Of a stretch of 45,174 bases of DNA, positions 1 through 45,174 are shown in pieces. Every line of letters begins with the position of its first letter. The stretch's first letter is position 1. The notes under the pieces are model-generated. The model saw only the letters and a list, made by a program, of their open reading frames with translations. It had not been told where the DNA came from and made no database searches. The DNA lies in NCBI GenBank assembly GCA_021825445.1, contig JAKAHA010000008.1, positions 1-45,174 of the forward strand. The letters are read 5' to 3'. The position numbers and the translations under genes were made by a program. Source of the DNA: a bacterium. GTDB taxonomy: Bacteria; Patescibacteriota; Microgenomatia; UBA1406; GWC2-37-13.

Positions 1-316
1 AACTTACAATATATTGGCTTGGGTAGTGCCGTTTATTGTTCTATATTTTCCAGGAATTAAAATTAAAGAAATTAAGGCAGAGTTTAAACAATTTTCTTGG
101 AAGATTATTCTCCTGGCATTTTTTAACTTTATTGGTTTTTATTTGGGATTAAAGGCTTTTGTTCTGGCTGATGCTACAAAAGTTATTCCAGTAATTCAAC
201 TGTCAACAATAATAACGGTATTAATTGGCGTTTTTTTCCTAAATGAAAAAAATCATTTAGTAAAAAAAATCCTCGCGGGAGTGATAGCGGTTATGGGAGT
301 GTTTTTGTTGAGATAA
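1..316 (+). CDS. EamA/DMT-family transporter, C-terminal part
   Basis: The gene is cut by the window edge: the frame is open back to base 2 with no stop, so the TTG at 14 is probably not its start. The visible 105 codons encode about four hydrophobic helices with short charged loops (KIKEIKAEFKQ) and end in a helix of the type VIAVMGVFLLR, typical of the second EamA repeat of 10-TM drug/metabolite transporters. Function and substrate cannot be told from this fragment. It is convergent with the next gene, with 1 nt between stops. Family call is from topology and motif feel, not from a search. Confidence 0.7.
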   Translation, partial: TYNILAWVVPFIVLYFPGIKIKEIKAEFKQFSWKIILLAFFNFIGFYLGLKAFVLADATKVIPVIQLSTIITVLIGVFFLNEKNHLVKKILAGVIAVMGVFLLR

Positions 317-317
317 A

Positions 318-797
318 TTATCCTCTACTGCCGCCTCCGCCACGGTTTCCTTTGGCGCTTAGTTTATGAGAGGGTTTTAATTGTGGTGTAGTCCTAATGA
401 ATCCATGCCATAGCAAACCAACGACTCCGCCACCCATTATTCCTCCCGTTAATCCAGATGCAACTGTTTCAACAAGGTTTTCTTTTATAACACTTGATAA
501 ATATGCTATTGGGTACTGATAAATACTAAAAACTTCCATACCAATATTATGAACAAAATGCATATCAGCCGCGACGCCAGCTACAACGCCAAGCAAAGCG
601 GCGATTGTGATGGGAGCTATAGGTAATCGTATTTTAGTTGGTACTATCTCTGGGGCAGGAAAATCTTCTGAGGCACTGGAAGTAGTCCTGAGTTTTGGAG
701 GCTTCACAGGAACAGGTTTAGAATTTGGTATATAAAAGGAAGAAAAAGCCCTATATAATGTTTCTGCTCTATTTTCTTCTGTATTTTTCTTTTTCAT
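318..797 (-). CDS. Hypothetical two-helix membrane protein with basic Gly-rich tail
   Basis: 159 residues, family not recognised. Residues 1-55 are polar and Pro/Ser-rich, 58-78 form a helix rich in Ala/Gly/Val, 111-133 form a second Gly-rich helix (GGIMGGGVVGLL), and the tail (KGNRGGGGSRG) is basic. It is probably an inner-membrane protein with both ends in the cytoplasm. The ATG at 797 is supported by an extended -10 box TGGTATAAT ending 9 nt upstream, which suggests a leaderless or nearly leaderless message. It is divergent from the M16 peptidase, 74 nt away, whose start has a similar box. Confidence 0.6.
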   Translation of the reverse strand: MKKKNTEENRAETLYRAFSSFYIPNSKPVPVKPPKLRTTSSASEDFPAPEIVPTKIRLPIAPITIAALLGVVAGVAADMHFVHNIGMEVFSIYQYPIAYLSSVIKENLVETVASGLTGGIMGGGVVGLLWHGFIRTTPQLKPSHKLSAKGNRGGGGSRG

Positions 798-871
798 AAG
801 GATCGAATTATACCATTTACACTTCTATTTTTAAAGCGAAAATTAAGGTATTTTTCTGGTAAAATTAAACA

Positions 872-2200
872 ATGAAACCGCAAGAATTTACATTAGAAAA
901 TGGTCTTCAAGTGATTTTCATCGATACCAAGACTTTTCCAACTTTGACCACTCTACTTTTGATTGGGGCTGGAAGTCGGTATGAAAATGAAAAAAATAAC
1001 GGGATAGCCCATTTTTTGGAACACATGTTTTATAAAGGAAGCAAAAAATATCCAAACCCCAAAATTATTTCCCAAATTATTGAAGGGATGGGTGGGCACT
1101 GGAATGCTTTTACTTCAAAAGACTACACAGGATATTATATAAAAGCTTCGACCGACCATTTCCCAAAAATCGTCGACATTCTTTCCGATATTTTACTTAA
1201 TTCTTTGTTTGAAAAAAAAGAAATTGAAAAGGAAAAAGGCGTGATCATTGAAGAAATAAATATGTACGAAGACACGCCTCAGAGAAGAATTGGCGAAATA
1301 TTTGAGGGGTTGATTTATAAAGACAGTCCTCTGGGTTTTGATATTGCAGGGAACAAACAAACAGTCACGTCTTTTGATAGAAATACATTTCTGGATTATA
1401 TGAATAGTCTTTATCATCCAAATAATGCGGTATTAGTGATCGCCGGTGGGTTAAATACCGTAGGGAACGACCCCCGTGTCGTTCCAAACAAAAAGGGCGA
1501 ACACGAAGGTTTGCCCCTACAAAAATATTTACAAATTATCGATGAAAAATTTAACACTTGGAAGTCTGGGGAAAAATCAACGTTCGAGAAATTTACAAAG
1601 AGCCAGACAAAGCCTCAAATATTGGTTCACCACAAAAAAACTGAGCAAGCTCATTTTTGCTTGGGTTTTCCAACTTTTGGAATTAATGATAAAAGACGCA
1701 GAATCTTGAATGTTTTAATTACAATTTTAGGTGGAGGAGCCTCTTCAAAACTATTTCAAGAAGTGAGAGAAAAAAAAGGACTTTGTTATTACATCAGTAC
1801 CGGAGCAGAACAGTATTTTGAGACGGGTAGTGTAATTACTCAAGCCGGTATTGCCAAGGACGTTGAAAAAGTCAAGGTAGTCGTCAAGGCGACCTTAGCC
1901 GAACATGAAAATATGGTTAAGGGTTTGTTTTCTGAGGAAGATATTATTCGTGCTAAAGAAATGTTGAAAGGGCGACTACTTCTTTCAATGGAGGACTCTT
2001 TTAATATTGCTCATTTTTTTGGCAATAAAAAATTATTAGAGCATAAAATGGAGACTCCTGAGGAGGTTATCAAAAAAATTCTTTCAGTGACAAAACAAGA
2101 AATTGTTGATTTAGCAAAAGAAATTTTTGTAAAAGAAAAACTTAATTTTGCCATCATCGGACCTTTTGAAGAAAAGAACTTTGATACAATTTTATTGTGA
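872..2200 (+). CDS. M16-family zinc metallopeptidase (pitrilysin/PqqL-like)
   Basis: 442 residues, the usual size of single-unit M16B peptidases. The inverted zinc motif HFLEH lies at residues 47-51 (H47, E50 catalytic, H51), and E127 in VIIEEINMYEDTP lies 76 residues on, as expected for the third zinc ligand. The C-terminal half has the family pattern GGGASSKLFQEVREKKGLCY. Such enzymes degrade peptides in a closed chamber made by two half-units; here both halves are in one chain of M16B type that would dimerise. Residues about 196-216 come from a palindromic repeat inserted in frame between the two domains. The start has TGGTAAAAT ending 6 nt upstream. It overlaps the next gene by 4 nt (ATGA-type junction using GTG). 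Confidence 0.9.
   Translation: MKPQEFTLENGLQVIFIDTKTFPTLTTLLLIGAGSRYENEKNNGIAHFLEHMFYKGSKKYPNPKIISQIIEGMGGHWNAFTSKDYTGYYIKASTDHFPKIVDILSDILLNSLFEKKEIEKEKGVIIEEINMYEDTPQRRIGEIFEGLIYKDSPLGFDIAGNKQTVTSFDRNTFLDYMNSLYHPNNAVLVIAGGLNTVGNDPRVVPNKKGEHEGLPLQKYLQIIDEKFNTWKSGEKSTFEKFTKSQTKPQILVHHKKTEQAHFCLGFPTFGINDKRRRILNVLITILGGGASSKLFQEVREKKGLCYYISTGAEQYFETGSVITQAGIAKDVEKVKVVVKATLAEHENMVKGLFSEEDIIRAKEMLKGRLLLSMEDSFNIAHFFGNKKLLEHKMETPEEVIKKILSVTKQEIVDLAKEIFVKEKLNFAIIGPFEEKNFDTILL
1460..1520. repeat. Compound palindromic repeat inserted in M16 gene
   Basis: The stretch begins GTAGGG and ends CCCCTAC. It holds two nested inverted repeats (GGAACGAC/GTCGTTCC and GGGCGAAC/GGTTTGCCC). The M16 frame stays open through it and reads a polar loop of about 20 residues between the two peptidase domains, where an insertion should be tolerated. 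Confidence 0.8.
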
Positions 2201-3771
2201 AAAAGATTTTAATTATAATCTTTCTTGGCTTGCTTGTTTATTTTCCAATATTTTTTAACGGATTTGTTTGGGACGATGAAGTAATGTTTGAAAAAGTGGG
2301 AGGTATTTCTCCAACTACTTATTTTCGACCGGCAATTTCGATTATTTATTCGACAATTCATAGTATTTTTGGGATCAATCCGTTCTTTTTTCATCTATTT
2401 CAATTATCTTTTCATATTGCCACAGCAGTTCTAATCTTCTATTTATTTAAACGTTTTTTCAAAGAAACAGTAGCGCTAATTTTAGCTATTATTTTTCTTG
2501 TCCATCCAGCACTTGTCGAGGCTGTTTCATTTGCATCGGCGATGCAGGAAAGTGCCTTTACTTTTGTAGGGTTAGTGGGTCTTTATCTTTTTGTCATTCC
2601 CGTGAAAACGGGAATCCAGAAACAAAACTGGATCCCCGATCAGGTCGGGGATGACACAAAGGGAATCATTTTTTTATTAATTGCATTATTAATGAAGGAA
2701 ACAGCAATTGTATTTTTTCCTTTGGTTTTTTTCTACATACTTATTTTTATAAAAGACAAACGAAAGATTTTGGTTAATTATTTCGTCCTTTCAGCGATCT
2801 TATTGATAGGGTATCTCTTGTTTAGATTTTCAGGAGGCAATTTTTATACTCAAGGTCAGACGGGTCTTTTTCCAATCATGCGTGTTTCTCTTTTAACTCG
2901 ACTGATAAATATTCCTGCAATTATTTTGTTTTATCTTACTAAAATTTTTTATCCGATGAATTTAGCCATTGCACAGCATTGGGTTATTAAGACAATTAGT
3001 TTTCAAAATTTTTGGCTTCCATTGATGATAGAAATTGCATTATTTATTGGAGCAGTTACGTATTCTATTAAAACTAAAAAAAAACCTTTTCTATTTTTCT
3101 TTATCTGGTTTGTCATCGGACTAATTCCACATCTGCAACTAATCCCACTAAATATGACCGTGGCTGAACGTTGGTTATATTTTCCCATAATTGGGATGTT
3201 GGGAATGATAGGAACAATGTTAAGCAAATTACAAATAATAAATCACAAATCACAAATAAATTTTAAGTCTCAAATAAAATCAAAAACGGTTTTTATTTTA
3301 TTAATAATTATAATTACCACCTTTTCAATTCGGAGTTTTATCCGTGTTCAAAATTGGAGAAATGGATTAACTTTGTTTGGTCATGATATAAGAGCAAATA
3401 GTAGCTTTGATCTTAATAATAATTATGGAGTAGAGTTATTTAGGATTGGTCGTTATGACGAAGCAAAAAAATATTTCGAAAAATCTACAAAATTAGCTCC
3501 ATATTGGTGGGTCAATTGGAACAATTTGGGAGCCTCTTTTGAGCATGAAAAAAACTATCAAAAAGCTGCCGAATATTATCAAAAATCAGTTTCTAACGGT
3601 CAATATTATTTGGCTTATGAAAATTTAGCAAAAATATTAGTTTTGTATGGAAAAGATAAAAAGAAAACAAAAGAATTTTTACAAAAAGCTTTGATGATAT
3701 TTCCTGAAAGCCAAAATTTACAAACAATAAATCAATATTTTCTACGTGGGAATGACATCAATTATAATTAA
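2197..3771 (+). CDS. GT-C-type membrane glycosyltransferase with C-terminal TPRs (TMTC/PMT-like)
   Basis: 524 residues. The N-terminal part is highly hydrophobic with about ten helices. FVWDDEV at residues 23-29 fits the acidic pair in the first periplasmic loop of GT-C enzymes that use polyprenyl-phosphate sugars. Residues about 405-505 form tetratricopeptide-like repeats (FRIGRYDEAKKYFEKSTKLAPYWW, then YQKAAEYYQKSV). This arrangement matches the TMTC family of membrane/TPR mannosyltransferases, so surface-protein or lipid glycosylation is likely; donor and acceptor are unknown. Start is GTG at 2197, overlapping the M16 stop. Residues 133-155 (VIPVKTGIQ...) are encoded by an ATTCCC...GGGAAT repeat, and about 347-362 by a 7-nt array. 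It lies 2 nt before the prepilin peptidase gene. Confidence 0.75.
   Translation: MKKILIIIFLGLLVYFPIFFNGFVWDDEVMFEKVGGISPTTYFRPAISIIYSTIHSIFGINPFFFHLFQLSFHIATAVLIFYLFKRFFKETVALILAIIFLVHPALVEAVSFASAMQESAFTFVGLVGLYLFVIPVKTGIQKQNWIPDQVGDDTKGIIFLLIALLMKETAIVFFPLVFFYILIFIKDKRKILVNYFVLSAILLIGYLLFRFSGGNFYTQGQTGLFPIMRVSLLTRLINIPAIILFYLTKIFYPMNLAIAQHWVIKTISFQNFWLPLMIEIALFIGAVTYSIKTKKKPFLFFFIWFVIGLIPHLQLIPLNMTVAERWLYFPIIGMLGMIGTMLSKLQIINHKSQINFKSQIKSKTVFILLIIIITTFSIRSFIRVQNWRNGLTLFGHDIRANSSFDLNNNYGVELFRIGRYDEAKKYFEKSTKLAPYWWVNWNNLGASFEHEKNYQKAAEYYQKSVSNGQYYLAYENLAKILVLYGKDKKKTKEFLQKALMIFPESQNLQTINQYFLRGNDINYN
2593..2656. repeat. GTCATTCCC...GGGGATGAC paired repeat inside GT-C gene
   Basis: Two hairpins in series (ATTCCCGTGAAAACGGGAAT, then ATCCCCGATCAGGTCGGGGAT) bounded by GTCATTCC and GGATGAC as long inverted ends. 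It reads VIPVKTGIQ...WIPDQVGDD in frame in the host gene. Related copies are at 13266, 18607, 31017 and 34436. Confidence 0.9.
3237..3295. repeat. Degenerate 7-nt tandem array (AATCACA type) in GT-C gene
   Basis: AATCACA repeats twice in tandem and is followed by similar A-rich 7-mers (CAAATAA, CAAATAAAAT). The frame stays open and gives a lysine/glutamine/serine-rich cytoplasmic loop between membrane helices. Confidence 0.55.
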
Positions 3772-3773
3772 CT

Positions 3774-4577
3774 ATGATAAATTTTATATATTTTTCTATC
3801 TTTATTTTTGGAACAGCAATAGGTTCTTTTTTAAATGTGTTAATTGACAGATTGCCAAATAACCAATCGATCAACGGTCGTAGTCACTGCGATTATTGTG
3901 GAAAAAAACTAAATTGGTATGATATGTTTCCTGTGTTTTCCTACTTTATATTGGGTGGTAAAACGAGGTGCTGTAAAAAGAAATTAAGTTTTCAATATCC
4001 CTTGATCGAATTTCTCACGGGCGTTATTTTTGTTTTAGTTTTTAAGGACAGTCCTTATGTTGAGTCGCTGACAAGGACTGTCCTTATTTTTGGAATTCTT
4101 TCTTGTCTCATTGTCATCTTTGTTTCCGATCTTAAATATCAATTAATTTCTGATTATGTTTTACTTGGGCTATTTATTTTTTCTGTTTTATTTCATTTAT
4201 TTGTAGGGTCGGAAAACCCGACCCCTACGACTATTTATAACTATTTACAACCATTAACTACTTATATATTATCTGGATTGATCGTGTGTTTGCCAATTTT
4301 CTTGATTTATTTTATTTCTAAAGAACGTGCGATGGGTTTGGGAGATGTCTATCTCTCGGCAATTATGGGTTTTTTATTGGGCTGGCAAGCGGGTTTGCTA
4401 GCTCTATACATTGCATTTGTCACGGGCGCGATATTTGGAGTAATCGTAATTATTTTAAAAAATAAAAAACTAAAAAGTAAGATTGCCTTCGGACCATTTC
4501 TCGTCATCGGAACAGTGATAATGCTGTTTTGGGGAGAGAAACTTCTTGAAATTGTAAAGAAAATATATAAATTATAG
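3774..4577 (+). CDS. pilD: Prepilin peptidase (type IV pilin leader peptidase)
   Basis: 267 residues, the usual length. The N-terminal domain has GSFLNVLIDRLP and a CxxC...CC set (C39, C42, C66, C67) as in bifunctional peptidase/N-methylases. The two catalytic aspartates are D119 (SDLKYQLISD) and D191 (GLGDVYLSAIMG). It cleaves and may methylate type IV pilin-like precursors at the cytoplasmic face. No pilin or pilus motor gene is in the window, so the partners are elsewhere. Two palindromic repeats are inserted in frame (residues 91-104 and 144-152), both in loops between helices. It follows the GT-C gene by 2 nt and overlaps the convergent next gene by 6 nt. Confidence 0.93.
   Translation: MINFIYFSIFIFGTAIGSFLNVLIDRLPNNQSINGRSHCDYCGKKLNWYDMFPVFSYFILGGKTRCCKKKLSFQYPLIEFLTGVIFVLVFKDSPYVESLTRTVLIFGILSCLIVIFVSDLKYQLISDYVLLGLFIFSVLFHLFVGSENPTPTTIYNYLQPLTTYILSGLIVCLPIFLIYFISKERAMGLGDVYLSAIMGFLLGWQAGLLALYIAFVTGAIFGVIVIILKNKKLKSKIAFGPFLVIGTVIMLFWGEKLLEIVKKIYKL
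4044..4085. repeat. AAGGACAGTCCTT palindrome pair in pilD
   Basis: AAGGACAGTCCTT and AAGGACTGTCCTT flank a short spacer; the 42-nt unit equals 14 codons and keeps the pilD frame. The same core (AAGGTCAGTCCTT/AAGGACTGACCTT) forms a perfect palindrome at 25740. Confidence 0.8.
4203..4228. repeat. GTAGGGTCGG...CCGACCCCTAC palindrome in pilD
   Basis: A short hairpin-forming insertion in a loop of the prepilin peptidase, encoding VGSENPTPT. It belongs to the same GTAGGG/CCCCTAC family as the copies at 1460, 23619, 42954 and 44644. Confidence 0.85.
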
Positions 4578-5294
4578 AGTACTTCTGACCATTCTATATA
4601 CAGGATGTCCGACTCTTCCTATTTGTGCAAGAAGAGGAAACTTTTTGTCTTGCTCAATATCTATTCCTGGGGTTTTTTTAAGATGGTTTAAATCAACATT
4701 TTGGTTGATAGTCAAGATTCCTTTCTCAGTATTTAATAAATCCATGCTAACAATAGGAGGTGAAGAATATATTCTTGCCTCGTATGCTTTTGATTGTGCC
4801 ACGTCTTCTTCATTCAATTTAACCTTAATGTCCTTTTCGTATCGAAATCCTTGATGAGCCATTCCTCTTATGGCTCTTACTTTTGCAAGTGTGATATTAA
4901 AGGCACTATATAATGCACCAAATAATCTATAGTTTACAACCGTCGTTGGGTCGTCTAGAAATCGATTAAGTAGTATTGATCCAATATCATTTTTTATCAT
5001 TCTTTTTGCATCATCTTCAAGTTCTAATAATATTTTTAAGGCTAACTCTTGTGGGTATGCTCTGAGATGTCCCTCTAATCCCGCTCCTGTGCCAAAAATT
5101 GGATTTTCGTGCCTCCCTCGTGTAAATCTTGAAAAAGGTATTATTAAAGATGTGTTATTTATAATACCTTTTATAAGGTTTTCGTTAGCAGGAAAAGCAA
5201 TTTTTAAAGGTGCTTTTCCAACTTTTGGATCTGACACAATCCAATGAATATTTGCAAGGTTCTCATTTTGTTTAGGCGTTAATTCAACAAGCAT
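4572..5294 (-). CDS. Hypothetical protein, 240 aa
   Basis: No family recognised. The protein is soluble, with a mixed composition, no signal peptide and no membrane helix. Distinctive segments are SRFTRGRHENPIFGTGAGLEGHLRAYPQ near residues 57-84 and a helical middle. The start at 5294 is well supported: TTGGTA and TAGAAT stand 17 nt apart and the -10 box ends 6 nt before ATG. A perfect palindrome lies between the two boxes, so the gene may be controlled by a repressor. It converges on pilD with a 6-nt overlap. Confidence 0.6.
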   Translation of the reverse strand: MLVELTPKQNENLANIHWIVSDPKVGKAPLKIAFPANENLIKGIINNTSLIIPFSRFTRGRHENPIFGTGAGLEGHLRAYPQELALKILLELEDDAKRMIKNDIGSILLNRFLDDPTTVVNYRLFGALYSAFNITLAKVRAIRGMAHQGFRYEKDIKVKLNEEDVAQSKAYEARIYSSPPIVSMDLLNTEKGILTINQNVDLNHLKKTPGIDIEQDKKFPLLAQIGRVGHPVYRMVRSTL

Positions 5295-5329
5295 GACTTG
5301 ATTCTAGACTGATCAAGCTTGATTACCAA
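5295..5329 (-). promoter_or_regulatory. Promoter with palindromic operator for the 4572-5294 gene
   Basis: Read on the minus strand: -35 TTGGTA (5324-5329), 17-nt spacer, -10 TAGAAT (5301-5306), then 6 nt to ATG. The spacer contains the perfect 12-nt palindrome ATCAAGCTTGAT (5312-5323), which is where a repressor would block polymerase. Confidence 0.6.
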
Positions 5330-5348
5330 TACATCACTAGTATGTATT

Positions 5349-5897
5349 TTATTTTTCTATCTCCTTTTCAATCAACCCTCTTACAAACACAGATTTGGGG
5401 AGGTGTTTTTTTCGTGAAGTTTCTTCAAGAAAATTAGCAATTTTTGAGTTTATAAAAAAAGTAAACCTATGTTCGCTTTTTCCACGGACGTAATTTAAAA
5501 AATCTTCCAATATTGTTTTTAAATCGTAAACTTTATAAAACATACTTATCAACTTTTCATTTTCATAACTTGATAAGAGCGATGGAGGGTCATTTGTAAA
5601 GAGTAATAAAACAGGTTTACCAAGATTTAAAGCAAGGGATATTTCAAATCCAACACTGATTGAAGGGAATGAAGTTTCAACGACGACGCAGTCGGATTCC
5701 ATGATCCATTTTTTAAGACTTTTGTGGAATTTCTCTAATTCTTCGTGAGATTCAGCATTTATTTGATCTTCAGATGATTTTATAATATGATCGGAGATGA
5801 CTTTATGTCCCTGGGATTGTAAAATGTCAATTATCTTTAAATAGTTGGAAAGAAATTTTTCTTTACCAACAATTGAAGCAGTAAAATAGATGTTCAT
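5349..5897 (-). CDS. Nucleoside 2-deoxyribosyltransferase-like protein with C-terminal ribbon-helix-helix-like tail
   Basis: 182 residues. Residues 1-125 look like the Rossmann-like deoxyribosyltransferase fold: MNIYFTASI strand, GHKVISDHI, then SDCVVVETSFPSISVGFEISLALNLGKPVLLL, where the Glu and the SxGxExxxA pattern recall the family's catalytic and substrate region. Residues about 143-182 (FTFFINSKIANFLEETSRKKHLPKSVFVRGLIEKEIEK) resemble a ribbon-helix-helix DNA-binding unit. Such a pairing suggests a nucleotide-sensing regulator or a nucleoside-salvage enzyme. It lies 8 nt after the first ndk gene on the same strand. Function is inferred only from fold-like patterns. Confidence 0.55.
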   Translation of the reverse strand: MNIYFTASIVGKEKFLSNYLKIIDILQSQGHKVISDHIIKSSEDQINAESHEELEKFHKSLKKWIMESDCVVVETSFPSISVGFEISLALNLGKPVLLLFTNDPPSLLSSYENEKLISMFYKVYDLKTILEDFLNYVRGKSEHRFTFFINSKIANFLEETSRKKHLPKSVFVRGLIEKEIEK

Positions 5898-5905
5898 GAA
5901 TGAAA

Positions 5906-6490
5906 TTATTTATACATAAACTTTTCTCCAGCGAGTTGGTAGGAAAATAGTTCGTCTTTTGTAAACCAGAGGTTAACTTCCTTTTCTCCATCTTCAGGGC
6001 TGTCTGAAGCATGAATTATATTTCTAAGCGGTCGGTTTTGTTCATTAGCCAGATCAATTGTATCATGGGAAAAATCTCCACGAACGGTGCCAGGTAGAGC
6101 CTGAACGGGGATAGTATTACCGGAAATTTTACGGACGATCTCAATGCAATCATAGCCTTCAACAACCGCCATGAAGACGGGGGACTCTTGGAAATATGTG
6201 ACCAACCAACTTTTTACAATTTTTCCAATAGATACCGCGTCGTCAGTTTTGAAAACTGTTTTCGCATCAAGACCTTTTTTTGCATAATTAGTTAACGTCC
6301 GTTCTCCAACCTTTTTGAACCACGCTTCTGTCTCTGGATAATGGGCTATCACTTTTTCAGAGGTCGCCATTTCAAACTTTAAGCCAATTATTTTAAGACC
6401 AACCGTTTCAAAACGACTAATTATTTTTCCAATAATTCCACGTTGAACGCCGTCGGGTTTGATGATTAGCAAAGCACGCTGTTTTTGCAT
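5906..6490 (-). CDS. ndk: Nucleoside diphosphate kinase
   Basis: It transfers the gamma-phosphate from ATP to NDPs through a phosphohistidine. The catalytic His is H160 in RNIIHASDS, the expected motif NxxH(G/A)SDS. Other active-site residues are present: R120 (VRKISGNT), T126, R137 (GTVRGDF) and N157. The N-terminal RALLIIKPDGVQRG is classical. At 194 residues it is about 45 longer than the standard enzyme, with extra length near 70-95 and 141-155. A diverged second copy lies upstream in the transcription direction, and thymidylate kinase beyond it, so this is a nucleotide-supply block. Confidence 0.93.
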   Translation of the reverse strand: MQKQRALLIIKPDGVQRGIIGKIISRFETVGLKIIGLKFEMATSEKVIAHYPETEAWFKKVGERTLTNYAKKGLDAKTVFKTDDAVSIGKIVKSWLVTYFQESPVFMAVVEGYDCIEIVRKISGNTIPVQALPGTVRGDFSHDTIDLANEQNRPLRNIIHASDSPEDGEKEVNLWFTKDELFSYQLAGEKFMYK

Positions 6491-6601
6491 AAGAATTTCT
6501 AATTTCTAATTGACCTAATTAACCTAAAAAAATCTCAATTTCCAAATTGGTTATTGGGTATTCTTTAGACCAATTAGAATAATTAAATTAATTAGGTTAA
6601 T
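6491..6601. repeat. AT-rich inverted-repeat element with AATTTCT heptamer arms
   Basis: The left part (AATTTCTAATTTCTAATTGA, CCTAATTAACCTAA) is roughly the inverse of the right part (CCAATTAGAATAATTAAATT, AATTAGGTTAATT), with a core containing TTGGTTATTGGGTATTCT. Near copies are at 43850 and 44998. It fills the whole gap between the two ndk genes. Confidence 0.7.
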
Positions 6602-7183
6602 TTAATTTAAATATAATTCATCAACTTCTCTCTCATACTCTTTAAATTTTTCATCTTTAAACCAATATTTTATTTCTCGTTCGGCTTCTTCGACTGATCC
6701 TGACGCATGAATAAAAGTTTTAACGACTCGATCTAGAGACGAGGATAGAGTAGAGGAATCAAAAGAATATTGAGCAAGTAATGTCCCGGGAACAGCAAGA
6801 GCTGGAATAGTATGTCCACGAAGCTTTCTAGCAACAACTACAGCATTTGGTCCGCTCCATACCATAACGACGATTGGACCCTCCATCCAATATTTAATTA
6901 AACGGTCGTAAATAAACTTGCCAAGTTGAGCCGGGTCTTGTGTTTTGAAGGTCTTGGCGATGTCTCCACCAGATTGTTTAAAAGAAGCAATGGTCTTTTC
7001 TCCCATTTCTTTTATCCATTCCGGAGTCCCGGAATAATGATTTTTTATTACATCAACTGAGGGTTTAAGCATTTTAGCAGCCATTAATTTAAGACCAACA
7101 GTCTCAAAAATTTCGATGACTTTTCCAACAAGTCCACGCTTGACGCAATCGGGTTTAAGAATGATAAGAGTTCGTTCAATCAT
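6602..7183 (-). CDS. Diverged nucleoside diphosphate kinase paralogue
   Basis: 193 residues and clearly a paralogue of the adjacent ndk: RTLIILKPDCVKRG at the N-terminus, R119, T125 and the His (H159) in FIHASGS are kept. Several usually invariant residues are not: the Arg of GT(I/V)RGDF is replaced (GTLLAQY), the Asn before the catalytic His is Thr (T156), and HxSDS has become HASGS. Phosphotransfer may be weak or have another substrate, or the protein may be a partner subunit in mixed hexamers. It overlaps tmk by 4 nt and is thus co-transcribed with it. Confidence 0.85.
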   Translation of the reverse strand: MIERTLIILKPDCVKRGLVGKVIEIFETVGLKLMAAKMLKPSVDVIKNHYSGTPEWIKEMGEKTIASFKQSGGDIAKTFKTQDPAQLGKFIYDRLIKYWMEGPIVVMVWSGPNAVVVARKLRGHTIPALAVPGTLLAQYSFDSSTLSSSLDRVVKTFIHASGSVEEAEREIKYWFKDEKFKEYEREVDELYLN

Positions 7184-7830
7184 ATTTTTAGGATTTCATT
7201 ATAGATGTTTTTTGTAATTTCTTCAATCCCTTTATTTCCATCAATATTAATCCACTTTCCCCAAGGTTGTTTTTCGACGAGCATTTTATATTGTTTAGCC
7301 GTCTTTCTTATAAAATCAAAGTCTTTTTCTCGAAAGTTTTTGATTTTATCTTCACCATGTTTTCGCTTGATGGCAATATCTGGATCAACGTCAAGATAAA
7401 AAATAGCATCAGGTACTTCTATCTGAAAGTTTTTGGCAAAATCAACTGCCATTTTCATATCGATTCCCTCCAAGGTCTGATAACAGAGAGTAGTTGAAAA
7501 GTAACGGTCGGCGATTAGGATAGGTTGTAGGTTGTAGGGGGTAGGGGGTAGGGTTAATCCGCGTTTTTCTTGGATCATTTTTTTATCCATGACAAACTGC
7601 ATTGTGTAAAGAAGAAACTGTTGCTCCGCCGTCAAACCCTTATTTTCATAAAGAAAATCGCGAATAATTTTCCCCACGTTTCTTTCATAATCGGGGTATT
7701 TGAACAAAAAAACTGGTTTTTTTTCTCCCTCGACTTCGCTCGGGACTTGATGATTTTTAAGTTTTTCAAAAATCATTTTCGCCTGTGTCTCACACCCCGC
7801 CCCATCAATTCCTTCGATGACGATAAACAT
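7180..7830 (-). CDS. tmk: Thymidylate kinase with altered P-loop
   Basis: It would phosphorylate dTMP to dTDP. Fold signatures are clear: GIDGAGCETQ (7-16), a DRY motif at 108-110 in ADRYFSTTLCYQ, and PDAIFYLDVDPDIAIKRK. The P-loop normally reads GxxGxGK(S/T); here the essential Lys is Cys13 (codon TGT, read directly on the minus strand). Two repeat insertions are visible in frame: VPSEVEG (about 29-35, from a CTCGACTTCGCTCG repeat) and LPPTPYNLQP (94-103, from a TAGGGGG-type 7-nt array). The start has GCTATAAT ending 6 nt before ATG, a leaderless signal. It heads the tmk-ndk-ndk run. Confidence 0.88.
   Translation of the reverse strand: MFIVIEGIDGAGCETQAKMIFEKLKNHQVPSEVEGEKKPVFLFKYPDYERNVGKIIRDFLYENKGLTAEQQFLLYTMQFVMDKKMIQEKRGLTLPPTPYNLQPILIADRYFSTTLCYQTLEGIDMKMAVDFAKNFQIEVPDAIFYLDVDPDIAIKRKHGEDKIKNFREKDFDFIRKTAKQYKMLVEKQPWGKWINIDGNKGIEEITKNIYNEILKI
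7521..7553. repeat. 7-nt tandem array TAGGTTG/TAGGGGG in tmk
   Basis: TAGGTTG occurs twice and TAGGGGG twice, followed by TAGGG. On the coding (minus) strand it reads PPTPYNLQP just before the DRY motif of thymidylate kinase, so a functional gene has absorbed the array. Confidence 0.8.
7726..7745. repeat. TCCCTCGACTTCGCTCGGGA repeat in tmk
   Basis: An imperfect hairpin repeat read as PSEVEG on the coding strand. Truncated relatives lie immediately upstream of the MFP gene start (16310-16326, TTCGACTTCGCTCAA) and upstream of the glutaredoxin-like gene (29137-29152). Confidence 0.7.
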
Positions 7831-7887
7831 AAATTTATTATAGCATTTAAAATTAAAATTTTAATGAAAGAGCTAATAAGTCATATG

Positions 7888-7922
7888 TTGACTTTACAGT
7901 TCCAATAAATTATATTGAATTA
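7888..7922 (+). promoter_or_regulatory. Leaderless-type promoter of the 7923 gene
   Basis: TTGACT (7888-7893), 17-nt spacer, TATATT (7911-7916), then GAATTA and the ATG at 7923. Transcription would begin within a base or two of the start codon. Confidence 0.65.
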
Positions 7923-8546
7923 ATGCCTAAATTAATTCCAAAAGAAACAATAAAAAAAATTAAATTATTAAGACAACATGGGTATAGTTTGCCTGAAATT
8001 AAGAAAGAAGTTAAAGCGTCTCATGGAAGCGTTTTTCGTCATATTCAAGGCGTAAAAATATTACCTAAATATTGGAAAGAATGGCATGGAAAACAAGGTG
8101 GGAGTATCAAACGCATGAAACGTAACGAAAAATTAGCTGAAGAAAGAGCAAAAAAAGCCATTTTTTCATTATCAAATAAAGAAAAGATGATATTTCTTTC
8201 AGCTCTGTATTGGGGAGAAGGGAATAAAAAAGATTTCAACTTGATTAATTCTGACCCTGACCTAATTAAAGTTTTTATTAATGGATTGGCGAGCCTTTTC
8301 AATGTTAAAAAAGATGATTTAAAAATTAGTATAAGAATCTTTGAAGATTTAAATAAAAGCGAATGTTTAAAATTTTGGTCAACCATAACGGGTGTTCCCG
8401 TAAATAAATTTGTACGCGTAAACATATTAAAGGGAGGGAAGAAAGGTAAGCTTAATCATGGTATGTGTCGGGTCAGAGTCAAAAAAGGTGGGGATTTGTT
8501 AAAATATGTAATAGCAATTAAAAAAAGGCTAGTAGAGTTGTTTTAG
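7923..8546 (+). CDS. HTH protein with LAGLIDADG-like domain
   Basis: 207 residues. Residues 1-45 are a helix-turn-helix of resolvase/transposase type (ETIKKIKLLRQHGYSLPEIKKEVKASHGSVFRHIQ). A basic linker follows. Residues about 88-120 read LSALYWGEGNKKD...INSDPDLIKVFINGL, which resembles a LAGLIDADG motif (LxxLYxGEG) and the strand after it; the motif's usual acidic residue is present as E100 or so. It may be a homing-endonuclease-derived DNA-binding protein. The last base of its TAG stop is the first base of tRNA-Arg. Family call is by motif only. Confidence 0.6.
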   Translation: MPKLIPKETIKKIKLLRQHGYSLPEIKKEVKASHGSVFRHIQGVKILPKYWKEWHGKQGGSIKRMKRNEKLAEERAKKAIFSLSNKEKMIFLSALYWGEGNKKDFNLINSDPDLIKVFINGLASLFNVKKDDLKISIRIFEDLNKSECLKFWSTITGVPVNKFVRVNILKGGKKGKLNHGMCRVRVKKGGDLLKYVIAIKKRLVELF

Positions 8547-8617
8547 TCTCCGTAGTTCAATGGATAGAACTGGCGCGTCCTAAGCGTCTAATGGTGGTTC
8601 GATTCCGCCCGGGGACA
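8546..8617 (+). tRNA. tRNA-Arg(CCU)
   Basis: Acceptor GTCTCCG pairs with CGGGGAC (one U-G), D-stem GTTC/GAAC, anticodon stem GGCGC/GCGTC with loop GTCCTAA (anticodon CCT), T-stem GGTGG/CCGCC with TTCGATT, discriminator A. CCA is not encoded. It reads AGG. The first base is shared with the upstream gene's stop codon. Confidence 0.93.
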
Positions 8618-8622
8618 CAAAA

Positions 8623-9024
8623 TTAAAAACTTCTCGCAAGATCCCAAAAATCATATAAAACAGAGGCACTATAAAGGATTATCAAACTTAAATCAAAGAT
8701 GAAAAAATTCCCGATGAGCAGCGTCACAATCACTGATGTCATTTCCAAGGAAAGACCAATCAATAGCATCAAAAGCCCAGTCGTCATATGAGATAAATAA
8801 CGAGATTTTTCATTTCTATGTTCAGTCTTTTCATAAGTAAAAGCAAAGTTTCCAAAACAGGCAGTCACTGACAAGATACTTACTGCAACTAACAAGCTTC
8901 CAAGTATGGATTTATCAATGTTAACCAAGCCCCCAAGAGATGATTGTATGTTGAGTTGAGTAAAAATAAGAATGACAATAATTATAATATTCTTTGCAAC
9001 ATTTTCCCAAAATGCTTTTTTCAT
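8623..9024 (-). CDS. Hypothetical four-helix membrane protein
   Basis: 133 residues from the ATG at 9024 (MKKAFWENVAKN). This start is preferred over one 36 nt upstream because an extended -10 box TGGCATAAT ends 7 nt before it. The protein has about four membrane helices, a charged loop KTEHRNEKSRY in the middle and no recognisable motif. It sits between tRNA-Arg (convergent, 5 nt) and the sortase (divergent). Function unknown. Confidence 0.6.
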   Translation of the reverse strand: MKKAFWENVAKNIIIIVILIFTQLNIQSSLGGLVNIDKSILGSLLVAVSILSVTACFGNFAFTYEKTEHRNEKSRYLSHMTTGLLMLLIGLSLEMTSVIVTLLIGNFFIFDLSLIILYSASVLYDFWDLARSF

Positions 9025-9099
9025 ATGATTAATTATGCCAAAATAATAATTGATAATCAAACTTCTTTTGGTTTTTTAGATACAATATAAGTAAAGCCT

Positions 9100-9855
9100 A
9101 TGAAAAACTCAACAAACTTGTCCAAAAAACACCTCATTCGTCACCACATTCATCGTTTGAAAACGAGCGAATATGCACGTATTCTTATTCTTCGTACGGT
9201 CGGGAATTTTTTGTTATTCTCGTCACTTTTTATGATTGCCAAGACGTTTTGGCAGCCGATCAAGGAGGAATTGATCTATTTTGTCAATGTTCGGATACAG
9301 AAGAAGTATTTAGTTGGTGAAATTCGAAATTCGAAATTCGAAATTCGAAATGAGGAAAATGCTAAGGGTCTGCTGGCAAAAACCTTCAATATTAAGCAAG
9401 TGGAAATTCTAGCTCCAGTTGACCCAAACTTTAGTATTGTTATCCCCAAAATTGGTGCCAATGCCAAAGTCCAATCAAATATTGACGCTTCAAATGGAAA
9501 AATATATTTAACTGCCTTAAATAAAGGAGTTGCGCATACTCTCGGGACTGCTTTCCCAGGAGAAGGCGGACATATATTTCTATTTGCTCACTCAACTGAT
9601 TATTTTTGGAATATCAGCACCTACAATGCAATATTTTATCTTTTGTATAAGTTAACAAGTGGTGATGAAGTCGACTTGTTTTATAAAGGTCAACGCTATG
9701 TTTACAAAGTAATTGGACAGGAGGTGGTTGATCCTTCTCAAGTTCAATATCTCACCAGAAAAACAAATAGAGAATTTTTGACTCTGCAGACCTGTTGGCC
9801 GCCAGGGACGACACTCAAGAGACTACTTATATTTGCGGTAAGAGTAGCAGAATAG
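9100..9855 (+). CDS. Sortase family transpeptidase
   Basis: 251 residues with one N-terminal membrane anchor (about 29-48) and an extracytoplasmic sortase domain from about 105. Catalytic residues are H164 (LFAHSTD), C232 (TLQTCWPPG) and R241 (TLKRLLIFAVR), in the classic order and spacing. Sortases cleave a C-terminal sorting motif on surface proteins and attach them to a cell-surface nucleophile. No LPxTG-like substrate was noticed in the window. Residues 74-87 are encoded by four GAAATTC heptamers inserted in the stalk between anchor and domain. It is convergent with the PEGA gene, 1 nt apart. Confidence 0.9.
   Translation: MKNSTNLSKKHLIRHHIHRLKTSEYARILILRTVGNFLLFSSLFMIAKTFWQPIKEELIYFVNVRIQKKYLVGEIRNSKFEIRNEENAKGLLAKTFNIKQVEILAPVDPNFSIVIPKIGANAKVQSNIDASNGKIYLTALNKGVAHTLGTAFPGEGGHIFLFAHSTDYFWNISTYNAIFYLLYKLTSGDEVDLFYKGQRYVYKVIGQEVVDPSQVQYLTRKTNREFLTLQTCWPPGTTLKRLLIFAVRVAE
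9320..9353. repeat. GAAATTC heptamer array in sortase gene
   Basis: GAAATTC is repeated four times, then GAAATGA. It encodes EIRNSKFEIRNEEN in the linker between membrane anchor and catalytic domain; period 7 with period-3 codons makes the encoded peptide repeat every 7 residues. Confidence 0.9.
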
Positions 9856-9856
9856 A

Positions 9857-11023
9857 TTATCTAATCCCCACAAGATAAAGATCTGGCAGTTCGTTCACCT
9901 GTGAATTTAGGTTAATAAGCACGACAATCTTTCCATCACTGGTTGAATTAAAAAATGTCTTTTCAAACGGTCCTGAGTATATTGTTTGCTTATTAGTATT
10001 ATCATAATCAATTATCGAAATTTTATTTTCCTCTTCAACGACAAAATGACGAGAATCATAGTACCACTTTATATTGGAGAGTAGGGAGTAGGAGGTAGGG
10101 AGTAGGATGGGGAAATTTTTATCTTCTTTACGGTCGTAGACGTATATCATATTTTTTATTAGAGACCTTTCCTCAGGAGTTTGATTGGTCGAAATTAAAG
10201 GTGGATTAATCATTATTGGCAATTCAACATTTTCTTTTGATTTATATAAAACCTTAGTTTCGTTTGGAGAAAAAGAAATAATATCAAAAGAAGCAGACGC
10301 AATTTTATCAAAATTCTCGGGAAAAGTTTCCAAAATCTTCGTGTAGTTTTTATTTTTTTCGGTAGCCCAAGCCTCAACGAGTGCTTCTTTAGAAAGAGTT
10401 ATCTCCAATGGATTAAGATTGTCTTCTTCAAGATTTATGAGGTAGCTATTTTGTGAAAATTCAAAAATTGCCTGTTTTTGATCGGGAGAAAATATTACAT
10501 TTATATTTTTCATGTCGACAGTATTTGAAATTTGAGGTAAATCAACAATTTTATTTAAAGGAGGAAAAAATGGAAGTGTTTTTTTACTCGCATCAAAAAG
10601 GTATGCTGAGCCGCTGGCAAAAATTACTATTTTGTCGCTGTCATCTATAGCTATCGCTTTGATAATTCCAAGATTTGTCAAAGGCGAAAGGGATGGGTTG
10701 ATAGGAAAAAGAATTGGATCGATATTAATGACCAATTCTCCTTTTAGATTTATTTGCTTGCTCCAACTGGTATATCCTTCTTTTCTTATTTCGACTAAGT
10801 AATTTGCTGGAGGAAGTGTTAGATTGGTGTCGGTTACTCCTTTCAATTCTCCATTAACGAAAATTTTTGCAGCTTTAGGGATAGAATTTGCAGAAATTAT
10901 TCCAGTTGATTTTAGAGACCTATTTTCTATGTCGAATCGATATCCTCTAGCATAACCAATTACTATAACTAAAATCGTCACAAATAGAACAAAGAATATC
11001 AATCTTAAAAAGATTTTTGTCAT
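9857..11023 (-). CDS. PEGA-domain protein with membrane anchor
   Basis: 388 residues. A signal anchor spans about 5-24. Residues about 40-108 form a PEGA domain (AKIFVNGELKGVTDTNLTLPPANYLVEIRKEGYTSW), which is a surface-exposed beta-sandwich. The rest is beta-rich with repeated strand patterns (KIVIFASGSAYLF, KQAIFEFSQNSYLI), like a propeller. It is probably a cell-envelope binding protein; ligand unknown. A 7-nt array encodes LLPTSYSLL near residues 305-316. The start has TATAAT ending 5 nt upstream and shares a 25-nt gap with mreB in the other direction. Confidence 0.75.
   Translation of the reverse strand: MTKIFLRLIFFVLFVTILVIVIGYARGYRFDIENRSLKSTGIISANSIPKAAKIFVNGELKGVTDTNLTLPPANYLVEIRKEGYTSWSKQINLKGELVINIDPILFPINPSLSPLTNLGIIKAIAIDDSDKIVIFASGSAYLFDASKKTLPFFPPLNKIVDLPQISNTVDMKNINVIFSPDQKQAIFEFSQNSYLINLEEDNLNPLEITLSKEALVEAWATEKNKNYTKILETFPENFDKIASASFDIISFSPNETKVLYKSKENVELPIMINPPLISTNQTPEERSLIKNMIYVYDRKEDKNFPILLPTSYSLLSNIKWYYDSRHFVVEEENKISIIDYDNTNKQTIYSGPFEKTFFNSTSDGKIVVLINLNSQVNELPDLYLVGIR
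10077..10109. repeat. GGGAGTA-type heptamer array in the PEGA gene
   Basis: GAGAGTA, GGGAGTA, GGAGGTA, GGGAGTA in tandem, then GGATGGG. The coding strand reads PTSYSLLS in the propeller-like part, in frame. Confidence 0.75.
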
Positions 11024-11048
11024 CAGATATTATACAATATTTATATAT
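11024..11048. promoter_or_regulatory. Overlapping divergent promoters, PEGA gene and mreB
   Basis: The 25-nt gap holds TATAAT on the minus strand (5 nt before the PEGA start) and TACAAT on the plus strand (about 10 nt before mreB). The two -10 boxes overlap, so polymerases starting one gene would hinder the other. Confidence 0.5.
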
Positions 11049-12056
11049 ATGTTTTTTCGAAAAAAAATTGGAATTGATCTTGGGACTGCAAATACTTTAG
11101 TCTACGTAGCCGGAGAGGGAATTGTTTTAAATGAACCGACTGTCGTTGCCTATTCTATTGAAGATAAAAAAATTTTAGCTGTGGGTGAGGATGCTCGCGA
11201 GATGATTGGGAGAACTCCAGGGTCAATCGTTGCTTCCCGTCCAATGAAGGAAGGTGTAATAGCTGACTACACGACTACTTCGGCAATGATCACATATTTT
11301 TTAAAAAAAGGACTAAAAGGTGGTGTCTATTGGCCGGAAGTTATGATCTCAATACCTGGTGGCTCTTCACAGGTTGAAAAACGAGCCGTGGTTGCAGCTT
11401 GTAAACAAGCGGGGGCATCGGACGTCTACTTGATTGAAGAACCATTGGCAGCCGCCATCGGAGCTAAATTACCCATTTCTCAAGCGTCAGGGCAAATGAT
11501 TGTCAATATTGGTGGAGGAACGACTGAGATTGCCGTAATTTCTTTGGGTCAGTTGGTGGTCTATAAGACGGTTCGAGTCGCAGGTACAAAATTAGATGAA
11601 GCAGTTATGACAGAGCTTCGAAAAAAACATAACATGATTATTGGGGAGCGAACAGCCGAGGATATTAAGATTAAAATTGGAAATGCATTGGTGGATGATA
11701 AAGTAGGCGAAGAACGAAAGATGGAAGTGAAAGGACGGGATTTTCAAAGTGGACTCCCAAAAATATATGAGATCGGAGAAAAGGATGTAAATTTGGCATT
11801 AATTAAACCTTTAAAGGGAATTCTTGATGGGATCAAAGAAGTATTATCACAAACTCCACCGGAACTTGCGGCAGACATTGTCGATAAAGGAATTGTTCTC
11901 TCTGGCGGGACATCTCTGCTTACAAATATTGATAGGTATATAACTTACTACACTGGCGTGTCTTCTTTTGTCGTTGAAGATCCTTTATTTTGCGTTATTC
12001 GTGGAGTAGGAATGGCGATAGAGAATTTGGATTCGTTTAAGGATGCTATCCGATAG
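11049..12056 (+). CDS. mreB: Rod-shape-determining protein MreB
   Basis: 335 residues, full length. Actin-fold signatures: phosphate-1 loop IGIDLGTANTLVYV (7-20), NEPTVVA, MISIPGGSS, EEPLAAAIGAKLPI, MIVNIGGGTTEIAVIS (phosphate-2) and GIVLSGGTSLLTNID. MreB filaments guide cell-wall synthesis on the inner membrane. No mreC, mreD or rodA is next to it, so the usual operon is broken up. It is followed by a 225-nt gap filled by a repeat element. Confidence 0.97.
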   Translation: MFFRKKIGIDLGTANTLVYVAGEGIVLNEPTVVAYSIEDKKILAVGEDAREMIGRTPGSIVASRPMKEGVIADYTTTSAMITYFLKKGLKGGVYWPEVMISIPGGSSQVEKRAVVAACKQAGASDVYLIEEPLAAAIGAKLPISQASGQMIVNIGGGTTEIAVISLGQLVVYKTVRVAGTKLDEAVMTELRKKHNMIIGERTAEDIKIKIGNALVDDKVGEERKMEVKGRDFQSGLPKIYEIGEKDVNLALIKPLKGILDGIKEVLSQTPPELAADIVDKGIVLSGGTSLLTNIDRYITYYTGVSSFVVEDPLFCVIRGVGMAIENLDSFKDAIR

Positions 12057-12061
12057 TAAAA

Positions 12062-12260
12062 AATAAATTTCTAATTTCTAATTACTAATTACTAATAAAT
12101 TTTCAAACTCAAATATTTTAATAGGTTTATAGTAAAATATATTATTACTGTTTTTGTTTTACCACTAAAATAGTATAAATATTTATATAACGACATGAAC
12201 TATTATAAAATAATTTGAACAAAACCAGTTTAGAAATTAAAAATTAGAAATGAGAAATTA
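12062..12260. repeat. Long inverted-arm element with AATTTCT heptamers
   Basis: The left arm AAATTTCTAATTTCTAATTA plus TAATTACTAATAAATT and the right arm TTTAGAAATTAAAAATTAGA plus AATGAGAAATT are inverse heptamer arrays. The core (about 110 nt) is AT-rich without an ORF. It fills the gap between mreB and the GT26 gene; no other gene or RNA is seen there. Confidence 0.65.
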
Positions 12261-12281
12261 TCTTATAGAAATTATACAAAA

Positions 12282-13016
12282 ATGAAATCAAAAAAAATAT
12301 TAGATATTACGATAAATCCTGAAAGTAAAACGAGTATCCTAGAGAAAATCTTATTGTACATCAAGAAACCAACAGGTTTTTTTCATATTGTCTCTCTTAA
12401 TCCGGAAAACTTGGTTATATCTACTGAAAATGAATCCTTTAAAAAGGTTATTGAGACAGCCCAAATTAAGATAGTTGATGGAGTGGGGGTTGTCCTGGCA
12501 GCCCGATGGCTAGGTGTTGAGGCTGGCGAGCGGGTGACTGGAGTGGGACTAATGGAAGATCTGTTAAAGATGGCGTCAGACAGACGCTTGCGAGTGCTTA
12601 TGATTGGAGGAAAATTAAATCTAGCACTCCGACTTGCTCAGTGCTACCAAAAAAAATATCCTGAGGCTAAATTTTTTGGTCTTGGAGGGATTTCCGATAT
12701 CCAAAATCCAAAAAAAACTGAAGAAAAGACCATTTTTGATATAGTGACCGACTATAAGCCCCATTTAGTATTTGTGGCATTTGGTTCGCCATATCAAGAG
12801 CTTTGGATAGAGCGTCATAAAAAGGAGTTTAATAATTGCGTTGTTATGGGGGTCGGGGGAGCTTTTGATTATTTGTCCGGCAACATTAATCGTCCACCGA
12901 CTATCATACAAAAGCTCGGACTTGAATGGCTATATCGACTACTTCATCAGCCATGGAGATGGAGAAGACAGATGAGACTGATAAGATTTATTTGTTTATT
13001 TATTTTTAATAACTAA
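12282..13016 (+). CDS. WecB/TagA/CpsF-family glycosyltransferase (GT26)
   Basis: 244 residues, usual size. Family blocks are present: HIVSLNPENLV, KIVDGVGVVLAARWLG with the conserved Asp, GERVTGVGLMEDLL, LRVLMIGG, VFVAFGSPYQELWIERHK and VMGVGGAFDYLSGNINRPP. Enzymes of this family add ManNAc or a related sugar to a lipid-linked precursor at the membrane surface, in teichoic-acid or capsule pathways. The C-terminal helix (LLHQPWRWRRQMRLIRFICLF) is the amphipathic membrane-binding tail. It overlaps the next minus-strand gene by 4 nt at the 3' ends. Confidence 0.92.
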   Translation: MKSKKILDITINPESKTSILEKILLYIKKPTGFFHIVSLNPENLVISTENESFKKVIETAQIKIVDGVGVVLAARWLGVEAGERVTGVGLMEDLLKMASDRRLRVLMIGGKLNLALRLAQCYQKKYPEAKFFGLGGISDIQNPKKTEEKTIFDIVTDYKPHLVFVAFGSPYQELWIERHKKEFNNCVVMGVGGAFDYLSGNINRPPTIIQKLGLEWLYRLLHQPWRWRRQMRLIRFICLFIFNN

Positions 13017-13216
13017 CCTTCCTTACGACTTATTATGGGTGATATCTCAGGTGTTTTTTTGGCTGATGTTGAAACATGTGGAATTATAGGAATAGCACTA
13101 TGAAGACTTCGACCTTCTTTATCTGGCTTTCCTATTCTATAAACCCATTGTTCGTACACAACGTTGAATGGTTTTAATAACCCATGAATAAATATAATTA
13201 CAGGTACTTTTTTCAT
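13013..13216 (-). CDS. Small hypothetical protein, 67 aa
   Basis: Starts MKKVPVIIFIHGLLKPFNVVYEQW; family unknown. The frame is open for a further 26 codons upstream, but those come from an ATTCCC...GGGAAT repeat. The ATG at 13216 is preferred because a near-perfect promoter (TTGACA, 16 nt, TATAAT) ends 7 nt before it. The N-terminus is hydrophobic but short; the rest is basic and Ser/Pro-rich (SAIPIIPHVSTSAKK). Coding status rests mainly on that promoter. Confidence 0.5.
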   Translation of the reverse strand: MKKVPVIIFIHGLLKPFNVVYEQWVYRIGKPDKEGRSLHSAIPIIPHVSTSAKKTPEISPIISRKEG

Positions 13217-13251
13217 TCTTGTAATTATAAATACAATATCATATTTGTCAA
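13217..13251 (-). promoter_or_regulatory. Consensus promoter, leaderless, for the 67-aa gene
   Basis: Minus strand: TTGACA (13246-13251), 16-nt spacer, TATAAT (13224-13229), 7 nt, ATG. This is the best sigma-70-type match seen in the window. Confidence 0.75.
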
Positions 13252-13265
13252 ATGCAAATTTTATT

Positions 13266-13293
13266 CTGGATTCCCGCCTTCGCGGGAATGACA
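13266..13293. repeat. ATTCCCGCCTTCGCGGGAAT repeat
   Basis: A single hairpin unit bounded by CTGG and GTCAT-type ends. It lies between the small minus-strand gene and the nucleotidyltransferase gene and adds a spurious in-frame extension (MSFPRRRES) to the former. Confidence 0.9.
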
Positions 13294-13314
13294 TAGTGTA
13301 ATATTGTTCTATTT

Positions 13315-14145
13315 ATGAATAAGCAAACTAAAAAATCAATCGCTAAAGTCCTCAAATACTTTTCAATTTTTGGGTACAGGCCTACCTTAGATGAACTTTA
13401 TACTTTTTTACCGATTAAAGTTGATAAAAACAAGCTAAAATATACTCCAGTAGAGTATAGTATACGAAGAAAAATATCTCAAAAAAAACTAAATAATTGG
13501 CGATTTAGAGTATATATAAAGCTTATTTCATTATTTCCTCAAATCAAGCTGGTTGGTCTATCTGGTTCGATATCAATGATGAACGCGAGGGAAGATGATG
13601 ATATCGACCTATTTATCATCACGGAAAAAAATAGATTGTTTACCGGTCGACTCATCGTCGTAGCTTTAGCACAAATATTAGGATTAAGGAGAACAAGAAA
13701 CAATTTAGCAATGAAACAATTTAACAATGGTTTTGCTGACAAAGTTTGCCTTAACTTATTTTTCGACGAACGTAATCTTAAAGTACCCAAGTTTAAGCAA
13801 ACTCTTTTCGTTGGTCATGAAGTGCTACAAATGAAGCCGATCATTGTCAAAGGTGACATTTACGAGAGGTTTTTGAAAGCAAATAGGTGGGTGTTTAGGT
13901 TATTTCCAAATGCCAGAGAAGTAGTAAGTAGTAAGTATGAAGTATTAAGTATAAGAAAAAACAAAAAAAAGACGCTTAATACTTACTACTTAATACTTAA
14001 TACTTTAACTAATAAAATTGAACAATTACTTAAAAAGTTTCAATTAAATTCAATTAATAAACATAAAACTACCGAAATCATTACCTCCTCCCAGCTTTGG
14101 TTCCATCCTGATGACTTTGAGAAGAGGTTGAGATTGAAAAGATAA
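13315..14145 (+). CDS. Nucleotidyltransferase-fold protein
   Basis: 276 residues. Residues 79-100 read LVGLSGSISMMNAREDDDIDLF: the GS...DxD motif of the pol-beta superfamily with D96 and D98 as metal ligands. The protein probably moves a nucleotide onto a small molecule, protein or RNA; the substrate is not evident. An N-terminal helical domain (1-70) precedes it. Residues about 202-231 are encoded by a 90-nt element whose two arms are inverted heptamer arrays, so that region is probably a disordered loop. The start is ATG at 13315 with TAATAT about 10 nt upstream. Confidence 0.75.
   Translation: MNKQTKKSIAKVLKYFSIFGYRPTLDELYTFLPIKVDKNKLKYTPVEYSIRRKISQKKLNNWRFRVYIKLISLFPQIKLVGLSGSISMMNAREDDDIDLFIITEKNRLFTGRLIVVALAQILGLRRTRNNLAMKQFNNGFADKVCLNLFFDERNLKVPKFKQTLFVGHEVLQMKPIIVKGDIYERFLKANRWVFRLFPNAREVVSSKYEVLSIRKNKKKTLNTYYLILNTLTNKIEQLLKKFQLNSINKHKTTEIITSSQLWFHPDDFEKRLRLKR
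13919..14008. repeat. Inverted-arm heptamer element (AGTAGTA/AGTATTA) inside nucleotidyltransferase gene
   Basis: Left arm: AGTAGTA twice, AGTATGA, AGTATTA, AGTATAA. Right arm: CTTAATACTTACTACTTAAT and ACTTAATACTTTA, the inverse. The 24-nt core is A-rich. The element could fold into a long hairpin and yet is read through in frame. A sister copy lies at 37134-37229 outside genes. Confidence 0.85.
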
Positions 14146-14170
14146 CATTTTTTGATAAGATTAGTGGATT

Positions 14171-14533
14171 GTGAAAAGAACACGAGAACAACAGGTTTTT
14201 TCAATATTCATTGTTGCTTCATTATTATTAACAATGTGTCGTGCAAAAGTAAATTTTGTTGAGGGAATGGTAGGAAAGTATGAAGGTGATGTTTATCAAG
14301 TTTTAAATGATGATAGTAGGACCATAGTTTGGTGTGAAATTCCCAAGCAAACAATACGTTTGGGAACCGAAAGAAAAGATGGAAATTTAGGATGGGCATT
14401 TAGAATTCCTGATGGAGTAGTCGATGATGGGGCTTGTGGTGGAAAAGAAGGGCAATATTTTGTTACGAAGGCTGCTTTAGGAATAAATGGTTTCGAGACG
14501 GAAAAGGTTCACAAAACTTCAAAAGAAAAATAA
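14171..14533 (+). CDS. Hypothetical secreted protein
   Basis: 120 residues from GTG at 14171. An N-terminal hydrophobic stretch (FSIFIVASLLLTMCRA, about 10-25) looks like a signal peptide or anchor; LTMC is a poor lipobox. Two further Cys (WCEIP, GACGGKEG) could pair outside the cell. The mature part is short and beta-rich (VGKYEGDVYQVL, RTIVWCEIP). TAAGAT ends 9 nt before the GTG. Family unknown. Confidence 0.55.
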   Translation: MKRTREQQVFSIFIVASLLLTMCRAKVNFVEGMVGKYEGDVYQVLNDDSRTIVWCEIPKQTIRLGTERKDGNLGWAFRIPDGVVDDGACGGKEGQYFVTKAALGINGFETEKVHKTSKEK

Positions 14534-14538
14534 TGGAA

Positions 14539-14835
14539 TTAAACTTCCTTCATATAGCAAGTTCCAAGACCGGCAGTTTCAAGTTGGTCAAGGATGGCTT
14601 CGGCTCTTTTTTTATCAATCTTAAGCGTTTCCATTAATTGAGTTGAGGACATCTCGTCAAACTTATCCATCATTTCAAGAGCTTTACTAAATAGAGGATC
14701 ACGCTCGATTTTGGTGACTTGGGCTTCAGACACCCTTTGAGTGACTGTAGTAGTCGACTTTGTTTCTTCAATTGATTTTAATCTTGAGTCAATCTCGTCT
14801 AATTTTTTAAGAATTACTTTTACTGAATCTTCCAT
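14539..14835 (-). CDS. Small coiled-coil protein with winged-helix-like C-terminus
   Basis: 98 residues. Residues 1-25 (VKVILKKLDEIDSRLKSIEE) form a coiled coil; 47-90 (LFSKALEMMDKFDEMSSTQLMETLKIDKKRAEAILDQLE) look like a small helical DNA-binding or adaptor domain. No known family. GTTATAAT ends 9 nt before the ATG, so it has its own promoter, but it lies 28 nt after tspO on the same strand. Confidence 0.55.
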   Translation of the reverse strand: MEDSVKVILKKLDEIDSRLKSIEETKSTTTVTQRVSEAQVTKIERDPLFSKALEMMDKFDEMSSTQLMETLKIDKKRAEAILDQLETAGLGTCYMKEV

Positions 14836-14863
14836 AATTTTTATATTATAACATTATTTACTT

Positions 14864-15316
14864 TTAATTTAACCTCCAAATCCAATAATTTAAAAAACTG
14901 GCAAAAGTAACCCAAAGCAAATAGGGGATTAATAAAAGAGAGGATATTTTATTAACTTTCCAAAATAAGATTATCTGTATTACGATCGTGAACAAGATAA
15001 TAATTATGATTATCAAGGCTAAAAATAAATTCTTTGCTCCAAAAAATATCGGTGTCCAGATTAAATTAAAAAATAAATGAATAAAAAATAGTCGAACGTT
15101 AAATTTTGCCTGTTTAGATTTTTTTATCCAATTAAGGTAAACAGCTACTCCCATCATAAAATATAACGTCAACCAAACGGGTCCAAATATCCAATTTGGT
15201 GGGGAAAATGACGGCTTATTGAGAAATTTATACCAGGTCGGAATTGAATTAACTGTAAACGAAGCACCAATTGCTCCAGCCAACTGTGGAAGTAGAAGAG
15301 ATAAAAATAACCTCAT
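14864..15316 (-). CDS. tspO: TspO/MBR family protein
   Basis: 150 residues, the usual length, five membrane helices. Family marks are IPTWYKFLNKPSFSPPNWIFGPVWLTLYFMMGVAVYLNW and the later FFIHLFFNLIWTPIFFGAKN. TspO proteins bind porphyrins and other ligands and affect stress or tetrapyrrole handling; the bacterial role is unsettled. It lies 3 nt downstream of the membrane-fusion protein gene, which suggests co-expression with the exporter. TTACAAT also ends 5 nt before its ATG. Confidence 0.93.
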   Translation of the reverse strand: MRLFLSLLLPQLAGAIGASFTVNSIPTWYKFLNKPSFSPPNWIFGPVWLTLYFMMGVAVYLNWIKKSKQAKFNVRLFFIHLFFNLIWTPIFFGAKNLFLALIIIIIILFTIVIQIILFWKVNKISSLLLIPYLLWVTFASFLNYWIWRLN

Positions 15317-15319
15317 GAT

Positions 15320-16309
15320 TCATTGTAACAAATCATTTACCATAATTTTATCTCCCTCATTTAATCCTGAAATAATTTCAATTAAGCCATCGTTTGTTTC
15401 AAGTCCGACGATAATATCTTTTTCAACTGGTTTGTTGTTTACAAAAGCATTTACTTTGGCATGATCGCCGTCAATGTCCGAAATCGTATAAAGAGGAATC
15501 GTTAAAACATTAATTTTTTTATTTGTTTCGATATCGACATCAACCGCCATGCCAGATCTGAAATTGGGGTTTTCCGGAAGCTTTATCTCGGCTTGATAAT
15601 AGGTAATATTATTTAAAATCGTTTCCGCCTCATCAATTGAAGATATTTCGCCAAATAATTTTTTTCCAGGAAAAGCATCAAGAGTCAAAATAGTTGGAAG
15701 TCCGACTCTGACTTTAGTTACTTGAGATTCGGGAATGTTAACTGTAAGCTTTAAATTATCAAGATTTTGAATAGTGATTGCAGTCTTAGTTGACGAAGTG
15801 TAGTTTCCAACTTTAATATCAACGTTCGTAACAGTTCCTGCAAAAGGAGCATAGATATAAGTATTTATCAGATTGTGATTATAAACTTCAAAGTTTCTTA
15901 CAGCTTTATTTAAAGAAAATTGCTTAATATCCTCGGCTCGTCGCTCTTCAATTGTTTCCATTTTGTTATCATCTTTTTGTTGGTCAAAATTCCACCTGGC
16001 AATTAAAAAATCTTGCATAGCATTATCTTTTTCGGCAACGACACTGGTCGCGTCGATTGAAGCTAATATTTGACCTTGCTTTACCTTATCGCCTTTTTTG
16101 ACTGGTAAATAAGTTACCCTGCCAACAACACTAAAAGTCAGGTCGGCTTTTTCATTGGCTTCAATTTTTCCTTCAACTTTAACAATCTCTTTAATATTTT
16201 TTCTTTTAACTTCAATGGTTGGGCTTTTTTTTCCATTTTTTTTGGACATCGAAAAAAAGATAATTATTATCAAAGCAAAAATTATTCCAAAAATAATATA
16301 TTTTTTCAT
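15320..16309 (-). CDS. Membrane-fusion protein of ABC exporter (HlyD/MacA-like)
   Basis: 329 residues. One N-terminal membrane helix (4-21), then a biotinyl-lipoyl-like domain split in two halves (GRVTYLPVKKGDKVKQGQILASID at about 63-86 and INTYIYAPFAGTVTNVDIKVGNY), a short alpha hairpin, and beta-barrel parts (SGMAVDVDIETNKK). MacA/HlyD-type proteins link an inner-membrane ABC transporter to the outside. The hairpin is short (about 50 residues), as in monoderm versions. It follows the ATPase gene by 23 nt. Confidence 0.9.
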   Translation of the reverse strand: MKKYIIFGIIFALIIIIFFSMSKKNGKKSPTIEVKRKNIKEIVKVEGKIEANEKADLTFSVVGRVTYLPVKKGDKVKQGQILASIDATSVVAEKDNAMQDFLIARWNFDQQKDDNKMETIEERRAEDIKQFSLNKAVRNFEVYNHNLINTYIYAPFAGTVTNVDIKVGNYTSSTKTAITIQNLDNLKLTVNIPESQVTKVRVGLPTILTLDAFPGKKLFGEISSIDEAETILNNITYYQAEIKLPENPNFRSGMAVDVDIETNKKINVLTIPLYTISDIDGDHAKVNAFVNNKPVEKDIIVGLETNDGLIEIISGLNEGDKIMVNDLLQ

Positions 16310-16332
16310 ATTTCGACTTCGCTCAATATAAA

Positions 16333-17025
16333 TTACTTTTTAATTACTTGAATTTTATCAATTAATCCATCTTTAAGCCAGATTACTCGATTCATCCATC
16401 TAATATCTTCTTCTTCGTGGCTTACCATAATGATTGTTAGACCTAATTTTTTATTTAAATCCGAAAGAAGCTTCATTATATGATTTGAAGTTGCGCTATC
16501 AAGATTTGCACATGGCTCATCGGCAAACAAAATATGAGGAGAATTGCCAAGGGCACGGGCAATTGCAACCCTTTGCTGTTCTCCTCCCGATAGTTCATCT
16601 TGAAAATGCTCAATACGATTTTCCAAACCGACATCAGTCAAAACTTCAACTCCTCTTTCTTTACATTTATTATAATTCATTTTACCATCAACTAATAAAG
16701 GAACCATGACGTTTTCGACAGCATTTAGTTCAAAAATAACCGCGTATTCTTGAAATATATATCCAAGTTCTTGTAGTCTAAATTGAGTTTTTTCCTGGTC
16801 GGTCATTTCAAATACGTTTTTTCCCATCATAAAAAATTCTCCAGATGTTGCCGTATCAAGTAGCCCAAGGCAACGGAGAAGAGTAGATTTTCCCGAACCG
16901 CTCTTTCCCATAATGCCCAAAAATTCGCCTTTTTTTATTTCAAAAGAAACCTGTTTTAAAGCAGGAGTTGGAACTTTTCCGGGATAAGTGCGACCAAGTT
17001 TTTTTACGCTAATTACGCTCCCCAT
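16333..17025 (-). CDS. ABC transporter ATP-binding protein (MacB/LolD type)
   Basis: 230 residues, full length. Walker A GKSGSGKST at 40-48, Q-loop Q92 (YIFQEY), signature LSGGEQ at 145-150, Walker B ILFADE at 165-170 and an H-loop His in MVSHEEED. The FQEY and ADEPCANLDS patterns are typical of the MacB/LolD/FtsE group. It powers the exporter made by the neighbouring permease and fusion protein. Its start overlaps the permease end by 13 nt. Confidence 0.95.
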   Translation of the reverse strand: MGSVISVKKLGRTYPGKVPTPALKQVSFEIKKGEFLGIMGKSGSGKSTLLRCLGLLDTATSGEFFMMGKNVFEMTDQEKTQFRLQELGYIFQEYAVIFELNAVENVMVPLLVDGKMNYNKCKERGVEVLTDVGLENRIEHFQDELSGGEQQRVAIARALGNSPHILFADEPCANLDSATSNHIMKLLSDLNKKLGLTIIMVSHEEEDIRWMNRVIWLKDGLIDKIQVIKK

Positions 17026-18239
17026 ATGGCTTTTATTATCGGTTCTTTACTTGTTTTCCAGGCTGGTATGAAGCCCGAAATCACCGAGACAATTATTAAA
17101 CTATTAAGACTACTTAAAATATCACTAAACACAATATCCAAAGAAACTTTCCCAAATCCCATGTCAAGAGGATAGCTTTTAAAAATAGCATCCAATATCA
17201 CATACAAAACGAATACGCCAATAAGCGTTCCAATTATGACATAAAAAACTGCCTGAATTAAATAAGAAACGATAATGATATTTTTACTAACACCAATTGC
17301 CTTTAATATTCCAATCTGTCTTTTTTTATTAATAACATTAATAAAAATAACAATAAAAATAGTTGCCGCGGCAATAATTAGACTTATAAAAACCGTAATA
17401 CCGTTTAAAATTACAAAACTACTTTTCATCTGTTTGGTCATCGTCAAAAATTGATCCCAGCCGCTGATCTTTTCTTTATCAATTATTAATTTTTGAATTT
17501 TACTTATGTAAGGACGATAATTATCTGGTGATGACAGTTTTACATTTATTTCACTAGCTTGATTGAATGTTCCAAGTATTGACTCCATTTCTTTTTGAGT
17601 GATGTAAGCTGCCATATCGATCCCATCAATACCTGTCTTGTAAATTCCTTTGACTATAAATTTCTTTCTGACCCCATTAGGGAAAATTATATAAATTTTA
17701 TCGCCAATAGTTGGACCTTTCAAAGAATTTTCGTTGAAAGATGAGCCAGCTCCTCCTGCGATTTCAACGCCGATGACAACTGAATTTGTATCGCTGTCGT
17801 CAAGAAATTTCCCTTTAATGACGTGTTTGTATACTTCAATAACCTTTTTTTCTTGAGATGGAATTACTGAGATGACTTGATATCCACCCGACTCAATATT
17901 TTTGGCGTCCGCCCATCTGTCAAAAGTAAACTGCGCACCTAATTTATAGTGAGAGGCAGTTGCGATGACTCCTGGGATTGACTCGATCAGTTTTCTTTTC
18001 TTTTGGACATCTTCGAGATATTGTTTACCTCGCTCAGGTCGGATTATGACGTGAGAGAGCCAGTTGTTGATAAGTTGATTATCGAGAGTCTTCAACATTC
18101 CGGAAAATAAGGCTGAGGAAAAGGCAATGTTGATAAAAGATACACCGATAATGATCGGAGTCAAAATAATGGTTGCTTTATTGCTTCTTTTGAGCGATTT
18201 AAATGCCAAAAAAAATGCAACCTTCAAAGAATTGAGCAT
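17013..18239 (-). CDS. ABC exporter permease (FtsX/MacB type)
   Basis: 408 residues from the ATG at 18239 (MLNSLKVAFFLAFKSLKRSNKATIILT). The frame is open 66 codons further upstream, but TATAAT ends 6 nt before this ATG and the extension overlaps another gene, so the short form is preferred. Topology is one N-terminal helix, a large extracytoplasmic domain (about 50-270, MacB-PCD-like) and three C-terminal helices with INKKRQIGILKAIGVS, the FtsX coupling pattern. It would extrude a peptide, lipid or drug in a mechanotransmission manner. Confidence 0.88.
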   Translation of the reverse strand: MLNSLKVAFFLAFKSLKRSNKATIILTPIIIGVSFINIAFSSALFSGMLKTLDNQLINNWLSHVIIRPERGKQYLEDVQKKRKLIESIPGVIATASHYKLGAQFTFDRWADAKNIESGGYQVISVIPSQEKKVIEVYKHVIKGKFLDDSDTNSVVIGVEIAGGAGSSFNENSLKGPTIGDKIYIIFPNGVRKKFIVKGIYKTGIDGIDMAAYITQKEMESILGTFNQASEINVKLSSPDNYRPYISKIQKLIIDKEKISGWDQFLTMTKQMKSSFVILNGITVFISLIIAAATIFIVIFINVINKKRQIGILKAIGVSKNIIIVSYLIQAVFYVIIGTLIGVFVLYVILDAIFKSYPLDMGFGKVSLDIVFSDILSSLNSLIIVSVISGFIPAWKTSKEPIIKAIWGA

Positions 18240-18261
18240 CAAAATATTATAGCAGTAAGAT

Positions 18262-18498
18262 TTATTTTTTATGTAAGCAAAGAATCTTAACTTTTTTTCC
18301 AATAGGGTAAAGACTGTTTCCAAAATATAAAACTCCATTAGAACCAACAAAAGATATTGTATTGTAAAAAACTCTGTTTTTAAACTTATGAGCAGTTTTA
18401 TCTCCTGGATGAACAAAATCAGGCTTGGTCGCATCACCTACAACAAACTCAGGCCAAAACAATGAATCCCACTCTGACATCTTTTTCATTTCTGCCAT
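18262..18498 (-). CDS. Small hypothetical protein, 78 aa
   Basis: MAEMKKMSEWDSLFWPEF start; the rest (KNRVFYNTISFVGSNGVLYFGNSLYPIGKKVKIL) is beta-rich with no signal peptide. Family unknown. It is favoured over the overlapping upstream extension of the permease frame because TAGAAT ends 6 nt before its ATG and its composition is protein-like. The -10 box is built from the last unit of a (TAG)7 run. It could be co-transcribed with the exporter genes, 22 nt downstream. Confidence 0.5.
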   Translation of the reverse strand: MAEMKKMSEWDSLFWPEFVVGDATKPDFVHPGDKTAHKFKNRVFYNTISFVGSNGVLYFGNSLYPIGKKVKILCLHKK

Positions 18499-18537
18499 AG
18501 GGGCATTCTACTACTACTACTACTACTAATTTTCAAT
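18499..18537 (-). promoter_or_regulatory. Promoter with (TAG)7 microsatellite spacer
   Basis: Minus strand: TTGAAA, then AT and six TAG units, then TAGAAT (18505-18510), then GCCCCT and ATG. The seventh TAG is part of the -10 box. The spacer is 20 nt with seven copies and would be 17 nt with one copy fewer, so copy number could switch promoter strength. Confidence 0.4.
18508..18528. repeat. (CTA)7 trinucleotide microsatellite
   Basis: Seven perfect CTA units in an intergenic gap upstream of the 78-aa gene. Confidence 0.95.
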
Positions 18538-18606
18538 CGAAAATAGGTAAGAACTCACGGGCTTTGACAAAACTGTATCACAACGGGGACCCAGTGCTTT
18601 ATTGTT

Positions 18607-18633
18607 CTGGATTCCCGCTTCCGCGGGAATGAC
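18607..18633. repeat. ATTCCCGCTTCCGCGGGAAT repeat
   Basis: A single hairpin unit with CTGG and ATGAC ends in the gap before the antitoxin-like gene. It is the same family as the copy at 13266. Confidence 0.9.
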
Positions 18634-18659
18634 AAATGACGATGATATATAATTAAAAC

Positions 18660-18830
18660 ATGAAAACATATAAGCTAGATCCAGAAGAGCAACAAATTTT
18701 ACGAGATATTGAGGCTGGTAAGTATAAAACAGTTCCAAATATAAAAGAAGAAATAAAAAAAGCCCGACTTTATGCAAAAAATACTTTAAATAAATTAAAA
18801 AAATCAATATTAATCGAAAGATTAGCCTAA
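18660..18830 (+). CDS. CopG/BrnA-like antitoxin N-terminal fragment, 56 aa
   Basis: Begins MKTYKLDPEEQQILRDIEAG and continues YKTVPNIKEEIKKARLYAKNTLNKLKKS, very like the N-terminal region of small CopG-type antitoxins, in which an INIRLS-type ribbon-helix-helix normally follows. Here it stops after SILIERLA, so the DNA-binding end is missing or replaced. No toxin gene is adjacent. TATAAT ends 6 nt before the ATG. It could be a decayed antitoxin or a short stand-alone relative. Confidence 0.6.
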   Translation: MKTYKLDPEEQQILRDIEAGKYKTVPNIKEEIKKARLYAKNTLNKLKKSILIERLA

Positions 18831-18854
18831 CACTTTGATATATAATTGATAAAT

Positions 18855-19139
18855 ATGAAAAGCTGTTGTCCGCCAAAGTGGCTTCACATTTTTAAAGCGA
18901 TATCAGATAGTCACCGTCAAAATATCCTTTTTTTGGTCAATGAACATAAAAAAATAAACGCCACCGAAATAATTAAAAAAATAAAACTTTCCCAGTCGAC
19001 TATCTCTCATCACCTTAAAATCCTTACTGATGCAGGTTTGATCAAGGTTACAAAACAAGGGAAAAATGCTATTTACTCTGTTGAAAAAGAAGCAATTGCA
19101 GATTGTTGTCTAGGTTATTTACACAAAATTTCTAGCTAA
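18855..19139 (+). CDS. ArsR/SmtB-family regulator with two Cys pairs
   Basis: 94 residues from ATG at 18855 (TATAAT ends 8 nt upstream; an in-frame TTG 9 nt earlier is less likely). A winged helix covers about 10-78, with recognition helix SQSTISHHLKILTDAGLIKV and wing KQGKNAIYSVE. It lacks the ELCVCDL-type alpha-3 site, but has C4-C5 at the N-terminus (SCCPPKW) and C84-C85 at the C-terminus (ADCCLG); in a dimer these could form a metal or metalloid site of the alpha-N/alpha-5 type. It likely represses the promoter just downstream, which has two inverted repeats. Inducer unknown: arsenic, copper or another thiophilic metal are plausible. Confidence 0.88.
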   Translation: MKSCCPPKWLHIFKAISDSHRQNILFLVNEHKKINATEIIKKIKLSQSTISHHLKILTDAGLIKVTKQGKNAIYSVEKEAIADCCLGYLHKISS

Positions 19140-19145
19140 CTCCTG

Positions 19146-19190
19146 TATGTCAAATACATATTGACATATCGAAATACTTCGATGTATAAT
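19146..19190 (+). promoter_or_regulatory. Promoter with two nested operators
   Basis: -35 TTGACA at 19161-19166, 18-nt spacer, -10 TATAAT at 19185-19190. ATCGAAATACTTCGAT (19168-19183), a perfect inverted repeat with a 4-nt centre, fills the spacer, as in ArsR-type operators. A second inverted repeat, TATGTCAA...TTGACATA (19146-19168), overlaps the -35 box. ArsR binding here would block polymerase. Confidence 0.75.
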
Positions 19191-19198
19191 GTATCCAT

Positions 19199-19336
19199 AT
19201 GTTATTAAATCCACCATATCTTACTTCAAGCCTTTTCAGTACTATTCGTACACGGCTTGAAGAGCGATATTTGGTGGACATAAGTAACTGTAAAACTCGC
19301 TATAGCTCGTTAACAGTTACTAATGAAGGGAGGTGA
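19199..19336 (+). CDS. 45-codon leader ORF with two hairpins
   Basis: ATG lies 8 nt after the -10 box, so the ORF would be leaderless. It reads MLLNPPYLTSSLFSTIRTRL and on to ...SLTVTNEGR, no family known. Its TGA falls inside the AGGGAGGTGAG ribbon of the next gene's ribosome binding site, which suggests translational coupling. Two hairpins lie inside: TCCACCATATC..CTTCAAGCC (19210-19232) pairs with GGCTTGAAG..GATATTTGGTGGA (19254-19278), and AGTAACTGT (19283-19291) with ACAGTTACT (19313-19321). It may be an attenuating leader rather than a functional protein. Confidence 0.5.
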   Translation: MLLNPPYLTSSLFSTIRTRLEERYLVDISNCKTRYSSLTVTNEGR

Positions 19337-19343
19337 GAGACAA

Positions 19344-19520
19344 ATGATGAGAAATTTTTTAAAAAACTTTACCCATACGGTAGAAAATAAAGGAGAATCT
19401 TTAGTTATTACTGTAAAAGGAGAAAAAGAAAAAATTGCTGGTTTAGAAAAAAAATTAAAAGCAATAAAAGAATTGTGTTGCGGAGAAGATGGTTGTTGTG
19501 GAGATCATGGTTGTTGCTAA
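19344..19520 (+). CDS. CC-rich small protein, likely metal-binding
   Basis: 58 residues. The start at 19344 is chosen because AGGGAGGTGAG, the strongest Shine-Dalgarno sequence in the window, ends 6 nt upstream; an ATG at 19323 lies before it. The N-terminal 44 residues are basic and amphipathic (LVITVKGEKEKIAGLEKKLKAIKEL). The tail carries C45-C46, C51-C52 and C57-C58, with H55, in the pattern CCxxxxCCxxxxCC. This could bind Cu(I), Zn or As(III) as a metallothionein-like chaperone. Together with the CC-pair ArsR upstream it looks like a metal-response unit. Its last 66 nt overlap a convergent gene. Confidence 0.75.
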   Translation: MMRNFLKNFTHTVENKGESLVITVKGEKEKIAGLEKKLKAIKELCCGEDGCCGDHGCC

Positions 19521-20561
19521 ATTTTTGACAAACCTGCCCGCCGGCGGGCAGGGGAGATATATGATTTTTTGCTTTTTACTCCAATGAGAATCATCAAGCT
19601 CAAAATTTAAAAGTAAACCTGATTTACGAATTTTTTCAAGGGTTTTATAAGCAGTTTTTAGTGGTAAAACTAACGGATAGGCAATCATTTTGCCTTTATC
19701 AGAGTTTTTATAAGGAACTTTTTGAAAAATGTTTTTAGGTAAATTTGACAATGTTTCTTCATAAAACTCAATCTGTTTCATTTTTATTTGTTCTATCTTT
19801 TTAAAATCTATAAATTGTTGTAAAAAATTAAATACAAAAAATCCACGTGCGGGCAAAATACTGTCTCCGATTAGGTCATAACCGATTTTCATTACTTGAT
19901 TAGCTTTTATGGAAAACCAATTTGATAAATCAGTCTTACGAGTGAAGTGAGTCAAATTCCATAACATTTGCATAATCATCCACCAAAAAGTCACGACCGT
20001 CGCATATTTCCATGATTGAAAAATAGTAGGTTCTGTAAAATTTAATTCGTTTTTTTGAGTATAGACAACGCTTCCTTGCAAGGGAATAACCTTTCTCAGC
20101 GAATCTATTATAAAATGGTTTTTTTTAATAAATTTAATTTTTTGAGGATTGACAATTTTGTGAACACAGTCCTCAATTAAAATTGTTTTGCCACTCAAAT
20201 CTTTAAGCCAAATAGGATTTTCAAAAAGGGAATTTGTAATTCCAAGAGCGTGAAAAATGACTAAAACGGTTGGGTGATATTTATTAATGGCAATTGATAG
20301 TTGTCGACTACTAGTTTTTAAATGTTTTGAAACAGGGTAATAGCTAACTTTATATCCATGTTTTCTGATATTATTTTCAACGTCTCCACAGAAAAATTCC
20401 GGCACCAAAATTATCGAGCCTTTTTTAACATTTCTTTTATCTAAAATATCCCACAGTGCGTCTTCATAAGATAAATAAAATAGACGTCCGACATTTTTCG
20501 GTATAATATTTCTTTTAAATTTAAGATATTTCCAGAGAAAAATTGGTTTGAGTGGAATCAT
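19455..20561 (-). CDS. DegT/aminotransferase-fold (PLP type I) protein with altered C-terminus
   Basis: 368 residues. Fold-type I marks: D131 in ILIEDCVH (the Asp that binds the pyridine nitrogen) and K157 in IIDSLRKVIPLQGSVVY, the expected Schiff-base Lys region. DegT-like enzymes make amino sugars for surface glycans. From about residue 337 (LPCPPAGRFVKNLA...) the frame runs through a GC-rich palindrome and then across the complement of the CC-rich gene, so the last 30 or so residues are not native; the original stop was probably lost when the palindrome was inserted. Confidence 0.72.
   Translation of the reverse strand: MIPLKPIFLWKYLKFKRNIIPKNVGRLFYLSYEDALWDILDKRNVKKGSIILVPEFFCGDVENNIRKHGYKVSYYPVSKHLKTSSRQLSIAINKYHPTVLVIFHALGITNSLFENPIWLKDLSGKTILIEDCVHKIVNPQKIKFIKKNHFIIDSLRKVIPLQGSVVYTQKNELNFTEPTIFQSWKYATVVTFWWMIMQMLWNLTHFTRKTDLSNWFSIKANQVMKIGYDLIGDSILPARGFFVFNFLQQFIDFKKIEQIKMKQIEFYEETLSNLPKNIFQKVPYKNSDKGKMIAYPLVLPLKTAYKTLEKIRKSGLLLNFELDDSHWSKKQKIIYLPCPPAGRFVKNLATTMISTTTIFSATQFFYCF
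19533..19552. repeat. 20-nt GC-rich perfect palindrome
   Basis: CCTGCCCGCC followed by its exact inverse. It sits 12 nt after the stop of the CC-rich gene and could end that transcript, while in the other direction it is read as CPPAG in the aminotransferase-like gene. Confidence 0.95.
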
Positions 20562-20576
20562 AAAAAGGATTTTACA

Positions 20577-22412
20577 TTATACATGTAAAGGATGTTTGAC
20601 TTCACTTGACATGAGTAGAGTAGTATTTGTTACTTCTTGAGCTAATGAGCCTGAAATATTCTTAGCCAGTATTTCTAAATTTCCTGTAAAGCCGTCAATC
20701 TTATTTTCAAGAGCAATAATAGTGATGGCTTTTATAAAAAATAGTTCTCTTTGATATTCATTAGGGTGATTTTTTTTGACTTTATCTAAATGATCCTTTA
20801 AAACTTTGCTAGGCTTTATTTTTCCATTTTTTGTTTTTGAAATCAAATCGTTAAATCTTCTAAATAAACTCATTTGAAAATTATAAACGTTTTTTGCAGG
20901 TTCTCTTGGTTTTTTTATATTCTTATTAAACTCTAGAAGAAGTTGTTCAACGATATTAATGCTTGTTGGAGTATTAATATCTTCTATTTTGAAACCTATC
21001 ATAAGATTATCAAATAATTCTGGAGTTAATTTATTCCTAAAACTAATTGTATTTCCTTCAAGCCCTATGGAAGTTGATAAATGTTTTTCACCGGACAAAG
21101 CAGAGACAAAAGAATGCAAATAAACACCCTCAAATTTTTTGTCAGTATTTGCTCCGAGTGAAGATATTTGTGAGTATATATCAGTCGCATTTCCAAGATC
21201 TGGAGCGAGTGCACTAGCTCCAACTCTAGCAAACGATCGGTGGTTCTGAGCGGCTAAATACAGTTTTGAAATATGACCTAGCCCGAGATTGGCATAGAAA
21301 TTAGTTTGTTTGGTAGCTTCTAATAATTTCATTTTGATTTCATCAATCAAGCCCCGATTTTTCTCTGGTAAAAAATTTGGATCAATCAACTTTTTTACCA
21401 TGCTTGCAACATTTGGAGCTAATGCGAGACTCAATCGATATTCAGAATTTATCGGTTGGACGCAAATCGTTGATTTTCCTCCAAATTCAGATTCGCTTAA
21501 AAAAGAAACAAGATGACTAATGCCAAAAGGAGGAGTTAATAAATTAATTAAGATATTTATTTGTTCATCATTAAACTTCATTCCATCGCTTTTAAGAATT
21601 TCTTTGAGAGCCTTCTTTAATGGCTCTTGAAAATAATCATTGATTGTTTTTATATGGGGTTTTATTTTATCAAAATCAAGTTTTCTAAAAGAGACAATGT
21701 CTGTAAGCCCAAGCTCATCGACTGCTTCTGACTTCTTATCTTTTGCCGGATAAATAAAGTATCCTTTTTTAATTTCTTCGTTTTTTGTTCCAACGACTTT
21801 TCCGACGGCAAAAGCCATCGCTTTTGCCTCAGCCCCATCAACAGGACCATGGGAGTGCATAATCTCAAGCGTTTTTGAACTATTATCAAAAACCAAATGA
21901 GCAAAAGCCCGACCTTCATCAGCTCGTTTTTTGTATATTTCCGAAGTTTTGTCACCATCTGAAATCGAGAGGACAAACATGGGTGGGTCATCACCGTTAT
22001 GAATAAAAGTTGTAGGATCGTCTTTGTAAGATTCAGGATGAGCTAAATAATTATCCAACTCTGCTTGATTAAAAGATAATATTTTGTTGATAGTTTCATC
22101 AAAATATTTTCCATCTTTATTCATTACTCTTACCTTGAAATTCATTTCGCTATTATTGAATAATAATTTGCGGTCATGGACGACTCCATTCTCAATCCAT
22201 ATTGACATGTCATGATTCTGACTGTCTAAAGATAAAGCTTCGGTAACTCCAAGTTTCTTCAGATTTTTGTCAAATTTTATTTTTTCCAATGCTTGTTCAG
22301 CTTGTAATTTAACCATCTCTCGGTCTCTAATATTTCCAGTCCGAGGAATTGGTTTATTTGATCCACTCAGATCGTGATTAGTAGTAGCATATTTTGATAA
22401 ATTAGCAGTCAT
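20577..22412 (-). CDS. Large hypothetical protein, 611 aa
   Basis: No family recognised. It has no signal peptide or membrane helix. Recognisable stretches: DGDKTSEIYKKRADEGRAFAHLVFD (near 172-196), LEIMHSHGPVDGAEAKAMAFAVG and AHPESYKDDPTTFIHNGDDPPMFVL. HSHGPVDGAEA may be part of a metal or substrate site but is not diagnostic. A weak ribosome binding site (TTGGAG) stands 6 nt before the ATG. It follows the 146-aa gene by 27 nt on the same strand and is likely co-transcribed. The last codons overlap the -10 region of the next gene (TACATGTATAATG). Confidence 0.6.
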   Translation of the reverse strand: MTANLSKYATTNHDLSGSNKPIPRTGNIRDREMVKLQAEQALEKIKFDKNLKKLGVTEALSLDSQNHDMSIWIENGVVHDRKLLFNNSEMNFKVRVMNKDGKYFDETINKILSFNQAELDNYLAHPESYKDDPTTFIHNGDDPPMFVLSISDGDKTSEIYKKRADEGRAFAHLVFDNSSKTLEIMHSHGPVDGAEAKAMAFAVGKVVGTKNEEIKKGYFIYPAKDKKSEAVDELGLTDIVSFRKLDFDKIKPHIKTINDYFQEPLKKALKEILKSDGMKFNDEQINILINLLTPPFGISHLVSFLSESEFGGKSTICVQPINSEYRLSLALAPNVASMVKKLIDPNFLPEKNRGLIDEIKMKLLEATKQTNFYANLGLGHISKLYLAAQNHRSFARVGASALAPDLGNATDIYSQISSLGANTDKKFEGVYLHSFVSALSGEKHLSTSIGLEGNTISFRNKLTPELFDNLMIGFKIEDINTPTSINIVEQLLLEFNKNIKKPREPAKNVYNFQMSLFRRFNDLISKTKNGKIKPSKVLKDHLDKVKKNHPNEYQRELFFIKAITIIALENKIDGFTGNLEILAKNISGSLAQEVTNTTLLMSSEVKHPLHV

Positions 22413-22439
22413 TTCGACTCCAAGTTGAGCTAATCCTTT

Positions 22440-22880
22440 TTAGAGGGCGAGTGCCGGAGACATATCCGAATCTTTGACAAACATATCATGATAATGGACT
22501 CCATCAACTCCGGTGATTTTGGTATTATTTGTTTTGTCTTTACTCTCATCAATTAATTTTTGAAACCAAAAACTTTCTTTATTTTCATTTTTATCCATCA
22601 TCTTAAGAGTAGAAACTAATATTTTATTAGCATTTTTTTCGCTACCAGCAAGTTCGCAAAAAGTTTTCCACCAGCTGGCATTATGAATCGTTGATTGATC
22701 CGCGTATTTAAAATTTAAGGTTATCAATTGTAGAACAAGGTCAGGAGATACTTTAGCAATTCTCGTCATTTTGTATGGAGAAGTAATTAAGTCATTCAAA
22801 AGATTGTTTATGGTTTGCGTTTTGGGATTTTTTATTGGTTGTTCAAATCTTTTAGCATTCAACAAAGCATGCTCGCTCAT
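22440..22880 (-). CDS. Hypothetical protein, 146 aa
   Basis: Mostly helical and soluble; contains WWKTFCELAGSEKNANKILVSTLKMMDKN and ends in GVDGVHYHDMFVKDSDMSPALAL. Family unknown. TATAAT ends 6 nt before the ATG, a leaderless signal, so it leads the two-gene unit with the 611-aa protein. Both are probably partners in one unknown function. Confidence 0.6.
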   Translation of the reverse strand: MSEHALLNAKRFEQPIKNPKTQTINNLLNDLITSPYKMTRIAKVSPDLVLQLITLNFKYADQSTIHNASWWKTFCELAGSEKNANKILVSTLKMMDKNENKESFWFQKLIDESKDKTNNTKITGVDGVHYHDMFVKDSDMSPALAL

Positions 22881-22925
22881 TTTTAGATTATATCAAGATT
22901 CAAGATAGTATAATATCAATATCTT

Positions 22926-23009
22926 GCCGCAGTGGCGGAATTGGCATACGCGCACGGTTCAGAACCGTGTCCCAGCAATGGGGTAGAGGTTCAACTCCTC
23001 TCTGTGGCA
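22926..23009 (+). tRNA. tRNA-Leu(CAG)
   Basis: Class II. Acceptor GCCGCAG/CTGTGGC (one G-U), anticodon stem CACGG/CCGTG, loop TTCAGAA, variable arm TCCCAGCAATGGGG, T-arm GAGGTTCAACTCCTC, discriminator A. It heads a cluster of three tRNAs. Confidence 0.93.
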
Positions 23010-23011
23010 CA

Positions 23012-23093
23012 GGAGGTATCGCCTAGTGGTATGGCACAGGTTTGCTAAACCTGCGTCCGAAAGGACTCGTGGGTTCGATCCCCACTACCTCCG
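23012..23093 (+). tRNA. tRNA-Ser(GCU)
   Basis: Acceptor GGAGGTA/TACCTCC, anticodon stem CAGGT/ACCTG, loop TTGCTAA, variable arm GTCCGAAAGGAC, T-arm GTGGGTTCGATCCCCAC, discriminator G. It reads AGC and AGU. It begins 2 nt after tRNA-Leu. Confidence 0.95.
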
Positions 23094-23133
23094 CAACGTA
23101 AAAAATTCCGAATACAACGGAATTTTAACGTTG
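23094..23133. terminator. Hairpin after tRNA-Ser(GCU)
   Basis: CAACGTAAAAAATTCCG pairs with CGGAATTTTAACGTTG, nearly perfect over 16 bp, with loop AATACAA. It directly follows the discriminator base of tRNA-Ser. It is not followed by a T run, so it may mark the end of the precursor for processing rather than an intrinsic terminator. Confidence 0.6.
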
Positions 23134-23135
23134 CT

Positions 23136-23167
23136 GGGACGTTTCCCGCTAAGCGGGATTACGTCCC
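23136..23167. repeat. GGGACGT...ACGTCCC palindrome
   Basis: GGGACGT and ACGTCCC enclose CCCGCTAAGCGGG, giving a nested stem. It lies between the second and third tRNA genes and is another short palindrome type. Confidence 0.8.
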
Positions 23168-23212
23168 GCCTTCATTACTCTTTCACCAAAAACATAATAT
23201 AATTACTTTATT

Positions 23213-23299
23213 GGAGAGGTGACCGAGCGGTTTATGGTAACAGTTTACTAAACTGTCGACCCTTTACGGGGTCCGGGGGTTCGAATCCCCCTCTCTCCG
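23213..23299 (+). tRNA. tRNA-Ser with anticodon ACU
   Basis: Class II. Acceptor GGAGAGG/TCTCTCC (last pair G-U), anticodon stem ACAGT/ACTGT, loop TTACTAA, so anticodon ACT at 23247-23249. Variable arm GACCCTTTACGGGGTC, T-arm GGGGGTTCGAATCCCCC, discriminator G. All stems pair well, so it is not an evident pseudogene. The usual isoacceptor is GCU, present just upstream; A34 would read AGU, and inosine there would also read AGA (Arg). Confidence 0.85.
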
Positions 23300-23383
23300 C
23301 CTTTGCCTCGCCGAATCCCGACTGAGTCGGGAGAAGGAGGGCTTTCATAAAAAAACACTTTAATTTTATGTAAAATATAAACA

Positions 23384-24373
23384 ATGATTAATTATCAAGA
23401 GTCTCAAAAGATATTAGCTGAGATAAAAAAATCAAAAAACATTCTCATCAACGTCCATCGCAATCCAGATCTTGACTCGGTTGGTTCGGCAACGGCTTTA
23501 TACCAGGCTTTGATTAAGATGGGAAAAAAGGTAACTTTAATCTGTCCTCATGAAATTCCAGAAAATTTTAAATTTATGAAAGGGGCGGAATTTGTTCAAA
23601 CGGTTGATTTTAAAACATGGGCGGGTACAAGACCCGCCCCTACAGATTCGTTTTTAATTCTCGATTCTGGATCATACGACATTGTGACAGGAAGCAAAGA
23701 AATCGATCTTCCACCAATAAAAAAAATCGTTATCGATCATCATCTGACAAATAAATGGACAGACTACGTTTGTCGACTATTGGATACTAAAGCTTCATCG
23801 ACCGCCGAGATAATTTATCGCTTACTTTCAGATTGGGGAGTGGAGATTGATGAAGATATTTCAACATCGCTTCTTTCTGGAAATGCAGGCGATACTGTAT
23901 TTTTTAAGTATCCAAAAGATCCGACCGTAACATTTGCTATCGTTTCTGAGTTTATGAAAATGGGTGCTAAATATAATTTATTGATTGAAAAATTTAACGA
24001 TTCTTTAAGTTTTGGTTTTGTGCAACTACTGGGAGAGCTTATTAGAAACATGAAACAAGAAAGTGCACCAATTGGAAAATTTGTCTGGTCGGCGGTTAAT
24101 TATAAAACTTACGAAAAATGTGGAAAACCAAGAGGTGCACGGGAAACCGTTGCGGACAGTTTTTTCAGAAGTATAAAGGATATGGATTTTGGGATTGCAA
24201 TGGTTGAGGATGAGCCTGGGAGAGTATCGATGAGTTTTCGTTCAAAAGGAGACTTTGATGTTTCAAAGATTGCCGAGAAATTTGGAGGCGGAGGGCACAA
24301 AAACGCAGCTGGGGCAAATGCAAAGGGAGAATTTAATAAAAAAATAAAAGAAATAATAAGAATATTGTCTTAA
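23384..24373 (+). CDS. DHH-family phosphoesterase (NrnA-like)
   Basis: 329 residues, usual NrnA size. Motifs: INVHRNPDLDSVGSA (H25, D29, D31), LILDSG, VIDHHLTNK, and C-terminal DHHA1 GGGGHKNAAG. NrnA-type enzymes degrade nanoRNA of two to five nucleotides and dephosphorylate pAp. Residues about 79-88 (TWAGTRPAPTD) come from a palindromic insertion between strand and motif II. A -10 box TATGTAAAAT ends 7 nt before the ATG. It follows the tRNA cluster by 84 nt. Confidence 0.9.
   Translation: MINYQESQKILAEIKKSKNILINVHRNPDLDSVGSATALYQALIKMGKKVTLICPHEIPENFKFMKGAEFVQTVDFKTWAGTRPAPTDSFLILDSGSYDIVTGSKEIDLPPIKKIVIDHHLTNKWTDYVCRLLDTKASSTAEIIYRLLSDWGVEIDEDISTSLLSGNAGDTVFFKYPKDPTVTFAIVSEFMKMGAKYNLLIEKFNDSLSFGFVQLLGELIRNMKQESAPIGKFVWSAVNYKTYEKCGKPRGARETVADSFFRSIKDMDFGIAMVEDEPGRVSMSFRSKGDFDVSKIAEKFGGGGHKNAAGANAKGEFNKKIKEIIRILS
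23619..23643. repeat. GGGCGGGTACAAGACCCGCC palindrome in DHH gene
   Basis: A hairpin of GGGCGGGT / ACCCGCCC with end CCTAC, encoding AGTRPAPT in frame. It is a member of the GTAGGG/CCCCTAC family with the left GTAG missing. Confidence 0.9.
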
Positions 24374-24376
24374 TCG

Positions 24377-25309
24377 TTATCTATAGTAAACATCATCATA
24401 GTAGGGACAATAAAATTTGTTTTTTTCAACAACTGGTTGACCGTTTAGCGTATAGAATGTTGCCTTTCTTCCCATGATATTTACATTATAAACTTTTTGT
24501 TCTTTTCCTAGGCAAATGAACCTATCTCCAGCAGTATCAAATGTTTCAATTGCACAATATTTATTAAATATACATTTAACATTACTTCCTATATTTTTAC
24601 AATTTATATGGTACTTTCCGCAATCGCTATCGGTCTTCCCAATTTTATTTAAGTTTTGATCATAGCAACTTCCTTTAGCTACGTTAATTGTTTGATTGCT
24701 TACAACATCACACACGTTTTTTCTACTTGCACTACTGTTATAATTTGCGTCAGGATTAAGAATATTATCTGAGGAAATACTTGGTTTGCACTTAGATAGT
24801 TTTGGTGGTGAACTTGAGTTAAAATCTGAGCAGTATCGATTATTTGCTTCAGCCACTGCCTTTGCCTCAACACAACATCGGATATTTTTAGGAGTAGTAT
24901 TTATTTTCGTCCAGCTAAAATAGGGATTTTGAACATCTCTAGTTTTTATGTATCCAGCAGAACATTTAGGAGAATTAAAAGTATCTTTTATCTCAAATGC
25001 CACAAATTGGCTTTCAGTAATTGCACCATAGCTTGGATATCCAGTCACATCGTAAACATTAAGACCATAAATGATACTATTTTGATTAGCTAGGTCTTTT
25101 CGACAAGCATCTTTTTGTAGGTCGGTTGCCCTTCGTATTCTTCTTGTATATTTCTTAGTTGTGGATGAAGCTTTAGTTGACATTGAGGTCTTCTGATTTG
25201 TAATCATTCTTGAAATAGAAAGGGTAAAAACAATCACACCAAGGACAAAAAATATTGCAAGAATAGTTTTAAAATTAAGTTTCTGCGAAGATCTGCGATA
25301 TTTCCTCAT
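24377..25309 (-). CDS. Cys-rich extracellular protein with N-terminal anchor
   Basis: 310 residues. A basic N-terminus (MRKYRRSSQK) precedes one membrane helix (about 15-34), then an extracellular part with 14 cysteines (e.g. NIRCCVEAK, GSCYDQ, SDCGKYHINCKNI, RFICLGKEQ, FYCPYYDD). The even Cys number suggests seven disulphides. No known domain. Positive charges in 52-62 (KKYTRRIRRATD) may interact with the envelope. It is probably a structural or binding protein of the cell surface. It converges with the DHH gene, 3 nt apart. Confidence 0.65.
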   Translation of the reverse strand: MRKYRRSSQKLNFKTILAIFFVLGVIVFTLSISRMITNQKTSMSTKASSTTKKYTRRIRRATDLQKDACRKDLANQNSIIYGLNVYDVTGYPSYGAITESQFVAFEIKDTFNSPKCSAGYIKTRDVQNPYFSWTKINTTPKNIRCCVEAKAVAEANNRYCSDFNSSSPPKLSKCKPSISSDNILNPDANYNSSASRKNVCDVVSNQTINVAKGSCYDQNLNKIGKTDSDCGKYHINCKNIGSNVKCIFNKYCAIETFDTAGDRFICLGKEQKVYNVNIMGRKATFYTLNGQPVVEKNKFYCPYYDDVYYR

Positions 25310-25354
25310 GGTAAAAAAAGACTAACAAAAAAAATTTGAAAACACAATAGGAAT

Positions 25355-25726
25355 TTATTTCTCAATCTTTTTAATTATTTTTTCCACTTCTCGATCATTA
25401 ATTTCATGATGTGGTCCACGATGAGAGAGAAGGGCTCCGGAAAATGTTTTTGGAATATGCATGAGTTCGTGAATTAATGTTTTAATTTTTTCACGATCAG
25501 ACAATTTTTCAAAATGTTGATTGATAATCTCAATTATATAAGTGGGCGGGAGACCTGCCACTTCATGAAATAGGCGAGACATACCCCAGATACGGGCATA
25601 GGCTCTGGTTTTTGCATCAAAACTACGGATACACCAGATCTGATTTGGTTTAATGTGAGTAAATTTTAATTCTTTAATCAGAACTCGGATTTGCTTCTTG
25701 ATTTCTGGAGCAAGTTTGTATTTCAT
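25355..25726 (-). CDS. Putative HELMH zinc metallopeptidase
   Basis: 123 residues from the ATG at 25726 (MKYKLAPEIKKQ). TATAAT ends 6 nt before it; an in-frame TTG five codons earlier is inside that box. The motif LIHELMHIP has HExxH with the later GALLSHRGPHHEIND giving extra His ligands. This arrangement resembles the small phage-type metallopeptidases, which have HEL(x)HI and a GLxxH tail. It could be a protein-processing enzyme or a ligand-binding relative. It is divergent from the DUF2207 gene. Confidence 0.7.
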   Translation of the reverse strand: MKYKLAPEIKKQIRVLIKELKFTHIKPNQIWCIRSFDAKTRAYARIWGMSRLFHEVAGLPPTYIIEIINQHFEKLSDREKIKTLIHELMHIPKTFSGALLSHRGPHHEINDREVEKIIKKIEK

Positions 25727-25739
25727 CCAGTCATTATAC

Positions 25740-25767
25740 AAGGTCAGTCCTTATAAGGACTGACCTT
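25740..25767. repeat. Perfect 28-nt palindrome AAGGTCAGTCC...GGACTGACCTT
   Basis: It lies between two divergent genes, close to both -10 boxes (TATAAT on the minus strand, TATGGTATTAT on the plus strand). It could serve as an operator, or be only another copy of the repeat seen at 4044. Confidence 0.9.
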
Positions 25768-25788
25768 ATTTATGGTATTATTTTAATA

Positions 25789-27567
25789 ATGAAAAAAATA
25801 TTATTGACAATAATGTTATTGGTTATGGGTTATGGGTTATTTGGACAATCTGTCGACGCACAGATAGATGATATCCAACCTGATCAGGTAAAAGTTTATA
25901 AATTTACAAATAGTGAAACAACAAGTTATTCAGAGATAACTGACGAACACATAAGATCTTTTGATTCAAATATTATTATCAACAAAGATGGGACGATTGA
26001 TGTTCGTGAAACAATAGCATATGATTTTGATACTTTACAAAAACATGGAATTTATCGGGACATTGACTTCATAAAAACAAATCAAGAGGGAAAAAAATTT
26101 CAGTTAGATTTTGAAAATTTTTCTGTAGAAGATGAAAACGGAAATAATTATAATTTTACAACTTCAACTATCGATGAAAAAAGTATTCGTTTGAAGATAG
26201 GGGATGCTAACCGCTTTGTAACAAGAATAAAAAACTACGTTATTTCTTATAAAGTTTCGGGTGCCCTTACATATTTTTCAGATCATGATGAGCTTTACTG
26301 GAACGTAAATGGTAATCGGTGGACTGTGCCAACCTTTGTACTAACCTCGGAGGTTAGTACGCCGCCTGGCATAAAAAAAGAGGATGTCAAGTCTGTCTGT
26401 TATACCGGTGCTTACGGGTCAAAAGAAAGTTTGTGTTCTACCGAATTACTATATCAGAGCGATAGCACCAAGATAGTAACTAAAAATAATAATAGAGTTT
26501 TAGCAAGTGGAGAAGGGATGAGTATTGTAATTAGTTTTCCAAAAAATATCGTAGCAGTACTTGAGCCGAAAGAGTTTGTATCTTTTTTTGATACTTTTTT
26601 TGGGAAATTAATATTGGGACTAATTGGGCTTGTTGGGCTAATTTGGTATATGTTTTTGCCATTCTACATAGTTTACCGCTGGATACGTTATGGAAGAGAT
26701 CCTAAATCAGGAGTTGGTGTCACCACCGCTTGGTTTGATCCGCCAAAAACTCAAGATGGAAAAAGATTTTTGACTCCTGGGGAAGTGGGAACGCTGGGCG
26801 ACGAAACTGTTGATATGAAAGACATAACAGCCTCAATAGTTGATCTGGCAAGACGAGGATATCTTGTAATTGATGAAAGAAAGAAGGGGGACTTCTTTTT
26901 AATAAAAAAGAAAAATATTGATAGTAGTTTATTAACTTATGAAAAAAGCATTATAACTGAATTTTTTGGAAGCAAAAAAGAAATAAGAATTAAAGATCAG
27001 GAACTTTCATCAGAAGTTGCGCAAATAAAAAATGAAATGTATGAGCAGGTAGTCGAAGATAAATTGTTTGACAAAAATCCACAAACAACACGGACGGGAT
27101 ATTTTGTACTGGCTGGTTTTGCTTTATTTTCCGGAAATTTTTTCCTGGCGATTATTGCGTTCTTTTTTGGAAGAGCGATGCCAAGAAAAACAGTATTTGG
27201 AGTTGAGGCAAAAAATGTTTCTTTTTCACTGAAAAACTTTTTAACAAGTCAAAGGCGACAGTTGGAATTTCAAGCAGACAAACAGTTGATGTTTGAACGA
27301 CTATTGCCTTTTGCGATTGCATTTGGGGTTGAAAAAATCTGGGCAAAGAGATTTGAAAATCTGAATATTGCACAGCCTAATTGGTATCGTAGTTATTCAT
27401 CAACGAATTTCAATAGTTATTTGTTGGTCAGTAGTTTAAATTCTTCTTTTAGGTCACTTAGTACCGCAGCAACGCCAACCAGATCTTCAAGTGGATTTTC
27501 AAGCGGAGGCGGGGGTGGTGGATTTTCAGGTGGAGGTGGTGGCGGAGGAGGCGGTGGGAGTTGGTGA
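25789..27567 (+). CDS. DUF2207 membrane protein with Gly-rich C-terminus
   Basis: 592 residues. Signal peptide 1-24; extracytoplasmic DUF2207-like beta domain (about 45-250: IINKDGTIDVRETIAYDFDTLQKHGIYRDI), then a helix near 265-290 (WYMFLPFYIVYRWIRYGRDPKSG), a cytoplasmic winged-helix-like region, two helices near 430-460 and a tail of GGGGGFSGGG repeats ending SW. DUF2207 proteins are widespread envelope proteins of unknown function. A palindrome encodes LTSEVSTP near 184-191, and the signal peptide contains a heptamer array (LLVMGYGLF). The start has TATTAT about 7 nt upstream. Its stop lies 8 nt before tRNA-Trp. Confidence 0.88.
   Translation: MKKILLTIMLLVMGYGLFGQSVDAQIDDIQPDQVKVYKFTNSETTSYSEITDEHIRSFDSNIIINKDGTIDVRETIAYDFDTLQKHGIYRDIDFIKTNQEGKKFQLDFENFSVEDENGNNYNFTTSTIDEKSIRLKIGDANRFVTRIKNYVISYKVSGALTYFSDHDELYWNVNGNRWTVPTFVLTSEVSTPPGIKKEDVKSVCYTGAYGSKESLCSTELLYQSDSTKIVTKNNNRVLASGEGMSIVISFPKNIVAVLEPKEFVSFFDTFFGKLILGLIGLVGLIWYMFLPFYIVYRWIRYGRDPKSGVGVTTAWFDPPKTQDGKRFLTPGEVGTLGDETVDMKDITASIVDLARRGYLVIDERKKGDFFLIKKKNIDSSLLTYEKSIITEFFGSKKEIRIKDQELSSEVAQIKNEMYEQVVEDKLFDKNPQTTRTGYFVLAGFALFSGNFFLAIIAFFFGRAMPRKTVFGVEAKNVSFSLKNFLTSQRRQLEFQADKQLMFERLLPFAIAFGVEKIWAKRFENLNIAQPNWYRSYSSTNFNSYLLVSSLNSSFRSLSTAATPTRSSSGFSSGGGGGGFSGGGGGGGGGGSW
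25821..25840. repeat. GGTTATG heptamer array in signal peptide
   Basis: GGTTATG twice and GGTTAT once, in frame within the DUF2207 signal peptide, where hydrophobic residues are all that is needed. Confidence 0.75.
26338..26360. repeat. Perfect palindrome GTACTAACCTC..GAGGTTAGTAC
   Basis: A 23-nt perfect palindrome in the extracytoplasmic domain of the DUF2207 gene, read in frame. The same core is at 36501-36520 in a gap. Confidence 0.95.
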
Positions 27568-27575
27568 AAATCTTG

Positions 27576-27646
27576 CAGGGGCGGAAGGAATTGAACCCTC
27601 ATCTAATCTTTTGGAGAGATCTATTCTGCCGTTGAACTACGCCCCC
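27576..27646 (-). tRNA. tRNA-Trp(CCA)
   Basis: Minus strand. Acceptor GGGGGCG/CGCCCCT (first pair G-U), D-arm GTTCAACGGCAGAAT, anticodon stem GATCT/AGATT, loop CTCCAAA (anticodon CCA), T-arm GAGGGTTCAATTCCTTC, discriminator G. CCA is not encoded. Confidence 0.93.
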
Positions 27647-27726
27647 TATTTATTTTCTATACTCAATTATAGATAAAAACAAGCTCTAAAGCAATTTTAA
27701 CAGTGAAATGCTAAAATAAATATCAA

Positions 27727-27798
27727 GCTCCTGTAGTTTAACGGATAGAATAGAGGTTTGCGGAACCTCTGATAGCAGTTCAATTCTGCTCGGGAGCA
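27727..27798 (+). tRNA. tRNA-Arg(GCG)
   Basis: Acceptor GCTCCTG/CGGGAGC (one U-G), D-stem GTTT/GAAT region, anticodon stem GAGGT/ACCTC, loop TTGCGGA (anticodon GCG), T-arm AGCAGTTCAATTCTGCT, discriminator A. It reads CGC and CGU. Most bacteria use an ACG tRNA with inosine instead. It stands 4 nt before the MBL gene. Confidence 0.9.
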
Positions 27799-27802
27799 CA
27801 TT

Positions 27803-28546
27803 ATGAAAATCTATTTTCTCGGCACGAACGGTTGGTATTCGAGTCCAACGGGAGACACTCCTTGTATCTTAATCGACAGTAAAGATCATTATGTTATCTT
27901 TGACGCCGGAAATGGACTTTATAAGATCGATAAATATGTAAAAGAAGATAAGCCAATTTCACTTTTTCTTACTCATTTTCATATTGACCATATCTTAGGG
28001 CTTCATATTTTAAATAAATTTAATTTTAAACAGGGGATTGATATCTATTTTGCTAAAGACAGAAGAAAAGATTTTGAAATCTTTGTTAACCCGCCATACA
28101 CGATTGGAATTACTAAAAACAAAAAAAATATTTTATCGTTAAAAACAGAAATTAGATTACATGAACTTGAAGAAGGGGAGAGTATGAAAAAACTTTTTCA
28201 TGGGTTTACTAATCACGGATTTAGAATTGAGCTAGACGGAAAATCAATCGTTTACTCAGGCGATACAAAAATCGTTCCTGCAGGTTTATTACTAGCAAAA
28301 AATGCCGACCTACTCATTCATGAGTGTTCAAATATTATATCTCCCGCTAATGACGAGTGGGGTCATACCGATCCAATTCAAACGGCTCAATTTGCAAAAG
28401 ATGCGAACGTTAAAAAACTCGTTTTAACTCACTTTGGTGCACATTTATATAAAACGCTAGAGAAGCGAAAAGAGGCAGAAAAAATAGCCCAAAAAATTTT
28501 CCCAAATACAATTGCGGCTACTGATGAGTTAATATTGGAAATTTAA
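27803..28546 (+). CDS. MBL-fold metal-dependent hydrolase (RNase Z-like)
   Basis: 247 residues. Motif II THFHIDH (H58, H60, D62, H63), VFDAGNGLY with a metal-site Asp earlier, SGDT, LIHECS and KKLVLTHFGAH as later ligands. These mark a metallo-beta-lactamase-fold hydrolase of the RNase Z/phosphodiesterase group. The substrate is not certain: tRNA 3' ends, cyclic phosphodiesters or phosphonates. It starts 4 nt after tRNA-Arg(GCG), so it may be co-transcribed with it, which fits a role in tRNA 3' processing but does not prove it. Confidence 0.85.
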   Translation: MKIYFLGTNGWYSSPTGDTPCILIDSKDHYVIFDAGNGLYKIDKYVKEDKPISLFLTHFHIDHILGLHILNKFNFKQGIDIYFAKDRRKDFEIFVNPPYTIGITKNKKNILSLKTEIRLHELEEGESMKKLFHGFTNHGFRIELDGKSIVYSGDTKIVPAGLLLAKNADLLIHECSNIISPANDEWGHTDPIQTAQFAKDANVKKLVLTHFGAHLYKTLEKRKEAEKIAQKIFPNTIAATDELILEI

Positions 28547-28547
28547 A

Positions 28548-29135
28548 TCATTTTGCAGGAAAATCGGGGATTACCGGGGCAGCTGGGTCGACTGTAGGTG
28601 GCGTCGGTGGAACAATAGGTTCATTGCTGACTTGCGGGGCAATTGGAGGAGGAGCAACGGGAGCTTGTTCAACTACAGGAGCTGGTTCTGCCTTTGCTTG
28701 TAAATCATCCATGACGGATTTTAAGGGGTCAGGAGAAACAGAAGCTTGGTTATTGGTTACTTGGTTAATTGGTTCAGGGTTACTTGGTGGGGAAACTGGA
28801 ACTTCACTTGCAACCGGGGCGGGGGAAATGGGTTCAACGGGTGTTGGTGGGATTGGAGTTTCGTTGTTTGAAGGTGGAGCGACTGGTGTCAACCCTAATG
28901 TTGTATCAAATTCTTCTTTTGTAAATCCTTTAAGGACGGCGATTGTGCCATCATCTTTTTCAACTCTCGTTACTGGAGTTCCGGCAAAATTATTGGAAAT
29001 TGCCAGCATCTCCGTCAAAAAATCTTTATTTGTCTCCAAATCCTTTTCTTCAAAGACAAGTTTATTGGTATTTAAATATTCTTTTTCTTGTTTTGAAAAA
29101 GCACAATCTTTAATCGTATAAACTGTAATTTTCAT
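28548..29135 (-). CDS. Glutaredoxin-like protein with long Pro-rich tail
   Basis: 195 residues. Residues 1-78 form a thioredoxin fold: KITVYTIKDCAFSKQEKEYL with C11 in a CxxS site, and GTPVTRV with the cis-Pro, then GFTKEEF. One Cys in the active site indicates a monothiol enzyme or a non-redox binding role. Residues 80-195 are about one third Pro and Ala (SPAPVASEVPVSPP), disordered, with some heptamer-like repeats on the DNA level. The tail may reach through the envelope or bind a partner. No signal peptide is visible. Confidence 0.8.
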   Translation of the reverse strand: MKITVYTIKDCAFSKQEKEYLNTNKLVFEEKDLETNKDFLTEMLAISNNFAGTPVTRVEKDDGTIAVLKGFTKEEFDTTLGLTPVAPPSNNETPIPPTPVEPISPAPVASEVPVSPPSNPEPINQVTNNQASVSPDPLKSVMDDLQAKAEPAPVVEQAPVAPPPIAPQVSNEPIVPPTPPTVDPAAPVIPDFPAK

Positions 29136-29210
29136 ACTTCGGCTTTGCTCAGTATGATCCTAAATTTAACTGAAGGATCATTTCAATTTTCAGTATGAAG
29201 TATTTCAAAA
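29132..29210. repeat. Nested hairpin region upstream of glutaredoxin-like gene
   Basis: ATACTTC pairs with GAAGTAT and ATGATCC with GGATCAT, giving a nested structure; the left end contains CTTCGGCTTTGCTCAG, a relative of the CTTCGACTTCGCTC repeat. It occupies most of the gap up to the 112-aa gene. Confidence 0.6.
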
Positions 29211-29240
29211 CAAATGTCAATAAGCATTTCGGATAATTAA

Positions 29241-29345
29241 GTTAATTCGGTTGAATTAGTTGAATCAGTTTAATCTGTTAAATCAGTTTGATTTGTTGAC
29301 TTGATCGACGGACTCGACTGACTCCGACTGATTTAACCAATTTAA
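29241..29345. repeat. 9-nt tandem array (GTTGAATCA type)
   Basis: GTTGAATCA, GTTTAATCT, GTTAAATCA, GTTTGATTT, GTTGACTTG follow one another with period 9; inverse-like units (GACTGATTTAACCAATTTAA) follow to the right. It overlaps the C-terminus of the 112-aa gene, whose last 20 residues it encodes. Confidence 0.6.
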
Positions 29346-29616
29346 CTGTCTTGACTTGGTGTTCGAATGCCTTCAGTTCCTTTAGTTTCCACATAAAAAG
29401 AGCCGTTTTATTTCTTGCATTGGCATCAATCACAAATCGAAGAGCCTCCTCAAGAATAGCTCGGGGAATAGTTTTGGCAAGTTTCATGTATATACCTTTT
29501 CGCCTGGTATCTCCAAGTTTTTCAGATAAATGAAGAGCGAAGGTCTGAAATTCACGGGAAACGTATTTATCTGAAACGGGATTAAATTTTTTTAGGATAT
29601 CTGCGACTGATTGCAT
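29278..29616 (-). CDS. Hypothetical helical protein downstream of glgA
   Basis: 112 residues. An alpha-helical core (about 1-85: QSVADILKKFNPVSDKYVSREFQTFALHLSEKLGDTRRKGIYMKLAKTIPRAILEEALRFVID) is followed by a basic tail encoded by the 9-nt array. No family is recognised. The start overlaps the end of glgA by 25 nt, so translation is probably coupled to that gene. Confidence 0.65.
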   Translation of the reverse strand: MQSVADILKKFNPVSDKYVSREFQTFALHLSEKLGDTRRKGIYMKLAKTIPRAILEEALRFVIDANARNKTALFMWKLKELKAFEHQVKTVKLVKSVGVSRVRRSSQQIKLI

Positions 29617-30998
29617 AGTTTTTCGTATAGTTTAATATATTCGCGGGCACTTTTGTCCCAAGAAAAATCTTTTTTCATTGCAGTCACAATCATTTCATTG
29701 ATTTTTTTCTTATCATTTTTCCATATTTCAACTGCTTGTTTCATCTTGGTTTCCAAATCAAACGAAGAATATTTTTTAAATAAAAATCCGTCAACTCCAT
29801 CAATTATTGAATCTTTTAATCCTCCGGTTGCTCTGGCAATCGGCAAAGTTCCGTACCTCATCGCAATCATCTGAATCAGTCCACAGGGTTCAAAACGGGA
29901 AGGAACGAGTAAAAAATCGGCTCCGGCATAAATTTGTGATGCAAGCTTTTTATCGAATACTGAGATATAGGAGACATTTTTTTTATAAAAACTGGCAAGC
30001 CATAAAAACTGATCTTCCCATTCAACCTCGCCTTGTCCAAGAATGACGAATTGAAACTTCTGTAAATTTACACGTCTGATCATTTTGTGCATAATGTCAA
30101 GACCTTTTTGCTTTGATTCAAAGCGTCCAATAAATCCAATTAGGGGAATATCATCAGACACGGTAAAGCCCAATTTTTCCTGGAGAAATTTTTTATTTAA
30201 GCGTTTTCCTTTAATTGCTGAGTCAACTCCATAGTTAAAGTTGATATTTTTATCATGAACCGGATCGCGGGAATCATAGTCAATCCCATTTAAGATTCCG
30301 GATATTTTTTGTCCTTCGTTGCGAATAATTTCGTCCAGCCCACAACCATATTCCTCAGTAAAAATTTCTTTTGCGTAAGAGGGGGAGACGGCATTAACTA
30401 GATCTGCGTGGATAATGCCTTCAAGTAAAAAATTTATTTGTTTCTTCTTTGTTTCCCATTGGATTACTCGGCATTTACTATGTTTTAAACCCATTTTTTT
30501 AACAATATCAAGCGAATATTTTCCTTGGTGGTTAAGATTGTGAATTGTCAGTAAGGTTTTGAATTTTAAATTACCATCTTTGATAAGTAGAGGAATGAGA
30601 CCAGTATGATGATCTTGGCAATGGACAACGTCGGGTACCCATTCAAGATAATTATTTTTCAGAATTTCATAGACGCAAAGATTATAAAAAGAAAAAATAT
30701 CCTTAGACGGAATATTAAGCCATTTCTCGTTTTTTAATATATAAACAGGGATTTTTGCATCAAGAAAATGAATTTGGAAAATTGTCACTTTTTGTTTTTT
30801 ACCATCATAAACAACAGTAAATTCTTTAATTAATTTTTTTTGTTGACGATGAAGCTTTAAGGCTTTGTAAAAGGGTAAGATTACCCGAACGTCAACGCCT
30901 TGCTGGTGCAATTTTTTAGGAAGAGCTTTGGCGACGTCGCCCAGTCCTCCGACCTGAAAAAACGGAACCAATTCCCAAACGACAAAAAGAACCTTCAT
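29592..30998 (-). CDS. glgA: Glycogen/starch synthase (GT5)
   Basis: 468 residues, the usual length. GT5 marks: VVWELVPFFQVGGLGDVAKALPKKL (the K-x-GGLGD loop, here Q-V-G-G-L-G-D) and C-terminal VPSRFEPCGLIQMIAMRYGTLPIARATGGLKDSI. It adds glucose from ADP- or UDP-glucose to an alpha-1,4-glucan. TATACT ends 6 nt before the ATG, with an ATTCCC...GGGAAT-type repeat right behind it. It lies in the middle of a run of glycosyltransferases on the same strand; no glgB or glgC is here. Confidence 0.93.
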   Translation of the reverse strand: MKVLFVVWELVPFFQVGGLGDVAKALPKKLHQQGVDVRVILPFYKALKLHRQQKKLIKEFTVVYDGKKQKVTIFQIHFLDAKIPVYILKNEKWLNIPSKDIFSFYNLCVYEILKNNYLEWVPDVVHCQDHHTGLIPLLIKDGNLKFKTLLTIHNLNHQGKYSLDIVKKMGLKHSKCRVIQWETKKKQINFLLEGIIHADLVNAVSPSYAKEIFTEEYGCGLDEIIRNEGQKISGILNGIDYDSRDPVHDKNINFNYGVDSAIKGKRLNKKFLQEKLGFTVSDDIPLIGFIGRFESKQKGLDIMHKMIRRVNLQKFQFVILGQGEVEWEDQFLWLASFYKKNVSYISVFDKKLASQIYAGADFLLVPSRFEPCGLIQMIAMRYGTLPIARATGGLKDSIIDGVDGFLFKKYSSFDLETKMKQAVEIWKNDKKKINEMIVTAMKKDFSWDKSAREYIKLYEKLCNQSQIS

Positions 30999-31016
30999 GT
31001 ATCAAGTATATCACCT

Positions 31017-31043
31017 GTCATCCTCGCGAAGGCGGGGATCCAT
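31017..31043. repeat. GTCATCCTCGCGAAGGCGGGGAT repeat
   Basis: A single hairpin unit between glgA and the YdcF-like gene, part of the ATTCCC...GGGAAT family with a changed inner base. It lies just upstream of the glgA -10 box. Confidence 0.85.
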
Positions 31044-31047
31044 GCCT

Positions 31048-32100
31048 TTATTTTTTTGGAAGCTCTCCTTTTGCGTAAGTTTGTGTCATATTTTTTCCAT
31101 TAACTATTCCCATACTGTCAAAAGCTTTAAATACCGCCGTTTTTGTTTCAGGATAAAGTGTTTGTGTGAGCTGAATTTTCTTAAAAAGCTCTTGAATTTT
31201 TTCTCTTAATAGTTCGATTTTAATATTTTTTAATTCTTCTTGCGAAAGTCCTATTTCTTTTAAAGTTTCAGGTTGATTTAATAGAACTTGCTTTATCCTT
31301 GCTTCGCTTTTAAAAGATCCAAGTTTTCGTAACCAATCTCCTTCTTTTAACATGTCAACAAGCACCATTTCCTGTTGGGCTTTTAACATAGTAACATTAC
31401 TATTTTCTGAAAGATCAGTCAATCGACCCATAATTGATGCAATTGCAGAATCTTTACTATGTTTATCGACGACCAATTCACGTAAAACTTGTTCGGCAGA
31501 AAAGACAGGGGAGTTAAGTTGGTAAATATTTGATAAAGCTTCAAGTCGTCCGATGTCTGCCCCCCCAACCCCCAAATATCTAGTTGGTTTAGCATGAAAA
31601 CCGACTCCGAGAAGTGCCATTTTTGCATCTCTAAATCCATCTTTATCAATAAATTTATTAACTATTTCAGCAAAATTTTCCAGGCTATCATTAGCTAAAT
31701 TTTCTATTAGAACAGCTTTAGAAAACTTTACAGATTCACCTTTAAAGTTAAAAAAATTATCATTCTCATCGACTCCGATTTCTGCTTTAATCAAATCAAA
31801 CATTAAGTCAGCCTCAGTTTTACCTTCTTCAGTTTTTCCTCTAGCTCCTGTTTTTCCACCACTCAAGATTAAATGATCTGTTTTGCCTTGTCTTAACATT
31901 TCTGCGGCGGCTTTAGCCTCTAGTCGTGAATAAAAGTTCAAACCTTCTCGTCCTGTCTGTGGAATTTTATCAACTTCTTGTACCGGACCTTGACCAAAAA
32001 CTAAAGTGTAGTCAAAGTGCTGATTTTTTAGAGATTCTGGAGCTTTTGGAGCCTCCATTTTTGTTACAGGTGGTTTATAACCTTCGCCGCCTTCGTTCAT
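31048..32100 (-). CDS. YdcF/SanA-like DUF218 protein with helical extension
   Basis: 350 residues. Residues about 28-220 match the DUF218 pattern: YTLVFGQGPV (first strand), SRLEAKAAAEMLRQGKTDHLILSGGKT, ENLANDSLENFAEI (equivalent to E-xxxxT-xEN), MALLGVGFHAKPT. The family is often tied to peptidoglycan or envelope polymer metabolism; the reaction is unknown. The C-terminal 120 residues are helical and not typical of the family. The start overlaps the previous GT4 gene by 4 nt (ATGA), so it is in the glycan operon. Confidence 0.75.
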   Translation of the reverse strand: MNEGGEGYKPPVTKMEAPKAPESLKNQHFDYTLVFGQGPVQEVDKIPQTGREGLNFYSRLEAKAAAEMLRQGKTDHLILSGGKTGARGKTEEGKTEADLMFDLIKAEIGVDENDNFFNFKGESVKFSKAVLIENLANDSLENFAEIVNKFIDKDGFRDAKMALLGVGFHAKPTRYLGVGGADIGRLEALSNIYQLNSPVFSAEQVLRELVVDKHSKDSAIASIMGRLTDLSENSNVTMLKAQQEMVLVDMLKEGDWLRKLGSFKSEARIKQVLLNQPETLKEIGLSQEELKNIKIELLREKIQELFKKIQLTQTLYPETKTAVFKAFDSMGIVNGKNMTQTYAKGELPKK

Positions 32101-33332
32101 ATTTGTTTTTCAATTAACGGTATTAATTGTTTTTGGATGATGTTATTTAGATTAAAATTTTCTTTAACGACGCGATTCATAGAAATTAGCTTGTTATTTT
32201 CCAAAAAATCAACAATATTTTTAGCTACTTCTTCATGGGGTGTTTTTTCGCAGTCGACGTAATTAAAATTTGTGCCACCAACTTCACGAAATACCAATAA
32301 ATCAGATAAAAATATTGGAGTTTTGGTTAAGGTTGCCTCAAGTAGGGGGAGACCGAAGTTCTCACTTTTGGAAAAATAAAAAATAATGTCACAGAGTGAA
32401 TAAAAATCGTGAACTTCAGATTTGTGGAGGCTTCTCTTAATGAATTCATTTAAAAATAAAACGTTGTTTTTTAGTGAATATTTTTCAATTTTTTTATTCA
32501 ACATTTCTAAATATTTTTCTCCTTCTTTATGGTGGGATATTTTTCCTGTTATTACATAGGCAAAATTTGGATAGACTTTCTTCAAGTGTGCAAGAATATC
32601 CAAGGAAAATTCAATATTTTTACGCTCAATTATATTAACCGGTGATAAGATGACAGGAAACCTTTCTAACAAATTGTTTTTTTCAACTATTTCAAAAATA
32701 GAATCATCAATTTCTAAGAATTCTCGAATATTTATTCCATTAGGGATGACAGTAATTTCCTCAGATGTTAAATTGGTGACTTTTGAGACCAAATTTTTAA
32801 GACTGTTTGAAATTGCCACGTATTTTATATCGTCAATTTTTTCAGTAAGTAAACTATTAACGTCAGCTGGAAGTGAAAAATCGTTAATTCTGACTTTATC
32901 AAATCCGATATATTTATGATCGTGGATCCAAGATATGACTTTTTTTTCTTGATGTTTAAGGACGTAGTTTTTAAAGGCATAAATAAAGGGGATATTGTGA
33001 GTAAGACTGAGCATATTATGGACAATTATTATGTCTTGGAACTCTAATTCTTTAGTGATTTTTTCCTCAATAATTTTTGCTAATTCCATGAAACCTTTAC
33101 TTTTTGTTCCATTGGTCATAATTTCTTCGTAAAGTCTTTGGTCTGTATTGAATATAGATTGAAGTTCAGGAATTTCAACTAATTTAATGTTGGGAGTTGG
33201 TTTGCCAGAACCAGTGATAATAGTTATTTCATATCCTATTTTTGATAAAATCTCAGCTTGTTCTTTGATAAATACTTCAACGCCTCCAATATTTGGGGGA
33301 TAGGAGAAATGCAATAGGGATATCTTCTTCAT
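32097..33332 (-). CDS. GT4 glycosyltransferase
   Basis: 411 residues, GT-B fold. N-terminal LLHFSYPPNIGGVEVFIKEQAEILSKIGYEITIITG is the acceptor-side loop of GT4 enzymes; C-terminal FYFSKSENFGLPLLEATLTKTPIFLSD has the EX7E-type motif. VIPNGINIREF is the nucleotide-sugar hinge. Donor and acceptor are unknown. Its start overlaps the preceding GT4 gene by 4 nt and its end overlaps the YdcF-like gene by 4 nt. Confidence 0.9.
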   Translation of the reverse strand: MKKISLLHFSYPPNIGGVEVFIKEQAEILSKIGYEITIITGSGKPTPNIKLVEIPELQSIFNTDQRLYEEIMTNGTKSKGFMELAKIIEEKITKELEFQDIIIVHNMLSLTHNIPFIYAFKNYVLKHQEKKVISWIHDHKYIGFDKVRINDFSLPADVNSLLTEKIDDIKYVAISNSLKNLVSKVTNLTSEEITVIPNGINIREFLEIDDSIFEIVEKNNLLERFPVILSPVNIIERKNIEFSLDILAHLKKVYPNFAYVITGKISHHKEGEKYLEMLNKKIEKYSLKNNVLFLNEFIKRSLHKSEVHDFYSLCDIIFYFSKSENFGLPLLEATLTKTPIFLSDLLVFREVGGTNFNYVDCEKTPHEEVAKNIVDFLENNKLISMNRVVKENFNLNNIIQKQLIPLIEKQI

Positions 33333-34426
33333 ATGAGTTTATATAATATTTCTAAATAAGTTTTTTCGTAATTATCGACCATTTTTTCCGTGGAAAAGTT
33401 TTTTACGACGTGATCCCGGCAGTCTTGGGGTTTAATCTGATTAACTTTATTTAAGGCTATTTTCAGCCCTTCAACTCCTGATTCTGGTGGGACAACAAAG
33501 CCGGTTTTTCCCTCGACGATCAATTCTTTTACTGCTCCACGGTCAAAACCAATCACTGGAGTTCCGCAAGACATTGCCTCGGCAATTACCAGACCAAATG
33601 GCTCGTACCAATTAATCGGCATCAAGAATGCTTTTGCTCCTTGCATTAGCTTTGCGACTTCTGGTTTTGTCAAGACTAATTCTGAAGACAAAGGACCGAC
33701 CCACTGAATTTTTTCAGTCAGATGCGGTTTGACATCAGTTTCATAAAATTTCATGTCCTCAATATTTCCGGACATTAATAATCTTGAGTTGGTAACTTCA
33801 GCAAGTTTTATTGCATGACGTACGCCTTTTGGATCCATAAAAGTACTGTCAGTATTTTTGGCTCGTGCCATTCGTCCGAGCCAAAGCAAATAATCTTCTT
33901 TTTTTTCCTGAAAAGAATAAATATTTGTGTCGATACCGTTGTAAACAACTTTAAAAATTTTGGTTTTTTTAAATTGATTTTTATGAGCTTGTGAAATTGA
34001 AATAAAATAGGTGTTATTAAATAAACTTAAGACTTCATCGAGCTCTGGTGTTACCTGAGCATGAATGGTTGTCACGATTGGAGTTTTGAGATTTTTTGAG
34101 ATTAAGAGATTGAGAAATTCAGGGTAAGTATGATTATGAATAATGTCAAAATTCTGACTAATCTCTTCGATTTTTTTGGCGAGTCGTACCAAAAAAGAAG
34201 TCTCTGCATAAAAAGGATTTTCAAAAGAAGGTAGTTCAACAAAAGATTTATCAATAATCGGGACAGTCACTACCCCAGGAATTTGGCTATCGGCGGTTCC
34301 AATCATCGTCACTTGATGACCTTTTTTGACAAGTCCAGTGACTAATTCATAAATAATTCGAGGACGCGAAGAAAGAGTTTTTTCGTTTACTGCTCGCTTT
34401 AGAAGAGAGGCGATTAGAATCTTCAT
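33329..34426 (-). CDS. GT4 glycosyltransferase
   Basis: 365 residues from ATG at 34426 (MKILIASLLKRAVNEK). The frame opens 12 codons earlier, but those (MDPLFQGDDKKY) come from an ATTCCC-type repeat. Marks: GHQVTMIG, VVYNGIDTNIYSF, LWLGRMARAKN and INWYEPFGLVIAEAMSCGTPVIGFDRGAVKELI with EX7E. The sequence EKTLSSRPRIIYELVTGL near the N-terminus is the acceptor region. It likely acts in surface polysaccharide or glycolipid synthesis in a run with two further GT4 enzymes. Confidence 0.9.
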   Translation of the reverse strand: MKILIASLLKRAVNEKTLSSRPRIIYELVTGLVKKGHQVTMIGTADSQIPGVVTVPIIDKSFVELPSFENPFYAETSFLVRLAKKIEEISQNFDIIHNHTYPEFLNLLISKNLKTPIVTTIHAQVTPELDEVLSLFNNTYFISISQAHKNQFKKTKIFKVVYNGIDTNIYSFQEKKEDYLLWLGRMARAKNTDSTFMDPKGVRHAIKLAEVTNSRLLMSGNIEDMKFYETDVKPHLTEKIQWVGPLSSELVLTKPEVAKLMQGAKAFLMPINWYEPFGLVIAEAMSCGTPVIGFDRGAVKELIVEGKTGFVVPPESGVEGLKIALNKVNQIKPQDCRDHVVKNFSTEKMVDNYEKTYLEILYKLI

Positions 34427-34435
34427 ATATTTCTT

Positions 34436-34494
34436 GTCATCCCCTTGAAAAAGGGGATCCATGTTTTCTGGATTCCCGTCTTCGCGGAAATGAC
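34436..34494. repeat. Paired ATTCCC/ATCCCC hairpin repeat
   Basis: GTCATCCCCTTGAAAAAGGGGAT, CCATG and then GGATTCCCGTCTTCGCGGAAATGAC: two hairpins with inverse GTCAT/ATGAC ends, the same two-unit layout as at 2593. It lies between two GT4 genes and creates a false start ATG for the downstream one. Confidence 0.88.
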
Positions 34495-34523
34495 ATTGTT
34501 ATTAATGATAACACTTTCTTATT

Positions 34524-35717
34524 TTATTTTGTGTGGTTGAAGTAAGCAAATTTTTCGTAGATATTTTCAAATTTTCGACCAATTATTTCCCAAGAAAACT
34601 TTGTGATTGCAATTTCGCGAGCACGCTTTGCCATTTTGAGTCGCATTGTCTCATTTTCAAGAAGTCTATTTACTTTTTCGGCGATGTCGACCGAGTTTCT
34701 TGGTCTAATAAAAAATCCATTTTGACCGTCCTTTACGGCTAGTGGAATCCCGCCTTTTCGAGTGACAACAACCGGAGTCTCACAAGCCATTGATTCAAGA
34801 ATTACAAGTCCCAACGGTTCATCCCAGACACTTGGTGCAACGAAAACATTAGCTCGACTGTAAAATTTAATCAAGAAATCAGTATCTGCTCCAAGATGAC
34901 CAATAAATCTAACGTTAGTAATTTTTTCATTTTTAACAATCTGTTCTAGATTCTTTCTCTCAGGTCCGTCTCCCAAAATCAACACCTTACCTTTTATTTT
35001 TTTGGCAGCTCGAATGAGATATTTAACACCTTTGTAGACAGTTAATTTTCCAGCAAAGATAACAATCTTTTCACCTTTAATTCCGAACTCTTGATCAATG
35101 CCGCCGGTATCAACTTTTTTAAATTTATTTATATCGACACCTCCAGGGATCATGCGAATTTGGTCTCGATATTCATCACCAAAGACCTGAAGCATCCAGT
35201 CACGGGTGTAATAAGAATTTGGAATAATGCGACGGGCACGACTAAGTGCATCCATGGTGAGTGCGATATACCTTTTGTCTTTTTGAGCGGTTGGAAGTTC
35301 TGAACCGTGAATAGTAATAATATATGGGATTTGATAGGTTGATTTTATAAAACGAGCAGCCCAAGAAAATGGAAAAGCATGATGAACGTGAATGATATTT
35401 GGTTTAAAATCTTCAACAGCGTCGACCGTGTGATTCAAAAAACTTTTATAAATCTGTAGAATTTCACGATGAGAAATATCTTTATAAAGTCGACTATTTT
35501 TCCATTCTGGGTGTCCAGTGAACGAAACATTGAAAGGCATCTTCATCGGATACATTTTGACATTGCTATTTGAGATTTGACGATGATCTGGAGCGACCAT
35601 GGCAACGTCGTGATGATGAGAGACTTCACGAGCAAGGTAACGAGCATAAGTGCCCGATCCAGAGCCGTAAAGTGGAAATGTCTGAAGATATAAAATCCTG
35701 AGCTTTTTCGTGTCCAT
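34524..35717 (-). CDS. GT4 glycosyltransferase
   Basis: 397 residues. YLQTFPLYGSGSGTYARYLAREVSHHHDVAMVAPD is the N-terminal Gly-rich loop; HVHHAFPFSW, MIPGGVDINKF, VIFAGKLTVYKGVKYLI and VAPSVWDEPLGLVILESMACETPVVVTRKGG (EX7E) follow the GT4 pattern. TATAAT ends 10 nt before the ATG, so this is probably the head of the glycan run, though a 97-nt gap with a repeat separates it from the next GT4. Confidence 0.92.
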   Translation of the reverse strand: MDTKKLRILYLQTFPLYGSGSGTYARYLAREVSHHHDVAMVAPDHRQISNSNVKMYPMKMPFNVSFTGHPEWKNSRLYKDISHREILQIYKSFLNHTVDAVEDFKPNIIHVHHAFPFSWAARFIKSTYQIPYIITIHGSELPTAQKDKRYIALTMDALSRARRIIPNSYYTRDWMLQVFGDEYRDQIRMIPGGVDINKFKKVDTGGIDQEFGIKGEKIVIFAGKLTVYKGVKYLIRAAKKIKGKVLILGDGPERKNLEQIVKNEKITNVRFIGHLGADTDFLIKFYSRANVFVAPSVWDEPLGLVILESMACETPVVVTRKGGIPLAVKDGQNGFFIRPRNSVDIAEKVNRLLENETMRLKMAKRAREIAITKFSWEIIGRKFENIYEKFAYFNHTK

Positions 35718-35759
35718 ATTTTTTTCAATTATAGCATTTATTTTGGGAAAAGAAATCGG

Positions 35760-36176
35760 CTAAACTTGTGCTAGAAATTCGGAAGGAGTAACGATTTTTA
35801 TTTTACTGATTTTATTGATTAAAATAAGATTAAAGTCTTTTATATTTCCAGTGATAAAATAATTGCATTTAGATTCAAAGGCGGAGACTATGATTGGTAA
35901 ATCTTCAAAATGAGCTAATTTTTTATATTTTTCTAATAACTTTGAATAGGGATTTTTTAAAATAACAATTTTATTATTTTTTAAATAATCAAGAAAATAG
36001 GGAAGGGCACGGGGGATTTTCAGTTGGATATTTCTGATAATTTCCTCGAGGACTAATTCAGATATGTTAATTTGAAATTTAGATGATTCAACAAGATTAA
36101 GAAGTCTTGAGCAAGTGCCATCTCGATAAAAAGCCGAGAACCAGACGTTTGAGTCAATAAAAACCGAAGTTTTCAT
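35760..36176 (-). CDS. PIN-domain ribonuclease, VapC-like toxin
   Basis: 138 residues. PIN acidic residues: D8 (VFIDSNVWFSAF), E in ISELVLEEII, D in HFEDLPIIVSAFES and the TGNIKDFN end with a further Asp. VapC toxins cleave tRNA or rRNA in the absence of the antitoxin. It overlaps the antitoxin gene by 4 nt, the usual order antitoxin then toxin. Some PIN proteins of this length are not toxins, so the call depends on the pair. Confidence 0.85.
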   Translation of the reverse strand: MKTSVFIDSNVWFSAFYRDGTCSRLLNLVESSKFQINISELVLEEIIRNIQLKIPRALPYFLDYLKNNKIVILKNPYSKLLEKYKKLAHFEDLPIIVSAFESKCNYFITGNIKDFNLILINKISKIKIVTPSEFLAQV

Positions 36177-36445
36177 TTTTCTGAATAATATTTCTTGACT
36201 AACTGTTTTCTTAAATCTTTGCCTGATTTTTGTAATTCTTTTTCATCGACTTTGCTACTGACGACTATTTCTTGAATTTTAGAAATTAGATCAACGGTTT
36301 TTTGTTTGTCGACTCCCAAATTTTTAGCTAAACTAAAATTAATCACTTCTTTTAAGGAGGTCTTATCTTGCAAAGCCTTCATCTTTGCCAAATAAAATAG
36401 ATTTGAATCGATCTCTATAGTGGTTTTGACTGTTTGAATTTGCAT
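36173..36445 (-). CDS. VapB-like antitoxin
   Basis: 90 residues from ATG at 36445 (MQIQTVKTTIEIDSNLFYLAKMKALQDKTSLKEVINFSL). This start is favoured because the -10 box TAATAT ends 7 nt upstream; an ATG 9 nt earlier is inside the region between. Residues 5-45 fit a ribbon-helix-helix DNA-binding unit (TTIEIDSNLFYLAKMKALQDKTSLKEVI) of VapB type II class; the rest would bind and block the PIN toxin. The promoter has consensus spacing, and TTTATGG heptamers in its spacer might be the operator. Confidence 0.8.
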   Translation of the reverse strand: MQIQTVKTTIEIDSNLFYLAKMKALQDKTSLKEVINFSLAKNLGVDKQKTVDLISKIQEIVVSSKVDEKELQKSGKDLRKQLVKKYYSEK

Positions 36446-36482
36446 ATCTCCCATATTACCATAAACCCATAAATATTGTCAA
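36446..36482 (-). promoter_or_regulatory. Promoter of the vapBC-like pair with TTTATGG repeats
   Basis: TTGACA (36477-36482), 18 nt, TAATAT (36453-36458), 7 nt, ATG. The spacer holds TTTATGG twice in near-tandem, a possible antitoxin-binding site and another case of period-7/8 repeats in a promoter. Confidence 0.65.
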
Positions 36483-36500
36483 GTAATTGCCAAGCTAGTT

Positions 36501-36520
36501 CTAACCTCGGAGGTTAGTAC
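36501..36520. repeat. CTAACCTCGGAGGTTAG palindrome
   Basis: The same palindrome core as at 26338, here in the gap between the vapBC-like promoter and the end of pth. It could also act as a hairpin for transcription ending from pth. Confidence 0.85.
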
Positions 36521-36538
36521 AAGGGTGGCGGGGGTGGG

Positions 36539-37132
36539 CTAAAGCGTGATTTTAAATTGATTTTTTAAGTCAACTTTTAGTTGTTCGAAAATTTTGGGGA
36601 AAATTTCAACTTCCAATAATTTTTTTTCCTCGGGTAAAAAATTTTGTAGAGAATATTTTTCTCCCTCAATCCAAGGTGTTTTATTATCTTGTGGACGGTC
36701 GTCTTGAAGATAATTATTTTTTGGCATTCGATTATCAACACCTATTCTGACTCTCCAAAATTCCTTTGTCTTGAGATGTTGTTCGACTGACTCAAGACCG
36801 TTGTGAAGTTGAGGACCGGAGGCAAATTGGATGTGAAATTTGCCAAGAGGAATATCAAGGTCGTCGTGGATAATAATCAAGTGACTAGTGGCTAGAGAAT
36901 AGTGGCTAGTTAGTTTTTTGACAGCAACTCCTGAAAGGTTCATGAAGGTATTTGGTTTGGCTAAGACAATTGTTTCATCATTTGATTGTTTCATAGTTGA
37001 AAACAATTTTTCTTTCTTAACAATTGAACAATTTAACAATGGAGCAATGAAGTCTACAAATTGAAAACCGACGTTGTGCCGATTATTTTGGTATTTTGGT
37101 CCGGGATTGCCAAGGCCGACGATGAGTAACAT
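36539..37132 (-). CDS. pth: Peptidyl-tRNA hydrolase
   Basis: 197 residues. It frees tRNA from stalled peptidyl-tRNA. Motifs: VGLGNPGPKYQNNRHNVGF with catalytic H19, KPNTFMNLSG, IIHDDLDIPLGK with D93, and QLHNGLES (usually GGHNGLKS, here changed by one to two residues). Residues about 76-84 (SHYSLATSH) are from a GACTAGT/GGCTAGA heptamer array just before the catalytic Asp loop. TATACT from a heptamer array ends 7 nt before the ATG. Confidence 0.93.
   Translation of the reverse strand: MLLIVGLGNPGPKYQNNRHNVGFQFVDFIAPLLNCSIVKKEKLFSTMKQSNDETIVLAKPNTFMNLSGVAVKKLTSHYSLATSHLIIIHDDLDIPLGKFHIQFASGPQLHNGLESVEQHLKTKEFWRVRIGVDNRMPKNNYLQDDRPQDNKTPWIEGEKYSLQNFLPEEKKLLEVEIFPKIFEQLKVDLKNQFKITL
36883..36914. 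repeat. GACTAGT/GGCTAGA heptamer array in pth
   Basis: GACTAGT, GGCTAGA, GAATAGT, GGCTAGT in tandem, read as SHYSLATSH in frame next to the catalytic loop of peptidyl-tRNA hydrolase. Confidence 0.8.
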
Positions 37133-37133
37133 A

Positions 37134-37229
37134 GTATTAAGTATAAAGTATTAGGTATTAAGTATAAAGACAAAAAATTATCAGGCATGTGAAATACTTG
37201 CTACTTAATACTTACTACTTTATACTTGT
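37134..37229. repeat. Inverted-arm heptamer element carrying two divergent -10 boxes
   Basis: Left arm AGTATTA, AGTATAA, AGTATTA...; right arm CTTAATACTTACTACTTTAT, inverse. Core about 30 nt. In the left arm the minus-strand sequence TATACT ends 7 nt before the pth ATG; in the right arm TATACT ends 6 nt before the galT-like ATG at 37233. The element thus supplies both promoters. Confidence 0.75.
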
Positions 37230-37232
37230 TTT

Positions 37233-38075
37233 ATGCCAAACTACATTTCCGATTTTTCCAAAACCCACTTTATGGTTTCCAATCCCGCCCGTGTCACTCG
37301 CACTGGTATGGACGGCAAGCCTTTTCGTTGTCCGTTTTGTCCCGGAAATGAATCTGATACGCCTCCCGAAGTCTGTCGAGTAGGGGAAGGGGAAGCAAAT
37401 AAACCTGGCTGGAAAATAAGAGTTTTTGCAAATCTTTTTCCGATCACTGAGCCCCACGAAGTAATTGTTCATTCTCCCGATCATGAAAAAAATATTGAGG
37501 ATTTTTCTATTGATCATATGTCTGATTTAATCAAAACGTACATTGCTCGTTACAACGCGCTAAAAGAAAAAGGGAAAGTTTTTATTTTTCACAACTACGG
37601 ATTAATTAGCGGAGCGTCGCTTGTCCACCCTCATTCGCAAATTACAATTATTCCGCAGGAGATTCCGACCCGTACTTTGCCAATTCAACCGGTGATCAAT
37701 ACGGTTGAACAGGTGGGGGAGTTTATCAGTTACTGTCCTGAATATTCGGAATGGGGGTTTGAGACGTGGATTACGATAGATCAAAAATCAAATATCAAAG
37801 ATCAAAGATTTGATCAAATGGAAGAAAAACAAATACAGGATTTGGCGAAAATATTACAATCAACAATTCAGAAATTGAAAAAGATTCATGGATCAAATCC
37901 TCATTATTCAAAAAAACCATTTGGGTATAACTATTATATTTCTCCAGGAGAAAAAAACTGGTATCTTCGCATTATTCCCCGTTTCATGGAGCGGGCAGGA
38001 TTTGAACTTTCAACGGGGATTATGGTCAATTCGGTAGAGGCTAGTCGGGCGAGTGAGGAGTTGAAAAAGATATAA
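37233..38075 (+). CDS. galT: Galactose-1-phosphate uridylyltransferase-like (HIT superfamily)
   Basis: 280 residues, shorter than the usual 330-350. CPFC (C33, C36) may bind zinc; the active-site HxHxQ is H132-P-H134-S-Q136 (LVHPHSQI), in which the middle His carries the nucleotide. The N-terminus (FSKTHFMVSNPARVTR) fits UDP-sugar-binding GalT-type proteins. It may be a related nucleotidyltransferase for other sugar phosphates. A heptamer array encodes KSNIKDQRFDQ near 187-197. It feeds the Leloir or nucleotide-sugar pool used by the nearby glycosyltransferases (inference). Confidence 0.85.
   Translation: MPNYISDFSKTHFMVSNPARVTRTGMDGKPFRCPFCPGNESDTPPEVCRVGEGEANKPGWKIRVFANLFPITEPHEVIVHSPDHEKNIEDFSIDHMSDLIKTYIARYNALKEKGKVFIFHNYGLISGASLVHPHSQITIIPQEIPTRTLPIQPVINTVEQVGEFISYCPEYSEWGFETWITIDQKSNIKDQRFDQMEEKQIQDLAKILQSTIQKLKKIHGSNPHYSKKPFGYNYYISPGEKNWYLRIIPRFMERAGFELSTGIMVNSVEASRASEELKKI
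37785..37815. repeat. ATCAAAG heptamer array in galT-like gene
   Basis: ATCAAAA, ATCAAAT, ATCAAAG, ATCAAAG in tandem, read in frame as polar residues. The same unit recurs upstream of the HTH gene at 42718. Confidence 0.8.
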
Positions 38076-38111
38076 AAACTCCGTCCGTTAAAAAATTTTT
38101 ACAGATTGCCC

Positions 38112-38148
38112 TTGATTTTATTCAGAAGATATTGATATATTGATTATT
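38112..38148 (+). promoter_or_regulatory. Promoter of the five-gene unknown run
   Basis: TTGATT (38112-38117), 18 nt, TATATT (38136-38141), 7 nt to ATG at 38149. It is a leaderless layout and supports the ATG over the TTG at 38140. Confidence 0.55.
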
Positions 38149-38460
38149 ATGGATCAGAATTCTATTAAAGTGGATTTATTGAAGATCAAACTCAAAGATC
38201 TTATTTCAAGAAAAATCGTTGACATGCTTGTAAAAAAAGAACTTCCTTTTAAACAGATCCAAGAAATGGCTGTTGATATCACAGATACGCTGAGTTTTGT
38301 CAAAACAAAAGAACAATTATTTATCTTAGTAAATGAATTACCAAATTATTATCCTTATTTAAAATCCGAAGCTAAAATAATGAATATTGAGTTAAATGAA
38401 ATAAAAGAACAACAAGTAATCGGTAAATTAGAAAGTTATTTTAAAAATTTGTCAACATAG
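38149..38460 (+). CDS. Hypothetical protein, 103 aa (first gene of unknown run)
   Basis: MDQNSIKVDLLKIKLKDLISRK start, followed by an all-helical protein (VDMLVKKELPFKQIQEMAVDITDTL; IGKLESYFKNLS end). No signal peptide, no motif recognised. It stops 1 nt before the next gene, so the two are co-translated. It may be a small adaptor of the coiled-coil protein that follows. Confidence 0.6.
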   Translation: MDQNSIKVDLLKIKLKDLISRKIVDMLVKKELPFKQIQEMAVDITDTLSFVKTKEQLFILVNELPNYYPYLKSEAKIMNIELNEIKEQQVIGKLESYFKNLST

Positions 38461-38461
38461 T

Positions 38462-40258
38462 ATGGCTGATGCAGTTCAGGTAGACATTCCACATTTGTCA
38501 GCACAAACTGCTTTGGAAGCAGGAACAAAAACCCCGGTTGCTCAAGAGGCAATAGATCAGGCAAATGCGGTAAGGAATCTTTCATTAATAAATATTGATA
38601 TTGCTGCTGCTAATGATATTCAATCTGGATCTAAAGATAATTTTAACGTGGCTACATTTGGAAAAAAAGACATTTCAACACTCGGTGATCCGGTATTACA
38701 GCCAATAGCTGAAGGAATAAATCAACTTATAACTCAACTTGAAGCAAATTTAAAAGTTGATAATCTTGCGACTGGTGAAGCCATGCAAACGGATCAAATA
38801 GATAATGCTATCAGAACAACAATTTTGTCAAATAGAGGTTGGAAGGATGCTTTTAATGCTTTGCAATCAGATCAGCAAGATGAACTTATTAAAACAATTA
38901 GAGAAACCGGAGCTTTATCTGCTGGACGAAGATTGTATACAGAAAAAATGATTATTGGTCAAGAAAGTGGCACTTATATGACCGCCAAAACAAAATATGA
39001 GGAAATAAGTAAACAGGTAAAGGCAAGAACGAGTGAACAAACAACAGTTGAAACTCAGATAAATAGTCAACCAAAAAGTAAATCCCAAATCATAGCGGAT
39101 AAAGATGTAGCAACACGTAGCGTCACAACTTTAAACAACAAAAAAATAGCACTTACATCCAGACAAGAAAGCCTTGAAACATCAATAAGGGAAATTACAA
39201 ATAGATATTATAACGTTGATGAAAATGGAAATATACTCAACCTTAATCAACAGGGTCTTAGCGCGAATCTTGACTATCAAAGATATAGTAATGATTTAAT
39301 AAAAGTTAAAGATGAAATAAATGGTACAGGTTCATTTAATGAGTCAATTGATACAAAAATTCAAAATGCTCAAGACGAGTTAAATGATATTGAAAAAGTA
39401 AACCAATTTTTTCAAAGACAAGATGCTTTGACCGCTGAAATATCTACTCTAAACGAACAATTAGCTAAGGCAAACGGAGATTTAATTTCAGCAAGGACGA
39501 CTTTAGCCAATAAGGTTAATGATTTATTAAAATCTTTAAATACTGTATTACCTGAAGCAGCGAAGGAAGGTATGAATAAATACATGCAAGCACAAGAGGC
39601 TGCCAACAGGGAAAAGGCTATTTCTGATGCAAAGAAAAAAGCCGAAGATGCAACAAAAGAGGGCGATATGATAAATAAAGCAAAAGCAGAAATAAAATTA
39701 GCATTAGAAAAAAGATATTTAATTGCCAAAAGAAAAAATGGATTAAAGGGTTTACTTAATAAAGGCAGTATAAGTTTTGATATTGATAAAAGCTTATTAA
39801 GTGGTGATTTTGAAAAGTTAATGGCAAATCCGGATGGATTTGTTAGAGGTTTATTAGCAACAATTAAAACTCCAGGCGGGAGTGGTGACCTGACTGGATT
39901 TAGTCCCGATGTTGTTGCTTACCTAACTGCCGCTGATCAATCTGTTGTTGATAAATTAGGAGATACTGTTAGAAAAGATTCATTTATTAGTATTTCTCGT
40001 CAAGCAGTGATGAATCTTAATTTAGATTCAAAAACAGTACAAAAATTATGTGTGATGCCTGATTTTATGGCTGCAGCTCAACAAGCAATTGATAGTGATA
40101 GTGCAATTGCAACAGCAGTAGAAAAGTTAACTGGTCAGGGATTAGCAAAGGGAAAATTGAAAATGTTCCTTGAAAAAGCTCCGCCATTTATGTTAGGTGG
40201 TCTGGCAATATTACTTTTAGTGATTTTCGGCATGAAATTTGCGACGGGTGGAGCATAA
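38462..40258 (+). CDS. Long coiled-coil protein with C-terminal membrane anchor
   Basis: 598 residues, Ala/Gln/Asn/Lys-rich and largely coiled coil (residues about 170-245, 300-360, 365-420, heptads such as AEISTLNEQLAKANGDLISARTTL). No signal peptide. The last 25 residues (PPFMLGGLAILLLVIFGMKFATGGA) form a single membrane helix, so the protein is tail-anchored with its bulk in the cytoplasm. The 470-570 region is globular. No known family. It may be a scaffold or tether at the inner membrane. The gene has no inserted palindromes. Confidence 0.65.
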   Translation: MADAVQVDIPHLSAQTALEAGTKTPVAQEAIDQANAVRNLSLINIDIAAANDIQSGSKDNFNVATFGKKDISTLGDPVLQPIAEGINQLITQLEANLKVDNLATGEAMQTDQIDNAIRTTILSNRGWKDAFNALQSDQQDELIKTIRETGALSAGRRLYTEKMIIGQESGTYMTAKTKYEEISKQVKARTSEQTTVETQINSQPKSKSQIIADKDVATRSVTTLNNKKIALTSRQESLETSIREITNRYYNVDENGNILNLNQQGLSANLDYQRYSNDLIKVKDEINGTGSFNESIDTKIQNAQDELNDIEKVNQFFQRQDALTAEISTLNEQLAKANGDLISARTTLANKVNDLLKSLNTVLPEAAKEGMNKYMQAQEAANREKAISDAKKKAEDATKEGDMINKAKAEIKLALEKRYLIAKRKNGLKGLLNKGSISFDIDKSLLSGDFEKLMANPDGFVRGLLATIKTPGGSGDLTGFSPDVVAYLTAADQSVVDKLGDTVRKDSFISISRQAVMNLNLDSKTVQKLCVMPDFMAAAQQAIDSDSAIATAVEKLTGQGLAKGKLKMFLEKAPPFMLGGLAILLLVIFGMKFATGGA

Positions 40259-40305
40259 TAATTTGACAAAATTATTATTTATAGAAAATTTGATAAAATA
40301 AATCT

Positions 40306-40833
40306 ATGACATGGAATATAGTTGAATTAATTAGTAGTGCAAAAGAAGATTTTAAGGATTATGCTATGGCAGTTGCCGGAAAAACGGCTGTGAAAGTCGC
40401 AGGTTCTCCCCTTGGACAAGATGTAATACGGCAAGGTGTTAAATCCTTTTTAACTAGCGAAGATATAAAAGAGCAATCAGCTGAAGCAGCAGCACACGAA
40501 GTCGTTGAGCTTAAAAATTTTATGAAAGTTGGAGCGGAACCTTATTTAAAAAACGCGGCTGAAGGAATGGGTGTCAAAGAAGCACCGGCGTGGAAACAAA
40601 TTTATGATCAGATTTCTTCTCCAAATGATTTTTTTCTAATAAGACCTATTAAGGGTCTTTTTTCTTTGGTTTTAAGTGGAGTTGCTAATGTTGCCAGTTT
40701 TTTTACAGCTAAAGCAGTAAATGCGATTTTAAAACCTGAAGAAGAAAACAAAATTACTCAACCAACCGTTAAATCAGTATTTATTGGATTATTTAATAAA
40801 GCATTTGGAATTATGAAACCGGCATCCGCCTAA
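40306..40833 (+). CDS. Hypothetical protein, 175 aa (unknown run)
   Basis: Amphipathic helices and a hydrophobic middle region (PIKGLFSLVLSGVANVASFFTAKAVNAIL, about 112-141) that may insert in or lie on the membrane. The N-terminal part (KTAVKVAGSPLGQDVIRQGVKSFLTSEDIKEQSAEAAAHEVVELKNFMK) is helical. Family unknown. TAAAAT ends 6 nt before the ATG, so it may have its own start as well as being part of the run. Confidence 0.6.
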   Translation: MTWNIVELISSAKEDFKDYAMAVAGKTAVKVAGSPLGQDVIRQGVKSFLTSEDIKEQSAEAAAHEVVELKNFMKVGAEPYLKNAAEGMGVKEAPAWKQIYDQISSPNDFFLIRPIKGLFSLVLSGVANVASFFTAKAVNAILKPEEENKITQPTVKSVFIGLFNKAFGIMKPASA

Positions 40834-40837
40834 TACT

Positions 40838-41287
40838 ATGAACCCAATGAAATTTTACAAATCATTGACTCAATCTGTTTCCCAACTGCTGGCTAGCAAA
40901 GATTATATTAATGGGAATATGGAAATATTGGAGAACGCCTTTATAAATGGATTTTATGGAGCTTTGGAAGTAAGTTTTGGAATTAATTTTAATAAAAAGG
41001 AATTCGAAAAATATTTAAAAGATACAAAAGGCAAACCAACCGATATTGATGCACTTCGATTTATAGGTTTAACAACAGAAAAACCGGAAACTTATATTAT
41101 TTTAAATTATTATCTATCCAAATTTATTCAAATATTCATTAAATATACCCAAAAAGACAAATTGGAAAGTGTCTATGACATATTATTTATAGAAGGAATT
41201 GAGCCTAAGTTTTTTAAAGAGATAGAAGAAGAATACCAACAGTTAATTGTTACAAAAAAACTTTCTGCAAGGTTTGCTACAATTTAA
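40838..41287 (+). CDS. Hypothetical protein, 149 aa (unknown run)
   Basis: Soluble, mostly helical (SQLLASKDYINGNMEILENAFINGFYGALEVSFGINFNKKEFEKYL). Gly- and Tyr-containing loop near 45-55. No motif recognised, no signal peptide. It follows the previous gene by 4 nt and is followed by the next by 2 nt. Confidence 0.6.
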   Translation: MNPMKFYKSLTQSVSQLLASKDYINGNMEILENAFINGFYGALEVSFGINFNKKEFEKYLKDTKGKPTDIDALRFIGLTTEKPETYIILNYYLSKFIQIFIKYTQKDKLESVYDILFIEGIEPKFFKEIEEEYQQLIVTKKLSARFATI

Positions 41288-41289
41288 GG

Positions 41290-41769
41290 ATGTTAGACGG
41301 ACAAATTGGTAGCGGTGAGACAATGACGATGGCCGGAGTGGCTCCTCCAAGATTTGAAGCACGACCACCAAATCCAAATAGTTTTACACCTCTTGAAGGA
41401 AAAAAATTTTACGAAAATCAAATTAATCCTCCAAGATACGAACCGCCTACAATTGCCGGTGTAGAAAGTTACACGGAGCCAATCATGGCTCAATCACCCA
41501 AACATGATAGTGAATCAATTCCACCAGAATTGCAAAAACTTTTATTAGAAATGCAATCAGGCGGAAAAAAACCTAATGATGTGACTGAAACTAAAGATAA
41601 TCAAACAACAGAAAATTATATTAATACAGAGATCACAGAAGAACAGAAAAGTTTTTTGACAAAAGTTTGGGATTCAATAAAGAAATTTTTTCCTTGGAAT
41701 TGGGGAAAATCTGACATTAGCCAATTTACAAATGAACTAAAACAGAAAGGTATAATTCCGAAAGCCTAA
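41290..41769 (+). CDS. Hypothetical Pro-rich protein, 159 aa (unknown run)
   Basis: The N-terminal 60 residues are Pro-rich and probably disordered (PPRFEARPPNPNSFTP; PPRYEPPTIAG), the middle is Gln/Thr/Asn-rich, and the end is a basic amphipathic helix with aromatic residues (FLTKVWDSIKKFFPWNWGK) that could bind a membrane or a partner. No family recognised. It is the last gene of the run, ending 60 nt before the PaaX-like gene. Confidence 0.6.
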   Translation: MLDGQIGSGETMTMAGVAPPRFEARPPNPNSFTPLEGKKFYENQINPPRYEPPTIAGVESYTEPIMAQSPKHDSESIPPELQKLLLEMQSGGKKPNDVTETKDNQTTENYINTEITEEQKSFLTKVWDSIKKFFPWNWGKSDISQFTNELKQKGIIPKA

Positions 41770-41785
41770 CTGTTTTTTAATATAA

Positions 41786-41829
41786 TTACCATCTTGACAC
41801 CGATCGTCCCAAGATGGTAACATAATTTC
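41786..41829 (+). promoter_or_regulatory. Promoter with 11-bp inverted repeat (PaaX/Cas2-like gene)
   Basis: TTACCATCTTG (41786-41796) and CAAGATGGTAA (41810-41820) form a perfect 11-bp inverted repeat. TTGACA (41794-41799) and TAACAT (41818-41823) lie at its inner and outer ends with an 18-nt spacer, then 6 nt to ATG. A repressor bound to the repeat would cover both boxes; autoregulation by the gene product is likely. It could alternatively be the terminator of the preceding run. Confidence 0.6.
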
Positions 41830-42435
41830 ATGAATGTTAAATTGAAGAAAAAAAATCATTATGGTGAATTAACTAAGGCGGTTTTGATGTATTTTTCAGA
41901 TATTTTTGTTTCAGGTTATTCATCAATCTCAGGTAGGCGGGGAGGAATAAGTCCATCCGATTTAATAGATTCTCTTCAAGATTTACTAAAATCTATAAAG
42001 ACTTACCAAGAAAAAAATAAAAAACTACTTCGGGTTTTAAAAACTCTTGAGAAAAAAGAAATTTTAGACCTACAGGAAAAAGAGGGGAAAGTACTTGTTT
42101 ATTTGAAAAATGAAAATCATCCAAAAATTATTGAATACTCAATTAAAAGTCTATTAGAATTCAAAAAGAAAAATAAACAATGGAATGGAAAGTGGTTTTT
42201 AGTTTTTTTTGACGTCCCGGAAGCTCAAAGAAATAAAAGAAACTATCTTCGTAAATTTTTAATAGAATTAGGATTTTATCAATATCAAAAAAGCGTTTAT
42301 CTTTTTCCTTATGAATGTGAAAAGGAAGTAGATTTAATAAAAAAGATTGTTGAAGGGGCAAAATATATGAAATATATAATTGCAGAAAAAATAGAGGATG
42401 AAACAAGAGTAAAAATATATTTTAATCTAAACTAG
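41830..42435 (+). CDS. PaaX-like regulator with Cas2-like C-terminal domain
   Basis: 201 residues. The N-terminal part (about 10-110) is a winged-helix-like domain (LTKAVLMYFSDIF ... LKTLEKKEILDLQEKEGKVLVYL). Residues about 115-200 (KWFLVFFDVPEAQRNKRNYLRKFLIELGFYQYQKSVYLFPYECEKEVDLIKKIV) match the Cas2-like C-terminal domain found in PaaX-type repressors: FFDVPE corresponds to the first strand and R/F/Q pattern follows. It is not linked to a CRISPR array here. It likely represses its own promoter at the adjacent inverted repeat; other targets and ligand unknown. Confidence 0.78.
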   Translation: MNVKLKKKNHYGELTKAVLMYFSDIFVSGYSSISGRRGGISPSDLIDSLQDLLKSIKTYQEKNKKLLRVLKTLEKKEILDLQEKEGKVLVYLKNENHPKIIEYSIKSLLEFKKKNKQWNGKWFLVFFDVPEAQRNKRNYLRKFLIELGFYQYQKSVYLFPYECEKEVDLIKKIVEGAKYMKYIIAEKIEDETRVKIYFNLN

Positions 42436-42457
42436 ATGAATTAAAGTCAAATTACAT

Positions 42458-42479
42458 TCTTTTTCCGATCGGAAAAAGA
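42458..42479. terminator. Bidirectional intrinsic terminator
   Basis: TCTTTTTCCGATCGGAAAAAGA is a perfect palindrome with T and A runs on each side, placed between two convergent genes (stops at 42435 and 42483). Confidence 0.8.
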
Positions 42480-42482
42480 TGG

Positions 42483-42704
42483 TTATTTTTCTTGTTCAAC
42501 TCCAAGCAATCGTAGCACCACTTCTTTCCTATATCGTCTATCACCACGCGAATTAATTCTTATGGCTGGAAGCTTTCCTTTTTTACCCCATCTCTTAATT
42601 GTCAGTGGAGAAATCCTAAGTAAATCGGCAACCTCTCGGATGGTCATTAAATCTGGTAAATCGGAAAGTGATACCTTGGGTGTGGTTTTGTTAGCAAGTG
42701 ACAT
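42483..42704 (-). CDS. Excisionase-like helix-turn-helix protein (MerR/BldC type)
   Basis: 73 residues. Residues about 18-60 (LMTIREVADLLRISPLTIKRWGKKGKLPAIRINSRGDRRYRKEVVLRLL) form the compact winged helix-turn-helix of excisionase/BldC/MerR-N proteins. No effector domain is present. It probably binds DNA as a regulator; no integrase lies next to it, so excisionase function is not supported. TATAAT ends 7 nt before the ATG, with TTGCTT at 17 nt as -35 from a heptamer array. Confidence 0.82.
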   Translation of the reverse strand: MSLANKTTPKVSLSDLPDLMTIREVADLLRISPLTIKRWGKKGKLPAIRINSRGDRRYRKEVVLRLLGVEQEK

Positions 42705-42717
42705 GGTTTGTATTATA

Positions 42718-42752
42718 AAAGATCAAATATCAAAAAGCAAATATCAAAGATA
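42718..42752. repeat. ATCAAAT/ATCAAAG heptamer array
   Basis: ATCAAAT, ATCAAAA, AGCAAAT, ATCAAAG, ATAAATT, between the HTH gene and the first cell-wall-lytic gene. On the minus strand it supplies TTGCTT as a -35-like box for the HTH gene. Confidence 0.8.
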
Positions 42753-42786
42753 AATTGTTTCATGGAGCAATTGATATACTGTAATT

Positions 42787-43845
42787 GTGAAAGAATATAT
42801 AACAAAAAATTACAAAACATATTTATCAATCATTCTATCTTTAATAATTGTTTTATTTGTCATTCCAATTTTTGCGACGCCGGGGCGACTTACGAATTTA
42901 ATTTCGAAAATTCGATTTCCAAATTTAAATTTTGATCAATTTGACCAAACAAAGGGTCAGTCACGCCTGACCCCTACAACAAATGTTATAAATTCCGTCA
43001 ATTTTTACCAAACATCACCGATACCAACCCCACTTCGCCCTACAGGCTACGCGGGGCAGGCCCCAACGAACCGATTGAATCCGATTCTATCTCCGACGAA
43101 TGGTACAGACGTGATTAATCACGTCTCTACGCCAACAATAACAAAAACCCCTACGAAATATATTAAACCCACCAAAATTCCCAAACCTACCAAAACCCCC
43201 GACGTTTTTCCAATCGATCCATCTCTTGTCCGTCCGGGTAAAACTTCTAACGAAGTCTTTAAAATTGCCAGTCAGAAAACCTGCGTCCCTGAGGCGGTCT
43301 TGAAAAGTATTGCCTACATCGAAAGTGGAGAATTTTTTTCGGTCGTTTCTCCAAAATATTTTTTACTTTATAATTCCTACAACTGGTGGAACAGTCCTTA
43401 TTTAACCGAAGAAAAAAGAGCTTGTGGAGGATATGATTTTGCCAATGCCACAGGAATAATTCCCTCAGACAGTAAATTTGCCGGGTACAACTGTCACTCC
43501 GATGGCTCAACAAGTTCAGAGTACAATACGATCATGGGTCCGATGCAGATGACGATAGCCATACAAAATAAATTTGCCAAAAATGCTGCGTCCGCACTCG
43601 GTGTCAAACAAGTCGATCGTCGTGTGATACTTGATGCTTTGCTTCTTGCAGGATTTAATATCAAGTATAACGTTAGGGCTTCAAGTTGCGTATCTTGGAG
43701 TGGTCGGGAAGTCGCCAAAGCCGCCTGTTCATATTATGGAAGTTGCAATAATGGCTACTGTACGACTTTCTGCAATAACTATCGAAAATTTGGAGGAAAA
43801 GGAGGGTGTGACGCAGGAGCATTTACTACAAACTGTTGGAATTAG
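42787..43845 (+). CDS. Secreted lysozyme/transglycosylase-like protein
   Basis: 352 residues from GTG at 42787 (-10 TATACT, 6 nt upstream). N-terminal anchor at about 11-30, then a Pro/Thr-rich linker (about 60-148) and a lytic-transglycosylase-like domain: E179 in IAYIESGEFF as catalytic Glu candidate, GPMQM at 251-255 (GLMQ-type motif), and a Cys-rich end (ACSYYGSCNNGYCTTFCNN). It would cleave glycan strands of cell wall, own or host. The linker has absorbed at least two palindromic repeats. It faces a paralogue, 43962-44990. Confidence 0.75.
   Translation: MKEYITKNYKTYLSIILSLIIVLFVIPIFATPGRLTNLISKIRFPNLNFDQFDQTKGQSRLTPTTNVINSVNFYQTSPIPTPLRPTGYAGQAPTNRLNPILSPTNGTDVINHVSTPTITKTPTKYIKPTKIPKPTKTPDVFPIDPSLVRPGKTSNEVFKIASQKTCVPEAVLKSIAYIESGEFFSVVSPKYFLLYNSYNWWNSPYLTEEKRACGGYDFANATGIIPSDSKFAGYNCHSDGSTSSEYNTIMGPMQMTIAIQNKFAKNAASALGVKQVDRRVILDALLLAGFNIKYNVRASSCVSWSGREVAKAACSYYGSCNNGYCTTFCNNYRKFGGKGGCDAGAFTTNCWN
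42954..42977. repeat. GGGTCAGTCACGCCTGACCC palindrome plus CTAC
   Basis: GGGTCAG and CTGACCC around TCACGC, followed by CTAC. In the Pro/Thr linker of the lytic protein, in frame (TKGQSRLTPT). Confidence 0.85.
43103..43130. repeat. GTACAGACGTGATT...AATCACGTCTCTAC palindrome
   Basis: AGACGTGATT and AATCACGTCT form a perfect core with GTAC/CTAC outer ends; it encodes DVINHVST in the linker. Confidence 0.9.
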
Positions 43846-43849
43846 AAAG

Positions 43850-43961
43850 TGAATTGACCTAATTAACCTAATTGATCTAATTTCTAAAAAATACCCAATA
43901 TTTAATTGAGATTTGGGAATTCTTTAGGTCAATTAGAATAATTAGTAATTAGAAATTATTT
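43850..43961. repeat. AT-rich inverted-repeat element, copy 2
   Basis: AATTGACCTAATTAACCTAA at the left, a core with ACCCAATATTTAATTGAGAT and GGGAATTCTTTAGGTCAATT, and AATTAGAATAATTAGTAATT, AGAAATT at the right. Its outer blocks equal those of 6491-6601, while the core is in the opposite sense. It fills the gap between the two lytic genes' stops. Confidence 0.75.
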
Positions 43962-44990
43962 TTATTTGTATTGTTTGTATAATTTCAAAATATCCGTGCA
44001 GTAGTTTCCCGTGTTTCCGTTTCCGTAATTATAGTTGCAGACTCCGTGGTGTTTTTCGGCGACCATTTTTATCACGTCATCGGGCCAATTATTACAATCT
44101 TTAGGAACAGTCCCTGCACGATTTTTAGTAATTGAAGCAAAAATTAAAGCATTATCAAAAAGAACTCTTCGATCAATATTTTTTGGAAGAGTGGCAGAAG
44201 TATTTTTACGGCTAACATCTTGTTCCCATTGGGAAATTTGAAAAATTCCCATGACTCCAATATCGTCCGGGGATCCAACTGCATTGCGGCACCGAGTCCC
44301 GGCACTGACGGAATCTGGTGGCACAATTCCAGTTTGGGTATGATATCCAAGTCCAAAACAAGGATTACCAGCTCCGGTCTTCCACCAACCATAAGTGTTG
44401 TAAATTTTTATTACCGATTCTGGATTTGTACTTTTGAAAAAAGGTCCACTTTCTTTTGTTTGAAAAGCCATAAGAAGAGCAGGGGGGAAACACATTCTTT
44501 TACTTACTTCCTGAAAAATTTCCATCATAGTTTTACCAGGTCTTAAGTCTGTGGTAATTGGGGGAGGTTTTGGCGTTGGGGTCGGTTTGGGTGTTTTGGT
44601 GGGGCGCGGAGTTTTGGTGGATTTGATTGTTGATTTAATATTGGTAGGGAACGGTTTAAAACCGTTCCGTACGGTTGGCATAGGGGTTGAGGAATCAGGA
44701 ATATTTGTCGGACCCGCCTTCGTCATAATAATTGACGGACTTCGGCGAGGCAAAGTCGGAACAGGTGTTGTTTGATAAAAATTGACGGGTTCACCGCCTT
44801 GATTGTTTAATTGCTCCACTACTTCATTGTTGGGGGCATTAAAATTTAACGAAAATAATTTTCCTACGTTAATTTTTGGAAATTGAAAATCGGCAATCGC
44901 GTCTTTGATCCCGGTAAAATTAACATAAATATTGACAATAATAAAAGCGAGAAGGAGAGAGGACGCGATACGAAGGCGATGATTAAACAT
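43962..44990 (-). CDS. Secreted lysozyme/transglycosylase-like protein, paralogue
   Basis: 342 residues. N-terminal anchor at about 9-27, Pro/Thr linker (about 70-148), lytic domain: LRPGKTMMEIFQEVSKRMCFPPALLMAFQTKESGPFF with Glu in KESG, then GVMGIFQIS (GLMQ-type, Gln shifted) and a Cys-containing end (HHGVCNYNYGNGNTGNYCTD). The match with the opposite gene covers anchor, NFYQT, linker and domain, so they are an inverted duplication. It lies 116 nt from its paralogue. A palindrome encodes RNGFKPFPT in the linker. Confidence 0.75.
   Translation of the reverse strand: MFNHRLRIASSLLLAFIIVNIYVNFTGIKDAIADFQFPKINVGKLFSLNFNAPNNEVVEQLNNQGGEPVNFYQTTPVPTLPRRSPSIIMTKAGPTNIPDSSTPMPTVRNGFKPFPTNIKSTIKSTKTPRPTKTPKPTPTPKPPPITTDLRPGKTMMEIFQEVSKRMCFPPALLMAFQTKESGPFFKSTNPESVIKIYNTYGWWKTGAGNPCFGLGYHTQTGIVPPDSVSAGTRCRNAVGSPDDIGVMGIFQISQWEQDVSRKNTSATLPKNIDRRVLFDNALIFASITKNRAGTVPKDCNNWPDDVIKMVAEKHHGVCNYNYGNGNTGNYCTDILKLYKQYK
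44644..44672. repeat. GTAGGGAACGG...CCGTTCCGTAC palindrome
   Basis: A hairpin with a TTTAAAA centre in the linker region of the second lytic gene; the coding strand reads RNGFKPFPT, a peptide often made by this repeat. Confidence 0.9.
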
Positions 44991-44997
44991 TTATAAA

Positions 44998-45110
44998 AAT
45001 TTCTAATTTCTAATTTCTAATTAACCTAAAAAAACTCCAATATCTAAATACCAATTTGGCAATTGATTATTTTTTAAAAATTAGATCAATTAGGTTAATT
45101 ACATTCTTGA
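44998..45110. repeat. AT-rich inverted-repeat element, copy 3
   Basis: AATTTCTAATTTCTAATTTC and TAATTAACCTAA at the left, a core CCAATATCTAAATACCAATT, and ATTAGATCAATTAGGTTAAT at the right. It is the same type as 6491-6601. It lies upstream of the second lytic gene and the next, cut-off gene. Confidence 0.7.
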
Positions 45111-45162
45111 TTTCCTGTTACTATTAATATACATTATATATAAAGATAATTTTTAACTACTA

Positions 45163-45174
45163 ATGAAAAATCAA
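45163..45174 (+). CDS. Possible start of a further gene
   Basis: ATGAAAAATCAA at the window edge, after an AT-rich region with TTGATT and TATACATTATATAT-like boxes. Only four codons can be seen (M-K-N-Q), so this is a hint and not an assignment. Confidence 0.25.

Follow-up and report, generated by a model that had tools for sequence, protein, structure and literature searches.

The window, that is, the whole stretch of 45,174 nucleotides analysed here, belongs to a draft genome of 1.02 Mb. Two small genes lie side by side on its forward strand, one for an ArsR-type regulator and one for a 58-aa protein that ends in a Cys-rich tail. These genes and the features around them are as follows:

18855..19139, + strand: ArsR/SmtB-family regulator of 94 aa, with one Cys pair (Cys4-Cys5) ahead of helix 1 and another (Cys84-Cys85) within helix 5
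19146..19168, no strand (arms 19146-19153 / 19161-19168): outer inverted repeat TATGTCAA-N7-TTGACATA, not counted as part of the unit
19161..19190, + strand: sigma-70-type promoter of the peptide gene, TTGACA-18 bp-TATAAT (from the sequence; same position in six loci)
19168..19183, no strand: palindrome ATCGAAATACTTCGAT between the -35 and -10 boxes, probably the operator of ArsR (from alignment and PWM)
19199..19336, + strand: 45-codon ORF, judged not coding, which spans the double-hairpin element
19207..19321, + strand: copy of a double-hairpin element, most of the 5' leader (from fold z, related copies, and covariation on 79 copies)
19326..19336, + strand: strong Shine-Dalgarno sequence AAGGGAGGTGA of the peptide gene (from the sequence)
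19344..19520, + strand: 58-aa small protein, an H-E-E-H domain plus the tail CCGEDGCCGDHGCC (homologues in 6 other genomes)

The regulator matched HTH_5 (PF01022, E = 1.3e-12, 47.8 bits against a cut-off of 22) and HTH_metalloreg (NF033788, 77.2 bits against a cut-off of 55). Both scores are above the curated cut-offs and place the protein in the ArsR/SmtB family. The AF2 model (pLDDT 86) agrees with this assignment: it predicts helices at residues 7-16, 19-31, 36-43, 47-59 and 78-93 and a wing at 63-76, which is the winged helix with N- and C-terminal helices of that family. The closest PDB sequences were CzrA, CadC, and other metal sensors (best 4ggg, 1r1u, and 3f72). Cysteine occurs at positions 4, 5, 84 and 85 only, so the first-pass annotation was right to describe an ArsR with C4-C5 and C84-C85 and no alpha-3 Cys motif. 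The ArsR homologues share 48-53% identity with the window protein; in them, C84-C85 is invariant (6/6) and the N-terminal CC is found in 5/6, with CLC in its place at L015. The C4/C5 and C84/C85 pairs could meet across the ArsR dimer.

Vicinal-Cys sites for As(III) have been described in AfArsR (Cys95/96/102) and CgArsR (Cys15/16/55'), so that a vicinal pair at the C-terminal helix (Cys95/96 of AfArsR) or at the N-terminus (Cys15/16 of CgArsR) is a likeness to the protein studied here (PMC11868830). The window protein differs from them in that both pairs lie in one 94-aa chain, with no third Cys and no adjacent ars genes. It has two C-terminal Cys instead of the three of the AfArsR type. Compared with the Cys15/Cys16/Cys55' arrangement of the CgArsR type, the N-terminal pair is present and the only further Cys are C84/C85. 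The R773-type CxCxxC of alpha-3 (Cys32/34/37) is absent. Thus, the protein has only four Cys, with no third Cys that matches the three described As(III) sites, and this argues against an exact copy of either vicinal site. CzrA has an Asp/His Zn site, and CadC has an alpha3N Cys site. The winged-helix ArsR fold is common to both and to the window protein; however, neither metal site is evident in the latter by sequence, and the gene that it probably controls encodes a small protein and no pump.

Two further ArsR genes were observed. The second ArsR of the window's genome (L001:1402-1662, - strand; G000, contig C9) adjoins a membrane protein (L001:615-1400, - strand) that resembles SdpI/DUF1648 by eye, and we take the two to be probably an ordinary SdpR/SdpI-type pair. 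In G051 (L029:645-1306, - strand), an ArsR with only the C-terminal CC is followed by a Cys-rich protein of 114 aa; the latter looks thioredoxin-like by eye, and we assume that this is possibly a related sensor/thiol-protein pair.

The 58-residue protein carries its CC pairs at 45-46, 51-52 and 57-58, and the three pairs and the strong Shine-Dalgarno sequence before the gene agree with their earlier description. GGAGG or GGGGG occupies the Shine-Dalgarno position in all six loci. The homologues are 53-62% identical, with a conserved domain from K7 to L44 in which NKGExLVI and KELC are highly conserved. It had been proposed that loss of the Cys tail in homologues would speak against the metal-response unit. 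We found a Cys-rich tail of 4 to 6 Cys in 7/7 members, although the Cys spacing varies. Across the 7 sequences, the differences at the three codon positions number 270/137/481, which indicates selection at the protein level. By eye, a terminator-like hairpin stands 3' of most of the other peptide genes.

We found no known relative of this protein. There was no convincing Pfam match for any of the 7 members, and the metallothionein Pfam models gave no match at E ≤ 1 for any of them; by sequence family the peptide is not a bacterial metallothionein of the BmtA/SmtA kind. No NCBIfam or PDB relative of the window protein was found. An HSP20-like kinship was considered and set aside, the matches to PF17886 (E = 0.079) and 4rzk (E = 0.048) being not significant. 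The AF2 model, whose overall confidence is modest (pLDDT 72), predicts a helix at 2-6, strands at 10-15 and 20-25, a helix at 28-45, and a disordered tail with pLDDT below 50. A PDB fold search with this model returned nothing significant (best E = 0.6).

The two genes recur together. A protein search of 144 relatives gave three further peptide homologues (E < 1e-11), and in each case the gene immediately upstream, in the same orientation, encodes this ArsR. A scan of the genome collection added two pairs, in UBA10108 and PFL108, and the class search found these again as G620 and G557. arsR and the peptide gene are therefore adjacent and on the same strand in 6/6 loci, with flanks that differ between loci. 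The six pairs are spread over three families of the class Microgenomatia (Roizmanbacteria and relatives), and the MAGs of relatives with the unit have been deposited under the names Candidatus Roizmanbacteria, Microgenomates, or Patescibacteria. Within the window's family (72 genomes), the peptide and a full-length CC ArsR (E ≤ ~1e-45) mark the same set of four genomes, and neither protein was found in the remaining 68. The next-best ArsR of this family (E = 2e-23) has no N-terminal CC. The chance that both sets of four genomes coincide is 1/C(72,4), or about 1e-6, if independence is assumed and shared ancestry is ignored. In a class sample of 373 genomes, no full CC ArsR occurred without the peptide, and the sole other ArsR at E ≤ 1e-20 has no N-terminal CC.

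One homologue of the peptide stands apart. In a genome of another class (G384), at L014:1289-1668, the peptide gene is preceded by that of an uncharacterised 62-aa protein without a Pfam match, and the genome has no CC-type ArsR; its regulatory context is thus different. ArsR is accordingly beside the peptide gene in 6/7 homologues, which bears out the expected adjacency. No plasmid or viral homologue of the peptide was found, and no viral copy of the operator or of the leader element.

The promoter of the peptide gene has its -35 box TTGACA at 19161-19166 and its -10 box TATAAT at 19185-19190, with a spacer of 18 bp. The -10 box is TATAAT in four loci and TATACT in two. All six loci share the promoter block TTGACATATnnAAATnnnTCnATnTATA[AC]T, and the intergenic flanks are not conserved. 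Two inverted repeats had been read as a dual operator. The palindrome in the spacer is kept in 6/6 loci, as the first-pass annotation anticipated for an operator, although its conservation overlaps promoter conservation in part; the outer inverted repeat exists in the window but is absent from the alignment of the other loci, and its role as a second operator was rejected. We searched four genomes, one of them 77% complete, for the operator pattern with a tolerance of two mismatches, and found it only at the arsR-peptide locus. The lone extra match, in G026, is a reverse-strand match that overlaps the same site, and a reversed-pattern control gave 0. In L005, L006 and L015, the PWM also detected a further, weaker site that overlaps the start of arsR or lies immediately before it, which hints that arsR may be autoregulated in some genomes. 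The recurrence of the pair with its promoter and operator exceeds chance. A palindromic ATTCCCGCTTCCGCGGGAAT repeat was also seen at 18605-18637, just upstream of a 56-aa ORF and arsR; similar sequences lie in the flanks of L006 and L147.

We examined the neighbouring genes. Genes for HlyD, an ABC-ATPase, and FtsX, which form an ABC exporter set, lie on the opposite strand of the window at 15320-18437, 0.4 kb away, and a TspO gene is also on that strand. The earlier statement that no pump is nearby is thus not literally correct for the window itself, but no ABC exporter genes flank the pair in the other loci examined. The neighbours there are unrelated (aminotransferase, methyltransferase, acyltransferase, and uncharacterised proteins), so that the conserved unit consists of two genes. 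PF20603 ('Bacterial hydrolase') is the only recurring neighbour, near L015 and L016. These proteins (L015:4539-4895 and L016:7374-7856, both - strand) have a CC motif near their start and lie within about 1.2 kb of the pair. No PF20603 protein was found in the window, and as a third member of the unit it was rejected because it is present at 2/6 loci only. At the level of sequence comparison, adjacency, the promoter and operator, peptide coding, and Cys retention in both proteins are conserved, and there is no conserved third gene.

The 45-codon ORF between promoter and peptide gene had been taken for a leader ORF. The ORF exists, but nothing conserved is encoded in it: its reading as a regulatory uORF was rejected, since neither L004 nor L015 has a conserved counterpart and L005, L006 and L019 lack a comparable leader. 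Instead, most of the leader is formed by one copy of an element of about 115 nt with two hairpins, which is dispersed in Microgenomatia; hairpin 1 is at 19210-19278 and hairpin 2 at 19283-19321. The fold z of the leader is -3.66 in the window, -3.24 in L004 and -6.35 in L015, and hairpin 2 shows compensatory change in 7/12 pairs across three sequences. The window and L015 carry the element, L004 has a diverged form that the hairpin 1 covariance model (R1) does not score, and it is absent from the leaders of L005, L006 and L019. It is thus optional in the leader and does not belong to the switch. Rfam gave no match at the gathering score in the window and nothing relevant up to E = 5 in three loci; a known riboswitch was rejected on this ground, and an RNA specific to the unit because the hairpin is dispersed across related genomes.

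R1 matched 54/96 related genomes, with 1-14 copies where present, and a refined model (R2) found the element in 13/362 genomes of the phylum, all but two of them of the class Microgenomatia. Copies were observed at 19207-19321 in the window, at L015:4172-4300, and at L051, L053, L054, L055 and L077-L156. We aligned 79 copies (78 of 80 retrieved places, and L015). In this alignment, 93.2% of paired cells are standard pairs, a percentage that leans towards the model because the copies were found with it, and doubly changed cells number 340 against 97 in shuffles. Hairpin 2 (AGAAnCnGT...ACnGnTTCT) follows hairpin 1 in most copies. The element lies between smpB (named by eye) and tmRNA in eight genomes; elsewhere it lies between tRNAs, against 5S rRNA, or before the SD sites of genes such as HU.

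According to automated gene calls, its orientation to the flanking genes is sense in 27 cases, antisense in 20, divergent in 11, and convergent in 10. G-U pairs make up 1.2% of its pairs compared with 6.5% in the tRNAs of the same loci. Such rare G-U pairs suggest that both strands must fold, and the constraint may therefore act on DNA; an orientation-specific cis-RNA is disfavoured by both observations. Similarity between copies is 69% when they occupy the same site in different genomes, slightly above the 62% for copies that share a genome and the 57% for random pairs; this fits a long persistence of the element at given sites. RAYT-like Y1 transposases (PF01797; L157-L176) were observed in 9/10 genomes tested, some of them flanked by palindromes such as ACCTACAAGGTTGGACCTTGTAGGT. 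An origin of the element as a RAYT REP was rejected: R1 matched within about 1.5 kb at 1/20 Y1 loci, with one further marginal match (E = 0.13), and the Y1 genes whose flanks were inspected carry palindromes other than the element.

ERIC/IRU-type repeats are small imperfect palindromic elements that occur several times per genome, in intergenic and transcribed regions and in either orientation. The leader element, as distinct from the gene pair, resembles them in all these respects; the class has been reviewed (PMC2229807). It differs in its two separate hairpins, its nearly G-U-free covariation, its position flush against RNA genes and SD sites, its occurrence in Microgenomatia, and the lack of any transposase found with it. 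It is possibly a new class of intergenic element.

For the pair itself, the best precedent comes from cyanobacteria, where ArsR-family repressors adjoin small metallothioneins in the smtB/smtA divergon and the bxmR/bmtA operon (PMC8790569). As in SmtB/SmtA and BxmR/BmtA, an ArsR/SmtB gene stands beside a gene for a Cys-rich protein of about 55-60 aa, an imperfect inverted repeat overlaps the promoter, and no pump is required (PMC8790569). Adjacency together with such an operator was found in 6/6 loci. However, the peptide here matches no Pfam family, metallothioneins included, and has a separate H-E-E-H domain; its Cys are arranged as CC pairs in a C-terminal tail; the regulator has no alpha-3 Cys; the host is a CPR bacterium; and the genes are co-directional, whereas the smt genes are divergent. 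Our best reading is that the pair is an analogue of SmtB/SmtA and BxmR/BmtA, without homology on the side of the peptide.

We propose that an ArsR repressor controls a metallothionein-like small protein that sequesters a metal or metalloid, and we give this reading a probability of about 0.66. Without metal, the ArsR dimer would occupy the palindrome between -35 and -10 and block RNA polymerase. The vicinal Cys pairs of ArsR would bind a thiophilic ion, which might be As(III)/Sb(III), Cd, Pb, Zn, Hg or Cu(I). The ion-bound ArsR would then leave the operator and the 58-aa protein would be made, whose Cys-rich tail would chelate the ion as a metallothionein-like buffer. We infer repression, metal binding, the choice of metal, and sequestration; for metal binding, the reasons are the As(III)-sensor precedent for vicinal Cys pairs at both ArsR termini and the acidic, CC-rich tail. 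Of the earlier core claim that a CC-pair ArsR controls an adjacent CC-rich peptide without a pump or reductase of its own, the tail (7/7), the adjacency (6/7), and the operator (6/6) stand, but the dual operator and the leader ORF do not.

Other explanations of the pair should be weighed. SqrR, BigR and RexT are ArsR members that sense oxidants or persulfide via Cys pairs. With this precedent, the window ArsR might be a redox or reactive-sulfur switch that forms a disulfide or persulfide between its Cys pairs, in which case the Cys-rich protein would act as a thiol buffer or as a carrier of sulfur. The NCBIfam scan did return a weak BigR match for the regulator, but its score of 24 bits is far below the cut-off of 155. 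Moreover, vicinal CC forms a mutual disulfide poorly and is typical of metal(loid) sites, and the peptide tail combines CC with acidic residues in the way typical of metal sites. We therefore consider such a switch quite improbable. A metal chaperone or delivery factor, in which the H-E-E-H domain docks on a partner and bulk sequestration plays no part, would account for the conserved folded domain before the tail, which is absent from simple metallothioneins, and for the strong conservation of NKGExLVI and KELC. However, no recurrent partner gene stands beside the pair (PF20603 is near 2/6 loci), and the poorly conserved spacing of the tail is unlike a single chaperone site, so that this explanation is also unlikely.

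The size of the peptide, its conserved N-terminal part, and its variable C-terminus rich in Cys, Gly and Asp resemble the leader and core of a RiPP precursor. This origin is very improbable because none of the scanned neighbours encodes a modification enzyme, those at the other loci include no radical-SAM, YcaO, lanthipeptide synthetase, or exporter gene, no NCBIfam RiPP model matched, the conserved part is predicted by AF2 to be partly beta-stranded, and control by ArsR would be unusual. Finally, an ArsR gene and an unrelated small ORF could have been paired by chance or by recent shared ancestry, since only six genomes, all of one class, are known to carry the pair. We regard this as scarcely credible: adjacency and operator are kept at six loci in three families with differing flanks, at about 50% ArsR and about 60% peptide identity, and no other gene accompanies all six pairs.

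A wider picture that joins the pair to its leader can be offered only tentatively, and we consider it somewhat doubtful as a whole. The locus may be a minimal CPR metal circuit in which a dual-CC ArsR and a new folded family with a Cys tail sequester a metal or metalloid without export. The leader in half of the loci would derive from an undescribed double-hairpin element, dispersed in Microgenomatia and constrained at the DNA level, as its Watson-Crick-only covariation and its occurrence in either orientation suggest. Packed against tmRNA, tRNA, 5S, and ribosome-binding sites, it would be a candidate for a shared processing, insulation, or mobile module.

A literature search without most subscription journals found no description of the pair, the peptide, or the leader element. 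The pair had been put forward as a make-up without a described counterpart. Because ArsR/metallothionein pairs are known in cyanobacteria (PMC8790569), the type of circuit is not wholly new, but the unrelated peptide family and the CPR setting are. What looked like a leader ORF turned out to be a dispersed element that is widespread and missing from Rfam, which matters for the annotation of such genomes. Having no Pfam, NCBIfam, or PDB match, the peptide is a candidate new metal-binding protein family. CPR bacteria have genomes of about 1 Mb. Both proteins of the pair are small, and, if our reading is true, this pump-less circuit of a sensor and a chelator would rank among the smallest known systems for metal response.
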